Shown here piece by piece: positions 1 to 49,554 of a stretch of DNA of 49,554 nucleotides (the stretch's first letter is position 1; each line of letters starts with the position of its first letter). The stretch lies in contig JAHDVX010000025.1 in the NCBI GenBank assembly GCA_023382455.1, positions 1 to 49,554 of the forward strand, given 5' to 3'. Under the pieces are notes generated by a model. It saw only the letters and a list, made by a program, of their open reading frames with translations. It searched no databases and was not told the DNA's origin. Source of the stretch: Flavobacteriales bacterium. Its GTDB lineage: Bacteria; Bacteroidota; Bacteroidia; Flavobacteriales_F; PHOS-HE28. The position numbers were made by a program, and so were the translations under genes.

Positions 1-90
1 GATGATGGAAGTGCCGCAGGATCATTGGTCAAGTTCGCGACATTGACAGAAGCATTGGAACCACGTTCACCGCGCCCCTCACCTTTTCCC

Positions 91-2517
91 ATGCGCCTAC
101 TCGCCCCGCTCTTCTTCCTCCTCTGCATCACCGCCCACGCCCAGCTCCACCACTACCCTGTGGACATCGCCACGCTGCCCGACTGGATGGGCACCTTGGT
201 GACCGGCAGCAAGCCGAAGAAGTCCGCCAAAGCTGAAGGGAAGCCGCTGCACACCAACGCCTTCATTGGCACCTGGACGGTGGAGACCAACAGGGGAAGG
301 CGGATCGAATACTGGGGCGATGCGCACCGCATGGTGCTGCGCGAGTTCACCGCGGCCCGCGACTTGCAAAAGGCCACGTTGCTAGACTTGCAGCACAACG
401 TGAAGATCGTCACCTCGCACTGGGGCGGCGGACAGTCCAGCGCCAAGGTGGAGGACTTGTACATCCCGCAGGCCGGCTACTTCCACGACATCTGGAACGA
501 CAGCATCACCGCCACCGGCCGCTCGGAAAACATTCTCGGTCACCTGTGCCACGAGTATTGGGGCACCAGCAACGGCCGCGACAGTTCGTGGTACTGGACC
601 ACCACGGCCTATCCACAGCTCTTCAGCGACATGAATGTGTGGGCCAGCTGGCTCACCCAAGGCGAACTGGAACACCTGCTGGCCTTCGCCGACCGGAATG
701 CCAAGGCTGCGCTGCGCGTGCGCTGGGGCAAGCACCTATACGGAGCGCCATCGGGCGGCATGGAGTTCATCGCCATCACGCCCGGCAAAGTGCCCATGCC
801 CGAACTGCCGAACATGGCCGGTGCCCAACTCACCGAGGAGCGCCTCGCTTGGATCAACAACATCAGCACCGGACGCCTGCCCGCTTGGATGCGCGCCTTC
901 CTCGGCAGCCTTCCGCCGCATAGCCTGCCATTGGACTACACCCCGCCTGCCGTGGACCGCAGCTTGCCGGACAACCGGTTCATCGGCACGCTCACCGCCG
1001 AAACACCCACCATGCATATCGGTGCCTCTGGCAGGGACGGCGCACGGGACACCACCCACAGCGTGGCCACGTACAGCTACTGGGCCGATGCCCGCCGCGC
1101 GGTGCTGATCCTCAATGACCCCGACGACGAGGGCTACCTCCTCTACGCCGTGGACCTGGACCATGACGTGGTGATGGCCACGCACAATGAAGGGCACAGC
1201 TTCGTGATCCCGAAAGTGGAGATCACCACGCTGGAAGAAGTGGGCCTGAAGGAATTCGGGCGCGGGCTGGAGCTGGACTTCACGCCGCAGGGGCAATACC
1301 GCACCATCCTCGGCCGCAAGTGTGAGCTGTACACCACTAGTGAACGCTTCCTCTCGCACTTCATGATCCCGAAGGACAGTGTGACGAATCCCGTGTTCGA
1401 CATGCGGAACTGGATGGTGCAGCGCATGGGCCAGAAATTCAAGGACCTGATGTTCTTCGGCCTGGCCGACAAGCCCATGCCCATGGCCGTGATGGGCACA
1501 CACCTCACCAGCTACAAGCCCGGCAAAGCCAAGCCGCCCGTGGTGGACCTGAGCAAATACATCGTGCGCGACCACCGGCTGCTTGACCAGCGGCGGCGCG
1601 ATCCCGTGTATGAGCCGGTGGAGGAGATCACCAGCTTCGACGACATGCACATTGCCGTGGAACCTGCGGTGGGGCCAGATGAAGAGCGCGTGTGGCGCGG
1701 GAACCGGAACATGGTGGAAGCATCACCGGATGTGATGCTGACCGACGATCCCGATGGCGCGACCATGCCACCGCCACAACGGGATGCGGCCAAGCCGATG
1801 GTGGAGATGCCAGCGCTTGAAGGTCCGAGGGTGGGCAGCGGCACAGGCGGCTCTTCCGGACGCGCGGAACTGAACCCTTTCATGGAAGGCGTGATGATGC
1901 GCCAGACCAACCGCTTCGTTGGAACGGCCGTGCTGCTCTACTCCCTTCGCAGGAACGACGGCAGCACCAGCAAGTGGACCGTTCATTACGCCAGCGACAG
2001 CACCCGCATGGTGATGGTGAGCCGTGCGGAAGAAGCACTGCCCAACGAGCACACCCGTGCCTATCTGCTAGACCGCAAAGCGGCCCGGGAAACCATGTAC
2101 GGCTTGGGCGCTGACAGCACCATTACCCCGCGCAACGCCGAATTGAAGCGCTACTTCCTATCCACCCTGGCCCCCGCCTGGCCCGACACCGTGCTTGCCG
2201 GCACCCGCAAACTGCTGGACCGCAATTGCGAAAAGCGCCTGTATGAGACCGCCACCACACACCGCACCAGTTGGGTGGATTCGCACACCCCCTCCCTCTT
2301 CCATGATGTGGTCGGTGCCCGCAAGTACTGGGGCGGCATCGAGATCATCCTGCTTGGCGGCATGGTCACCGGCACCGCGCCGGGCATGCCCATGGAAGTG
2401 GACTACACGTACCAAGGCGGCGACCACCTGTTCATGAAGGTGATCGAGTTGAAGCCCGGCCCGGTGGACCCGAAGGTGTTTGAGATCGACAAAAACAGTT
2501 GGCGACAGATTCGCTAG
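91..2517 (+). CDS. Secreted protein with three DUF4412-like modules
   Basis: The 808-aa protein begins with a signal peptide (MRLLAPLFFLLCITAHAQ); the in-frame upstream extension from position 25 lacks signal-peptide character, so the ATG at 91 was chosen. Three related modules start near residues 56, 295 and 607. Each opens with N-x-F-[IV]-G-T, followed by an aromatic-rich strand (IEYWGDAHRMVL, YSYWADARRAVL, VHYASDSTRMVM), and each later carries a short Cys-containing segment (ILGHLCHEYWG, ILGRKCELYTT, RNCEKRLYE). The same plan occurs once in the neighbouring protein at 3117-3875, which looks like DUF4412. A Pro/Asp-rich linker of about 100 residues separates modules 2 and 3. I see no T9SS sorting domain, so it is probably periplasmic or outer-membrane associated. 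The molecular function is unknown. Confidence 0.8.
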   Translation: MRLLAPLFFLLCITAHAQLHHYPVDIATLPDWMGTLVTGSKPKKSAKAEGKPLHTNAFIGTWTVETNRGRRIEYWGDAHRMVLREFTAARDLQKATLLDLQHNVKIVTSHWGGGQSSAKVEDLYIPQAGYFHDIWNDSITATGRSENILGHLCHEYWGTSNGRDSSWYWTTTAYPQLFSDMNVWASWLTQGELEHLLAFADRNAKAALRVRWGKHLYGAPSGGMEFIAITPGKVPMPELPNMAGAQLTEERLAWINNISTGRLPAWMRAFLGSLPPHSLPLDYTPPAVDRSLPDNRFIGTLTAETPTMHIGASGRDGARDTTHSVATYSYWADARRAVLILNDPDDEGYLLYAVDLDHDVVMATHNEGHSFVIPKVEITTLEEVGLKEFGRGLELDFTPQGQYRTILGRKCELYTTSERFLSHFMIPKDSVTNPVFDMRNWMVQRMGQKFKDLMFFGLADKPMPMAVMGTHLTSYKPGKAKPPVVDLSKYIVRDHRLLDQRRRDPVYEPVEEITSFDDMHIAVEPAVGPDEERVWRGNRNMVEASPDVMLTDDPDGATMPPPQRDAAKPMVEMPALEGPRVGSGTGGSSGRAELNPFMEGVMMRQTNRFVGTAVLLYSLRRNDGSTSKWTVHYASDSTRMVMVSRAEEALPNEHTRAYLLDRKAARETMYGLGADSTITPRNAELKRYFLSTLAPAWPDTVLAGTRKLLDRNCEKRLYETATTHRTSWVDSHTPSLFHDVVGARKYWGGIEIILLGGMVTGTAPGMPMEVDYTYQGGDHLFMKVIELKPGPVDPKVFEIDKNSWRQIR

Positions 2518-2522
2518 CTTTG
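2515..2522 (+). promoter_or_regulatory. -7 promoter element TAGCTTTG
   Basis: A perfect Bacteroidota -7 consensus (TAnnTTTG). Its first three bases are the stop codon of the preceding gene and its final G lies 5 nt before the ATG at 2528, so the predicted transcript starts at or next to the start codon. No -33 element is evident. Confidence 0.5.
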
Positions 2523-2527
2523 AAGGC

Positions 2528-3055
2528 ATGTCCGCACGCCTCATCCTTCTACTCGCTATCAGCAGCTGGGCAACATCCGTTTTCGGCAAAGGCGCGGATA
2601 CGGCGTCGTTCAGCCGGGATTCCGCCGAGGCGGTGCAGGCCATCCACGCCTTGAGGCCCTGGCTGGGCCAGCAGCTTGTTGATCTGGAGCATGCCACCAC
2701 GCCCGAGCAGTCCCGACGCCTCGCCATCAGGATCGCAGAACGGACGGACTCCGTGGCAAGTCGCTTCCGTGCGGTATTTCCCGATGACGACGACGGCATG
2801 ATGCTGTACAGCGTGTACACCGGGCTGGCGGCGGCTGTGGCTGGAAGCGACCCGGGCATGTCCAGCGTGTACCAGGCGGTGGGCAATGCGGCGCTGTTCA
2901 GCGGCGACAGCCCATACCGGCCCACGAGCTACCGCGCCTTGTCCACGCTCTCTGAAAAGGCTCGGGAAATGGCCCGCGCAACCCGGCCGGCACGAAAACA
3001 TCGCCTGCTGGGCCAGCTGCAGGGCACCTATGCGGAGCTGGTTGCGGCGCCATGA
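2528..3055 (+). CDS. Hypothetical secreted protein
   Basis: A 175-aa protein of a family I do not recognise. The N-terminus (MSARLILLLAISSWATSVFG) is a plausible signal peptide. The mature part is rich in Ala, Arg and Ser and looks mostly alpha-helical, with no Cys pair, metal motif or membrane segment. The ATG at 2528 was chosen because it begins the signal peptide and lies directly behind a perfect -7 element that overlaps the upstream stop codon. It sits 10 bp after the triple-module gene and 61 bp before the DUF4412 gene, in the same direction, so the three may be expressed together while each keeps its own promoter. Confidence 0.7.
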   Translation: MSARLILLLAISSWATSVFGKGADTASFSRDSAEAVQAIHALRPWLGQQLVDLEHATTPEQSRRLAIRIAERTDSVASRFRAVFPDDDDGMMLYSVYTGLAAAVAGSDPGMSSVYQAVGNAALFSGDSPYRPTSYRALSTLSEKAREMARATRPARKHRLLGQLQGTYAELVAAP

Positions 3056-3073
3056 CCAGCGGACTCCCCGGAT

Positions 3074-3081
3074 TATCTTGG
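3074..3081 (+). promoter_or_regulatory. -7-like element TATCTTGG
   Basis: This matches the TAnnTT core of the Bacteroidota -7 element with GG instead of TG at the end. It lies 35 nt before the ATG at 3117. The same variant appears upstream of the genes at 21511 and 32646. Confidence 0.35.
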
Positions 3082-3116
3082 CGGCCCACCACATAACCAT
3101 CCATAGCACGAGTTCC

Positions 3117-3875
3117 ATGCGCACATATCTCATCCTCTCGTTGAGCTTGTTGTGGGCCACCGTTGCCCAAGGTCAATCCAACACCGACATGATGAAGGCC
3201 ATCATGGGCGGCCAGGGGCAAGTTGAGCAGGACAACAGCCCGTTCAAGCCGCTGGGCTTCACCGGCAGCTACACCTGGGTGATCAACAGCTACAAGGGCG
3301 GCACCTTGGACAAGGACAGCCCGATGCTCCTGCGCATGGCCTTTGATGATGAGCACATGGCCTGGGAACCGCAAGCGCGCCCGAATGAAGGTGCGATGCG
3401 GATGATCTTCGACCTGAAGAACAAGGTGAACTACACTTTGATGACCGATGAAAAGGGCAAGCGCACGGGGGTGAAGATGAAAGCGATGCGCATCACCATG
3501 AACGATGCGGACCACGCCTCCGACGAGGCCACCCAAGTGGTGCGCACCCAGGAGACCAAGGTGATCGACGGGCATACCTGCCGGAAGTACACGTACAAGG
3601 ACGAAGAAGGCAGCGGTGTAGCCTGGATCGCGGAAGATGTGAAGTTCAATGCGTTCGAGGCCTTGGGCAGCATGGTGGGCGCCCGTGCCGACCGTTGGCA
3701 GATGGCACCGTACCAAGGCATGGTCATGGAGAACGCGTGGACCTCCGCTGACGGTGGGGAGCGCGTGGAGATGTCCACCCGCGACCTGGTGATCGGCAAA
3801 GTGGACAAAGCCCTGTTCAGCACGGACGGCTATGAGCTGCAGGACATGACCAACCTGCCCGTGTTCGGGCGGTAG
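3117..3875 (+). CDS. DUF4412 domain-containing secreted protein
   Basis: The 252-aa protein has signal peptide MRTYLILSLSLLWATVAQGQ; the open frame extends further upstream to 2886, but that part overlaps the preceding gene and lacks a leader. The mature sequence has the DUF4412 pattern: a beta strand pair, then IFDLKNKVNYTLMTDEKGKR (about residues 97-116), and the Cys-containing turn VIDGHTCRKYTYKDEEG (about 150-166) followed by a Trp-containing strand. The family is periplasmic or outer-membrane associated in Bacteroidota and its biochemical role is unknown. The protein resembles the modules of the gene at 91-2517, suggesting duplication and divergence at this locus. Confidence 0.8.
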   Translation: MRTYLILSLSLLWATVAQGQSNTDMMKAIMGGQGQVEQDNSPFKPLGFTGSYTWVINSYKGGTLDKDSPMLLRMAFDDEHMAWEPQARPNEGAMRMIFDLKNKVNYTLMTDEKGKRTGVKMKAMRITMNDADHASDEATQVVRTQETKVIDGHTCRKYTYKDEEGSGVAWIAEDVKFNAFEALGSMVGARADRWQMAPYQGMVMENAWTSADGGERVEMSTRDLVIGKVDKALFSTDGYELQDMTNLPVFGR

Positions 3876-4019
3876 GCGTCGCGCTTTCCTTCAATCGCCC
3901 ACGGCCTGTCCGATGGAATGTGGAACGGCAAGGCGACCAAATGGGGCGAGATCACGTCATCCCCGTGAAACCGCGGAGTTGTGCGCGGCCATTCGAACTT
4001 TGCCAGCAATATTGACGAC
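3876..4019. other. Intergenic region with candidate -7 element
   Basis: No ORF. GAACTTTG at 3995-4002 fits the -7 element apart from its first base and lies 17 nt before the start of the large T9SS gene at 4020. I see no clear terminator hairpin for the upstream gene. Confidence 0.3.
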
Positions 4020-7000
4020 ATGCACCGACCTGTGATGCCATGGTGGCGCGCCCTGCCGGCCGCCGTACTCACGTGCCTCGCTCCGCTGCTTCTGCACGCC
4101 CAGCAATTCAGCATTTCCACCCCCTCGATCACCACCTGTGCCGGTGTATTGGAGGATACTGGCGGCCCCACGGGCAATTACGGCAACAACGAGGACTTCA
4201 CCACCACGATCTGTGCGGACGTGCCGGGTGACGCCATTTCGCTGAACTGGATCGTCTTCGACCTCAGCCAGCAGCTGCCCCAGCCCTTGGACCGCATCCG
4301 GATCTGGGATGGGAACAGCGTTGCCGCGCCTTTCCTGGGTGAATACACCGGCACCCAGCTTCAGGGGTTGATCAGCTCGGCCACCATCTACAACTTCAGC
4401 GGCTGCCTCACGGTGCAGTTCACCTCCAACGGCGGGGGCATGGGCAACTTCGCGGCCGGCATCACCTGCTACACGCCCTGCGAACGGCCCACCGCGGTGG
4501 CCACCATGAGCGAGCCCCTGGTGCCCGCCATGGTCTGCGTGGGCGAGGAGATCACCTTCGACGGCTCTGCCTCCTACGCCGCCACCGGCTTCAACATCGT
4601 GGAATACAACTGGGATTTCGGCGACGGCACCGTGGTGGACACCCCCGCCATTGCACACTCCTTCAGCGAGCCGGGGCAATACATGGTGCAGCTCAACCTG
4701 GTTGACGACAACGGGTGCGTGAATTCCAACATGGTGGACCTGGAGGTATTGGTGAGCACCACGCCTTCCTTCGCCGGTACGGTGGAAAGCGTGGAGACCT
4801 GCCTGGGTGCGACCGTGGACCTGACCGCCGTGGTGACCCCCACCACTTGGACCGGCATGCCCGAGGCCACATACGGCAACGGCGTGTTCCTGCCGGACGA
4901 CCTGGGCATCCCCTTCACCAGTGAGCTCACCTTCACCCAGTTCGAGCCCGGGCAAACGGTGAACGTCACCAGCGACATCGTCTCCGTCTGCGCCAACATG
5001 GAGCACAGTTTCATGGGCGATCTGGTGGTGCAGGTCTCCTGCCCCAATGGACAGACCATGATCATGCACCAGCAGGGAGGCGGCGGCACCTACCTGGGCG
5101 GGGCCAATGACAACGACGGCACCACGCCCACCCCGGGCGACTGCTGGCAATATTGCTGGAGCCCCACAGCCACCTTGGGCACCTGGGCCAATTGTGCCAG
5201 CTTCGGCCCCACCCCGAACGTGACGCCCGCAGGCACACCGAGCAGCAATGCGCTGATCGCCGGCACCTACACACCGGTTCAGCCCTTCACCAACCTGATC
5301 GGCTGCCCGCTCAACGGGACATGGACATTCACGGTAACCGACCTGTGGGGGGCCGACAACGGCTTCCTGTGCGACTGGTCGATGAACTTCAATCCGGTGC
5401 TGATCCCGGACACCGCCCAGTTCACCCCGGTACTGGGCAGCTCCATCGATTCCGCCGGATGGTCCGGTCCGTTCCTGACCATCGACCCGGCCAACCCCTT
5501 GGTGGCCCAGGCCATGCCGACCGGGCCGGGCGTGTACAATTACAACTTCCAGGTGACGGACAACTTCGGTTGCAGCTACGACACCACCATCACGATCACC
5601 ATCGACCCACAAGTCGCCGTGGATGCCGGTCCTGCAGTGAGCCTTTGCAACGACTCCCTGCCCATGGCCGGTGCCATCACGGCCAACGGACCGCCCAACA
5701 ACTGCACCTGGACCATCCAGATGAACGACCAGTTTGGCGACACGTGGAACGGCGCCTCCCTGACGGTGATCGTGGACGGGGTGAGCAGCAACTACACCAA
5801 CACCGGCGGCACCCAGCAAACCGCCTCCATCAACGTTACGGGCGGCTCCACCATGACCATCAACTTCAACTCCGGGTCATGGAACAACGAGTGCTCCTAC
5901 ACGGTTTTCAATGACCAAGGAGGGGTGGTCTACGCCTCGCCCATGGGCCCTACACCCGGCTTCAACTGGTCCGGCACCATCACCTGCGGCGGGGCACCTC
6001 CCGTGACCTATTCCTGGAGCCCGACCACCGGCCTGGCCGACCCCTCCGACCCGGAAACCATGGTCTGGGTCACCGATCCCACTTGGTACTACCTCTCCGT
6101 GTACCCAACTGGCAACCCGGAATGCGCGGTGATGGACAGCGTGCTGGTGAGCCCCCCTGCCCTGCTGGATCCCGGAGAGGATGCAGCGGTCACCACCTGC
6201 GAGTCCTACCCGGCTTTCGCCATGACCGATTCGCTGGGCGGCACACCGAACATGGGCGGCGCCTGGACTTCGGGCCAAGCTCCCGTGGGAAACACGTTCA
6301 ACCCATCTGACTTCACACCCGGCACCTACGACTACACCTACACGGTGACCACCCCGAACGGGTGCACGGCCACATCCTCGCTCCAGGTAACGGTGATCCC
6401 CAACACCGACCCCACCTGCTGCGGCGTTCCCGATGCCGGGCCGGACGATTACTCCTGCAACCTGAGCATTGCGCTCAACGCCACCCCGGGCAACACCGGT
6501 GTGGGCGTATGGACCGGCCCTGCGGGCGCGGTCTTCGCCAATGCCTTGGCACCGCAGACCACGGTCACCATGCCGGCCGGGCAAGGGGGGGCGTATTGGT
6601 TCTATTGGCGGGAGAATGACGGGGCTTTCTGCAACACGGTGGACAGCGTGCAGATGACCTTCACGGACACCATCATGATCACCTTGAGCACCACGGATGC
6701 CATTTGCTTCTCCTACTGCGACGGTACCGCCGCTGCGGCCGTCACCGGGGGCAATGCGCCGAATGGCTTCACCTTCCAGTGGTCCGGTGGGGCAGCCACC
6801 GCCAACCCCGATTCCGTAACGGGCCTGTGCCGCGGCACCTATCTGCTGACGGTGACCGATGACAACGGCTGCTCCGCCACGCACAGCCTGGTGATCAACG
6901 AACCCGTGCTGTTGGAGATCGACTCCACGGTGACCGTGCCGGTGACCTGCTCCGGGGATTGTGACGGCACGGTGGTGATCCACGATGCGGAGGCCGTGGA

Positions 7001-7676
7001 ATACAGCTTCAACGGCGGTGCCTCCTGGGGTACGGGCAATTCCATCATCGATGCCTGCGAGGGCGTGCAACACCTGGTGATCCGGGATTCAAGTGGCTGC
7101 ATCGGCACCACGTCGGTGGCCATCACAGGGCCGCCGCCGGTGGTGGCCGATTTCGTGTGGGGACCCGTTCCGGCCACGGTGGAGAACCCGACCATCTATT
7201 TCCACCCCACGGGAAGCGGCGCACAGACCTATTACTGGGACATCGCGGGCCTGATGTACAGCACGGCCATGGACACGGCGTACACCTTCACCAATGAGGT
7301 GCCCGGTGTATACCCGGTGTGCATGGTGGCCTACAATTACAACCAGTGCGCGGACACCATCTGCCATGACGTGACCATCGAGGATGTGCTGGAGCCGTAT
7401 GTGCCGAACTCCTTCACCCCGAACGGGGACGACCGCAACGACGGGTTCCTGATGTCGGTGAACGTGCCCAACATCACGAACTTCGAAATGCTGATCTACG
7501 ACCGTTGGGGCCAACTGGTGTTCAGCACCACGGACCCGTACGAACCGTGGTTGGGCAGCCGCAACAACAGCGGGGCCGTTCTAGCCACGGGGGTGTACGT
7601 GTACCGGATCCGCTACGAGGTGGCCCGGCTCCAGACCAAGCGGGAGCTCTTCGGGCACGTGACGCTCCTGAAGTAA
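4020..7676 (+). CDS. Large T9SS type B secreted protein (CUB-like, PKD, P-domain, SprB repeats)
   Basis: This 1218-aa protein is predicted to be exported by Sec and then by the type IX system. The signal peptide ends near residue 28 (LLLHAQ); ATG 4035 is an alternative start. In order: a CUB-like domain (about 35-150); a PKD domain with NWDFGDGT (about 155-250); a proprotein-convertase P-domain-like module (about 285-455, ending CDWSMNF); a domain of the 'DQFGDTWNGASL' type common in Bacteroidota surface proteins (about 560-640); SprB-like repeats around 885-1030; and a type B sorting domain with FTPNGDDRND (about 1131) and YDRWGQLVF. No catalytic domain is visible although P-domains usually accompany proteases, so an adhesion or gliding-surface role is likely. 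A strong hairpin terminator follows. Confidence 0.9.
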   Translation: MHRPVMPWWRALPAAVLTCLAPLLLHAQQFSISTPSITTCAGVLEDTGGPTGNYGNNEDFTTTICADVPGDAISLNWIVFDLSQQLPQPLDRIRIWDGNSVAAPFLGEYTGTQLQGLISSATIYNFSGCLTVQFTSNGGGMGNFAAGITCYTPCERPTAVATMSEPLVPAMVCVGEEITFDGSASYAATGFNIVEYNWDFGDGTVVDTPAIAHSFSEPGQYMVQLNLVDDNGCVNSNMVDLEVLVSTTPSFAGTVESVETCLGATVDLTAVVTPTTWTGMPEATYGNGVFLPDDLGIPFTSELTFTQFEPGQTVNVTSDIVSVCANMEHSFMGDLVVQVSCPNGQTMIMHQQGGGGTYLGGANDNDGTTPTPGDCWQYCWSPTATLGTWANCASFGPTPNVTPAGTPSSNALIAGTYTPVQPFTNLIGCPLNGTWTFTVTDLWGADNGFLCDWSMNFNPVLIPDTAQFTPVLGSSIDSAGWSGPFLTIDPANPLVAQAMPTGPGVYNYNFQVTDNFGCSYDTTITITIDPQVAVDAGPAVSLCNDSLPMAGAITANGPPNNCTWTIQMNDQFGDTWNGASLTVIVDGVSSNYTNTGGTQQTASINVTGGSTMTINFNSGSWNNECSYTVFNDQGGVVYASPMGPTPGFNWSGTITCGGAPPVTYSWSPTTGLADPSDPETMVWVTDPTWYYLSVYPTGNPECAVMDSVLVSPPALLDPGEDAAVTTCESYPAFAMTDSLGGTPNMGGAWTSGQAPVGNTFNPSDFTPGTYDYTYTVTTPNGCTATSSLQVTVIPNTDPTCCGVPDAGPDDYSCNLSIALNATPGNTGVGVWTGPAGAVFANALAPQTTVTMPAGQGGAYWFYWRENDGAFCNTVDSVQMTFTDTIMITLSTTDAICFSYCDGTAAAAVTGGNAPNGFTFQWSGGAATANPDSVTGLCRGTYLLTVTDDNGCSATHSLVINEPVLLEIDSTVTVPVTCSGDCDGTVVIHDAEAVEYSFNGGASWGTGNSIIDACEGVQHLVIRDSSGCIGTTSVAITGPPPVVADFVWGPVPATVENPTIYFHPTGSGAQTYYWDIAGLMYSTAMDTAYTFTNEVPGVYPVCMVAYNYNQCADTICHDVTIEDVLEPYVPNSFTPNGDDRNDGFLMSVNVPNITNFEMLIYDRWGQLVFSTTDPYEPWLGSRNNSGAVLATGVYVYRIRYEVARLQTKRELFGHVTLLK

Positions 7677-7690
7677 CGCCCTGCGTAACC

Positions 7691-7728
7691 GGCGCGGCCC
7701 GGACCAATCCACTGGTCCGGGCCGCGCC
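7691..7728 (+). terminator. Hairpin terminator after the T9SS type B gene
   Basis: A perfect 16-bp inverted repeat (arms 7691-7706 and 7713-7728, loop ATCCAC) lies 14 bp after the stop codon at 7676. The T tract behind it is short (GTTCCTT). Confidence 0.75.
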
Positions 7729-7826
7729 GTTCCTTGAAGATCCACAGGCCCATCCGGGCCCGTTCAAACGCTTACGAAAGGCTCAAGAGGTGATCCCGGA
7801 AGACCACCCCGAAAAGCATGTGCCGC

Positions 7827-7958
7827 TCAGGCCTGCTTGGCCTTCTTCCCTGCCTTGGCCTTACCCGTGGCCTTGCCTGCATTCGCCTCCTTCCACTTGG
7901 CGAGTTTCTCGGCGGCCTTGCGGCGGCGGTTGGCTTGAGTCCTTGAATCCTGCGGCAT
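7827..7958 (-). CDS. Small Lys/Ala-rich basic protein (43 aa)
   Basis: This short frame encodes 43 residues from MPQDSRTQANRRR to KAKAGKKAKQA. The first part (RRRKAAEKLAKWKEANA) would form a strongly basic amphipathic helix. The rest is a GKATGKAKAGKKAKQA tail resembling the Lys/Ala tails of histone H1-like and other nucleic-acid-binding proteins. A good -7 element (TATCTTCG on the minus strand, 7979-7986) lies 20 nt upstream of the ATG, which supports it as a real gene. It stands alone between a terminator and an oppositely oriented membrane-protein gene. A role in binding DNA, RNA or ribosomes is inferred only from charge; I do not recognise a named family. Confidence 0.6.
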   Translation of the reverse strand: MPQDSRTQANRRRKAAEKLAKWKEANAGKATGKAKAGKKAKQA

Positions 7959-7978
7959 CGTTATTCGAATTTGGGTGG

Positions 7979-7986
7979 CGAAGATA
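7979..7986 (-). promoter_or_regulatory. -7 element TATCTTCG for the small basic protein
   Basis: It reads TATCTTCG on the minus strand, a TAnnTTCG variant of the Bacteroidota -7 box, ending 20 nt before the ATG at 7958. Confidence 0.4.
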
Positions 7987-8059
7987 GCCATATGCCCATG
8001 CTCCGCACCGTGGAATACGGATCAATGGCTCCTGCACGTTGCAGACGAAAGCCCACTCC

Positions 8060-9547
8060 ATGCAACGGAACCGCGTGCTCTTTCCCCTGTGCCTGCTTCT
8101 CGCTGCCGTCCATGTATTCCTCTTCCACGATTCCGGCATAGGCCTCAACCTCCTGCTGTTCGAGTTGGCCGCTGCCGGTGTGCTATGGTTCATACGGCCG
8201 ACAGCGCTCCCGCAAACAGCTCGTTGGACCTTGGGCGGCACCATGCTGAGCGCATTGATGGTGGCCTGGCACGGCTCCCTGCTGGCCGTGGTCCTCAACC
8301 TGGTCTCCGCCGCGCTCACCGTGGGCATCCTGCTGGCGCCGGAGCTGCGTGCCCTCCACCAGTCCGCCCTGCTTGCGGCCGCCCATTTGCCGGCGGTGCC
8401 GGGTGCCTTGCTGCGTGCCATCCCGGCGCGTGGCCTGGCGGACCGGGCAAGCATCACCCCGCGCCATGTCTTGTCCCTGGCCGCCGTTCCACTGTTCCTC
8501 GTGCTTTTCGGGAGCATGTACCGCGCCTCCAATCCCTTCTTCGACGGATTCACGGAAAAGGCCCTTGCTGCCTTCGATGTGGACATGGCCCTGGTCGGAA
8601 GCATCGTCCTCGGGCTCCTGGTCAGCGGTTTCATCCTCCTGCCCAGTCACCATGAACGCCTGATGCGCTGGGCCGCGGGCACCGGGGACCAGCTTCAACC
8701 TAACGGGGAAGCAACGGGGCCTGACGTGCGGCGGGAGATCTTCATCGCCATGCTGCTGCTCGGCGGGCTGAATGTGCTGCTGCTCATCGTCAATGCCCTG
8801 GACATCCGCCACGTGTGGACGGGCTTCCAGTTCGATGGCCAGTACCTGAAGCAGTTCGTCCGCGAGGGGACGTACATGCTGATGCTCTCCATCGTGCTCG
8901 GGGCCGCCATTGTGCTGTACTTCTTCCGCGGCGACCTGAACTTCGCCTGCGGGGCGCGGCCGGTGCGGTGGCTGGCCTATGCGTGGCTGGGGCAGAACAT
9001 CGTACTTGCGTTGTCCGTGGGCATGCGCAATTTCTGGTACATCCACTACTACGCCTTGGCCTACAAGCGGATCGGGGTGGGGTTCTTCCTGCTGGCCCTG
9101 TGCATCGTCCTGGCCTTGGTGGTGATCAAGGTCCAGCGGGGCCGTTCCGCCCACTTCCTTTTGCGCACCGGCTCGGTGGCCGTGTATGCCGTCGCCCTGG
9201 TGATGGCCTTGTTCAACTGGGACGGCATCATGGCACGGTACAACCTGGCGCAGCAGGGCAAGGCATTCGTCCACCTGGATTTCCTGGCCACGCTGTCGGA
9301 CAAGGCCCTTCCCCGGCTGGTCCGATCACCGGAGGACCTGGCCTTGATCGACTCCTACAACGCCTCGCTGATCGGCGGGGAGGAACACTACTCACGGGAC
9401 CTGTACATGACGCCCGAAGCCTTCCGCATGCACATCGATCAACGCGTGCAGGACTTCCTGGCCGAATACCCGAAGCGGTCGTGGAAGGAATGGAACCGGG
9501 CCGACGAACAGGCCTACCGTGCGCTGCAAGACGCCCCCGGGGACTAG
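8060..9547 (+). CDS. DUF4173-like multi-spanning membrane protein
   Basis: A 495-aa protein with about ten to twelve predicted membrane helices spread over residues 8-390 and a soluble C-terminal segment of about 100 residues. The order of helices and the motifs NALDIRHVW and YIHYYALAYKRIGV (a loop typically written YI..YGLT..R in the family) fit DUF4173/DUF4153-type membrane proteins of unknown function. The open frame begins at a TTG (8039); the ATG at 8060 was preferred. The C-terminal part (DLALIDSYNASLIGG, then a charged stretch) is a feature of the Bacteroidota members. Its stop is 12 bp from that of the convergent ettA gene. No function can be given. Confidence 0.7.
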   Translation: MQRNRVLFPLCLLLAAVHVFLFHDSGIGLNLLLFELAAAGVLWFIRPTALPQTARWTLGGTMLSALMVAWHGSLLAVVLNLVSAALTVGILLAPELRALHQSALLAAAHLPAVPGALLRAIPARGLADRASITPRHVLSLAAVPLFLVLFGSMYRASNPFFDGFTEKALAAFDVDMALVGSIVLGLLVSGFILLPSHHERLMRWAAGTGDQLQPNGEATGPDVRREIFIAMLLLGGLNVLLLIVNALDIRHVWTGFQFDGQYLKQFVREGTYMLMLSIVLGAAIVLYFFRGDLNFACGARPVRWLAYAWLGQNIVLALSVGMRNFWYIHYYALAYKRIGVGFFLLALCIVLALVVIKVQRGRSAHFLLRTGSVAVYAVALVMALFNWDGIMARYNLAQQGKAFVHLDFLATLSDKALPRLVRSPEDLALIDSYNASLIGGEEHYSRDLYMTPEAFRMHIDQRVQDFLAEYPKRSWKEWNRADEQAYRALQDAPGD

Positions 9548-9559
9548 TCGGCTACGGGC

Positions 9560-11251
<1,692 letters not shown>

Positions 11252-11305
11252 TTTTCCGCGTTTTTCCGGGGTGCACCAACCTGCGCACACCCCGATTTGG
11301 GGCGG

Positions 11306-11313
11306 CAAAGGTC
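11306..11313 (-). promoter_or_regulatory. Candidate -7 element GACCTTTG for ettA
   Basis: On the minus strand this reads GACCTTTG, one mismatch from TAnnTTTG, 54 nt before the ettA start. It is followed by GCCGCCCC, a context also seen near other starts in this window. Confidence 0.3.
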
Positions 11314-11366
11314 CGGGATCTTTTTGGATCGGGCTACATGGCCAACCTGGTCATCCCAGGCGTGGC

Positions 11367-12884
11367 CTATTCCACACCGAAGATCTCCAGGCGGCCCCAG
11401 CCGGCCACCTGCTTGAAACGGTCCATTCCCACCGGTGCGGCCCTGAAGTTCTTGGCCACACCGGCCGGAGTTTGACCATGGCCGGGCACCACCACCAGGA
11501 AGGAATGGCCACTTGGTGCTCCCTCGCCGTTCAAGATCCGTCCGTTCACCTTGTCGCATGCCAGGTAAAAGCCGATCGGGGCATCCCATGGGGATGAAAC
11601 GGCCAAACGGTCGCCTGGCCGTGTGTTGGCCGCGATCCACGCGGCGGCTTGCCTGGCTTCCGGGAAACGCTCCACCACATCCTGCTCGCCCCGGAGGCCG
11701 GTCCAACCGAACACGAGCAGCAAGGCCAGCCCGGCAGCCAGCGAGCGTTGCGACTTGGTGAACCCGGGAGCCAGCTTGTCCCGCACCAGCTTCAGGAGGT
11801 AGAAGCATCCAATGGCGGTACCCAGGTGGAACACGAGAAGGGTATAGGTCCATGCTGCGGGGAACGCCACGAACTGCAGGACCATCACCAAGGGAACCGC
11901 CCCGAATGCCATGGCCAGGAGCAGGATCCGGTACTTGGCACTGACAATGGCCGCATAGGTCACCGCCACGATGCCGGCGAAAGCCAGGACCGGGTGGGCC
12001 GTGGCGGTGAAATAGGCCCAGAGGTCGAATGCACGGTCCTGTTGCGTGTTCACGAAGTGCTGCCACGTGTTCTCCTCCAGTGTCGGGTGGTTGACCAGGT
12101 GGTCCATGCTGTGCACCGCCACCACCGGAGCATAGCACGCCGCGGTGAACGCCAAGGCCAGGAAGAATGCCCCGGCCAGCTTGACCGAGCGGCGGCGCAC
12201 GGTGCTTTCATAGCTGTGGAAGAGCATCCCCGCGGACCAGAGGAAGACCATCAGCACCGGAAAGGCCATGTATGGGGTGGCCCACATGCCCAATGCGCAG
12301 AAAAGCGCCATCAGCACGGCGCCCGACATGTTCTCGGTCTTCACGAAATGGCGGCCGGCCAGCAAGGCGGCCATGGTGAACAGCCAGACGAGCGAGAAGC
12401 CCCGGGCCTTCGCGGAATACTCCACCAGCGGGCCGCTGACGGCGAGCAGGCACAGGAACAGGACGGCGATGTGGCGGTTGAACACTTGGCGTGCGAAGGC
12501 ATAGCCCAGCGGCATCACCAGCAGGCCGGCCAGCAGGGCAGGCAGTCGCAGCGACCAGGGATGTACGCCGAACACCAGCACGGACAGGCGGGCCAGGGCG
12601 GAATAGAGGATGTGGTTGCCGGGGTACGTATAGTCGCTGAACAGGAAACCGAAACCCCGGCCGGCATATTGGGTGTAGGTCAAGGCCTCGTCGAACGTAA
12701 CGGGGCCGTCCATGCGAAGTACGCGCAGCAATGCGCCCAATGCGAACACGGCCAACGCGAACCGCTTGTGGTTGGTGCTGGTGCGGCCCGTGAACCTGGA
12801 CCATGCCGAGGCCCAGTCATCCCGCAGGCCGGCCCATCCGGGGCGGTGTTCCCGCTTGCGATGGTGCTTGCTTCTTTCCGCCAT
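11367..12884 (-). CDS. Glycosyltransferase family 39-type membrane protein
   Basis: A 505-aa integral membrane protein of the GT-C fold. After a basic N-terminus (MAERSKHHRKREHR) come about eleven hydrophobic helices. The acidic motif in the first periplasmic loop (FDEALTY, near residue 65) is the catalytic/metal Asp-Glu pair of the ArnT/PMT-like family, which transfers sugars from lipid-linked donors to proteins or lipids. A soluble C-terminal region of about 120 residues follows the last helix. The ATG at 12884 was chosen over one ten codons upstream because a perfect -7 element (TACATTTG) lies 27 nt before it. The substrate is unknown; glycosylation of T9SS-exported proteins or of surface polysaccharide is possible. 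Confidence 0.8.
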   Translation of the reverse strand: MAERSKHHRKREHRPGWAGLRDDWASAWSRFTGRTSTNHKRFALAVFALGALLRVLRMDGPVTFDEALTYTQYAGRGFGFLFSDYTYPGNHILYSALARLSVLVFGVHPWSLRLPALLAGLLVMPLGYAFARQVFNRHIAVLFLCLLAVSGPLVEYSAKARGFSLVWLFTMAALLAGRHFVKTENMSGAVLMALFCALGMWATPYMAFPVLMVFLWSAGMLFHSYESTVRRRSVKLAGAFFLALAFTAACYAPVVAVHSMDHLVNHPTLEENTWQHFVNTQQDRAFDLWAYFTATAHPVLAFAGIVAVTYAAIVSAKYRILLLAMAFGAVPLVMVLQFVAFPAAWTYTLLVFHLGTAIGCFYLLKLVRDKLAPGFTKSQRSLAAGLALLLVFGWTGLRGEQDVVERFPEARQAAAWIAANTRPGDRLAVSSPWDAPIGFYLACDKVNGRILNGEGAPSGHSFLVVVPGHGQTPAGVAKNFRAAPVGMDRFKQVAGWGRLEIFGVE

Positions 12885-12911
12885 GGGCCGGGCGCACAAG
12901 GCGCTGTCGGT

Positions 12912-12919
12912 CAAATGTA
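12912..12919 (-). promoter_or_regulatory. -7 element TACATTTG for the GT39 gene
   Basis: A perfect TAnnTTTG element on the minus strand, 27 nt upstream of the ATG at 12884. The plus-strand candidate for murQ (CAACTTCG, 12953-12960) lies 33 bp away, making this a compact divergent promoter region. Confidence 0.45.
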
Positions 12920-12979
12920 GGGGAACGCGGGGTGCGGGTGCCGTGCGCGTCGCAACTTCGCGGCAACATTCCGCGCACC

Positions 12980-13786
12980 ATGGCCCGCATCACCGAATCC
13001 CCTTCACATTACGACCACCTGGAAGAGATGGGCACGGGGGAATTGTTGCGGGGCATCAACGCCGAGGACCGCACGGTGGCGGAAAGCGTTCGGCAGGTGA
13101 TCCCCGTGCTGGAGCCGTTCGTGGACGCCATCGCGGAGCGGATGCGGCGCGGCGGCCGCCTGTTCTACATCGGTGCGGGCACCAGCGGGCGGCTGGGCAT
13201 CGTGGACGCCAGCGAGTGCCCGCCCACCTTCGGGGTGCCGCACGGCATGGTGGTGGGCTTGATCGCCGGGGGCGATGGTGCCATCCGCAAGGCGGTGGAA
13301 TTCGCCGAGGACGACCGCGAACAAGGCTGGAACGACCTGCAGGAACATGCCGTGGGCGCGGACGACACGGTGGTGGGCATCGCGGCCAGTGGCGGCACGC
13401 CATACGTGGTGGGAGCGTTGGAGCAGGCACGGAAATCGGGCATCCTCACGGGCTGCATCACCTGCAACCCGGACAGCCCCGTGACCCGCGTGTGCGACCA
13501 TCCCATCGTGGCCGTGGTGGGCCCGGAGTTCGTCACGGGCAGCACGCGCATGAAGAGCGGCACGGCGCAAAAGCTCATCCTGAACATGATCAGCACCAGC
13601 GTGATGATCAAGCTGGGCCGCGTGAAGGGCAACCGCATGGTGGACATGCAGCTGAGCAACAACAAGCTGGTGGACCGCGGCACCCGGATGGTGATGGAGG
13701 CGCTGGGCGTGGACTACCACCAGGCCAACACCCTGCTGAAGCGGCACGGCAGCGTGCGCAGGGCCGTGGAGGAAGGCGGCAAGTGA
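12980..13786 (+). CDS. murQ: N-acetylmuramic acid 6-phosphate etherase
   Basis: A 268-aa cytosolic SIS-fold enzyme that cleaves the D-lactyl ether of MurNAc 6-phosphate to give GlcNAc 6-phosphate in peptidoglycan recycling. Diagnostic sequence: GAGTSGRLGIVDASECPPTF (phosphosugar loop and the catalytic Glu of DASE), GIAASGGTPYV in the second SIS half, and the terminal segment FVTGSTRMKSGTAQKLILN. The ATG at 12980 starts the family's usual N-terminus; upstream sequence is not conserved and overlaps the divergent promoter region. At 268 residues it is slightly shorter than the roughly 300-residue enterobacterial enzymes, lacking only their helical C-terminal tail. No other recycling gene is adjacent. 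Confidence 0.95.
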   Translation: MARITESPSHYDHLEEMGTGELLRGINAEDRTVAESVRQVIPVLEPFVDAIAERMRRGGRLFYIGAGTSGRLGIVDASECPPTFGVPHGMVVGLIAGGDGAIRKAVEFAEDDREQGWNDLQEHAVGADDTVVGIAASGGTPYVVGALEQARKSGILTGCITCNPDSPVTRVCDHPIVAVVGPEFVTGSTRMKSGTAQKLILNMISTSVMIKLGRVKGNRMVDMQLSNNKLVDRGTRMVMEALGVDYHQANTLLKRHGSVRRAVEEGGK

Positions 13787-13852
13787 CCGGCCCGGCATCC
13801 GGTGCTCACCGGCATGGCGGTCCTTGCCCTATTTTGCGTGCAAACCACCCCC

Positions 13853-15610
13853 ATGCGGATCATTACCCTGCTGCCTGCGCTGCTCCTGCTCTGCGGCACC
13901 GCCCAAGCCCAATGCCCCGATTGCACACCGGATACGGGCTGCTCGATCAGCCCGGCCTTCCCCACCCTGTGCCCGTTGACGCCGCCGGATGCCACCGTGG
14001 GCATTCCCTATTCCACCGTGATCACCTTCTGGATGCCACCCTCCTTCACCGACCCCGGCACCGGGGCAACGGTGGATTTCCAGCAAATGACCATCACCAA
14101 CGTGGAAGGCCTGCCGTTCGGGCTGGACATCACCTACAGCCATGCCGACGGCGTGTACCACCCGCAGCTGGAACAGCACGGCTGCGCGCACATCTGCGGC
14201 ACCCCGTTGACGGCGGGCACCTACCCCATCACGATCAGCGTGCTTGCCGGGGTCAGTTTCAGCGGCATCAACCTCAACGTGCCGCAGTCGTTCACCCTGT
14301 ACCTGAACGTGTTGCCGGGAAGCGGAGGCAACGCAGGCTTCACCTTCACGCCCTCCAGCGGCTGCGGCAGCACCTCGGTCGGGTTCCAGGCCTTGATCGA
14401 CGGCAGCCCCTCGCCCACCAGCTATGCCTGGGACCTTGGTGACGGGTCCACCAGCACGGATGCCGCGCCGGTCCACGTGTACGACCAGCCCGGCGAGTAT
14501 GTCATCACCCTGCAGACATCCATCGGCGGCTTCGTACTGGACCAGGTGGAGTTGACCGGGGTGAATGGCAACTGGTGCGGCGACGTGGAGGAGCCGAACT
14601 TGCCCTTTGTGGGCTGCCAAGGCGCTCCGGACCCCTACTTCGTGCTCACCGACGGACAGGGCGGCACCTACACCTCCTCCACGGTGGACAATGCCACCAC
14701 AGGCACCTGGACCGGGCTGGGCGTGGCGATGAATGAACCGCCCTACTCCATCTCGTTCTACGACGAGGACGCCATTAGCGCGAACGACCTGCTGGGCACC
14801 TTCAACCTGCCCTCCATCGGCGCAGGTGCCGTGCCGTTCAACGTGGCCGGCGGCACCACGGGCCAACTGTCCATTTCCGCACAGGTCCAGCAGACCTTCA
14901 CGCACACGGACACGGTGCGTATCCATCCGGTGCCGGACGCCGTGCTTGCCGAAGGGCCGGCACCGGGCCAGCTCTGCCTGGGCGACAGCACCCTGGCGGC
15001 GTACATCTGGTTGCTCGATGGCGATACGGTGCCCGGATTGAACAGCCCCTGCATCACCGCGACGGGCCCCGGCGAATGGCAGGCCACCGTGGTGAACGCG
15101 TTCGGCTGCTCCGCCACCAGCAACACGGCGATTGTATGCCCGGAGATCGCGATCACCCAGAACGGCCCTGTGCTGCAGGTTCCTTCAGGGCTCGGCACCT
15201 ACGCCTGGACCTATGAGGGGAATCCCGTGGGCGGCAACGATCCTTTCCTGGTCATCCTCGGCGATGGCCTTTACGGCGTGACGGTAACGGGTGCGGACGG
15301 CTGCATCATGACCGCCACCTTCCTGCTTTCCACCACGGGGATCGCGGGCAACGGCCCGGCTGCATTGGCGCCCGTGATCTTCCCCGTGCCCAACCGGGGT
15401 GAATTCACCGTGGTGGCCCAGGGCCTACGCTCCTCGTTGGCCGGCGTGGAAGTGCTGGACCCGATGGGCCGCTGCGTGCACCGCACCCAGGCGGCCGTGG
15501 TGCGTGGCGTGCTGCACACCGGCATCAGCGCGGACCTGGCACCGGGCCATTACCTGCTGCGCCTGGAGGACGGGAGCCGTTGGGGCATGGCGCGGTTCGT
15601 GGTGCATTGA
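13853..15610 (+). CDS. T9SS type A secreted protein with PKD and C2-like domains
   Basis: A 585-aa protein with signal peptide MRIITLLPALLLLCGTAQAQ; upstream ATGs precede the hydrophobic core and were rejected. Residues about 20-160 form a Cys-rich beta domain with a putative-Ig-like pattern. A PKD domain follows (about 160-235, AWDLGDGSTST). Residues about 240-350 resemble a C2 domain: DPYFVLTD around D260, then YDEDAISANDLLG with D304, D306 and D312 in place of the calcium-binding Asp residues. A bacterial Ig-like segment leads to a C-terminal type A sorting domain (FPVPNRGEF, VEVLDPMGRCV, GHYLLRLEDG). It is therefore probably exported through T9SS and cell-surface attached or released. TATTTTGC at 13830-13837 may be a -7 variant. 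Confidence 0.85.
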   Translation: MRIITLLPALLLLCGTAQAQCPDCTPDTGCSISPAFPTLCPLTPPDATVGIPYSTVITFWMPPSFTDPGTGATVDFQQMTITNVEGLPFGLDITYSHADGVYHPQLEQHGCAHICGTPLTAGTYPITISVLAGVSFSGINLNVPQSFTLYLNVLPGSGGNAGFTFTPSSGCGSTSVGFQALIDGSPSPTSYAWDLGDGSTSTDAAPVHVYDQPGEYVITLQTSIGGFVLDQVELTGVNGNWCGDVEEPNLPFVGCQGAPDPYFVLTDGQGGTYTSSTVDNATTGTWTGLGVAMNEPPYSISFYDEDAISANDLLGTFNLPSIGAGAVPFNVAGGTTGQLSISAQVQQTFTHTDTVRIHPVPDAVLAEGPAPGQLCLGDSTLAAYIWLLDGDTVPGLNSPCITATGPGEWQATVVNAFGCSATSNTAIVCPEIAITQNGPVLQVPSGLGTYAWTYEGNPVGGNDPFLVILGDGLYGVTVTGADGCIMTATFLLSTTGIAGNGPAALAPVIFPVPNRGEFTVVAQGLRSSLAGVEVLDPMGRCVHRTQAAVVRGVLHTGISADLAPGHYLLRLEDGSRWGMARFVVH

Positions 15611-15683
15611 CCGCCGTTCCGTTCCCACGTCACTCGTTCCGTGTTTGCCCGCACCCCCGTGGATCCTGACCTTTGGGCCGTGC

Positions 15684-16256
15684 ATGCATACGATCGAGCC
15701 CTTCTTCAACTGGCGCCACCTGTACACGGCCGAGGACGACCCGCAATCCCCCTTCCACGGCACCGCGCACAGCGAGCTCGAGTTCACCCATGCGGTATAT
15801 GACCATGTGATCCACCCGCAGTGGGACGACTTCGGCAGCAGCACCCTTTACCTGAAGGCGCTGTACGCCGATTATGAGGAGCAGTTCGCGGTGATCGAGT
15901 TCATCGGCGAATGGAACGACCTGCTGCACAACGACATCATGTACCTGAAGCGGGACGTGCTGGAACCCATGATGGCCGAGGGGATCAGCAAGTTCATCCT
16001 GATCGGCGGGAACGTGCTCAACTTCCACGCGGGTGAAGAGGACTACTATGCCGAATGGTTCGATGAGGTGATGGATGCGGGCGGGTGGATCGCCCTCGTG
16101 AACTTCCTGCCGCATGTGCTGGAGGACCTGCAGGCCGCCGGGCTGGACCAGTACATGGCCTTGGGCGGAAAGCTGGACCACTTGGAGTGGCGCCGTCTGC
16201 ACCCCGACGACCTGTTGGCCCGCGTGGATGACCTGGTGACGAAGTGGCTGGGCTGA
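15684..16256 (+). CDS. Conserved protein of unknown function (190 aa)
   Basis: A 190-aa soluble protein without signal peptide or membrane helix. The N-terminus (MHTIEPFFNWRHLYTAEDD), the acidic/aromatic centre (HPQWDDFGSSTLYLKALYAD) and the strand IEFIGEWNDLLHNDIMYLKR give it the look of a conserved Bacteroidota protein that I remember only as uncharacterised. The middle (ISKFILIGGNVLNFH, then EEDYYAEWFDEV) suggests an alternating alpha/beta fold of STAS-like size, which is a weak guess. GACCTTTG at 15668-15675 lies 8 nt before the ATG and is a likely -7 element with a very short leader. Its stop is 19 bp from the convergent Nudix gene. Confidence 0.7.
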   Translation: MHTIEPFFNWRHLYTAEDDPQSPFHGTAHSELEFTHAVYDHVIHPQWDDFGSSTLYLKALYADYEEQFAVIEFIGEWNDLLHNDIMYLKRDVLEPMMAEGISKFILIGGNVLNFHAGEEDYYAEWFDEVMDAGGWIALVNFLPHVLEDLQAAGLDQYMALGGKLDHLEWRRLHPDDLLARVDDLVTKWLG

Positions 16257-16275
16257 ACGGCCCGGCATGCCACGC

Positions 16276-16725
16276 TCACCCCATCAACCCGTCCAGCACC
16301 ATGCGCATCACCACGCGGTCGATCGGCAGATCGACATCCTCTACGCGGGCCATGCCCAGGGGCAGCCACCGGAACACCTGGCCCGGTTCGGCGCCGGTGC
16401 CCGGTGCGGGCAAGCCGTTGCCCAGCAGGTCCGGGCGCGGCAGGCTGAAGCTGTAGTAGATGCTGATGATCTGGTCCTCCGGCCGGAAGGCACTGCGCTG
16501 GAAGAAATCGGTGGTGTAGAAGTGCCGCAGGTCGCCGGCCTCCTGGCCGATCTCCTCGCGGATCTCGCGGCGCAGGCAATCCAGCGTTCCCTCGCCGGGC
16601 ATCATGCCTCCACCGGGAAACTTGGTGATCCGCCGCCCTTGCACCATCTCATCCGATACGAGCACGCTGCCCCCGTGGAACAACAGGCCGTACACCCGGA
16701 TATTGAACCGATCAACTTCCTTCAT
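16276..16725 (-). CDS. Nudix hydrolase
   Basis: A 149-aa cytosolic protein with a complete Nudix box (GGGMMPGEGTLDCLRREI then REEIG, about residues 38-60), whose Glu residues bind the metal used to hydrolyse nucleoside diphosphates linked to another group. The substrate cannot be read from the sequence. Its ATG overlaps the stop codon of mnmD in an ATGA arrangement, so the two are very likely translationally coupled. The short length and lack of additional domains are typical for the superfamily. Confidence 0.85.
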   Translation of the reverse strand: MKEVDRFNIRVYGLLFHGGSVLVSDEMVQGRRITKFPGGGMMPGEGTLDCLRREIREEIGQEAGDLRHFYTTDFFQRSAFRPEDQIISIYYSFSLPRPDLLGNGLPAPGTGAEPGQVFRWLPLGMARVEDVDLPIDRVVMRMVLDGLMG

Positions 16726-17426
16726 CGGCGGTAGGCAACCAACATCTGGCGCTTCCCCGGTGGGCCGGGTATTCGCTCCGTGACCATTCCGGCGGCTTCC
16801 ATGGCCCGCCTGGCCTCACCTTGGGCGCAATAGGTGGCCAGCACCGCCCCGGGGCGCATGGCCTTATGGATGCGGGTAAACACGTCCACGGTCCACATGG
16901 CCGGCTGTACCGAGGGTGCAAAGGCATCAAAGTAGACCACATCCACCGCTTCCTCGAGGTCCAGTTCCTGCACCGGGGTGCGTATCCACCGGAAAGTGAA
17001 CCCATCGGGATGGGACCATGTTCGGTCTTCGGGTGCGGCCATCATGGCCTCGAAATCCTCGCGAAGTTCCGGCCGGCCAACGGCACGGGCATGGTCCACC
17101 GCAGCCAACAGGCTTGGTGCCACAGGGAAAGGCTCCAAGCCCAGGTACTCCACCTCCAGTACGCCGGTCCGGCAGGCCATCCAGGTCAGCAGGGCGTTGA
17201 GCCCCGTGCCGAGACCCACCTCCAGTACCTTCACGTTTCGCCCGCCTGATCGGTGAAGTCCGTTGGTGATGTACACATGGCGGCTTTCCGTGGCTGCACC
17301 GAAAACACTGTGGTAGTGCTCCTGGAGCTGCGCATTGTCCAAAGTGAAGGAACCATCACCCGTTAGCACCGGGATCCATTCGCCGGGGAACGGGGAAGCC
17401 GCCGCATGGATGCTTACCGGGCCCAT
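16722..17426 (-). CDS. mnmD: tRNA (mnm5s2U34)-methyltransferase, standalone MnmD
   Basis: A 234-aa cytosolic Rossmann methyltransferase. The SAM-binding loop is VLEVGLGTGLNALLT (about residues 67-81), and the DUF752/MnmC N-domain signature follows: VEYLGLEPFPV, then VVYFDAFAPSVQPAMW, then ATYCAQGEARRAM. In E. coli this domain is fused to the FAD-dependent oxidoreductase part of MnmC; here, as in many Bacteroidota and Firmicutes, it stands alone and would carry out the last methylation of wobble uridine in tRNA. Its TACCTTGG -7-like element (17433-17440) ends 6 nt before the ATG, inside the 34-bp gap to the upstream OmpA gene. It overlaps the Nudix gene by 4 bp. Confidence 0.9.
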   Translation of the reverse strand: MGPVSIHAAASPFPGEWIPVLTGDGSFTLDNAQLQEHYHSVFGAATESRHVYITNGLHRSGGRNVKVLEVGLGTGLNALLTWMACRTGVLEVEYLGLEPFPVAPSLLAAVDHARAVGRPELREDFEAMMAAPEDRTWSHPDGFTFRWIRTPVQELDLEEAVDVVYFDAFAPSVQPAMWTVDVFTRIHKAMRPGAVLATYCAQGEARRAMEAAGMVTERIPGPPGKRQMLVAYRR

Positions 17427-17432
17427 GGGCGG

Positions 17433-17440
17433 CCAAGGTA
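17433..17440 (-). promoter_or_regulatory. -7-like element TACCTTGG for mnmD
   Basis: On the minus strand this reads TACCTTGG, followed by only six bases (CCGCCC) before the ATG at 17426. A leaderless mnmD-nudix mRNA is predicted. Confidence 0.4.
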
Positions 17441-17460
17441 ACAGCAGGTGCAGGCCCGTG

Positions 17461-19479
17461 CTACAGCACCATGATCTCCGTGCGGCGGTTCAGGGCCTTG
17501 TTGCTGTCGGAGTCATTGGGGGCAATCGGCTTGCTGTCCCCGAAGCCCTTTGCCTCCAGGCGGTCGGCCGCAATACCGTGCTTCACCAGCCAGTTCACCA
17601 CCTCGCGCGCACGAGATTCGCTGAGCTCCTTGTTGGAGATGGGGCCCACATCACTGTCGGCGTGCCCACCGATCTGCAGGCGCAGGTCCGGGTGGGTCTT
17701 CAGGAAGTCGCAAAGCGCGCTGAGCTCCTTGGTGGAACTGGAATCCAGCTCAAAGCGCTGCGGCTTGTAGAAGATGTTGCGCAGCACCTCGGCATTGCCC
17801 GGCGCGATCTTGGTCAAGGCCATGTCCATGCGCAGGTCGCCGCTCTTCCCCTCCAGGCGCTCGGAGTGCGGGAGGTAGCCTTTGGCAGTGACATGCACCG
17901 CGTACTCCTTCCCGGGCGGCACCTCCACGGCATAGTGTCCCGTGGAGGGATCGGTGATCATGCGGGTGTTGATCTCGGGTTCATCCAGGCTCATCAGGGT
18001 GATGACGGCTTCCACGGGCTCCATCATCCTGAGCCCCTTGATGAAGCCAATGAGCCGGAGCCTTTCCTCCTCATCCCCGGCCATGGGCACGCCGGCCCCC
18101 ATCGTGGCCAGCAGGGCCGTGGCCTCCACATTTCCCACCGGGGTGAGATCAACGCGGTAGATGTCATCTTCGCCCATGCCGCCCGGCCGCACACTGCTGA
18201 AGTACCCGCTTTTGCCATCGGGCATAAGCACCAGGAACTGGTCGTCGCCGGGCGAGTTGATGGGCCAACCCAGGTTCTCCGGGCGGGACCACTGCCCATC
18301 CACGAAACTGGCCTTGAAAAGGTCATAGCCCCCCATGGAATTGTGCCCTTGGCTGGCGAAATAGATGGTGCTGCCGTCACCCGGTGCGTACACGCCTTCC
18401 TCGTCGTACATGGTGTTCACGTCAGGTCCAAGGTTTTCCGCTGCCCCCCAACTGGCGAGTTTCCAATCCCAGGGGCAACGGTAGATGTCGCTGCCACCGA
18501 AGCCTCCTTCCCTGCTGCTCACAAAATAGAGCCAGTTGCCATCGGCCGAGCGCCATGCACTGCTCTCCTGTGCGGGGCTGTTCACCACGAGGGGCATGGG
18601 GACGGGCTGTGACCAGGCGGAACCTTCCATGTCGGTGGTGAAAAGATCTCCGCCGTTCCGCTCGTCGCGGTAGACCACCATGCGGCGGCCATCGGGTGAA
18701 AGGGAGACCGTGGCGTCATTGCGGGGCCCGTTCACCAGGCCGGCCAACGGCTGCGGCGTGCTCCATCCTTGGGCACCCCAGCTGCTGTGGAAGACATCCT
18801 CGAACCAGGAGTTGTTCACCTTGTTGAGCTTGCCGCCCGTGGTTTGCGGCCTTCGGCTGGTGAAGTAGAGGTTGCCCTTGCCGTCGAGCAAGGCACCGTA
18901 CTCGGCCGCCGGTGAATTCACCGGGCCGCCGATATTGGACACCATGGCCTTGGCCGGTGCGTTCATGAGCTCCAATCCCGACCTGCACTCAAGCACCCGT
19001 TTTTCCACCATGTTGTAGGTACGGTCGGGATCGGGGGTGCGGCGGATGATCTCGGCATGGCGCTGGTATGCTGCGATGGCCTCGGCCCACCGGGCGTTGA
19101 GCTGCAAGGCATAGCCCAGCAGGTAATGCACGCGGGGCAAGGCCGGGTCCAACACGGCGGCGCGTTGCAAGAGCGGCAGGGCGCTGGCCGGCATGGGCCC
19201 GTTCAGGAGGCACACCCCGACCTTGCAATTGAGCTCGGCATTGTTCGGATTGATGTCCATGGCCTGCTGGTAGGCGGCGATCGCTGCGGTGTGGTCTATA
19301 CCGCCCTTGGAAGCCAGTTCGTCACCCTTCCGGATGGCTGCCAAGGCCGCCTTCAGCTGCGCCTCATCGGCCACATGGGCTTGATCAAAGGGCACATTGA
19401 CCGAACGGGCGGACGATTGTGCCATTCCCTTTCCACCCAAGGCAAGCAGGGCCAGCATAAGCAATACGCGGTAGAGCAT
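17461..19479 (-). CDS. OmpA-family protein with TPR, beta-propeller and CRD domains (PorE-like)
   Basis: A 672-aa protein starting with MLYRVLLMLALLALGGKGMAQ (the open frame continues 74 codons upstream without signal-peptide character and overlaps the divergent gene). It has TPR-like helices (about 40-165, e.g. AAIAAYQQAMDINPNNAEL), PD40/WD40-like beta-propeller blades (about 185-430: SLSPDGRRMVVY, GGSDIYRC, GGYDLFKAS, GEDDIYRV), a carboxypeptidase-regulatory-like domain (about 470-550) and a C-terminal OmpA domain (about 560-672) with the peptidoglycan-binding pattern GGHADSDVG, NKELSESRA, LNRRTEI. This is the architecture of PorE, the peptidoglycan-anchoring component of T9SS, but PorE is a lipoprotein and this signal peptide has no lipobox Cys. 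It is probably a periplasmic paralogue. Confidence 0.85.
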   Translation of the reverse strand: MLYRVLLMLALLALGGKGMAQSSARSVNVPFDQAHVADEAQLKAALAAIRKGDELASKGGIDHTAAIAAYQQAMDINPNNAELNCKVGVCLLNGPMPASALPLLQRAAVLDPALPRVHYLLGYALQLNARWAEAIAAYQRHAEIIRRTPDPDRTYNMVEKRVLECRSGLELMNAPAKAMVSNIGGPVNSPAAEYGALLDGKGNLYFTSRRPQTTGGKLNKVNNSWFEDVFHSSWGAQGWSTPQPLAGLVNGPRNDATVSLSPDGRRMVVYRDERNGGDLFTTDMEGSAWSQPVPMPLVVNSPAQESSAWRSADGNWLYFVSSREGGFGGSDIYRCPWDWKLASWGAAENLGPDVNTMYDEEGVYAPGDGSTIYFASQGHNSMGGYDLFKASFVDGQWSRPENLGWPINSPGDDQFLVLMPDGKSGYFSSVRPGGMGEDDIYRVDLTPVGNVEATALLATMGAGVPMAGDEEERLRLIGFIKGLRMMEPVEAVITLMSLDEPEINTRMITDPSTGHYAVEVPPGKEYAVHVTAKGYLPHSERLEGKSGDLRMDMALTKIAPGNAEVLRNIFYKPQRFELDSSSTKELSALCDFLKTHPDLRLQIGGHADSDVGPISNKELSESRAREVVNWLVKHGIAADRLEAKGFGDSKPIAPNDSDSNKALNRRTEIMVL

Positions 19480-19591
19480 GTGCCGTATCGGTTTATTGAA
19501 TTGCGGCTGTTCATACGCAGCCCCACAGCCAAGGTTCGGCGGAGGCCCGGCGGGTACTTTTGGCCCCGCCACATCCTGAACCAACCCGCCC
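19480..19591. other. Divergent promoter region
   Basis: No ORF. On the plus strand a perfect TACTTTTG box (19555-19562) serves the M42 peptidase gene. On the minus strand AACCTTGG (19529-19536) is a weaker candidate 49 nt before the OmpA-family gene. Confidence 0.35.
19555..19562 (+). promoter_or_regulatory. -7 element TACTTTTG for the M42 peptidase gene
   Basis: A perfect TAnnTTTG match ending 29 nt before the ATG at 19592. Confidence 0.5.
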
Positions 19592-20746
19592 ATGGCCAAG
19601 AAACCCTCCAAAGGACCCGCCCGCAAGGCGTCCGCCAAGCCCGCCTCCGCCGAAGCCCGTAAGAACAAGAGCATCCTCGGGCAGCACGCGCTGGAATTCA
19701 TGGAACGCTACCTGAACAATGCGAGCCCCACCGGTTTCGAGAGCAGCGGCCAGCGCCTCTGGCTGGATTACATCAAACCCTGGACGGACACACAGTTCAC
19801 CGACCCCTATGGAACGGCGGTGGCGGTGGTGAACCCGGACGCCAAGTACAAGGTGGTGATCGAGGCCCATGCGGACGAGATCAGCTGGTTCGTGCACTAC
19901 ATCACCAGCGACGGCTTCATCTACGTGCGGCGCAATGGTGGCAGCGACCACATGATCGCGCCCAGCAAGCGGGTGAACATCCACACGGACAAGGGCATCG
20001 TGAAGGCCATCTTCGGCTGGCCGGCCATCCATGTGCGCAACGGCAAGAACGACCCCACGCCCTCGCAGGACAACATCTTCCTGGACTGCGGCTGCTCCAG
20101 CAAGAAAGAGGTGGAGGCGCTCGGCATCCACGTGGGCTGCGTGGCCACCTACGAGGACGAGTTCATGGTGCTGAACGGAAAAACCTTCGTGGGCCGTGCG
20201 CTGGATAACCGGATGGGCGGTTTCATGATCGCCGAGGTGGCGCGCCTGCTGAAGGAACAGCGTGTGAAGCTGCCCTTCGGGCTGTACGTGGTGAACAGCG
20301 TACAGGAGGAGGTGGGCCTGCGCGGAGCGGAGATGATCGTGGAACGGATCCGGCCCGACCTTGCCCTGGTCACCGATGTGACGCACGACACGCAGTCGCC
20401 CATGATGAACAAGGTGCAAAGCGGTGACGTTGCCTGCGGCAAGGGGCCGGTGCTGTCCTACGGTCCGGCGGTGCACAACAACCTGCTGCGCAAGGTGGTG
20501 GCCGCCGCAGAGAAGGCGAAGATCCCCTTCCAGCGCGCGGCAGTGAGCCGGGCCACGGGCACCGACACGGATGCCTTCGCCTACGGCGCGGCCGGCGTGC
20601 CCAGCGCGCTCATCAGCCTGCCGCTGCGCTACATGCACACCACGGTGGAAAGCGTGAACCGCGGCGACGTGGAGAACGTGATCAAGCTGATCGTGGCCTC
20701 CTTGCGCAGCCTGAAGGCGAACGAGGACCTGCGCTACATCAAGTAA
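19592..20746 (+). CDS. M42 family metalloaminopeptidase
   Basis: A 384-aa cytosolic enzyme. A Lys/Ala-rich N-terminal extension of about 25 residues (MAKKPSKGPARKASAKPAS) precedes the M42 core. Metal and catalytic motifs are visible: EAHADEISW (His and Asp ligands), GRALDNRMGG (bridging Asp), NSVQEEVGLRGAE (catalytic and metal-binding Glu pair), VTDVTHDT (Asp ligand) and RYMHTTVESVN (His ligand). M42 enzymes form large tetrahedral particles that trim peptides to amino acids, which suits the peptidase and peptide-transporter content of this window. The membrane-protein gene at 20757 follows after 10 bp, indicating co-transcription. Confidence 0.92.
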   Translation: MAKKPSKGPARKASAKPASAEARKNKSILGQHALEFMERYLNNASPTGFESSGQRLWLDYIKPWTDTQFTDPYGTAVAVVNPDAKYKVVIEAHADEISWFVHYITSDGFIYVRRNGGSDHMIAPSKRVNIHTDKGIVKAIFGWPAIHVRNGKNDPTPSQDNIFLDCGCSSKKEVEALGIHVGCVATYEDEFMVLNGKTFVGRALDNRMGGFMIAEVARLLKEQRVKLPFGLYVVNSVQEEVGLRGAEMIVERIRPDLALVTDVTHDTQSPMMNKVQSGDVACGKGPVLSYGPAVHNNLLRKVVAAAEKAKIPFQRAAVSRATGTDTDAFAYGAAGVPSALISLPLRYMHTTVESVNRGDVENVIKLIVASLRSLKANEDLRYIK

Positions 20747-20756
20747 GGCCCGGCAC

Positions 20757-21446
20757 ATGCGTAGGCTGGAGGACCACGAGCGGGGCGCCTTCCACTACCT
20801 GGCCGGCGGGTTGGCGGCGGTGCTGCTGCTGCAGGCCGCAGCGTACCTGAGCAGTCTGCGGGGTACCGCCCTGGACGCCGACCATGCCTTGCTGGTGCCC
20901 TTCCAACAGGGCTATTCGCTGCTGCGCGGGCAATGGGCCTGTGTGGCCACCGCCTCCACCCTGGTGCAGCGGCTGGTGACCGCCCTGGTGGCCGGTGTGG
21001 GCTCGGCGTTCCTGTTGGCACTGGCCTTGTTGCTGTGGAGTTCCTGGCGGAAACGGCCGGGGAGCCGTCCCCAGGTGATGGCCATCCGCTGCACGCTGGC
21101 CATCGTCTTCCTTTGGTCCGCCTATGCGGCCTACTTCGTGCCTTTGCGTGAAACGCGGGTGGAACGCGGCGCGGTGGTGATCCGCGAGCGGAAGGCACTG
21201 ATGGGTGACATCCCGGTTCCCTTCACCACGGTGGAACGGCGGCTGCCTGCGGCGGAGGTGCTTCGCATCGAGGGCGGGCATGTGCCGGCCGGGCCCGGGC
21301 GGCAAGGCGAAGCATGGCTGGACCTGGCGACCGCCGGGGGAAAGGTCCGGATCGGCCGCATGCCCGGCATCCCGGCCGACCAGGAGCTGGTGTCCCTGTG
21401 GCGGGCCAGCTCTGCATCGGCGGTGCTGGAGCGCGAGCTGCGCTGA
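20757..21446 (+). CDS. Hypothetical membrane protein
   Basis: A 229-aa protein of unrecognised family. Three membrane helices are predicted near residues 14-33, 75-96 and 110-128, with a charged loop (WRKRPGSRP) between the second and third, then a soluble C-terminal half of about 100 residues with beta-rich character. It follows the M42 gene by 10 bp and has no promoter-like element of its own, so it is probably read from the M42 promoter. No catalytic motif is seen. Confidence 0.65.
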   Translation: MRRLEDHERGAFHYLAGGLAAVLLLQAAAYLSSLRGTALDADHALLVPFQQGYSLLRGQWACVATASTLVQRLVTALVAGVGSAFLLALALLLWSSWRKRPGSRPQVMAIRCTLAIVFLWSAYAAYFVPLRETRVERGAVVIRERKALMGDIPVPFTTVERRLPAAEVLRIEGGHVPAGPGRQGEAWLDLATAGGKVRIGRMPGIPADQELVSLWRASSASAVLERELR

Positions 21447-21478
21447 TGGCAGGGACCGGCATTCGGGGCGGGACCGCC

Positions 21479-21486
21479 TATCTTGG
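21479..21486 (+). promoter_or_regulatory. -7-like element TATCTTGG before the GNAT gene
   Basis: It matches TAnnTT with GG at the end and lies 24 nt before the ATG at 21511, in the 64-bp gap after the membrane-protein gene. Confidence 0.35.
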
Positions 21487-21510
21487 CTGTACCGGTATTC
21501 CTTGGCCAAC

Positions 21511-21948
21511 ATGCCCATCCGGCTGCTCCGCCCCGAAGAGACCCATGCCTTGCGCCTGGCCGTTTTGCGCCCCGGCCAAGCCGTGGAAGCCGTGGACTGG
21601 CCCATGGACCGGGCCGATGGCACCTTCCATGTGGGCGTGGAGGAGCATGGGCGGCTCCTTGCCGTGGCCACCTTCCAGCCGGAGGGCCATCCCCGGTTGG
21701 GCGCCCAGGCACCGTTCCGGTTGCGGGGCATGGCTACGGACCCCGGGCATCGCGGGCAGGGGCACGGCACACGGTTGCTGGCCTTCGGCGTGGGGCATGC
21801 CCGCGCGGCCGGCTCGGACCTGATCTGGTGCCATGCCCGGATGGCCGCCGTTCCGTTCTATGGCCGCAACGGGTTCCTTTGTGCGGGTGAACCCTTCCCC
21901 ATCGCGGGCATCGGCCTGCACCATTTGATGTACCTCCGGCCGGCATGA
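21511..21948 (+). CDS. GNAT family N-acetyltransferase
   Basis: A 145-aa cytosolic protein with the GNAT fold. The acetyl-CoA pyrophosphate-binding loop lies at about residues 71-86 (RGMATDPGHRGQGHGTRL, matching the Q/RxxGxG/A signature), preceded by the strand RLRGMATD and followed by CHARMAAVPFYGRNGF, the usual motif B with a YxxxGF pattern. The acceptor is unknown. The ATG at 21511 was chosen because the frame upstream overlaps another gene and lacks homology. The stop overlaps the start of the following glycosyltransferase by 4 bp, so the two are probably translationally coupled. Confidence 0.85.
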   Translation: MPIRLLRPEETHALRLAVLRPGQAVEAVDWPMDRADGTFHVGVEEHGRLLAVATFQPEGHPRLGAQAPFRLRGMATDPGHRGQGHGTRLLAFGVGHARAAGSDLIWCHARMAAVPFYGRNGFLCAGEPFPIAGIGLHHLMYLRPA

Positions 21949-23366
21949 GCTCCCTGGACCTGCGATCCCGCTGGCTGCTTGCCGCGTTGCTGGCGCTCAA
22001 CCTGGCCCTGAAGCTCGCATGGACCGGCGTGAATGAACTTGCCGGCGATGAGCCCTTCACCCTGTACTGGTCGCTTCGCCCGTTGCAGGAACTGTTCGGC
22101 ATGCTCCGCACGGAGAACAACCCGCCGCTGTACTTCCTGCTCCTGCACGGGTGGCTGAAATGGGTGCCGCTGGACCCCGCTTGGCTACGCGTTCCATCGG
22201 TGCTCTTCAGCTCGCTCACCGTGTGGCCCTTGTTCCTGCTGGGGCGCAAGCTGGGCGGAACAGGTGCAGCGGCCACGGCGGCGCTCCTGTTCACCTGCAG
22301 CAACCACAGCTATTCCTTCGCGCATGAAGCCCGGGCATACCCCTTGTTGGTGCTGGCCTGTACTTGGGCCGTGTGGCAATTGGTCCGTTTGGCGGACGAT
22401 GCGGAGCGGCACCCGTCCCGGCGGGCGGCGTCCATCATTTGGCTGGTGGCGGCAAACGTGCTGGCCACCTGGTCGCATTACTTCGGCTGGCTGATGGTGG
22501 GCCTGGAGCTGCTGTTGGTATTTGTGGTCCCGCGGCTGCGGCCTGTGCGTGTGAAGATGATGGCCGCAGCCTTGCTCACCGGCGTGTGCAGCTTGCCGCT
22601 GCTGGGCACGTTGCGGTCGCGCGCGGCCACCAGCCTGGGGCAGGGTACCTGGGTGCCGGTGCCCGGCTGGGACGAGCCCTACAACATGCTCCTGCGCTGG
22701 AGCAATGCCCCCGTGGTGGCGGTGCTCTTCATCGCCTTGGTGACCATGGTGCTGATGCTCCGGCGCGGAAAACCGGGGGAGCTCGCCATTCCGTTGTGGT
22801 GGGCACTGGTGCCCTTGGTCGGCATGTTCCTCATCTCCCTGCTCTTTCCCGTCTACATCGACCGGTACCTGTTATTCGCTTCCCCGGGCTTCTACTTGCT
22901 GGTCGGCATATCGGCCGCTTCGATGAGCCTTGGCCGCCTGCCCCGGTTCCTGGTGCCTGCCGCCTGTGTGGCGGCCATGGCCGTGGACTTCGCCCCTTGG
23001 AAGGACAACGGAGCCCATCCCTCGCGCGTGGCCGCACAGGTGGAAGCGTGGCGGACCGGGGCAACCACGGTGTTGATCCAACCACCTTGGTATGACCTCA
23101 CCTACGCCTGGGCCGTGGACCCCAAGCTTTTCACCGGCGCCGCCCCGATGGAGATGGCCCTGCGCGAGCGGAATATCCTGCCCGTGCGCAGCTCCGGGCC
23201 GCCTGCGCTGGACAGCACCGTGGCCACGGTGGTGCACATCGATGCCTGGGCCACCCTGACCGACCCCGATGGGAATGTGCTGAAGCAACTGCATCACTCC
23301 TTTGTACAGACCGATTCCGTGGAAGCGGACAAGAAGGTGATCCTGCGCCGCTTCACCAGGAGGTGA
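21945..23366 (+). CDS. Glycosyltransferase family 39-type membrane protein (second copy)
   Basis: A 473-aa integral membrane protein with about ten hydrophobic helices and a soluble C-terminal part of about 100 residues. The first periplasmic loop carries the acidic motif AGDEPFTLYW (near residue 34), and NNPPLYFLLLHGW follows, both characteristic of GT-C family 39-like enzymes that take sugars from polyprenyl-phosphate donors. It resembles the gene at 11367-12884 in plan but not closely in sequence. It overlaps the upstream GNAT gene by four bases. The acceptor could be surface glycan or protein; nothing local decides this. Confidence 0.8.
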   Translation: MSSLDLRSRWLLAALLALNLALKLAWTGVNELAGDEPFTLYWSLRPLQELFGMLRTENNPPLYFLLLHGWLKWVPLDPAWLRVPSVLFSSLTVWPLFLLGRKLGGTGAAATAALLFTCSNHSYSFAHEARAYPLLVLACTWAVWQLVRLADDAERHPSRRAASIIWLVAANVLATWSHYFGWLMVGLELLLVFVVPRLRPVRVKMMAAALLTGVCSLPLLGTLRSRAATSLGQGTWVPVPGWDEPYNMLLRWSNAPVVAVLFIALVTMVLMLRRGKPGELAIPLWWALVPLVGMFLISLLFPVYIDRYLLFASPGFYLLVGISAASMSLGRLPRFLVPAACVAAMAVDFAPWKDNGAHPSRVAAQVEAWRTGATTVLIQPPWYDLTYAWAVDPKLFTGAAPMEMALRERNILPVRSSGPPALDSTVATVVHIDAWATLTDPDGNVLKQLHHSFVQTDSVEADKKVILRRFTRR

Positions 23367-23451
23367 TCCTGCCGCAGAAACCAGGCCCCCGCCGGCGGTT
23401 GGGGCAACCTGGAATTGGGATGAACGGTAAGCGGCCCGTGATCCGGCACCC

Positions 23452-23459
23452 TAGCTTCG
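23452..23459 (+). promoter_or_regulatory. -7 element TAGCTTCG before the S9 lipoprotein gene
   Basis: A TAnnTTCG variant whose last base lies only 4 nt before the ATG at 23464. A leaderless transcript is predicted. Confidence 0.45.
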
Positions 23460-23463
23460 TAGC

Positions 23464-25413
23464 ATGAAAACCTCCAGCACCTCCCTCCTTTTGCTTTCAG
23501 GCATCGTCCTGGCCAGCGCATGTGGCACGGCGGAGAAGCCGCCAACAACGGCAGCCGTGCAGGCCCCGCCGAGGATCCCGGTAGCGGAATTCTTCAAGAA
23601 CCCGGAAAAGGCCGGCTTCCGCATCAGTCCGGACGGCAACTATTTCAGCTACCGTGCCCCATGGCACGACCGGATGAACATCTTCGTGCAACCCGCGGCA
23701 GGCGGAGAACCTGTGCAGGTGACACAAGACACCGTGCGCGACATCGGCGGCTACTTCTGGAAAGGCAACCGCCTGCTCTACGCCCGCGACATCAACGGCG
23801 ATGAGAACTACATCGTCTTCAGCGCCAGTATGGACGGAAAGGATGTGAAGGCCCTGACACCCCAGCAAGGCGTGCGTGCCGGCGTGCTGGACGACCTGCA
23901 CAACATTCCCGGGATGGAGGAAAGCGTGATCGTGCAGATGAACCAGCGCAATCCCCAGGTGTTCGACCCTTACTTGGTGAACATCAGCACCGGCGCCATC
24001 AAGCCGCTGTATGACAACAAGGAGAACTTCGAAGGCTGGATCACCGACCACAGCGGTACCATTCGCATGGCCACCAAGACGGATGGCACGGACCAAGTGC
24101 TCTACTACCGGGCCTCAGAAAAGGAACCGTTCAAGGAGTACATGCGCACGGGCTTCAAGGACAGCTTCAACCCGTTGTTCTTCACCTTCGACAACAAGAA
24201 CATTTATGCCAGCAGCAACCTCAATGGCCGGGACAAGGCGGCCATCGTGGAATGGGACATAGCGGGCAAGAAGGAAGTGCGGGAGCTCTACGCCAACCCC
24301 GATTACGATGTGTACGGCCTGGATTTCAGCCGCAAGCGGCAAGTGCTCACCATGGTCAACTGGACCGGGGAAAAGAGCGAGCGCAAGATCCTGGACAGCA
24401 CCACACAAGCCTTGTATGACAAACTGGGCGCCGAACTGAAGGGCTATGACTACTGGGTGTACGGCGAGAACGACAACGAGGATAAGTTCATGGTATGGGC
24501 CGGCAACGACCGCATGCCCGGCAAATACTGGTACTATGATGCCACCACCGGGGAGAAGAAGGAAATGGCCGTGCTCTACCCCGGCCTGAAGGAAGAGGAC
24601 CTGGCCGAAATGAAGCCCATCAGCTACCAAAGCCGAGACGGGCTCACCATCCACGGCTACCTCACCTTGCCCAAAGGGCGCGAAGCGAAGAACCTGCCGG
24701 TGGTGATCAACCCGCACGGCGGGCCGTGGGCCCGCGATGAGTGGGGCTACAATGCAGAGGCGCAGCTCCTGGCCAACCGCGGCTATGCCGTGCTGCAGAT
24801 GAACTTTCGTGGCAGCACCGGCTACGGCCGAAAATTCTGGGAGGCCAGCTTCAAGCAATGGGGCAAGACCATGCAGAACGACGTGACCGACGGCGTGGAA
24901 TGGCTGGTGAAGCAGGGTATTGCGGACCCCAAGCGCGTGGCCATCTACGGCGGCAGCTATGGCGGCTACGCCACCTTGGCCGGCATCACCTTCACGCCGG
25001 ACCTCTATGCCTGCGCGGTGGACTACGTGGGCGTCAGCAACCTCTTCACCTTCATGAACACCGTGCCGCCCTACTGGGAGCCCTTCAAGAAGATGATGTA
25101 CGAAATGGTAGGCGACCCCAAGCAGGACAGCCTATTGATGCGGGAGGCTTCACCCGTTTTCCATGCGGATAAGATCAAGTGCCCACTCTTCATCGCACAG
25201 GGAGCCAACGACCCTCGGGTGAACAAGGACGAGAGCGACCAGATGGTGGCCGCCCTCAAGGCCCGTGGGGTGGCCGTGGAATACATGGTGAAGGATGACG
25301 AGGGCCACGGCTTCCACAACGAGGAGAACCGCATGGACTTCTACAACGCCATGGACAAATTCCTGGATGCCCACATTGGCAGCGGCTACCAGGCCACAGC
25401 GGTGAAACTGTAG
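23464..25413 (+). CDS. S9 family prolyl oligopeptidase-type peptidase, lipoprotein
   Basis: A 649-aa protein with a lipoprotein signal peptide (MKTSSTSLLLLSGIVLASAC, lipobox LASAC, lipid-modified Cys at residue 20), so it is membrane-anchored in the periplasm or at the surface. Residues about 40-390 form a beta-propeller gate. The C-terminal alpha/beta-hydrolase has the catalytic Ser498 in GGSYGGYA, Asp583 in ANDPRVN and His615 in EGHGFHNEENR, plus the conserved NPHGGPWARD and QMNFRGSTGYG loops of the S9C-like acylaminoacyl/oligopeptidase group. It would cleave short peptides, often next to Pro or Ala. Its -7 element ends 4 nt before the ATG, and a perfect 13-bp hairpin terminator follows. 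Confidence 0.93.
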   Translation: MKTSSTSLLLLSGIVLASACGTAEKPPTTAAVQAPPRIPVAEFFKNPEKAGFRISPDGNYFSYRAPWHDRMNIFVQPAAGGEPVQVTQDTVRDIGGYFWKGNRLLYARDINGDENYIVFSASMDGKDVKALTPQQGVRAGVLDDLHNIPGMEESVIVQMNQRNPQVFDPYLVNISTGAIKPLYDNKENFEGWITDHSGTIRMATKTDGTDQVLYYRASEKEPFKEYMRTGFKDSFNPLFFTFDNKNIYASSNLNGRDKAAIVEWDIAGKKEVRELYANPDYDVYGLDFSRKRQVLTMVNWTGEKSERKILDSTTQALYDKLGAELKGYDYWVYGENDNEDKFMVWAGNDRMPGKYWYYDATTGEKKEMAVLYPGLKEEDLAEMKPISYQSRDGLTIHGYLTLPKGREAKNLPVVINPHGGPWARDEWGYNAEAQLLANRGYAVLQMNFRGSTGYGRKFWEASFKQWGKTMQNDVTDGVEWLVKQGIADPKRVAIYGGSYGGYATLAGITFTPDLYACAVDYVGVSNLFTFMNTVPPYWEPFKKMMYEMVGDPKQDSLLMREASPVFHADKIKCPLFIAQGANDPRVNKDESDQMVAALKARGVAVEYMVKDDEGHGFHNEENRMDFYNAMDKFLDAHIGSGYQATAVKL

Positions 25414-25437
25414 CAACCCGCTCGCTCCTTCCACGGC

Positions 25438-25469
25438 AACGCGGCCTCCCCCACCAGGGAGGCCGCGTT
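25438..25469 (+). terminator. Hairpin terminator after the S9 peptidase gene
   Basis: A perfect 13-bp inverted repeat (25438-25450 and 25457-25469, loop CCACCA) starts 24 bp after the stop codon and ends in TT, followed by CGTCTCC. Confidence 0.75.
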
Positions 25470-25640
25470 CGTCTCCCCCGACGTGAGGCCCAGGCCTGGG
25501 GCACTCGGGCAACAGGGGCCGGAAAGGTCCGGGCAACCGTTGAGTGCCCGATCCCAGGCACCGGATCGGGCCAGCCCTGCGTCTTGCAGGCACCTGCAAG
25601 CGAACCGACAACCTCCTATCTTTTGCGCCCCAACCTGCCC
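25470..25640 (+). other. Non-coding region with inverted repeats before the CotH gene
   Basis: No ORF. It contains GGGCACTC (25499-25506) facing GAGTGCCC (25542-25549), an outer CCTGGG/CCCAGG pair around them, and CTTGCAGG-CA-CCTGCAAG (25583-25600). A -7-like sequence with one extra base (TATCTTTTG, 25617-25625) lies 15 nt before the ATG at 25641, so the inverted repeats are upstream of the likely transcription start and would act, if at all, at the DNA level. Confidence 0.35.
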
Positions 25641-28379
25641 ATGCGCCCCTTGATCTTCCTCCTGGTCCTGTTGGCCTCGCTTTCCTCATCCGCCCAAGTG
25701 GTGATCAACGAGGTCAGCGCCTCCAACCAGAATACCATAACGGACAACTACGGAGAGAACGAGGATTGGGTGGAACTGTACAACACCACGGCGGCCCCGG
25801 TGGACCTCAGCGGCTGGTACCTGAGCAACAAGGTGAACAACCCGTTGAAATGGCCTTTCCCGGCCGGCGCCAGCATCCCCGCCAACGGCCACCTGGTGGT
25901 CTATTGCAGCAAGCGCAACACCGGTACTGGCGGCGTGTTCCATACCAACTTCAAACTGAACCAGTCGGACGATGACCATGTGGTGCTGTCCACCCCCGGC
26001 GGTACCCTGACGGATGATGTGGTGCTGGACCCGCCCACCAAGCTGGACCACAGCCGCGGCCGCACCACCGATGGGGCCTCCACATGGTCCTTGTTCCTGA
26101 CCCCCACCCCGAATGCGGCGAACACCGGGGCCTCACCCGAATATGCACCGAGGCCCTTCATCAGCCCGGCTGCGGGCTACTATGGCGGTGCCACCACGGT
26201 CACCCTCGGGGGCAACGACGCATCCAGCACCATCCGCTACACCTTGGACGGCAGCGAGCCCACCATGGCATCGCCCGCCTATACCGCCCCCCTCACCATC
26301 AACACCACCACCGTAGTGCGCGCGGGCTGCTTCAGCTCCACGGCCGGGGTGCCACCGAGCTTCCTGGAGACGAACACCTACTTCATCGGGCAAACGCACA
26401 CCACGGCCATCCTGAGCATTGCCGGCGATGAACTGGATGACCTGCTGAACGGGAACGGCGGCATCGAACCATACGGGTCGCTCGAATACTTCGGGGCCGA
26501 CGGCACGCTGCGCGACGAGGCCACGGGCGAATTCAACGAGCACGGCAACGATTCCTGGGCTTACGGGCAGCGCGGTTTCGATTACATCACCCGCGATCAG
26601 GCCGGCTACAACGACGGCATCCACTACCCCGTGTTCCACGGCAGTGAGCGGGACAAGTACCAGCGCCTGATCATCAAGGGCGCCGCCAATGACAATTACC
26701 CGTTCGAGACCGGCGGGGCCCACATCCGGGATGCTTACGTGCAGAGCCTCGCCCAAGCGGGCGGGTTGGAACTGGATGCACGCACCTATGAACCCTGCGT
26801 GCTGTACGTGAACGGCCAGTATTGGGGCGTTTATGAGATCCGGGAGAAGTGCGACGACCACGACTACACCAAGGAATACTACGACCAGGACGAGTACGAC
26901 CTGCAATACCTGAAGACCTGGGGAGGCACCTGGAGCGAATACGGCGGGCCCCAGGCGCAAACCGATTGGGACGCGTTGCGGGCCTATATCATGGGCAACA
27001 ACATGGGCGACCCCACGGCCTTCGCATACGTGGACGGCCAATTCAACTGGAGGAGCCTGGTGGACTACGCCGTGCTGAACAGCTACACCGTCTGCACCGA
27101 CTGGCTCAACTGGAACACGGCCTGGTGGCGGGGATCCAACCCGAACGGGGAGCACCGGAAATGGGGCTACGTGCTGTGGGACAATGATGCCGTTTTCGGC
27201 CACTACATCAACTATACCGGCGTGCCCGAGACCACACCCGATGCCGACCCCTGCAATGCCGAGGCCCTGCCCGACCCGGGCGGTCAAGGCCACATCCCCA
27301 TCCTCCAGAAACTGATGGATGAGAACCCCATGGTGCACGACTACTACGTGAACCGATACATCGACCTGGGCAACTCCGTCTTCAGCTGCCAATACATGAT
27401 TCCCTACTTGGACAGCCTGATCAACCTGATCACCCCGGAAATGCCTGCACAGATCGCCCGCTGGGGCGGCACCATGGCCGAATGGGAGGCCAATGTGCAG
27501 GCCATGCGGGACTTTATAACGGCCCGATGCACGGACATCCAAGGCGGACTGGTGGATTGCTATGACCTGGCCGGCCCCTACAACGTGGTCTTCCGGGTGG
27601 AACCGCCGCTCAGCGGCAACATCCAGGTGAACTCGCTCCTTCCAGCGGCCTACCCCTACACGGGCATCTACTACGACAGCATCGCCACCACCCTGCAAGC
27701 CCTGCCCGCAACAGGCTGGGTGTTCGACCATTGGGAAACCCTGCACAACACCCCCACCAGCACCACCGACTCCCTCACCACCATCATGTTCAGCAGCACC
27801 GACACGGTGGTGGCCCATTTCGCGCCGCCGATCAAATACCCCGTGGTGCTGCTCACCGACCCTCCTGGTACGGCCTCCATCCGGTACAATGCGGACCTCT
27901 ACACGGACTTCCCGGCCACGGTGCTGCGGATCCCGGAATCGGTGGATACCCTCACTGTAATACCGGAACGCTACTGGACGTTCAAACACTGGGAGTTCAA
28001 GTACAACACGCCCAACCAGAACGACACCACCCTGACCACGATACCGGTCACCATCTTCTTCCCGGACACCATCATCGCCCATCTGGAGCCCCAGGAATAC
28101 GTGTTCTACGGCGCCAATGCGTTCTCCCCGAACAACGATGGCATCAACGACACCTGGCGCCCCTTCAACAACGTGGTGGACCTGGAGCACTTTGAGCTGG
28201 AGGTGTACGACCGCTGGGGCGGCGTAGTGTTCACCAGCACCGACCCCTTCGCGGAATGGGACGGCAAGGCGCAGGGAGCCCGGGTGCCATTGGGCATCTA
28301 CCCGTACCGTGCAAAACTCCGGGAAGCCATAACCCAGGAAAGGCACGAGATCAGTGGCTTCGTGGCCGTGATCCCGTGA
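25641..28379 (+). CDS. CotH kinase family protein with lamin-tail domain, T9SS type B
   Basis: A 912-aa secreted protein; ATG 25641 begins the signal peptide MRPLIFLLVLLASLSSSAQ. In order: a lamin-tail domain (about 21-150, VVINEVSASN and DWVELYN), a chitobiase/hexosaminidase C-terminal-type beta domain (about 175-245, IRYTLDGSEPT), a CotH kinase domain (about 250-620) with YVNGQYWGVYEIREK and the metal-binding motif LWDNDAVFG, two repeats with VFDHWET and TFKHWEF, and a type B sorting domain (FSPNNDGIND near 828, then YDRWGGVVF). CotH of Bacillus is a protein kinase of the spore coat; here the domain would act outside the cell, perhaps phosphorylating surface proteins. Lamin-tail plus CotH fusions are seen in Bacteroidota. 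Confidence 0.9.
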   Translation: MRPLIFLLVLLASLSSSAQVVINEVSASNQNTITDNYGENEDWVELYNTTAAPVDLSGWYLSNKVNNPLKWPFPAGASIPANGHLVVYCSKRNTGTGGVFHTNFKLNQSDDDHVVLSTPGGTLTDDVVLDPPTKLDHSRGRTTDGASTWSLFLTPTPNAANTGASPEYAPRPFISPAAGYYGGATTVTLGGNDASSTIRYTLDGSEPTMASPAYTAPLTINTTTVVRAGCFSSTAGVPPSFLETNTYFIGQTHTTAILSIAGDELDDLLNGNGGIEPYGSLEYFGADGTLRDEATGEFNEHGNDSWAYGQRGFDYITRDQAGYNDGIHYPVFHGSERDKYQRLIIKGAANDNYPFETGGAHIRDAYVQSLAQAGGLELDARTYEPCVLYVNGQYWGVYEIREKCDDHDYTKEYYDQDEYDLQYLKTWGGTWSEYGGPQAQTDWDALRAYIMGNNMGDPTAFAYVDGQFNWRSLVDYAVLNSYTVCTDWLNWNTAWWRGSNPNGEHRKWGYVLWDNDAVFGHYINYTGVPETTPDADPCNAEALPDPGGQGHIPILQKLMDENPMVHDYYVNRYIDLGNSVFSCQYMIPYLDSLINLITPEMPAQIARWGGTMAEWEANVQAMRDFITARCTDIQGGLVDCYDLAGPYNVVFRVEPPLSGNIQVNSLLPAAYPYTGIYYDSIATTLQALPATGWVFDHWETLHNTPTSTTDSLTTIMFSSTDTVVAHFAPPIKYPVVLLTDPPGTASIRYNADLYTDFPATVLRIPESVDTLTVIPERYWTFKHWEFKYNTPNQNDTTLTTIPVTIFFPDTIIAHLEPQEYVFYGANAFSPNNDGINDTWRPFNNVVDLEHFELEVYDRWGGVVFTSTDPFAEWDGKAQGARVPLGIYPYRAKLREAITQERHEISGFVAVIP

Positions 28380-28412
28380 TTGGCCCATCGAGGTGCCGTA
28401 CCTTCAGCCCTG

Positions 28413-29120
28413 ATGCGGCCGCGGTCGGTTTCCCATAGCCCGAGGACGGGCAGTACGGGAGGGCCTGCTTCCGGCAAGGCCCGCACCCTCGGCTTCCTGC
28501 TGCCCTGCATCCTGCTGCTGGCAGCCTGCGGCGGCAACGCCAGCCAACAGCAGGTGAAGGACCGCTACGGGCGGATACGCGCAGTGGTGGACCGCATGGA
28601 TGGCATGAAGGATGGTGCGGTGCGTTTCTATGCGCCCGATGGCCGGATCACCACCACAGGCAGGTACACCCAGGACAGCCGCGACGGTGCGTGGGTCACC
28701 ACGGGGCCCGAAGGCGACACGCTTTCCATCGTGACCTTCCGCAAAGGGATCAAGCAAGGGTGGCAAGCCTACTGGGCCCCCGGCGGACAGTTGCTGCGCG
28801 TGGAGCAGTTCGAGGATGGCAAGCCGCACGGGCCGCTCTACCGGTTCTTCGCGGATGGGTCCCCGCGCCAGGTCACCTGGTATAAGCACGGCGTGCCCAA
28901 CGGCACGTACATGGAATGGTACAAGGTGGAGCCCACCTCCATTGCACTCACATGGGGCCAGTTCCGCAACGGGGAGCGCACGGGCAAGTGGTCGTGGTAC
29001 TACGGCAACGGACGCCTGAAACGCCAGGGAACCTACACCGCAGGCAAGCAGACGGGGCTATGGCGTTCCTGGACGGCCCAAGGCACCTTGGAGCACGCCG
29101 TGGACCATGGCTCCGAGTGA
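28413..29120 (+). CDS. Lipoprotein with MORN-type repeats
   Basis: A 235-aa protein. The N-region is unusually long and charged (MRPRSVSHSPRTGSTGG...) before the hydrophobic core and lipobox LLLAAC, which places the lipidated Cys at residue 39; no internal ATG gives a more normal leader. The mature part has about six repeats of the kind DGAVRFYAPDG, KQGWQAYWAPGG, PHGPLYRFFADG, RTGKWSWYYGNG and QTGLWRSW, the MORN-variant pattern annotated as YwqK-like. There is no evidence for a toxin partner, so a structural or binding role at the envelope is more likely than antitoxin function. TACCTTCA (28399-28406) ends 6 nt before the ATG and may be its -7 element. Confidence 0.75.
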   Translation: MRPRSVSHSPRTGSTGGPASGKARTLGFLLPCILLLAACGGNASQQQVKDRYGRIRAVVDRMDGMKDGAVRFYAPDGRITTTGRYTQDSRDGAWVTTGPEGDTLSIVTFRKGIKQGWQAYWAPGGQLLRVEQFEDGKPHGPLYRFFADGSPRQVTWYKHGVPNGTYMEWYKVEPTSIALTWGQFRNGERTGKWSWYYGNGRLKRQGTYTAGKQTGLWRSWTAQGTLEHAVDHGSE

Positions 29121-29125
29121 TCCCG

Positions 29126-30547
29126 TTACGGCAACACCTTGCCCGGGTTCATGATGCCCTGCGGGTCGAACACCTGCTTGATGCCGCGCATCAGCCTCAG
29201 CTGGGAATGCCCGAAGGCGATGTCCATGTAGGGGCGCTGGACCAGGCCGATGCCATGCTCACCGCTGAGCGTGCCGCCCAGCGCAACGGTGTACGTGAAG
29301 ATCTCCCGGATGGCCTTCGGCAACTCTTCCTTCCATGCACCATCGGCCATATCGCCCTTGATGATGTTCACGTGCAGGTTGCCGTCACCGGCATGGCCGT
29401 AACACACGCTCTTGAAGCCGTAGCGTGCACCCACCTCCTTCACCTTGGCCAACAGGGCGGGCAGATGATAGCGCGGCACCACGGTATCCTCCTCCTTGTA
29501 CACGCTGTTGCTCTTCACCGCCTCGCCCACGCGGCGGCGCATCATCCACAGCTTGTCCTTCTCCGTGCTGGACTCGGCGAAGAGCACCTCGCCGCAGTCG
29601 TACTGCTCCATCACGCCCAGGATGGTCTCGCAATCGCGCATCAATTCCTCGGCATGGTTGCCATCCACCTCGATCAGCAGGTGGGCCATGGTATCCTCGG
29701 CGATGTCGATGTTCACGCCCTCCACGTAACGGAGGGTCCAGTCGATGGCATCGCGCTCCATGAACTCCAAGGCGCTTGGCGTGATGCCCGCCCGGAACAC
29801 GGCGCTCACCGCTTCGCAGGCCTTCTGCGGATCGCGGAACGGCACCAGCATCAGGCGCGTTTTCTTGGGCAGCGGCACCAGCCGCAACACCGCCTTGGTG
29901 ATGATGCCCAACGTGCCCTCGCTGCCCACGATCAGCCGCGTGAGGTCGTAGCCGGTGGCGTTCTTCAGCGTATTGGCGCCGGTCCAGATCACTTCACCAT
30001 TGGGCAGCACCACTTCCAGATTGAGCACGAAATCGCGGGTCACCCCGTACTTCACCGCCCTAGGCCCGCCTGCATTCTCGGCCAGGTTGCCGCCGATGGT
30101 GCAACTGCCGCGGCTGCCGGGGTCGGGCGGGTAGTACAGGCCCTTTTCCGCAACGGCTTCCTGCAGCACTTGCGTGATCACCCCCGGCTCCACGGTCACT
30201 TGCAGGTTCTGTTCATCGATGGCCACGATGGCGTTCATCCGGACCAACGACAACCCCAGCCCACCGTTCACCGCCAGGGCACCACCGCTCAAGCCCGTTC
30301 GGGCACCCATGGGTGTAATAGGCACATGGTGCCCGGCGCAGAGCTTCACTACCGCCGCGACCTCCTCCGTGGTGCGCGGCAAGGCCACCAATTGGGGCGG
30401 AAAGCGCAGGTCCTCCGTTTCATCATGGCCGTAGCGGTCCATGTCCTCCTGTCCGGCCAACACCTGCTGCCCGGGCAGGATGGCCTCCAAGCGGTGCCGG
30501 AAGTCCTCCGGCAGGTCCCTGTTCGCATGCATGGATGGGGTGCTCAT
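29126..30547 (-). CDS. FAD-linked oxidase, GlcD / D-lactate dehydrogenase type
   Basis: A 473-aa cytosolic flavoprotein of the VAO/PCMH family. The FAD-binding half (about 40-220) shows PMGARTGLSGG, YPPDPGSRGSCTIGGN and IVGSEGTLGI; the C-terminal half (about 225-470) carries the HAGDGNLHVN and SGEHGIG motifs whose histidines take part in catalysis on 2-hydroxy acids. It would oxidise glycolate, D-lactate or a similar acid to the 2-oxo acid and feed electrons to the respiratory chain; the substrate cannot be fixed from sequence, and GlcE/GlcF partners are absent. Its GAACTTCG element on the minus strand (30553-30560) ends 5 nt before the ATG. It converges on the MORN lipoprotein with a 5-bp gap. 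Confidence 0.88.
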   Translation of the reverse strand: MSTPSMHANRDLPEDFRHRLEAILPGQQVLAGQEDMDRYGHDETEDLRFPPQLVALPRTTEEVAAVVKLCAGHHVPITPMGARTGLSGGALAVNGGLGLSLVRMNAIVAIDEQNLQVTVEPGVITQVLQEAVAEKGLYYPPDPGSRGSCTIGGNLAENAGGPRAVKYGVTRDFVLNLEVVLPNGEVIWTGANTLKNATGYDLTRLIVGSEGTLGIITKAVLRLVPLPKKTRLMLVPFRDPQKACEAVSAVFRAGITPSALEFMERDAIDWTLRYVEGVNIDIAEDTMAHLLIEVDGNHAEELMRDCETILGVMEQYDCGEVLFAESSTEKDKLWMMRRRVGEAVKSNSVYKEEDTVVPRYHLPALLAKVKEVGARYGFKSVCYGHAGDGNLHVNIIKGDMADGAWKEELPKAIREIFTYTVALGGTLSGEHGIGLVQRPYMDIAFGHSQLRLMRGIKQVFDPQGIMNPGKVLP

Positions 30548-30757
30548 GGTCGCGAAGTTCGGTCCCGCCCGTCACATGCATCCTGTTGCATCCACTACCC
30601 TGCCGAATCCGCCACTTTCCGCACGGCCTCTACGGTGAATGCCGTAAAATTCTAAAGCAGGGTCCGCCACGGGGCGCGAATTTGTCAACTCCATCCGGCC
30701 AATACTGGCATTTCTCGATGAAATGTTTAAAATTTACCACACCCCAACCCCATTCCC
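30548..30757. other. Intergenic region, A+T-rich near its 3' end
   Basis: No ORF. It holds the minus-strand promoter of the FAD-linked oxidase at its left end and an A+T-rich stretch at about 30715-30740 that presumably contains the promoter of the fibre-like gene; no clean TAnnTTTG box is visible there. Confidence 0.3.
30553..30560 (-). promoter_or_regulatory. -7-like element GAACTTCG for the FAD-linked oxidase
   Basis: It reads GAACTTCG on the minus strand, differing from TAnnTTCG in the first base, and ends 5 nt before the ATG at 30547. Confidence 0.35.
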
Positions 30758-32515
30758 ATGCGCCTCCGTACCCTCCTTTTGGTTGGTGGCTTCACGACGG
30801 CCACTTTGACCCAAGCCCAGAACATCGCCATCAACACCACGGGTGCGGCGCCCGCGGCAAGTGCGATGCTGGACATTACGAGCACCGACCGTGGCGTGCT
30901 GATCCCCAGGATGACCGCGGCCCAGCGCACGGCCATTGCCAGCCCGGCCACGGGCCTGCTGGTGTTCCAGACCGATGCCAGCACCCCTATTCCGGCCAAC
31001 CAGTTCTGGTACTATGACGGGACGCTGTGGACGCCCTTGTTCTCCAGCAGGATCGGATGGAGCATTTGGGGTAATGCCGGAACCACTGCCGGCACCAACT
31101 TCATCGGCACCACCGATGCCCAGGACTTCGTGGTGAAGACCGGGGGCAGTGCGGCGGCGAATGAGCGTATACGGGTGCTTTCCACAGGCCCGGTGATCCT
31201 GAACAGGGCCACTGGGGCAACGGGCGATGTGTTCAGCGTGTATGCCAACGGCACGGGCGGCCTGTCCAGCCCAGGGGATTATGCCATCAATGGCTATACG
31301 AATACCGGGGCCGGTCTGTACGGGGAAGCGGGCAATGCAGGCGGCCTCGCCGTGGTATCCGTGAATGCCGCCACCACCGGCACTTCAAATTCGCTGTGGA
31401 GCGAGGCCGCCTCCCCAAATGGGAGAGCCGTGGTCGGGATCTCCAATACCTCCAACGCAGTCATCCCGAATGGTACCAACGCGATCGGTGTCCAGGGCCA
31501 AGTGAATGGAACATTGGCCGCTACCGGCCAGTCCATAGGGGTGTTGGGGATCACAAACGCCACGATGACCACCGGCGATGCCATTGGCGTATGGGGGGAG
31601 ACCGGATCCAGCGCCGGAACCGGTATTGTGGGCCTGACCACGAACAGCACGGCCGCCGGCACCACCGATGGGGTGTACGGCGAAGCACGCGGGGGCCTCG
31701 GGAACGGCGTGTACGGCAACGCGACCTATACGGGCACCGGCAGCGTGCAACCCCAGGGCGTACTGGGCAGGGCCAATCATGCCAACGGGTTCGGGTTGGT
31801 GGCCCGGAACCAGAATACGGGCGGAACCGGATCCATCAGTGTGGGCAACAATGAGGCCGGGAATTACTTGGTGGCCGGAAGCGGCTCTGCCGCCACGGGC
31901 ACCGGCACCGGCGGCTTTTTCTACTACACCACGGCGGGGGCCGGGCAAGGAATAATAATACAAGACATTGTCGGTGCCCAGTGGAATGTAGGCTATTGGA
32001 CCGGTACGCAATATCGTAAGATCGTGGGAAACGGCACTGTGAATACGGTTGTTAATGATACGGAGGGGAACAGGGTGGTTTTAACATGCCCGGAAGCACC
32101 GGAAGCGCTCTTCCAGGACTATGGTACCGGCCAATTGGTGAACGGCACTGCCCGGGTCGACCTGGACCCCAACTTGGTGAAGAACATCCTCGTGGACAAG
32201 GAACATCCGCTGAAGGTGTTCATCCAACCGGAAGGGGACTGCAAGGGAACGTACGTCACCAACAAGAGCGCCACAGGCTTTGATGTCCATGAACTCGGAG
32301 GAGGCACCTCGGATATTCCCTTCTCCTGGTCCATCGTGGCCACCCGCGGGGACGAGACTATTACGAGTGATGAGGGCCAGGTGCGCCATGCAAGCTACCG
32401 GCAACGCTGGGGCGCCGCCCCCCCGATCATGGATCGGCGCAGCATGCTGGTCCCCCAGGAGGATGGCACCCCGCGGATGCCGGCCACACCGATCCAAGGT
32501 GCACGGGGCAAATAG
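30758..32515 (+). CDS. Tail-fibre-like secreted surface protein with GVxG repeats
   Basis: A 585-aa protein with signal peptide MRLRTLLLVGGFTTATLTQAQ. The N-terminal part (LDITSTDRGVLIPRMTAAQR near 38, then NQFWYYDGTLW near 82) is the standard opening of Bacteroidota tail-fibre-like surface proteins. Residues about 186-360 are Gly/Thr/Asn-rich with at least eight short GVxG units (SIGVLGI, AIGVWGE, DGVYGE, NGVYGN, QGVLGR), as in beta-helical or trimeric fibres. The C-terminal domain (about 445-545) has NGTARVDLDP, KVFIQPEGDCKGTYV and GGGTSDIPFSW, a module I have seen at the ends of fibre-like proteins. There is no T9SS domain. The 5' flank is noticeably A+T-richer than the neighbours, which could mean acquisition. 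Confidence 0.75.
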   Translation: MRLRTLLLVGGFTTATLTQAQNIAINTTGAAPAASAMLDITSTDRGVLIPRMTAAQRTAIASPATGLLVFQTDASTPIPANQFWYYDGTLWTPLFSSRIGWSIWGNAGTTAGTNFIGTTDAQDFVVKTGGSAAANERIRVLSTGPVILNRATGATGDVFSVYANGTGGLSSPGDYAINGYTNTGAGLYGEAGNAGGLAVVSVNAATTGTSNSLWSEAASPNGRAVVGISNTSNAVIPNGTNAIGVQGQVNGTLAATGQSIGVLGITNATMTTGDAIGVWGETGSSAGTGIVGLTTNSTAAGTTDGVYGEARGGLGNGVYGNATYTGTGSVQPQGVLGRANHANGFGLVARNQNTGGTGSISVGNNEAGNYLVAGSGSAATGTGTGGFFYYTTAGAGQGIIIQDIVGAQWNVGYWTGTQYRKIVGNGTVNTVVNDTEGNRVVLTCPEAPEALFQDYGTGQLVNGTARVDLDPNLVKNILVDKEHPLKVFIQPEGDCKGTYVTNKSATGFDVHELGGGTSDIPFSWSIVATRGDETITSDEGQVRHASYRQRWGAAPPIMDRRSMLVPQEDGTPRMPATPIQGARGK

Positions 32516-32620
32516 GCGGGACTTGCGGTTTCCTTTCGCTCATCGCGGGAAGGGCCTTCGCACGGCATAGGGTATCCGGCGAGACTCCTCCGAAGGTCTT
32601 TCGCCCAGCGCCATGGCGTG

Positions 32621-32628
32621 TACCTTGG
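32621..32628 (+). promoter_or_regulatory. -7-like element TACCTTGG for the DPP-IV gene
   Basis: TAnnTT core with GG end, 17 nt before the ATG at 32646. Confidence 0.35.
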
Positions 32629-32645
32629 CGGCCCACAACCATTCC

Positions 32646-34847
32646 ATGAAGAAGTTCCTCCTCCTTGTCCTGGCGTTCAGTGCCGACGCTGCTTCGGCGG
32701 TGGCCCAGAAACCCCTCACCAACGAGCTCATCTGGTACAGCAACACCTTCAGCGGTGACTGGTTCAGCGGCCTGCGCAGCATGAACGATGGCGAGCACTA
32801 CACCGCCATGGAGCAGGCCGGGGGCGGCCTCGAAGTGGGCATCTACGCATACCGCACAGGTGAACGGACAGGCACCGTGCTGGACGCCGCAAGCCTGGTG
32901 CCGTCCGGGGCCTCGGGGCCGATCGACATGGAGGACTACACCTTCAGCGGCGACGAGCGCAAAGTGATGGTGCAGACCGCCACCGAGCCCTTGTACCGCT
33001 ACAGTTCCTTCGCCAGGAATTACGTGTACGACCGGGACCGGAAAGCGCTGCTTCCGTTGGCGGACACCGCCCGGAGCAAGCAGCGGCTGGCCACCTTCAG
33101 CCCGGACGGCTCACATGCCGCCTTTGTACGCGACAACAACCTCTTCATCGTGGACCTCGTCTCCATGAAGGAAACCGCCATCACCACGGACGGTGCCTGG
33201 AACAAGGTGATCAACGGCGCACCGGACTGGGTGTACGAGGAGGAATTCCAGTTCAGCCAGGCCTACCACTGGAGCCCCGACGGCAAGAAGCTCCTCTACC
33301 TGCGCAGTGATGAGAGCGCCGTGCGGGAATTCGACATGACGCTCTACCACCAATCGCTCTACCCCGGCGAATACCGGTTCAAGTACCCAAAGGCCGGCGA
33401 GGCCAACAGCCTGGTGAGCCTGCACGTGTACGACCTGGCCAAGGGCAGCACCGCCGCCATTCCCTTGGGCACCGCGGAAACGGACATCTACCTGCCGCGC
33501 TTCGGCTTCACGGGCAACAACACGGTGTGGTTCATGCGCCTGAACCGCCTGCAAAATGAAAAACTGCTCTACACCCTGGACCTTTCAAAACCCGCCACGG
33601 ACGCGAACCTGAAGCTGATCTACAAAGAGACCAGCCCCACCTACATCGAAGTGACCGATGACCTGCACTTCCTCAAGGACGGCAGCTTCATCCTTACCAA
33701 CGAGCAGGACGGGTGGAACCACATCGTTTGGAACAGTGCGGACGGCAAGGTGCAGCGGGTGCTCACCTCCGGCAACTACGATGTGCTGGCCGTTTCCGGC
33801 GTGGATGAACCGGGCAAGCGCGTGCTCTTCACGGCCAGTAAGCTGGCACCCACCGGGCAGGAGGTGTGGAGCGTGGGCCTGAACGGCAAGGGGCTGCACC
33901 AGTTGAGCCCGGCCGGCGGCACCAATGATGCCGACTTCAGCACAGGCTTCAAATACTTCATCAACACGCGCAGCACCGCCAATGAACCTTCCGTGACCAC
34001 GCTGCACGACGGGAAAGGGAAACTCCTGAAGACGTTGAAGGATAACGCCAAGCTGAGGGCCACCCTGAAGGAATATGACCTGCAGCCGAAGGAATTCATC
34101 ACGGTGGCCGCGGACTCGGGCCTGATGCTAAACGCCTGGATGATCAAGCCGCCCGGTTTCGATGCCACGAAGAAGTACCCCGTGTTCATGACCCAGTACA
34201 GCGGCCCGAACAGCAACAGCGTGGTGGACCGCTGGGGCGGCCGCGACTTCCTCTGGCACCAGTTGCTGGCGCAAAAAGGCTACATCGTGGTGTGCGTGGA
34301 CGGCCGCGGCACGGGCCACCGGGGCCGCGATTTCCGCCACATCACCTACGGCCAACTGGGCAAATACGAGACCATGGACCAGATGTCTGCGGCCAAGTGG
34401 TTGGGCAAACAGCCGTACGTGGATGCATCGCGCATCGGCATCCAAGGCTGGAGCTATGGCGGGTACATGAGCAGCCTGTGCATCACCAAGGGGGCCGACG
34501 TGTTCAAGGCCGCCATCGCCGTGGCCCCGGTGACCAACTGGCGGTACTACGACAGCATCTACACCGAACGGTACATGGGCCTGCCGAAGGACAATGCCGC
34601 GGGCTATGACGACAACAGCCCGATCAACCACGTGGACAAGCTCAAGGGCAACTACCTGCTGGTGCATGGCCTGGCCGACGACAACGTACACTTCCAGAAC
34701 AGCGCGGAAATGATCAGCGAACTGGTGAAGGCCGACAAACAGTTCGAGCTGATGGTCTACCCGGACAAGAACCATGGCATCTACGGCGGCACCACACGCC
34801 TGCAGCTCTTCACCCTCATGACCGACTTCCTGCTGGAGAAGCTTTGA
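32646..34847 (+). CDS. Dipeptidyl peptidase IV, S9 family
   Basis: A 733-aa secreted enzyme. ATG 32646 starts a signal peptide (MKKFLLLVLAFSADAASAVAQ); the eleven codons upstream of it were discarded. Residues about 40-480 form the eight-bladed propeller, including the DPP-IV Glu motif DWVYEEEF (E198-E200) that grips the free N-terminus of the substrate. The catalytic domain has Ser603 in GWSYGGYM, Asp678 in HGLADDNVHF and His710 in KNHGIYGG. DPP-IV removes X-Pro and X-Ala dipeptides, which are good substrates for POT transporters, and three POT genes follow directly downstream. It is probably periplasmic and active on peptides that have entered the cell envelope. Confidence 0.95.
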   Translation: MKKFLLLVLAFSADAASAVAQKPLTNELIWYSNTFSGDWFSGLRSMNDGEHYTAMEQAGGGLEVGIYAYRTGERTGTVLDAASLVPSGASGPIDMEDYTFSGDERKVMVQTATEPLYRYSSFARNYVYDRDRKALLPLADTARSKQRLATFSPDGSHAAFVRDNNLFIVDLVSMKETAITTDGAWNKVINGAPDWVYEEEFQFSQAYHWSPDGKKLLYLRSDESAVREFDMTLYHQSLYPGEYRFKYPKAGEANSLVSLHVYDLAKGSTAAIPLGTAETDIYLPRFGFTGNNTVWFMRLNRLQNEKLLYTLDLSKPATDANLKLIYKETSPTYIEVTDDLHFLKDGSFILTNEQDGWNHIVWNSADGKVQRVLTSGNYDVLAVSGVDEPGKRVLFTASKLAPTGQEVWSVGLNGKGLHQLSPAGGTNDADFSTGFKYFINTRSTANEPSVTTLHDGKGKLLKTLKDNAKLRATLKEYDLQPKEFITVAADSGLMLNAWMIKPPGFDATKKYPVFMTQYSGPNSNSVVDRWGGRDFLWHQLLAQKGYIVVCVDGRGTGHRGRDFRHITYGQLGKYETMDQMSAAKWLGKQPYVDASRIGIQGWSYGGYMSSLCITKGADVFKAAIAVAPVTNWRYYDSIYTERYMGLPKDNAAGYDDNSPINHVDKLKGNYLLVHGLADDNVHFQNSAEMISELVKADKQFELMVYPDKNHGIYGGTTRLQLFTLMTDFLLEKL

Positions 34848-34852
34848 GTGGG

Positions 34853-34923
34853 GGACTGTCCTATGCGGACTGTCTTATATCCCATGCAGCTCAGGCATAG
34901 GACATAAAACATAGGACAGTCCG
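34853..34923. repeat. Intergenic element with nested tandem inverted repeats
   Basis: Outer arms GGACTGTCCTATG (34853-34865) and CATAGGACAGTCC (34910-34922) are perfect reverse complements. Each arm is partly duplicated: GGACTGTC recurs at 34867-34874 and CATAGGACA at 34896-34904, so two alternative stems can form. It fills most of the gap between the DPP-IV gene and the first POT gene. It is not followed by a T tract, so it is not a typical terminator; no other copy is visible in this window. Confidence 0.6.
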
Positions 34924-34997
34924 AATCAGACAACCCGCCTCACCGACAAACCCACTTTCTCCTACCTTGCCGCGCCTTCCATTCAACCTCCACCTCC

Positions 34998-36533
34998 ATG
35001 AGTTCAACCTCCACCGGGCACCCGAAGGGACTGTACCTGCTCTTCTTCACCGAGATGTGGGAGCGGTTCAGCTACTACGGCATGCGGGCCATCTTCATGC
35101 TGTTCATGACGCAGGCTCTGTTCATGACCGACCAGGATGCCTCCACCGTATACGGCAGCTACACGGGCCTGGTCTATCTGACCCCGTTGCTGGGCGGTTA
35201 CATCAGTGACCGGTTCTGGGGCAACCGGCGCAGCATCCTGGTAGGTGGTGTGTTGATGGCCATCGGCCAGTTCATGCTCTTCTTCAGCGCCAGCCAGATC
35301 ACGGAGGGCAGCCAGAGCGCCGCCGCGCTGTCGGCCATGTGGGCTGGCCTCACCTTCCTCATCATCGGCAACGGCTTTTTCAAGCCCAACATCAGCACCA
35401 TGGTGGGCCAACTGTACCCGCCCAACGACCGCCGGATCGACGGTGCCTTCACCATCTTCTACATGGGCATCAACTTGGGCGCGCTCTTCTCGCCGCTGGT
35501 CTGCGGCGGCCTGGGCGACACGGGCAACATCTTCGACTTCAAGTGGGGCTTCCTGGCCGCCGGCCTGGGCATGGTGATGGGAACGCTCACCTTCGAACTG
35601 CTGAAGAACAAGTACCTGGTGCACCACGACGGCACCCCGGTGGGCATGCCCAAGCAGAAGATGGACATGAAGACCATCCTCACCATCCTGGGATCGGTGG
35701 CCTTGATCTTCGTGCTGCTCAACTTCAAGACCTGGTTCCATTCCGAAATGGACCTGATCGGCTACCTGATCTACGGGGCCATGGTGGCCATGCCCGTGAT
35801 CATCTTCAGCGACAAATCACTGGTGCCGTCGGAAAAGCAGCAGATCAGCGTGATCTTCATCCTGGCCTTCTTCGTGATCTTCTTCTGGGCCTGCTTCGAG
35901 CAGGCGGGCGCCTCGCTCACCCTCTTCGCCGACCGGCAGACCGACCGGCATATCGGGGGATGGGAAATGCCCGCCTCCTACTTCCAGAGCGTGAACCCGA
36001 TCTTCATCATCGCCCTGGCCCCCTTGTTCAGCATGCTGTGGGGCTGGCTGGGCAAGCGCGGCATGGAGCCTTCATCCCCACTGAAGATGGCTTTGGGCCT
36101 TGGCTTGCTGGCCCTGGGCTATGCGGTGATCGCCTTCGGTGTGCACGGCGTGGCTCCTTCGGCCAAGATCAGCATGTGGTGGCTCATCACCCTGTACGGC
36201 CTCCACACCATGGGCGAACTGTGCCTCTCCCCCATCGGCCTGAGCATGGTGAGCAAGCTGGCCCCGCTGCGTCTATCCTCCCTGCTGATGGGCACGTGGT
36301 TCCTGGCCAATGCGGCGGCCAACAAGTTCGCCGGCACGCTCAGCACCTTGATCCCTCCAAGCGCCGGTGAATCCCCGGTGGAGACGGTGGTGAAGATGCC
36401 TTCCTTCCTGGGCTATACCATCGACAACCTGTTCAGCTTCTTCCTGGTGTTCATCGCCCTGAGCGGCAGTGCCGCGGTGCTGCTGCTGGTGATCCACCGC
36501 TGGCTGCAGAAGCGCATGCATGGAGTGCACTGA
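34998..36533 (+). CDS. POT family proton-dependent peptide transporter 1
   Basis: A 511-aa inner-membrane protein of the major facilitator superfamily. The proton-coupling ExxER motif on helix 1 is present (FFTEMWERFSYYGMR), followed by GGYISDRFWGNRRSI (loop 2-3) and NGFFKPNISTMVGQLY on helix 4, both diagnostic for POT/PTR. About 14 helices are predicted, with the usual two extra helices between the halves. It imports di- and tripeptides with protons. TACCTTGC (34963-34970), 27 nt upstream, is a possible -7 element. It lies 150 bp after the DPP-IV gene. Confidence 0.92.
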   Translation: MSSTSTGHPKGLYLLFFTEMWERFSYYGMRAIFMLFMTQALFMTDQDASTVYGSYTGLVYLTPLLGGYISDRFWGNRRSILVGGVLMAIGQFMLFFSASQITEGSQSAAALSAMWAGLTFLIIGNGFFKPNISTMVGQLYPPNDRRIDGAFTIFYMGINLGALFSPLVCGGLGDTGNIFDFKWGFLAAGLGMVMGTLTFELLKNKYLVHHDGTPVGMPKQKMDMKTILTILGSVALIFVLLNFKTWFHSEMDLIGYLIYGAMVAMPVIIFSDKSLVPSEKQQISVIFILAFFVIFFWACFEQAGASLTLFADRQTDRHIGGWEMPASYFQSVNPIFIIALAPLFSMLWGWLGKRGMEPSSPLKMALGLGLLALGYAVIAFGVHGVAPSAKISMWWLITLYGLHTMGELCLSPIGLSMVSKLAPLRLSSLLMGTWFLANAAANKFAGTLSTLIPPSAGESPVETVVKMPSFLGYTIDNLFSFFLVFIALSGSAAVLLLVIHRWLQKRMHGVH

Positions 36534-36670
36534 ACGCCCAGGCGACCGGGTGAAAGGTGATGGGTGAACCCTTCGGGAACCGAACGGCAACCACCAGCCA
36601 CCCACCGCCACAGACCGACCCAGGAGCCCGAAATACAAGAAACCCGGCACCGGCCCTTAACCACCTGACC

Positions 36671-38266
36671 ATGACCGACAGCGCCAAGGCCAAGCATCCC
36701 AAGGGCCTCTACGTACTCTTCTTCACCGAGATGTGGGAACGCTTCGGCTACTACCTCATGCTCGGCATCTTCAGCCTGTACATGTTGGACAGCTGGGACA
36801 ACGGGGGCATGGGCTTCAGCGCACTGAAGAAGAGCGACATCTACGGCACCTATCTCGGCCTGGTGTACCTCACACCCTTCATCGGTGGCCTGCTGGCGGA
36901 CCGTATGCTGGGCTTCCGCAAGAGCATCCTCATCGGCGGCCTGCTGATGGCCTCGGGCTACCTCACGCTGGCGATACACGACGATACGGCATTCTACATC
37001 GGCCTGCTGCTGATCATCCTGGGCAACGGCATGTTCAAGCCCAACATCAGCACCTTGGTAGGCAACCTGTACAACGACGACCGCTACCGGGACAACAAGG
37101 ACGCGGGCTTCAACATCTTCTACATGGGCATCAACATCGGTGCCTTCGTCTGCAACTTCGTGGCGGCCTACATGCAGATCAACTACGGCTGGGGCCACGC
37201 GTTCGCCGCGGCGGGCATCGGCATGCTGATCGGGGTGGCCATCTTCCTCAGCGGGCAGAAACACGTGAAGGAGGCGGACGTGATCAAGCCTATGCAGCCC
37301 GGCGACATGGGCACGGGCAAGATCCTGCTGAGCACGCTGGTGCCCATGTTCGCCTTCGGCATCCTGGGCTACCTGCTCCCGGGCAACGTGCTGGGCACGG
37401 ACACCAACGATGCGTTCATCTTCGGCTGCATCCCGGTGGTGGCCTTTTTCATTTACCTGTACGTGAAGGCCAACGCCGAGGATAAGCGGCCCATCGGCGC
37501 CCTGCTGGCGGTGTTCGGCTGCCTGGTGATCTTCTGGGCCGTGTTCCACCAGAACGGCGATGCCCTCACCGTGTGGGCCAAGGACTACACCGACCGCGAA
37601 ATGCCGCAGGCATTGGGCCAAGCGGCGGACGACCTGGGCATGGCCCAGACCGTGACCAACGCCGGTGCCGCCACCGATGAGAAGAGTGCGGCCTATTTCG
37701 CCACCATAGCACCGGACCGCATGCCCGCTGAAGGCCAGAGCCTGAAGCTTTACTCCACGCAGCTGTACCAGAGCATCAACCCCTTTTGGGTGGTGCTGCT
37801 CACGCCCATCGTGGTGGGCTTCTGGGGCTGGATGCGCAGCCGCAAGCGCGAGCCGGCCACGCCCACCAAGATCGCCATCGGCCTGGTGATCACCGCACTG
37901 AGCGCCCTGGTGATGGTAGGCGCGGTTTGGGCCACCAACAACCTGGAGACCAAGGCCAGCAGCTGGTGGCTGATCGCCAGCTACGGCGTGATCACCGTGG
38001 GCGAGCTCTGCCTGAGCCCCATGGGCCTGTCGCTGGTGAGCAAGCTGAGCCCGCCGCGCATCACGGCCCTGATGATGGGCGGCTTCTTCCTCAGCACCTC
38101 GGTGGGCAACAAGCTCAGCGGCATGCTCAGCGGCCTGTGGGAGGGCTTCGAGGACAAGTCGCACTTCTTCCTGATGAACTTCGGCCTGGCCCTGGCAGCC
38201 GCCCTCATGCTCTTCTTCCTGCTCCGCTGGCTGAAAGCGGTTATGCGGGAGAAGAACATCCATTGA
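36671..38266 (+). CDS. POT family proton-dependent peptide transporter 2
   Basis: A 531-aa paralogue of its neighbours. It retains ExxER (FFTEMWERFGYYLML) and NGMFKPNISTLVGNLY. It differs by an insertion of about 50-60 residues between two late helices (around residues 300-365, YTDREMPQALGQAADDLG through QSLKLY), a hydrophilic and probably periplasmic loop lacking in transporter 1. The ATG at 36671 was preferred because the upstream frame is Pro/Asn-rich and unlike any POT N-terminus. No promoter-like box is seen in the 137-bp gap, so it may be transcribed with the preceding gene. Confidence 0.9.
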   Translation: MTDSAKAKHPKGLYVLFFTEMWERFGYYLMLGIFSLYMLDSWDNGGMGFSALKKSDIYGTYLGLVYLTPFIGGLLADRMLGFRKSILIGGLLMASGYLTLAIHDDTAFYIGLLLIILGNGMFKPNISTLVGNLYNDDRYRDNKDAGFNIFYMGINIGAFVCNFVAAYMQINYGWGHAFAAAGIGMLIGVAIFLSGQKHVKEADVIKPMQPGDMGTGKILLSTLVPMFAFGILGYLLPGNVLGTDTNDAFIFGCIPVVAFFIYLYVKANAEDKRPIGALLAVFGCLVIFWAVFHQNGDALTVWAKDYTDREMPQALGQAADDLGMAQTVTNAGAATDEKSAAYFATIAPDRMPAEGQSLKLYSTQLYQSINPFWVVLLTPIVVGFWGWMRSRKREPATPTKIAIGLVITALSALVMVGAVWATNNLETKASSWWLIASYGVITVGELCLSPMGLSLVSKLSPPRITALMMGGFFLSTSVGNKLSGMLSGLWEGFEDKSHFFLMNFGLALAAALMLFFLLRWLKAVMREKNIH

Positions 38267-38387
38267 CGGACGGTTGACCGGTGTTGGGCGCCAGTCCGTA
38301 GACTTGTCGTCGGCAGGGTCCATGGCCACCCTGCTACCCGCTGAGATCAGCGGCCCTTGGGCCTTGGCGACAAACCGCAAGCCAACC

Positions 38388-40043
38388 ATGCAGACACCCA
38401 CGCTGGAGGAAATCCGTGACTTCAAGGGGAAATACCCCAAACAGCTCTGGCACCTGGCCGGGAGCGAAATGTGGGAGCGCTTCTGCTTCTACGGCATGCG
38501 GGGCATGCTGGTGGTGTTCATGGTGAGCGAACTGGGGCTTACCGACAAGGTGGCCAACCTGCAGTACGGCGCCATCCAGGCCTTCGTGTATGCCTTCACC
38601 TTCATTGGCGGCCTGTTCGCCGACAAGATCCTGGGCTTCCAGAAATCCTTGTTCTGGGGCGCCGCCATGATGATCCTGGGAGGCTTGGTGATCGCCTTCT
38701 CCCCGCACGACCTGTTCTACATCGGCATCTGCTTTTCCATCATCGGCACCGGCTTTTTCAAGCCCAACATCAGCACCATGGTGGGCCAGCTGTACCACGA
38801 CGGCGATGCCCGGCGCGATGCCGGCTTCAGCCTGTTCTATTCGGGCATCAACGCCGGTGCGCTGCTGGGCGGATCGCTGATGATCTATGTGGGCAAGCAC
38901 CACAGCTGGCGGCTGGCCTTCCTGCTGGTGAGCATCGTGATGACCATCAGCCTGCTGAATTTCTGGTTCTACCGCAAGCAGATGGGCCCCATCGGCCTGT
39001 CGCCCCTGCGGGAGACCAACACGCCCAAGCAACAACGGATCAAGGAGGTGGCCGTGTACCTCGGCACCCTGTTGAGCATCCCCCTGATCCTGATGCTGGT
39101 GACCAACACGGACTACACCGATCTCTTCATGTATGTGATCGGGCCGGTGGCCCTGGCCTATTTGTTCTGGATCATGCGGAAGTTCACCGGGCCGGACGGT
39201 AAGGAAGGGAACTCCCTGTGGCTCACCATTGCGGCCGGGATGGTGCTGCTTTCGGGGGCCACCTTGGTGCTGGAGACCCTGGGGCACGGCCTGGGCAGCG
39301 TGGTGGACCGCAGCGTATGGATCGCCACGGCCGCGGCGTTGGTGGCCGCGATGATCACCGGCAACGGTGTCCAGAAGCGGCTGCATGCGGCCCTGATCTT
39401 CATCCTCTTCTCCATTGTGTTCTGGGCGCTGTACGAACAGGCGGGCGGCTCGCTGAGCATCTTCGCCCTCAATCACCTGCACCCCGTGCTGTTCGGCTTC
39501 ATCCCCATGGACCCGAACGTGCTGAACAACGGGGCCAACGCCTTGTTCATCATCCTGTTCGCCCCATTGGTGGGCCTGCTCTGGCTCTGGTTGAGCAAGC
39601 GCAAGGTGGAGCCCAACTCCGTGGTGAAGTTCGGCCTGGGCTTCCTGCTGCTGGGCATCGCCTTCTATGTGTTCTACTCCACCGTCTTCTTCGCCACCAC
39701 CGATGGCCTCACCTCCATGAACGTCTTCACCCTGGCCTACCTGGTGATCACCTTCGGCGAACTGTGCCTCTCCCCCATCGGCCTGAGCCTGATGACCAAG
39801 CTCAGCCCGCAATCCATCCAGGGCCTGATGATGGGCATGTGGTTCCTGGCCAGTGCCTACGGCCAGTATGTGGCGGGCCTGCTCGGGGCCAGCATCAGCG
39901 TGGACAAGGAAACGCCCAACTTCGAAAAGCTGATCGCCTACACCGACGGCTATCGGGAATTCGCCCTGTACGGCGTGGTGCTCGGGGTGGCGCTGGTGGC
40001 CATTTCACCCTTGGTGCGCAAGCTGATGCGCGGCGTACACTGA
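38388..40043 (+). CDS. POT family proton-dependent peptide transporter 3
   Basis: A 551-aa paralogue with the same signatures (ExxER in GSEMWERFCFYGMRGM; GTGFFKPNISTMVGQLY). Its N-terminus is longer (MQTPTLEEIRDFKGKYPKQLW) and the central region differs most from the other two, so it probably arose by an older duplication or has another substrate range. The ATG at 38388 begins the typical Bacteroidota N-terminus of this subfamily. A TAGACTTG sequence about 80 nt upstream is a poor promoter match. It is followed after 63 bp by a thioredoxin-like gene. Confidence 0.9.
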   Translation: MQTPTLEEIRDFKGKYPKQLWHLAGSEMWERFCFYGMRGMLVVFMVSELGLTDKVANLQYGAIQAFVYAFTFIGGLFADKILGFQKSLFWGAAMMILGGLVIAFSPHDLFYIGICFSIIGTGFFKPNISTMVGQLYHDGDARRDAGFSLFYSGINAGALLGGSLMIYVGKHHSWRLAFLLVSIVMTISLLNFWFYRKQMGPIGLSPLRETNTPKQQRIKEVAVYLGTLLSIPLILMLVTNTDYTDLFMYVIGPVALAYLFWIMRKFTGPDGKEGNSLWLTIAAGMVLLSGATLVLETLGHGLGSVVDRSVWIATAAALVAAMITGNGVQKRLHAALIFILFSIVFWALYEQAGGSLSIFALNHLHPVLFGFIPMDPNVLNNGANALFIILFAPLVGLLWLWLSKRKVEPNSVVKFGLGFLLLGIAFYVFYSTVFFATTDGLTSMNVFTLAYLVITFGELCLSPIGLSLMTKLSPQSIQGLMMGMWFLASAYGQYVAGLLGASISVDKETPNFEKLIAYTDGYREFALYGVVLGVALVAISPLVRKLMRGVH

Positions 40044-40106
40044 ACCGGCACACCCTACTGAATTGCGGCACGGTCTTGGCAACACTCCCTTGAACAACCC
40101 TATTTG

Positions 40107-40658
40107 ATGCGCAACCTGCTCTTCGCCCTCTGCCTGGCCCCCTTGGCCCTTTCCGCCCAGGAACACGCCGACGCCTTGGTGAAATGGACCGACCTGGAGA
40201 CCGCCCAGAAGGCGGCCAAACAGGACGGGAAACCCCTGCTCATCGACGTGTACACCTCGTGGTGCGGCCCTTGCCGCATGCTGGACAAGAACACCTTCCA
40301 CGACCCGCAGACCGCGGCCTATATCAACGAGCATTTCCACCCTGTGAAGTTCAATGCCGAGGGCGGCGACCCGGTGGTGTACAACGGGAAGACCTACACC
40401 AACCCGGCGTACAACCCGGCCATGAAGAACATGCGCAACGGCACGCACGAACTCACCATGGCCATCGCCCCGGTGAATGGCCGGGTGGCCTACCCCACGC
40501 TCGTGTACATGGACGCCAGCGGTCAGGTGCTCACCCCCGTGCAAGGCTACATGACCCCGGAACAGATCGAGCCGATCCTGACCTACTTCGGCGACGGCAT
40601 TTACAAGAAGCAGGAGTTCCCCGAATTCCAGAAGGCATTCACCAGCCGCCGCAAGTAG
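40107..40658 (+). CDS. Secreted thioredoxin-family protein (CGPC)
   Basis: A 183-aa protein with signal peptide MRNLLFALCLAPLALSAQ. The thioredoxin fold follows: LLIDVYTSWCGPCRMLDKNTF carries the redox-active CGPC pair near residue 54, and the cis-Pro region is VAYPTLVYMD. Between them lies an insertion of about 40 residues (EGGDPVVYNGKTYTNPAYN) found in the DUF255/thioredoxin_7-like secreted proteins of Bacteroidota. It would work on disulfides or as a reductase in the periplasm. Its stop lies 2 bp from the stop of the convergent cyanophycinase-like gene. Confidence 0.85.
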   Translation: MRNLLFALCLAPLALSAQEHADALVKWTDLETAQKAAKQDGKPLLIDVYTSWCGPCRMLDKNTFHDPQTAAYINEHFHPVKFNAEGGDPVVYNGKTYTNPAYNPAMKNMRNGTHELTMAIAPVNGRVAYPTLVYMDASGQVLTPVQGYMTPEQIEPILTYFGDGIYKKQEFPEFQKAFTSRRK

Positions 40659-40660
40659 GC

Positions 40661-41953
40661 TCAGGGCCGGGCCAACCGCCACACCCGTGACCTTCCCGCT
40701 TCGGTCAGCCGCAACAGGAAAAGACCATGGGCATCGTGCGGCAGGCGGACCTGCTGCACGTCCCCGGCCGTTGATCGCCTGCCAGGGATCATCCGCCCGT
40801 CGAGGCCCAGGACCTGCAGCTCCGCTGCCGGGGAACTGCCGGCGATACCGGCGATACCGGCCAACGGATCCCAATCCAAGGCTACTTGCTCCGTATCCCT
40901 GGCGCCCGTCACCGTGGGCAGGCAATCCGGCGCGTTGCCCGCCTGGGTGGTGAACAGGCCGGCCACGGCACTCCAGTCCTCCCAGGCCCCGCCGGACCCG
41001 GACTCGTGGTCGTTCAGGTTGAACCAATGGTCGCCGCCGGGAACGCCGGGCACCTTGTACACCTTCACGGCCTCGCCCCCCCGGTCCCAGGTCAGCGGCT
41101 GGCCGGGTGCGCAGGTCTCGGGGGAAACGGGCGGCATGCAGTTCACCCGCAGGAAATACGCGAACTCCTGGTAATCGGGGTATTCGCCGTACACGTGTGC
41201 GATACCGTCCGGGGCCACGCACACGGCCACATACTCATTGCAGGCTATGCCGTAGGCCATGCTGTCGCCCATTTGCGCCATGCGGGCCAGGAAGGTGAAA
41301 TGCCGTCCGCGCCGGTCCGGGTTGTCGTAGTGGGTATCGGTGATGGTGGCGGCCATGAACGGCACGTTCAGGAACGGTGTGCAATCCACGGCCACCGCCT
41401 GGTCCATGGGGTTGGTCAGCGCGAAGGAGGACGTGATGCTGCCGAACTGGGCGCTGAAGTAGCACCCGCCCAGGATGGCCATGCCGGCGCTGGTGCCGCC
41501 AATGGCGATGTTTCTTTGGGTGATAGCCTCATTGATCAGGGTTTGGACCGGAGTGTTCCGCCAATAGCTGGCGTAGTTCCACTGGTCGCCCCCGGCGAAC
41601 CAGATGGCCTCGGCCTTCTGGATCCGCTCGGCCACGTAGGGATCGTTGGCCGCGCCGGCCGCATCGAAGCGGATGGTCTCCACGGAATTGATGCCGCCGA
41701 GGTCGCTGTACATGTAGTCGTTGTAGCCGTCGGCCCCCGAGGCGCGCAACACCAGCACATCGCCCCCGTTGGCACGGTCCAGGAACCATTGCATCGCGGG
41801 ATCGAACTCGCTGGCCCCGCCCATCATGCACACGCCGCCCAAGGGCTGCGGCGCGGCGTCCTGCGTGTTGCCGGTGAACCAGCTGGCATAGGCTTGGGCG
41901 CTGGCCCCACCGGCCAGCAGGAGCGTGAAGGAAAGGGTGGCAAGGCGGCTCAT
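40661..41953 (-). CDS. Secreted cyanophycinase-like S51 peptidase with T9SS type A C-terminus
   Basis: A 430-aa protein with signal peptide MSRLATLSFTLLLAGGASAQ. The class I amidotransferase-like fold of peptidase family S51 is recognisable by the nucleophile elbow GGTSAGMA (Ser155), the preceding WFAGGDQWNY segment, and the ITDTHYDNPDRRGRH motif that corresponds to the D-x-H-F-x-x-R-x-R-x-GR signature of cyanophycinases. These cleave beta-aspartyl-arginine dipeptides or N-terminal Asp-X. The C-terminal 75 residues (ELQVLGLDGRM, GLFLLRLTEAG) form a type A sorting domain, so the enzyme should be exported. The ATG at 41953 was chosen since the long upstream frame is antisense to the divergent gene. 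Confidence 0.85.
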   Translation of the reverse strand: MSRLATLSFTLLLAGGASAQAYASWFTGNTQDAAPQPLGGVCMMGGASEFDPAMQWFLDRANGGDVLVLRASGADGYNDYMYSDLGGINSVETIRFDAAGAANDPYVAERIQKAEAIWFAGGDQWNYASYWRNTPVQTLINEAITQRNIAIGGTSAGMAILGGCYFSAQFGSITSSFALTNPMDQAVAVDCTPFLNVPFMAATITDTHYDNPDRRGRHFTFLARMAQMGDSMAYGIACNEYVAVCVAPDGIAHVYGEYPDYQEFAYFLRVNCMPPVSPETCAPGQPLTWDRGGEAVKVYKVPGVPGGDHWFNLNDHESGSGGAWEDWSAVAGLFTTQAGNAPDCLPTVTGARDTEQVALDWDPLAGIAGIAGSSPAAELQVLGLDGRMIPGRRSTAGDVQQVRLPHDAHGLFLLRLTEAGRSRVWRLARP

Positions 41954-41958
41954 GGCCC

Positions 41959-41966
41959 CGAATATC
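41959..41966 (-). promoter_or_regulatory. -7-like element GATATTCG for the S51 gene
   Basis: On the minus strand it reads GATATTCG, ending 5 nt before the ATG at 41953. It lies 7 bp from the plus-strand element of the divergent gene. Confidence 0.4.
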
Positions 41967-41973
41967 GGTGATC

Positions 41974-41981
41974 TACATTTG
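41974..41981 (+). promoter_or_regulatory. -7 element TACATTTG for the deiodinase-like gene
   Basis: A perfect TAnnTTTG box ending 5 nt before the ATG at 41987, predicting a leaderless transcript. The whole divergent intergenic region is only 33 bp. Confidence 0.5.
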
Positions 41982-41986
41982 GCGGC

Positions 41987-42742
41987 ATGCGTTGGCCGAT
42001 CGCCCTTTTGCTGCTGGTGCACCTTCCCTTGGCGGCCCAGGTCCAGAACTGGGATCCCACGCCCATCCGGTCCTCGGGCGGGGTCCGCTTCCATGACGAC
42101 CTGGACTTTTTCCTGAACGGCTATTCCAAGGACGACATCAAGGCCATGCGCAAGCAGGTGAGCACCTGGCGCATGAGCTTCGACAAGATGATGCGCGCCA
42201 CCATCAAGGATATCCAGGCGTACAGCGAGGGCGGCAACATGAAGCCCGGCATGCACGACTTCACCCTGGACGAGGTGCGCACCGGGGAACCGTACCATCT
42301 GGCGGCGCACCAAGGGAAGCTGCGCGCCTTCATGTTCGGCAGCCTCACCAATCCGCCCGCGCGCGCCCAGCTGCCCTACTGGGAAAAACTGCGTGCACGG
42401 TACGACACCGCGCAGGTGGAGCTCTTCGTGGTGTACGGCCGGGAACTCCATCCCGGCGACCGGAAGAAATTCGGCGCCTATCCGCCGCCGGCGACCCTGG
42501 AGCAGAAACGCAGCTACGCCGCTGAATTCGCCAAGCTCACCACCCTGCCCGTGCTGTTGGACGGCATGGATGACAAGGTCTTCACGGCCTATGGGCGCGT
42601 GCCCAACGGGGCCTATGTGATCAATGCGAAAGGGCAGCTCATCTTCCGCGGCACCTGGGCGGACAACCGGAAGATCGAGCACATCCTGGACACCGTGCTG
42701 GGCATGGCCCCCGGCGACCCGGGCGTGATGGAGGACCGTTGA
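41987..42742 (+). CDS. Deiodinase-like thioredoxin-fold protein lacking the catalytic Cys/Sec
   Basis: A 251-aa secreted protein (signal peptide MRWPIALLLLVHLPLAAQ). From about residue 110 the pattern follows the iodothyronine deiodinase family: LRAFMFGSLTNPPARAQ (deiodinases: NFGSCTUPPFM), then LFVVYGRELHPGDR (VIYIEEAHPSDGW), LPVLLDGMDDKVFTAYG (VVADRMDNNANIAYG) and a final strand. The redox positions are changed: L120 replaces the conserved Cys and N122 the Sec/Cys of SCTU. It therefore cannot act by the usual chalcogen chemistry. Residues 25-105 contain a basic helical stretch unrelated to thioredoxins. The fold assignment is from remembered motifs; the missing residues are seen directly. 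Confidence 0.7.
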   Translation: MRWPIALLLLVHLPLAAQVQNWDPTPIRSSGGVRFHDDLDFFLNGYSKDDIKAMRKQVSTWRMSFDKMMRATIKDIQAYSEGGNMKPGMHDFTLDEVRTGEPYHLAAHQGKLRAFMFGSLTNPPARAQLPYWEKLRARYDTAQVELFVVYGRELHPGDRKKFGAYPPPATLEQKRSYAAEFAKLTTLPVLLDGMDDKVFTAYGRVPNGAYVINAKGQLIFRGTWADNRKIEHILDTVLGMAPGDPGVMEDR

Positions 42743-42761
42743 GCGGCGAGCCACGCACACC

Positions 42762-44153
42762 TCACACCTTCATGGCCTTCCAGCGCCCGCTGCGGAACGC
42801 CAAGGCGCAACACACCGCGAGCAGGCTTTCGCTGATGGCGATGGCCGTGAACACCCCTTCGGCCCCTTGCATGCGCTGCGCCAGCCACCACGCCAAGGGG
42901 ATCTCCACCACCCAGAAGCAGAGCAGGTTCAGCCACACGGGCGTCATGGCGTCGCCGGCACCGTTGAGGGCTTGCGAGAGCACCATGCCGTAGGCGTAGA
43001 AGAAGTAGCCCAGGCTCACGATCCGCAAGGCCAGCACACCGGTGCCCACCACCTCCGGACCGGTGGAAAACAGGGAGACCACCGCCGGGGCCAGGGCGAA
43101 GAACAGTACGGCCATGGAGGTCATGTAGATCATGTTGTAGTGCCCGCACAGCCACGCGCTGCGCTCGGCCCGGTCGGCGCGGCCAGCCCCCAGGTTCTGC
43201 CCCACCAGCGTGGAGGCCGCGTTGGCCACGCCCCAGGCTGGCAGCAACACGAACACGATGATGCGCACCGCGATGGTGTAGCCGGCCACGGCATCACTGC
43301 CGAAGCCTGCCACGATGCGCACCAGGAAGAGCCAGCTGGCGGAGGCGATCAGGAACTGGGCGGTGGCCGCGGCCGAGAGCCGCAGCGTGGACAACATCTC
43401 CGCGCGCACCACGCGCAAGTGCCGGGCGGCCAGGGCCACCTTGCCCCTGCCATCGAAGAGGTGCCAGCATTGGTACGCCACCCCGCACGAGCGGCCGACC
43501 ACCGTGGCCACGGCTGCGCCGGTGACGCCCATGGCCGGCACGGGGCCGAAGCCGAAGATCAGGAGCGGGTCCAGCACCATGTTGATGATGTTGGCGATCC
43601 ACAACGCCCGCATGGCCATGGCCGCATCGCCCGCCCCGCGGAACACGGCATTGATGGCGAAGAGCAGCAGGACCACCGCATGGGTACCCACCATCCAGCG
43701 CATGAAGGGCGTGCCGAGCTGCACCACTTCGGGTGCAGCCCCCATCAGGTGCAGCAGTTGCGGCGCGTACCACAGCCCGGGCACCGCCAGGCCGAGCCCC
43801 AGCAACAGGGCGAGCAGGAGCCCCTGCACCGCAGCGGTATCCGCACCCTCGCGGTCCTTGGCACCCGTGCGCCGGGCCACCAGCGCCGTGATGCCCGCAC
43901 CCAGCCCCCAGGCCAGGCTGTACACCACCATCATCACCCCCTCGGTGAGGCCCACCACGGCCACGGCCTCCGTGCCCAAGCGGCTCACGAAGAACACGTC
44001 CACCAGGGCGAACAGCGATTCCATCGCCATCTCCAGCACCATGGGTATGCTCAGCAGCACCACGGCGCGCCGCAGGTCCATGGCCGTATAGTCACGGTCC
44101 CCCACCTGCAACGCCTCCCGCACGATACGTACCGCGGCTGCCCATCCGGCCAT
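42762..44153 (-). CDS. MATE family efflux transporter
   Basis: A 463-aa inner-membrane protein with about twelve helices arranged in two MatE halves. Halves begin near DLRRAVVLLSIPMVLEMAMES and ARHLRVVRAEMLSTLRLS. The loop motifs NAVFRGAGDAAMAM and QALNGAGDAMTP occupy corresponding positions in the two halves, as usual in NorM/DinF-like exporters that expel cationic drugs using Na+ or H+. The ATG at 44153 is preceded at 5 nt by a CAACTTTG element on the minus strand. It converges with the deiodinase-like gene (19-bp gap). Confidence 0.9.
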   Translation of the reverse strand: MAGWAAAVRIVREALQVGDRDYTAMDLRRAVVLLSIPMVLEMAMESLFALVDVFFVSRLGTEAVAVVGLTEGVMMVVYSLAWGLGAGITALVARRTGAKDREGADTAAVQGLLLALLLGLGLAVPGLWYAPQLLHLMGAAPEVVQLGTPFMRWMVGTHAVVLLLFAINAVFRGAGDAAMAMRALWIANIINMVLDPLLIFGFGPVPAMGVTGAAVATVVGRSCGVAYQCWHLFDGRGKVALAARHLRVVRAEMLSTLRLSAAATAQFLIASASWLFLVRIVAGFGSDAVAGYTIAVRIIVFVLLPAWGVANAASTLVGQNLGAGRADRAERSAWLCGHYNMIYMTSMAVLFFALAPAVVSLFSTGPEVVGTGVLALRIVSLGYFFYAYGMVLSQALNGAGDAMTPVWLNLLCFWVVEIPLAWWLAQRMQGAEGVFTAIAISESLLAVCCALAFRSGRWKAMKV

Positions 44154-44158
44154 GGCAC

Positions 44159-44166
44159 CAAAGTTG
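44159..44166 (-). promoter_or_regulatory. -7-like element CAACTTTG for the MATE gene
   Basis: It reads CAACTTTG on the minus strand, one mismatch from TAnnTTTG, ending 5 nt before the ATG at 44153. Confidence 0.35.
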
Positions 44167-44289
44167 CGGTTGATGGCGGGAAAAAAGTTCCGCGGCCACG
44201 TGCTGTTAATCTTTGGTTAATCCATTTCACCACCCCGCGGATCGGCCTCATCTTTGAACGCACGCTTGAAAAACACCAAGAAACCGAAC

Positions 44290-44751
44290 ATGAAGAAGCT
44301 CATTGCAACGCTCAGCCTCAGCGCCCTCGCCCTCGCCGGCTTCGCCCAGGAGAACACCAAGGCCGTGGGCGGCAGCGGCCCTATGATCTCCCTGGACAAG
44401 GAAGTGCATGACTACGGCACCATCGACCAAGGCGCGAACGGCACCTGCGAGTTCAAGGTGACCAACACCGGCGACCAGCCGCTGATCATCAGCAACTGCA
44501 AAGGCTCCTGCGGCTGCACGGTGCCCAAGTGCGACACCGCCCCCGTGGCGCCCGGCGCCTCCACCACCATCACGGTGAAGTATGACAGCAGCCGCGTAGG
44601 CCCCATCAACAAGTCCGTCACCATCACCAGCAACGCGGTGAACGCCCCGACCAAGATCATCCGGATCAAAGGCGAGGTGAAGGCTTCGGCCAGCACCACT
44701 CCCACCTCCCCGGTGCGCACCACCAGCCCGATGGCCCCCGCCGCGAACTGA
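44290..44751 (+). CDS. DUF1573 domain-containing secreted protein
   Basis: A 153-aa protein; ATG 44290 begins signal peptide MKKLIATLSLSALALAGFAQ. Residues about 35-135 are an Ig-like DUF1573 domain with the family hallmark SNCKGSCGCTVPKCDTAPVAPG and the opening HDYGTIDQGANGTCEFKVTN. The Cys-Gly-Cys turn is conserved, suggesting metal or disulfide chemistry. The tail is Ser/Thr/Pro-rich. DUF1573 proteins are abundant envelope proteins of unknown function in Bacteroidota. CATCTTTG (44249-44256) may be the -7 element. A hairpin terminator follows. Confidence 0.88.
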   Translation: MKKLIATLSLSALALAGFAQENTKAVGGSGPMISLDKEVHDYGTIDQGANGTCEFKVTNTGDQPLIISNCKGSCGCTVPKCDTAPVAPGASTTITVKYDSSRVGPINKSVTITSNAVNAPTKIIRIKGEVKASASTTPTSPVRTTSPMAPAAN

Positions 44752-44770
44752 GCATCGCCAACCACGAATC

Positions 44771-44799
44771 CGAAAGGCCTCCTTCCAAGGGGCCTTTCG
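44771..44799 (+). terminator. Hairpin terminator after the DUF1573 gene
   Basis: Arms CGAAAGGCC (44771-44779) and GGCCTTTCG (44791-44799) form a perfect 9-bp stem, followed by CTGTTC, 20 bp after the stop codon. Confidence 0.7.
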
Positions 44800-44916
44800 C
44801 TGTTCATGGGCCCGGCCCCACGCATCCATTGGCCGTCGGGCACCTTGGACAGCCAAGGCGTGCCATGCAGTTCCCCAAAATCCTCAACAAGCGGGAAAAA
44901 GAACCTCCGGGAGCGT

Positions 44917-44924
44917 TAAATTCG
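44917..44924 (+). promoter_or_regulatory. -7 element TAAATTCG for citrate synthase
   Basis: A TAnnTTCG variant 41 nt upstream of the gltA start codon. Confidence 0.4.
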
Positions 44925-44965
44925 CGGCCGTTTAGCAAGGCCGACCTTATACCGCACAGCAACCC

Positions 44966-46255
44966 ATGAGCGAGACCGCGAAGATCATCTTGGAGGGTAA
45001 GACCTACGAACTCCCCGTCATTACCGGGAGCGAGGGCGAGAAAGCGATCGACATCAGCAAGTTGCGGGCGGAAAGCGGCTATATCACGCTGGACCTGGGC
45101 TACAAGAACACCGGGGCCACCACCAGCGCGATCACGTTCCTCGACGGAGAAAAGGGCATCCTGCGGTACCGGGGCTATCCCATCGAGCAGTTGGCCGAGA
45201 ACGGCAGCTTCCTGGAAGTGGCCTTCCTGCTGCTGAACGGCGAGCTTCCCAACGCCAAGGAACTGGAGGATTTCGAACGGAACATCCGCTACCATTCGCT
45301 GGTGCACGAAGGGCTGAAGAACTTCTTCCAGTTCTACCCCAGCAATGCGCACCCCATGGGGATCCTCTCGGCGATGATCAGCTCGCTGAGCACCTTCTAC
45401 CCCAAGAGCCAAACGCCGAACCGGCCGAGCAAGGACGTGGAGCGCACCATCTTCCGCCTGATTGCCAAGATGCCCACGCTGGCCGCCATCAGCTACAAGA
45501 ACAACCTGGGCCACCCCTCCATGTACCCGGACAACAAGCTGGGCTACGTGGAGAACTTCCTGCACATGATGTACGGGCTGCCCACGGAAGAGTACGTGGC
45601 GGACCCGGTAGTGGTGGATGCCCTGAACAAGCTGCTGATCCTGCACGCGGACCACGAGCAAAACTGCAGCGCCAGCACCGTGCGCATGGTGGGCAGCTCC
45701 CATGCCAACCTGTACAGCGCGGTTTCCGCCGGCATCGCCGCCTTGTGGGGACCGCTGCACGGCGGGGCCAACCAGCAGGTGATCGAGATGCTGGAGAACA
45801 TCCGCAACGATGGCGGCGACATCCAGAAGTGGGTGAACAAGGCCAAGGACAAGAACGACCCCTTCCGCCTGTTCGGCTTCGGGCACCGCGTGTACAAGAA
45901 CTTCGACCCGCGCGCACAGATCATCAAGCGCAGCTGCGATGAGCTGTTGAAGAAACTGGGCGTGAACGACCCGGTGCTGGATATCGCCAAGAAGCTGGAG
46001 GAGGTGGCCCTCAAGGATGAATTCTTCATCGAGCGCAAGCTGTACCCCAACGTGGATTTCTACAGCGGCATCATCTACCGCGCCATCGGCATCCCCACCC
46101 GCATGTTCACCGTGATGTTCGCCATGGGCCGCCTGCCAGGTTGGATCGCCCAGTGGAAGGAGATGATGGAGAACAAGGAGCCCATCAGCCGCCCGCGCCA
46201 GATCTACACCGGTGCCACCATTCGCGAGTACGTGCCCATGGCCAAGCGCAAGTGA
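44966..46255 (+). CDS. gltA: Citrate synthase
   Basis: A 429-aa cytosolic enzyme that condenses oxaloacetate and acetyl-CoA to citrate in the TCA cycle. Active-site segments are intact: LHADHEQNCS (the first His of the family), GPLHGGANQQV (His), FGFGHRVYKNFDPRA and YPNVDFYSGI (catalytic Asp). The N-terminal domain ILEGKTYELPV and length fit the type II, NADH-regulated hexameric enzymes of Gram-negative bacteria. No other TCA gene is adjacent; it has its own promoter and stands next to a small membrane-protein gene. Confidence 0.97.
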   Translation: MSETAKIILEGKTYELPVITGSEGEKAIDISKLRAESGYITLDLGYKNTGATTSAITFLDGEKGILRYRGYPIEQLAENGSFLEVAFLLLNGELPNAKELEDFERNIRYHSLVHEGLKNFFQFYPSNAHPMGILSAMISSLSTFYPKSQTPNRPSKDVERTIFRLIAKMPTLAAISYKNNLGHPSMYPDNKLGYVENFLHMMYGLPTEEYVADPVVVDALNKLLILHADHEQNCSASTVRMVGSSHANLYSAVSAGIAALWGPLHGGANQQVIEMLENIRNDGGDIQKWVNKAKDKNDPFRLFGFGHRVYKNFDPRAQIIKRSCDELLKKLGVNDPVLDIAKKLEEVALKDEFFIERKLYPNVDFYSGIIYRAIGIPTRMFTVMFAMGRLPGWIAQWKEMMENKEPISRPRQIYTGATIREYVPMAKRK

Positions 46256-46309
46256 TCTTTGCTGTCCATTCAGGCAACCTGATTATCTTACCGCCGCATA
46301 ACCCGGAAC

Positions 46310-46507
46310 ATGAACACCCGCAAGCTCATTGGTTTCGCCTGTTGGCTGTTGGCCCTCCTGATCCCCTTCCAGCACGCGCTGTTGAGCACCGAAGACGTGA
46401 GCAACTCGGTGGGCCTGATCAGCTTCGTCGCCTTGGTGGCCCTGGTTTTCCTGGGCTACTTCCTGGTGGATGGGGCCAGCACCGCAGAGGAAGGCCACGG
46501 TCATTGA
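46310..46507 (+). CDS. Small two-helix membrane protein (65 aa)
   Basis: A 65-aa protein with two hydrophobic segments (about 7-24 and 34-53) joined by a short acidic loop, and a His-containing tail (TAEEGHGH). I do not recognise a family. TATCTTAC (46284-46291) lies 18 nt upstream and resembles the -7 box. It follows gltA by 54 bp and could be transcribed with it. Confidence 0.6.
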   Translation: MNTRKLIGFACWLLALLIPFQHALLSTEDVSNSVGLISFVALVALVFLGYFLVDGASTAEEGHGH

Positions 46508-46542
46508 GCCTCCGGGGGCACCCGGATCGGACGTCCAAGCGT

Positions 46543-47469
46543 TCAATTGCCTTGATGCCTGGCCTTCGGGCCATGCAGGGTGAACACCCGTGAGATATTG
46601 AACCCGAAATGGATGTCACCGTCGAAGAAGTCGCCGGTGCTCTCGGTGATGAAGTCCCTTTCGGACATGCCGGTGCTGTTGGTGAACTGCAGCTGGAAGA
46701 CATGGCCGCCGGTCTCGATGTCCACCCCGAAGGCAAGTGAATTCAAGTAGGGCTGACGCGGACCTTGGTCCGGGAACACATAGTAGTACTCCCCGGTGAT
46801 CGCCACCCGTTTGGTCACCTTGGCGCGCCCGGCCACACCGGCGTTCAGCAGGTCATTGCGCTCGGCAGCAGTGGTCACCAGGTTGCGGTGCACCACGCCC
46901 GGCATCACCTGCAGGCTGATCCCCTCGGAGATCTTGCGGCCCAACACCGCCTGAAAGCTGTACGCCAAGCGGTTGGAGAACAGGTCCTCGCGACCCGGAG
47001 CGTACCAGGGCAACTGATCGGCAACCGTGGTGATGGCGGAGGCGCTGGCCACCAGGTCCAGTGTTACGGGCATGGAACATCCTGCCTGGCATTGCCGCAG
47101 CAGCTTGTACTTCAGGAATCCGTCCACGGTCTTCCGGAAACTGCCCCGGCCGATACCCACCATCAACCGGTCCGTCAATCCATAATCCAGCCCCAGGCGA
47201 ATGCTGGCCTGGTCCAAGCCGAAGAACTCGGATATGCCTCCGCTGACAAAACCCATCCGGTGGCTGATCCGGAAGTCCAGCACGCCATGTGGCAGCACTT
47301 CCAGGCTGTGCCCGTTGATGACGCGGGTGGACTTGAAGCTGGCTCCGGCATGGGTACGGACCGTGCTGTCCGGGCCCAAGGCGGCAAGCAGGCCTTCCTG
47401 GGCGAGCAATGGGGCAGCGGATAGCAGGAAGACCGCCGGAGCGAGAAAGGAAATGGGGCGAAAAAGCAT
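46543..47469 (-). CDS. DUF5777 family outer-membrane beta-barrel protein
   Basis: A 308-aa protein with signal peptide MLFRPISFLAPAVFLLSAAPLLAQ. The rest shows alternating-residue beta strands typical of an outer-membrane barrel (LDFRISHRMGFVSGG, SIRLGLDYGLTDRLMVGIG, LAYSFQAVLGRKI, VFQLQFTNSTGM) and ends GDIHFGFNISRVFTL. The RISHRMG segment near residue 67 is a hallmark of DUF5777. It abuts the YceI gene without a gap and is the last gene of a four-gene minus-strand operon. Its ligand or cargo is unknown. Confidence 0.85.
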   Translation of the reverse strand: MLFRPISFLAPAVFLLSAAPLLAQEGLLAALGPDSTVRTHAGASFKSTRVINGHSLEVLPHGVLDFRISHRMGFVSGGISEFFGLDQASIRLGLDYGLTDRLMVGIGRGSFRKTVDGFLKYKLLRQCQAGCSMPVTLDLVASASAITTVADQLPWYAPGREDLFSNRLAYSFQAVLGRKISEGISLQVMPGVVHRNLVTTAAERNDLLNAGVAGRAKVTKRVAITGEYYYVFPDQGPRQPYLNSLAFGVDIETGGHVFQLQFTNSTGMSERDFITESTGDFFDGDIHFGFNISRVFTLHGPKARHQGN

Positions 47470-48024
47470 TCACAACTTCCGGTAGGTGATGTCCACGGTG
47501 ACCTGGATGGACTTGGCGATCTTGTCCCGCACCACACCCGGAATGGCGATGGCATGGTCCTCGGGCTTCACCTCGAAGGTGCAGCCGGCCTTGATCCGGC
47601 CATCCGGCCCGGAGATCAATTGGGCCGTTGTGTGCAATGGTCGTTCAACCCCATGGATGTTCAGTGTTCCATCCACCTCCGCGGAATGGACGCCCTGCTT
47701 GGTAAGGTCGTCACCGGCATTGGGCACAATGCGGCCTTTGAATGTGGCCTTGGGCCATTTGGCACTCTCCATGTAGTTCTCGTTGAAGTGCTCTTGCATC
47801 AGGGCTTTCTCAAACTCGAACGCCCGGATGAGCACGGAGAACTCAATGGCCCCGGTGGACGGGATAAGCACACTGGCGGCATTCCGGTTCACGGCGGTGA
47901 TATCCTCCAACGGGGCGCTGGAGAAGAACGTGATGGTGCCGTTGCGCGAGCCGTACTTGTCCTGCGCGGCAACCACGGCAGGCCACAACATCAAGGTGAG
48001 AAGCAGGGGTCTAGCGGATGGCAT
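47470..48024 (-). CDS. YceI family periplasmic protein
   Basis: A 184-aa protein; MPSARPLLLTLMLWPAVVAAQ is the signal peptide and sets the start at 48024. The YceI lipocalin-like barrel follows: NGTITFFSSAPLEDITAVNR, IRAFEFEKALMQEHFNENYM, KWPKATFKGRI, VDGTLNIHGVERPL and a terminal strand with IPGVVRDKIAKSIQVTVDI. YceI-type barrels bind isoprenoid-like lipids; the Bacteroidota form found here is usually linked to envelope or redox genes. It lies 11 bp from the OB-fold gene and abuts the barrel gene. Confidence 0.9.
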   Translation of the reverse strand: MPSARPLLLTLMLWPAVVAAQDKYGSRNGTITFFSSAPLEDITAVNRNAASVLIPSTGAIEFSVLIRAFEFEKALMQEHFNENYMESAKWPKATFKGRIVPNAGDDLTKQGVHSAEVDGTLNIHGVERPLHTTAQLISGPDGRIKAGCTFEVKPEDHAIAIPGVVRDKIAKSIQVTVDITYRKL

Positions 48025-48035
48025 GGGGCATGGGT

Positions 48036-48452
48036 TTATCGGTGCTCCGGAACGAAGGCACATCGTTGGAGCAGCACATCAAAGTTGTACCCTGCACAAT
48101 ATCCCTTGATGGTGACCGACGTGCCGGCACCCGGGACTTTTGCGCCGATGGGAAATTCACAAAGCACCGCTCCCATCGCATCGCCGGTCTCCAGAAGGAC
48201 GATCAAGCGGCCATCCTCCTCCGTCCTCGCTTCGCGCACAGCACCCTGCACCTGGATCAACTTGCCATTGTAAGATCGGCCAGCTGCTGCTTCATCTTGC
48301 TGGAAAGCCAGGAACAGCTCACCGGCCGGCAAGGCCATTTCCGGCTTGTGGTCGGCGGCTTCCGGCACCGTCTCGTTCCAGGCCCGGTATCCGAGGAAAG
48401 CGGCCACCAAGGCTGCCAATAGGCCAATGACCAGGAAGGACCTCCTTTTCAT
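48036..48452 (-). CDS. OB-fold (tRNA_anti-like) membrane-anchored protein
   Basis: A 138-aa protein with a single N-terminal helix (SFLVIGLLAALVAAFLGY) preceded by MKRR, then an OB-fold domain (about 50-135) of the tRNA_anti-like type: YNGKLIQVQGAVREA, VLLETGDAMGAVLCEF, GTSVTIKGYCAGYN. Such domains occur in Bacteroidota in envelope proteins and are not expected to bind tRNA. The ATG at 48452 lies 5 bp from the stop of the cytochrome-like gene, indicating one transcript. Confidence 0.75.
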   Translation of the reverse strand: MKRRSFLVIGLLAALVAAFLGYRAWNETVPEAADHKPEMALPAGELFLAFQQDEAAAGRSYNGKLIQVQGAVREARTEEDGRLIVLLETGDAMGAVLCEFPIGAKVPGAGTSVTIKGYCAGYNFDVLLQRCAFVPEHR

Positions 48453-48457
48453 GGGGT

Positions 48458-48826
48458 TCAGTTCTGCGGTGCCCCTTGCTGCACCCATTCGGTGATCTTG
48501 GCGATATCACATTCGGACAACATGCCATAGGGCGGCATGGCCACCGCGTCCGGGCTTTGATTGATGGAGGGCAGCAACGAGCCATCGTCCACCCTTTCCT
48601 TCACACCGGTATAGCTGGTGTAATCACCGGGTGCATCGCCTCCGGGCACATGGCAACCGGCAACCGCGCAATTCAACTCAATGATCGGCCGGACCGAGCC
48701 GGAGTAGGTCACGGATGCCGTGTCGCAATAGTTGATCGGGTACAGGTCCTCCTCGTTGATGTATGTGCATCCGCAGAGACCCGCAAGCAAGCACCCGACT
48801 CCCAGAAAGCGTAATCCCATGGACAT
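48458..48826 (-). CDS. Cytochrome c-like lipoprotein with CX4CH motif
   Basis: A 122-aa protein; ATG 48826 or 48820 are both possible starts. Signal peptide MSMGLRFLGVGCLLAGLCGC has a lipobox at Cys20 (Cys18 is an alternative). The mature domain looks like the short c-type cytochromes of Bacteroidota: VRPIIELNCAVAGCHVPGG (C53, C58, H59, a CX4CH spacing rather than CXXCH) and AMPPYGMLSECDIAKITEWVQQGAP with candidate axial Met (M97 or M102). Whether heme is bound covalently cannot be decided. It is the promoter-proximal gene of the operon; no clear -7 element is visible. A reading frame running upstream through the tRNA gene is spurious. Confidence 0.7.
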   Translation of the reverse strand: MSMGLRFLGVGCLLAGLCGCTYINEEDLYPINYCDTASVTYSGSVRPIIELNCAVAGCHVPGGDAPGDYTSYTGVKERVDDGSLLPSINQSPDAVAMPPYGMLSECDIAKITEWVQQGAPQN

Positions 48827-48979
48827 TGGATGCAGCAGGATGGATCCCGTTACAGCCCTTCCATGGCTAGACGCACCTTGGTGCTTCACGGTGGCCTTGC
48901 ATGAACAAATGCGGTGACCACCGGCCCACGGCCAGGATCGGACCGGTGCATGCGTCAAGGTTCCTCGCCCTTGCGCGGC

Positions 48980-48987
48980 TATATTTG
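48980..48987 (+). promoter_or_regulatory. -7 element TATATTTG for tRNA-Ser
   Basis: A perfect TAnnTTTG box 24 nt upstream of the tRNA 5' end. Confidence 0.55.
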
Positions 48988-49011
48988 CCGCCCCTTGGAC
49001 CAGGGGGCCTT

Positions 49012-49101
49012 GGAGAGGTGCCGGAGTGGTCGATCGGGTCTGTCTCGAAAACAGAAGTGCCCGCAAGGGTACCGGGGGTTCGAATCCCTCCCTCTCCGCC
49101 A
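49012..49101 (+). tRNA. tRNA-Ser(CGA)
   Basis: The 7-bp acceptor stem GGAGAGG (49012-49018) pairs with CCTCTCC (49091-49097), followed by discriminator G and encoded CCA (49099-49101). The anticodon stem TCTGT/ACAGA encloses the loop CTCGAAA, giving anticodon CGA (serine, codon UCG). A long variable arm and the T loop TTCGAAT complete the class II tRNA pattern. Confidence 0.95.
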
Positions 49102-49104
49102 AGC

Positions 49105-49124
49105 CGCCCCGCGAAAGCGGGGCG
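49105..49124 (+). terminator. Hairpin after tRNA-Ser
   Basis: CGCCCCGC / GCGGGGCG arms (49105-49112 and 49117-49124) with GAAA loop, 3 bp after the CCA end. The T tract is weak, so function as a terminator is probable but unproven. Confidence 0.5.
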
Positions 49125-49182
49125 TGTTCGTCCAGGGAGGCGAGGCGAGCTTGCTCAGCCGAGCATACCTGGACGAACACGC
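49122..49182. repeat. Long inverted repeat downstream of tRNA-Ser
   Basis: GCGTGTTCGTCCAGG (49122-49136) is the reverse complement of 49168-49182 (15 of 15 bases). A smaller GCTC-AGCC-GAGC hairpin lies in the loop. Confidence 0.7.
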
Positions 49183-49214
49183 AAACCCGCGAAGCGGGTG
49201 GCGGCCCGAAGCCT

Positions 49215-49409
49215 CCCCCCTCAGGGAAAGCGCCCAACGGGCGCAATCCCTTCCATAAGGAAGAATAAGCCGAGCTTGCTCGAAGCCATCCGATGGACGG
49301 CTGGTCCCAAGGCCGCGAAGCGGACTTCGTGTTGAAGCCTCTTTGCGTAGCCGTAGCCATGCGAAGGCTCGCCCCCCTCAGGGATAGCACCCAGCGGGCG
49401 CAACCCCTT
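49215..49409. repeat. Direct repeat pair in the non-coding tract
   Basis: Two 38-nt copies (49215-49252 and 49372-49409) match at 34 positions. Each starts with six C followed by TCAGGG and holds GCGCCCAACGGGCGC or its near match. Related short pieces containing GAGCTTGC occur at about 49146, 49272 and 49427. No gene lies here. Confidence 0.7.
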
Positions 49410-49499
49410 TCTGCAACATGGCGACCTGAGCTTGCCCGTCTGCGCAAGCCATGGCGGACACGACGACTCGTAAAACAGGGAACACGGGAGGGCTCCAAC

Positions 49500-49533
49500 G
49501 CAAAAGCCCCCGCGTTTCCGCGGGGGCTTTTGC
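49500..49533. terminator. Strong hairpin near the window end
   Basis: A perfect 15-bp stem (49500-49514 and 49519-49533, loop TTTC) with A-rich and T-rich edges inside the stem, suited to terminate transcription from either side. The gene beyond it is outside the window. Confidence 0.7.
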
Positions 49534-49554
49534 TTGTCGGTTCCCGAAGGCCGG

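Follow-up and report, generated by a model that had tools for sequence, protein, structure and literature searches.

A conserved putative redox operon in the Bacteroidota envelope combines a one-electron carrier with a DUF5777 barrel and a YceI lipocalin

Introduction

Four adjacent genes in a Flavobacteriales genome (assembly GCA_023382455.1, contig JAHDVX010000025.1) encode a cytochrome c-like lipoprotein, an OB-fold protein, a YceI-family lipocalin and an outer-membrane beta-barrel of the family DUF5777. What task could bring a lipid-anchored electron carrier, a lipocalin and a barrel together in one operon? The initial annotation saw a path from the inner membrane to the outside, with lipid or quinone transfer or extracellular electron transfer as conceivable roles. 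In one literature library, we found no description of the operon among the titles and abstract starts on YceI, Rieske proteins or Bacteroidota porin-cytochrome systems, and no paper naming DUF5777. Below, "the window" is the whole 49,554-nucleotide stretch that was analyzed, and loci from other genomes or contigs carry numbers beginning with L.

Results and Discussion

Gene content and genomic setting

The four minus-strand genes occupy 46543-48826, with gaps of 5 bp (lipoprotein/OB), 11 bp (OB/YceI) and 0 bp (YceI/DUF5777), just as first described, and the four family assignments are upheld by Pfam and by the family profile (Table 1). A gap of 185 bp parts the operon from a divergent tRNA-Ser, and a loose promoter-pattern scan upstream of the operon returned nothing convincing.

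Table 1. Features of the operon and its upstream flank, in window coordinates
Feature	Position	Strand	Remarks
DUF5777 outer-membrane beta-barrel	46543..47469	-	PF19089; 12 predicted strands; N-terminal signal peptide by eye
YceI-family lipocalin	47470..48024	-	PF04264; signal peptide at N-terminus by eye
OB-fold protein	48036..48452	-	PF12869 tRNA_anti-like; N-terminal hydrophobic stretch read by eye as membrane anchor
Cytochrome c lipoprotein, mono-heme class I	48458..48826	-	lipobox Cys20, CX4CH C53-H59, distal Met97-Pro98
Intergenic region, operon to divergent tRNA-Ser	48827..49011	.	presumed site of operon promoter
tRNA-Ser	49012-49101	+	divergent from operon

Profile searches of the 3.43-Mb genome returned a single match each for DUF5777 and the OB protein, one strong match for the cytochrome (119 bits, with one other at 36 bits) and four for YceI. 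The 15-20 kb stretches around the other three YceI genes held no partner profile at E<=0.01, in a search whose YceI profile re-found two of these three genes. Because the partners are near-unique in the genome and the other YceI genes stand without them, we do not regard the grouping as a product of chance. The 36-bit match, the only other cytochrome-profile match of the genome (L271:8743-10288), covers the N-terminal part of a 515-aa frame that has a CXXCH motif and whose longer C-terminal region is of a different type.

Downstream of the operon, genes such as that for citrate synthase are common to the window and its genus relatives L073 and L080 (gene names by eye). Upstream, the genus relatives carry a diheme lipoprotein and, as judged by eye, a LytTR-type response regulator and a large sensor protein; a second YceI gene lies ~4 kb upstream in 10 of their loci (by eye). 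The window's counterpart of that region (48827-49554) holds the tRNA-Ser and then the contig end, where the last part (49102-49554) looks repetitive and non-coding by eye.

Conservation across Bacteroidota

DUF5777 was present in 34/39 genomes of the relatives set (own genome counted) and in 153/395 genomes of the phylum draw, covering 83/171 genera. From the matches listed, 119 usable neighborhoods were picked by hand, a sample skewed to high scores; in these plus the window, iterated profiles found the cytochrome in 103/120, YceI in 103/120 and the OB protein in 49/120. We added 80 named loci, the best 80 of 588, most of which likewise have the cytochrome and YceI beside the barrel and some of which lack one member. 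Examples come from Salibacter, Saprospiraceae, Chitinophagales, Hymenobacter, Pontibacter, Dyadobacter (in a Rieske form), Muricauda and Bacteroidales MAGs.

Removal of 4 duplicates and 20 edge-limited loci from the resulting 200 (119, the window and the 80) left 176. A cytochrome of the window's family occurs in 158 of them, 156 being mono-heme and two diheme only (L086, L110), where "mono-heme," in these counts and in the scoring of frames below, means fewer than two motifs in the frame and includes some larger-type frames. YceI is found in 152/176; taking one per locus, 147/152 are on the barrel strand at a median gap of 10 bp. The OB protein is present in 95/176, and cytochrome, YceI and OB occur jointly in 87/176. 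Some one-electron carrier was detected in 168/176 loci.

The set is thus no peculiarity of close relatives, since it recurs across the phylum in many distant genomes. A gene-neighborhood survey had been suggested as the check on whether the four families keep one order; their linkage holds, and their order varies from family to family. Neither outcome named beforehand as refuting the unit, restriction to close relatives or an unconserved cysteine motif, was observed. Many loci run cytochrome-OB-YceI-barrel, OB leads in others, and some read barrel-cytochrome-YceI; in five (L115, L116, L123, L124, L131), YceI and the cytochrome lie on the strand opposite the barrel. As judged from gene content, the recurring core is a one-electron carrier plus the barrel, usually with YceI, that is, a predicted redox unit.

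Sigma-factor-like and anti-sigma-like genes (by eye) stand beside a subset of the operons, e.g. L138, L168 and L178, and fall in neighbor clusters of 21 and 12 loci.

The cytochrome c lipoprotein

We aligned the window protein with 31 homologues that are 24-48% identical to it, and C20, C53, C58, H59, M97, P98 and W114 were invariant in 32/32. All 32 sequences thereby have the CXnCH heme motif with axial Met that characterizes c-type cytochromes: both cysteines, the histidine and the Met-Pro pair are constant, and the spacing of the cysteines alternates, chiefly between CX2CH and CX4CH.

General profiles recognize the family unevenly. The window lipoprotein scores only 14.7 bits against PF13442 (cut-off 27) and is not among the 21/32 family members in which that domain is found at E<=0.01; PSCyt1 is found at the same threshold in 5/32. 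Searched against the PDB, the family profile matches an engineered c555 trimer (2.4e-7) and cytochrome c6 (5.9e-6). The structural model of the window protein (pLDDT 87.5) gave no Foldseek match at E<=0.001, the best being PccH at E 0.86; since this match is not significant, we base the cytochrome assignment on the sequence profiles. The genome also has two matches to the cytochrome c assembly protein PF01578. The evidence points to a small electron-carrying lipoprotein, with heme or another cofactor.

Among 174 mono-heme frames, the heme motif is CX2CH in 107, CX4CH in 62, CX3CH in 3 and CX5CH in 2, and on the barrel tree, which here is a proxy for the history of the cytochrome, the spacing has switched state at least 29 times. 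CX3CH and CX4CH are counted elsewhere as heme-binding motifs (PMC10734462).

An acidic stretch follows the lipid-bearing cysteine in 96 of the 125 scorable members among these 174 frames, vs 44/128 controls of a crude kind; diheme members have it in 7/37 cases and Rieske members in 0/8. The window copy, which lies outside the scored set, reads C-T-Y-I-N-E-E-D in the alignment. The stretch resembles the Bacteroidetes lipoprotein export signal as PMC5080379 describes it, and we take this as a hint that it may serve as the export signal of the carrier.

Replacement of the carrier

The cytochrome is missing in 17 of the first 120 loci, seven of which have a Rieske-type protein, two a plastocyanin-like protein and one (L180) another cytochrome c. 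Six of those seven Rieske-type proteins carry CxH...CxxH, and the seventh (L103) is without the second half of the cluster motif; the Rieske proteins tested all exceed the PF00355 cut-off (10/10). Across the 176 loci, Rieske proteins occur in nine, 0/9 with a mono-heme cytochrome and 9/9 with YceI; in 8/9 no more than 60 bp separates the Rieske gene from that of the barrel, and one locus (L110) retains a diheme cytochrome. The Rieske state changes at least five times on the FastTree tree of the barrel. A paired tree test of Rieske against cytochrome had 4-5 pairs only (median p 0.5), and with so few independent events and so underpowered a test, the mutual exclusion of Rieske and mono-heme carriers is suggestive and unproven.

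Copper proteins can also stand in for the cytochrome. Two cytochrome-less loci carry a PF00127 cupredoxin instead; the cupredoxins tested all match this family (5/5), and 3/5 have a T9SS sorting domain. Two of the T9SS-tailed plastocyanin-like proteins (L114:6322-6894 and L126:7810-8394) are encoded between OB and barrel in operons that keep their cytochrome, and the third (L090:4910-5527) directly upstream of the cytochrome. Profiles found no carrier in 8/176 loci, of which L180 and L111 have another CXXCH protein nearby; in the other six no carrier was seen, L258 being judged by profiles alone.

Because the cytochrome is swapped for a Rieske protein or a cupredoxin, these loci support an electron-transfer role, so that this part of the original interpretation has gained ground and the whole is partly supported. 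The putative Rieske or plastocyanin-like carriers in place of the cytochrome and the T9SS-tailed cupredoxins are what is new here. A natural change from cytochrome to Rieske or copper protein beside one and the same barrel is also a ready-made experiment.

The OB-fold and YceI proteins

The OB protein scores 60.3 bits against PF12869 (cut-off 23.5). CcmE is likewise a membrane-anchored OB fold, and a role as a CcmE-like heme chaperone was considered; we dropped it because, besides M1, only three glycines are invariant in the OB alignment, leaving no His or Tyr that is conserved and could bind heme. By profile, OB is absent from 81/176 DUF5777 loci.

YceI belongs to PF04264 (47.7 bits, cut-off 23.7), covering profile positions 40-149 of 150, and its family profile matches solved YceI structures with a best E of 2.7e-11. 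Lipocalins of this kind bind ubiquinone-8 or octaprenyl lipids, and relatives hold hydrophobic molecules, according to PMC9113575; one table line of PMC5429918 lists a YceI-like gene in connection with iron limitation in Riemerella. YceI is not indispensable to the unit, as profiles find none in 24/176 loci.

The DUF5777 barrel

The fourth protein is a clear member of its family (294.1 bits against PF19089, cut-off 23.1). An AlphaFold2 model built from 29 sequences predicts a barrel of 12 strands with a mean pLDDT of 87.5. The top structural match of this model is KdgM (Z 17.7, rmsd 2.0 over 167), followed by FapF (Z 17.4, rmsd 3.9 over 216); the model aligns to small porins (KdgM, NanC) and to FapF, and many barrel families also align. 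H70, G84, H256, F258 and F290 are identical in 176/176 loci and R294 in 175/176. An enzyme site within the barrel was considered and dropped, as the conserved His, Arg and Tyr residues seem, by strand parity, to face the lipid.

What surrounds the barrel when YceI is gone? We examined eight of the 24 YceI-less neighborhoods among the 176, and five look respiratory: Pfam finds NorB in L180, NrfD and 4Fe-4S domains in L158, a 4Fe-4S domain in L097 and a multicopper oxidase in L179, and L176 looks respiratory by eye, with L088, L164 and L173 less clearly so. The clusters around the barrels in L180, L179, L158, L176 and L097 resemble those for denitrification or anaerobic respiration. The small cytochrome is present in 4/5 of them, and L180 has another cytochrome. 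Since YceI-less loci sit in respiratory-looking clusters, the barrel appears to accompany electron carriers without YceI too.

Proposed function and alternatives

We propose that a lipid-anchored one-electron carrier (cytochrome c here, a Rieske [2Fe-2S] or blue-copper protein elsewhere) would work with the barrel and YceI in a conserved redox operon of the envelope. YceI would ferry a prenyl-lipid through the periplasm, most likely menaquinone or an oxidized lipid, and the carrier would swap single electrons with this ligand at the outer membrane. The barrel would anchor the carrier and may let it, or small substrates, reach the surface; the OB protein would be an optional helper. The likeliest purpose is the repair of oxidized lipids, an analogy drawn from another phylum. 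What the analysis itself establishes are the gene families, their linkage, the constancy of the heme site and the exchange of carriers, with the barrel fold as a prediction. We infer the ligand of YceI, the direction of the electrons with their source and acceptor, the purpose, and the outer-membrane or surface site of the carrier, and we hold the reading as a whole tentatively, at somewhat less than an even chance.

The first suggestion, a path leading from the inner membrane to the outside, survives in part. The OB protein, its supposed inner-membrane element, is too often missing, and a 12-stranded barrel with a mono-heme protein corresponds to no known trans-envelope wire. The latter point also bears on the strongest rival explanation, in which a surface carrier and its barrel partner exchange electrons with extracellular acceptors or with enzymes on the surface, YceI giving quinone from inside. 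The acidic stretch behind the lipid cysteine, the T9SS-tailed cupredoxins and the barrel-cytochrome pairs within respiratory clusters all favor such surface exchange. However, a mono-heme carrier beside a narrow predicted barrel is unlike the multiheme porin-cytochrome conduits, no trans-barrel cofactor chain was seen, and the control for the acidic stretch is crude, so we consider surface exchange unlikely. A bolder form of our own proposal is rather unlikely: the DUF5777 barrel might present an interchangeable carrier (cytochrome c, Rieske or blue-copper) at the surface, charged by YceI-borne quinone, and so make one-electron reactions possible at the outer membrane, or across it, with no need of multiheme wires.

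The lipoprotein could also be an ordinary periplasmic shuttle to oxidases in an auxiliary pool for aerobic growth or denitrification, with barrel and YceI handling unrelated lipids under shared regulation. DUF5777 occurs in 153/378 genomes with COX1-type PF00115 and in 0/17 without it (compared by eye), and FNR-like regulators (by eye) lie near some divergent copies. Yet this co-occurrence is weak because COX1 is present in 378/395 genomes, the 17 COX1-less genomes being few and partly related; moreover, an auxiliary pool leaves the tight barrel-YceI-carrier linkage across families and the replacement of carrier types unexplained, and we judge it distinctly improbable. Least probable, and very doubtful, is uptake or export of a hydrophobic compound, a lipid-like nutrient or toxin moved by barrel and YceI and oxidized by the carrier: FadL/TbuX-type channels (Z about 12) and COG4313 (Z 16.1) can be aligned to the barrel, and the hydrophobic ligands of YceI relatives would fit, but the best structural matches of the barrel are the small porins and FapF within a fold to which many families align, and inspection by eye of the 40 largest neighbor clusters showed no catabolic gene that recurs.

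Should the unit be borne out, DUF5777, a family of unknown function, would gain a role, a second phylum would be known to pair YceI lipocalins with redox partners, through different carriers, and there would be a testable route by which the outer membrane of Bacteroidota is defended against redox damage or exchanges electrons.

Comparison with known systems

The lipoprotein shares its C-Xn-CH motif and distal Met-Pro with class I cytochrome c domains of the PF13442/PSCyt1 type. In contrast to these, the window family consists of small lipoproteins with variable CX2CH/CX4CH spacing and linkage to YceI and DUF5777.

In porin-cytochrome conduits of the MtrAB/Pcc type, a wide barrel encloses a multiheme cytochrome. 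They likewise place an outer-membrane barrel beside a c-type cytochrome; the Bacteroidota operon differs in its mono-heme carrier and probably in its barrel, predicted to have 12 strands. The window gene has a single CXnCH rather than the multiheme array of a conduit, and the genus relatives add an upstream diheme protein.

The closest functional parallel is BcnA-LcoA of Burkholderia, with a two-gene form in Escherichia, which also co-encodes YceI with a heme electron-transfer protein. PMC9113575 reports that the YceI protein BcnA and the cytochrome b561 LcoA limit lipid peroxidation, and its authors suggest that LcoA may re-reduce the quinone held by BcnA; the main text of that paper does not contain the string "Bacteroid". 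Our genome has 0 matches to cytochrome b561 (PF01292), a profile that matched 8/14 control genomes, 4 of them over the cut-off, and for want of it the operon is not a member of the BcnA-LcoA system. Both link a YceI to a heme protein, and the type of heme protein differs between them. We therefore see in the operon a possible Bacteroidota counterpart of the YceI/cytochrome b561 pair: where BcnA is partnered by cytochrome b561, the Bacteroidota YceI would be served by a cytochrome c, a Rieske or a copper protein, with an outer-membrane barrel added.
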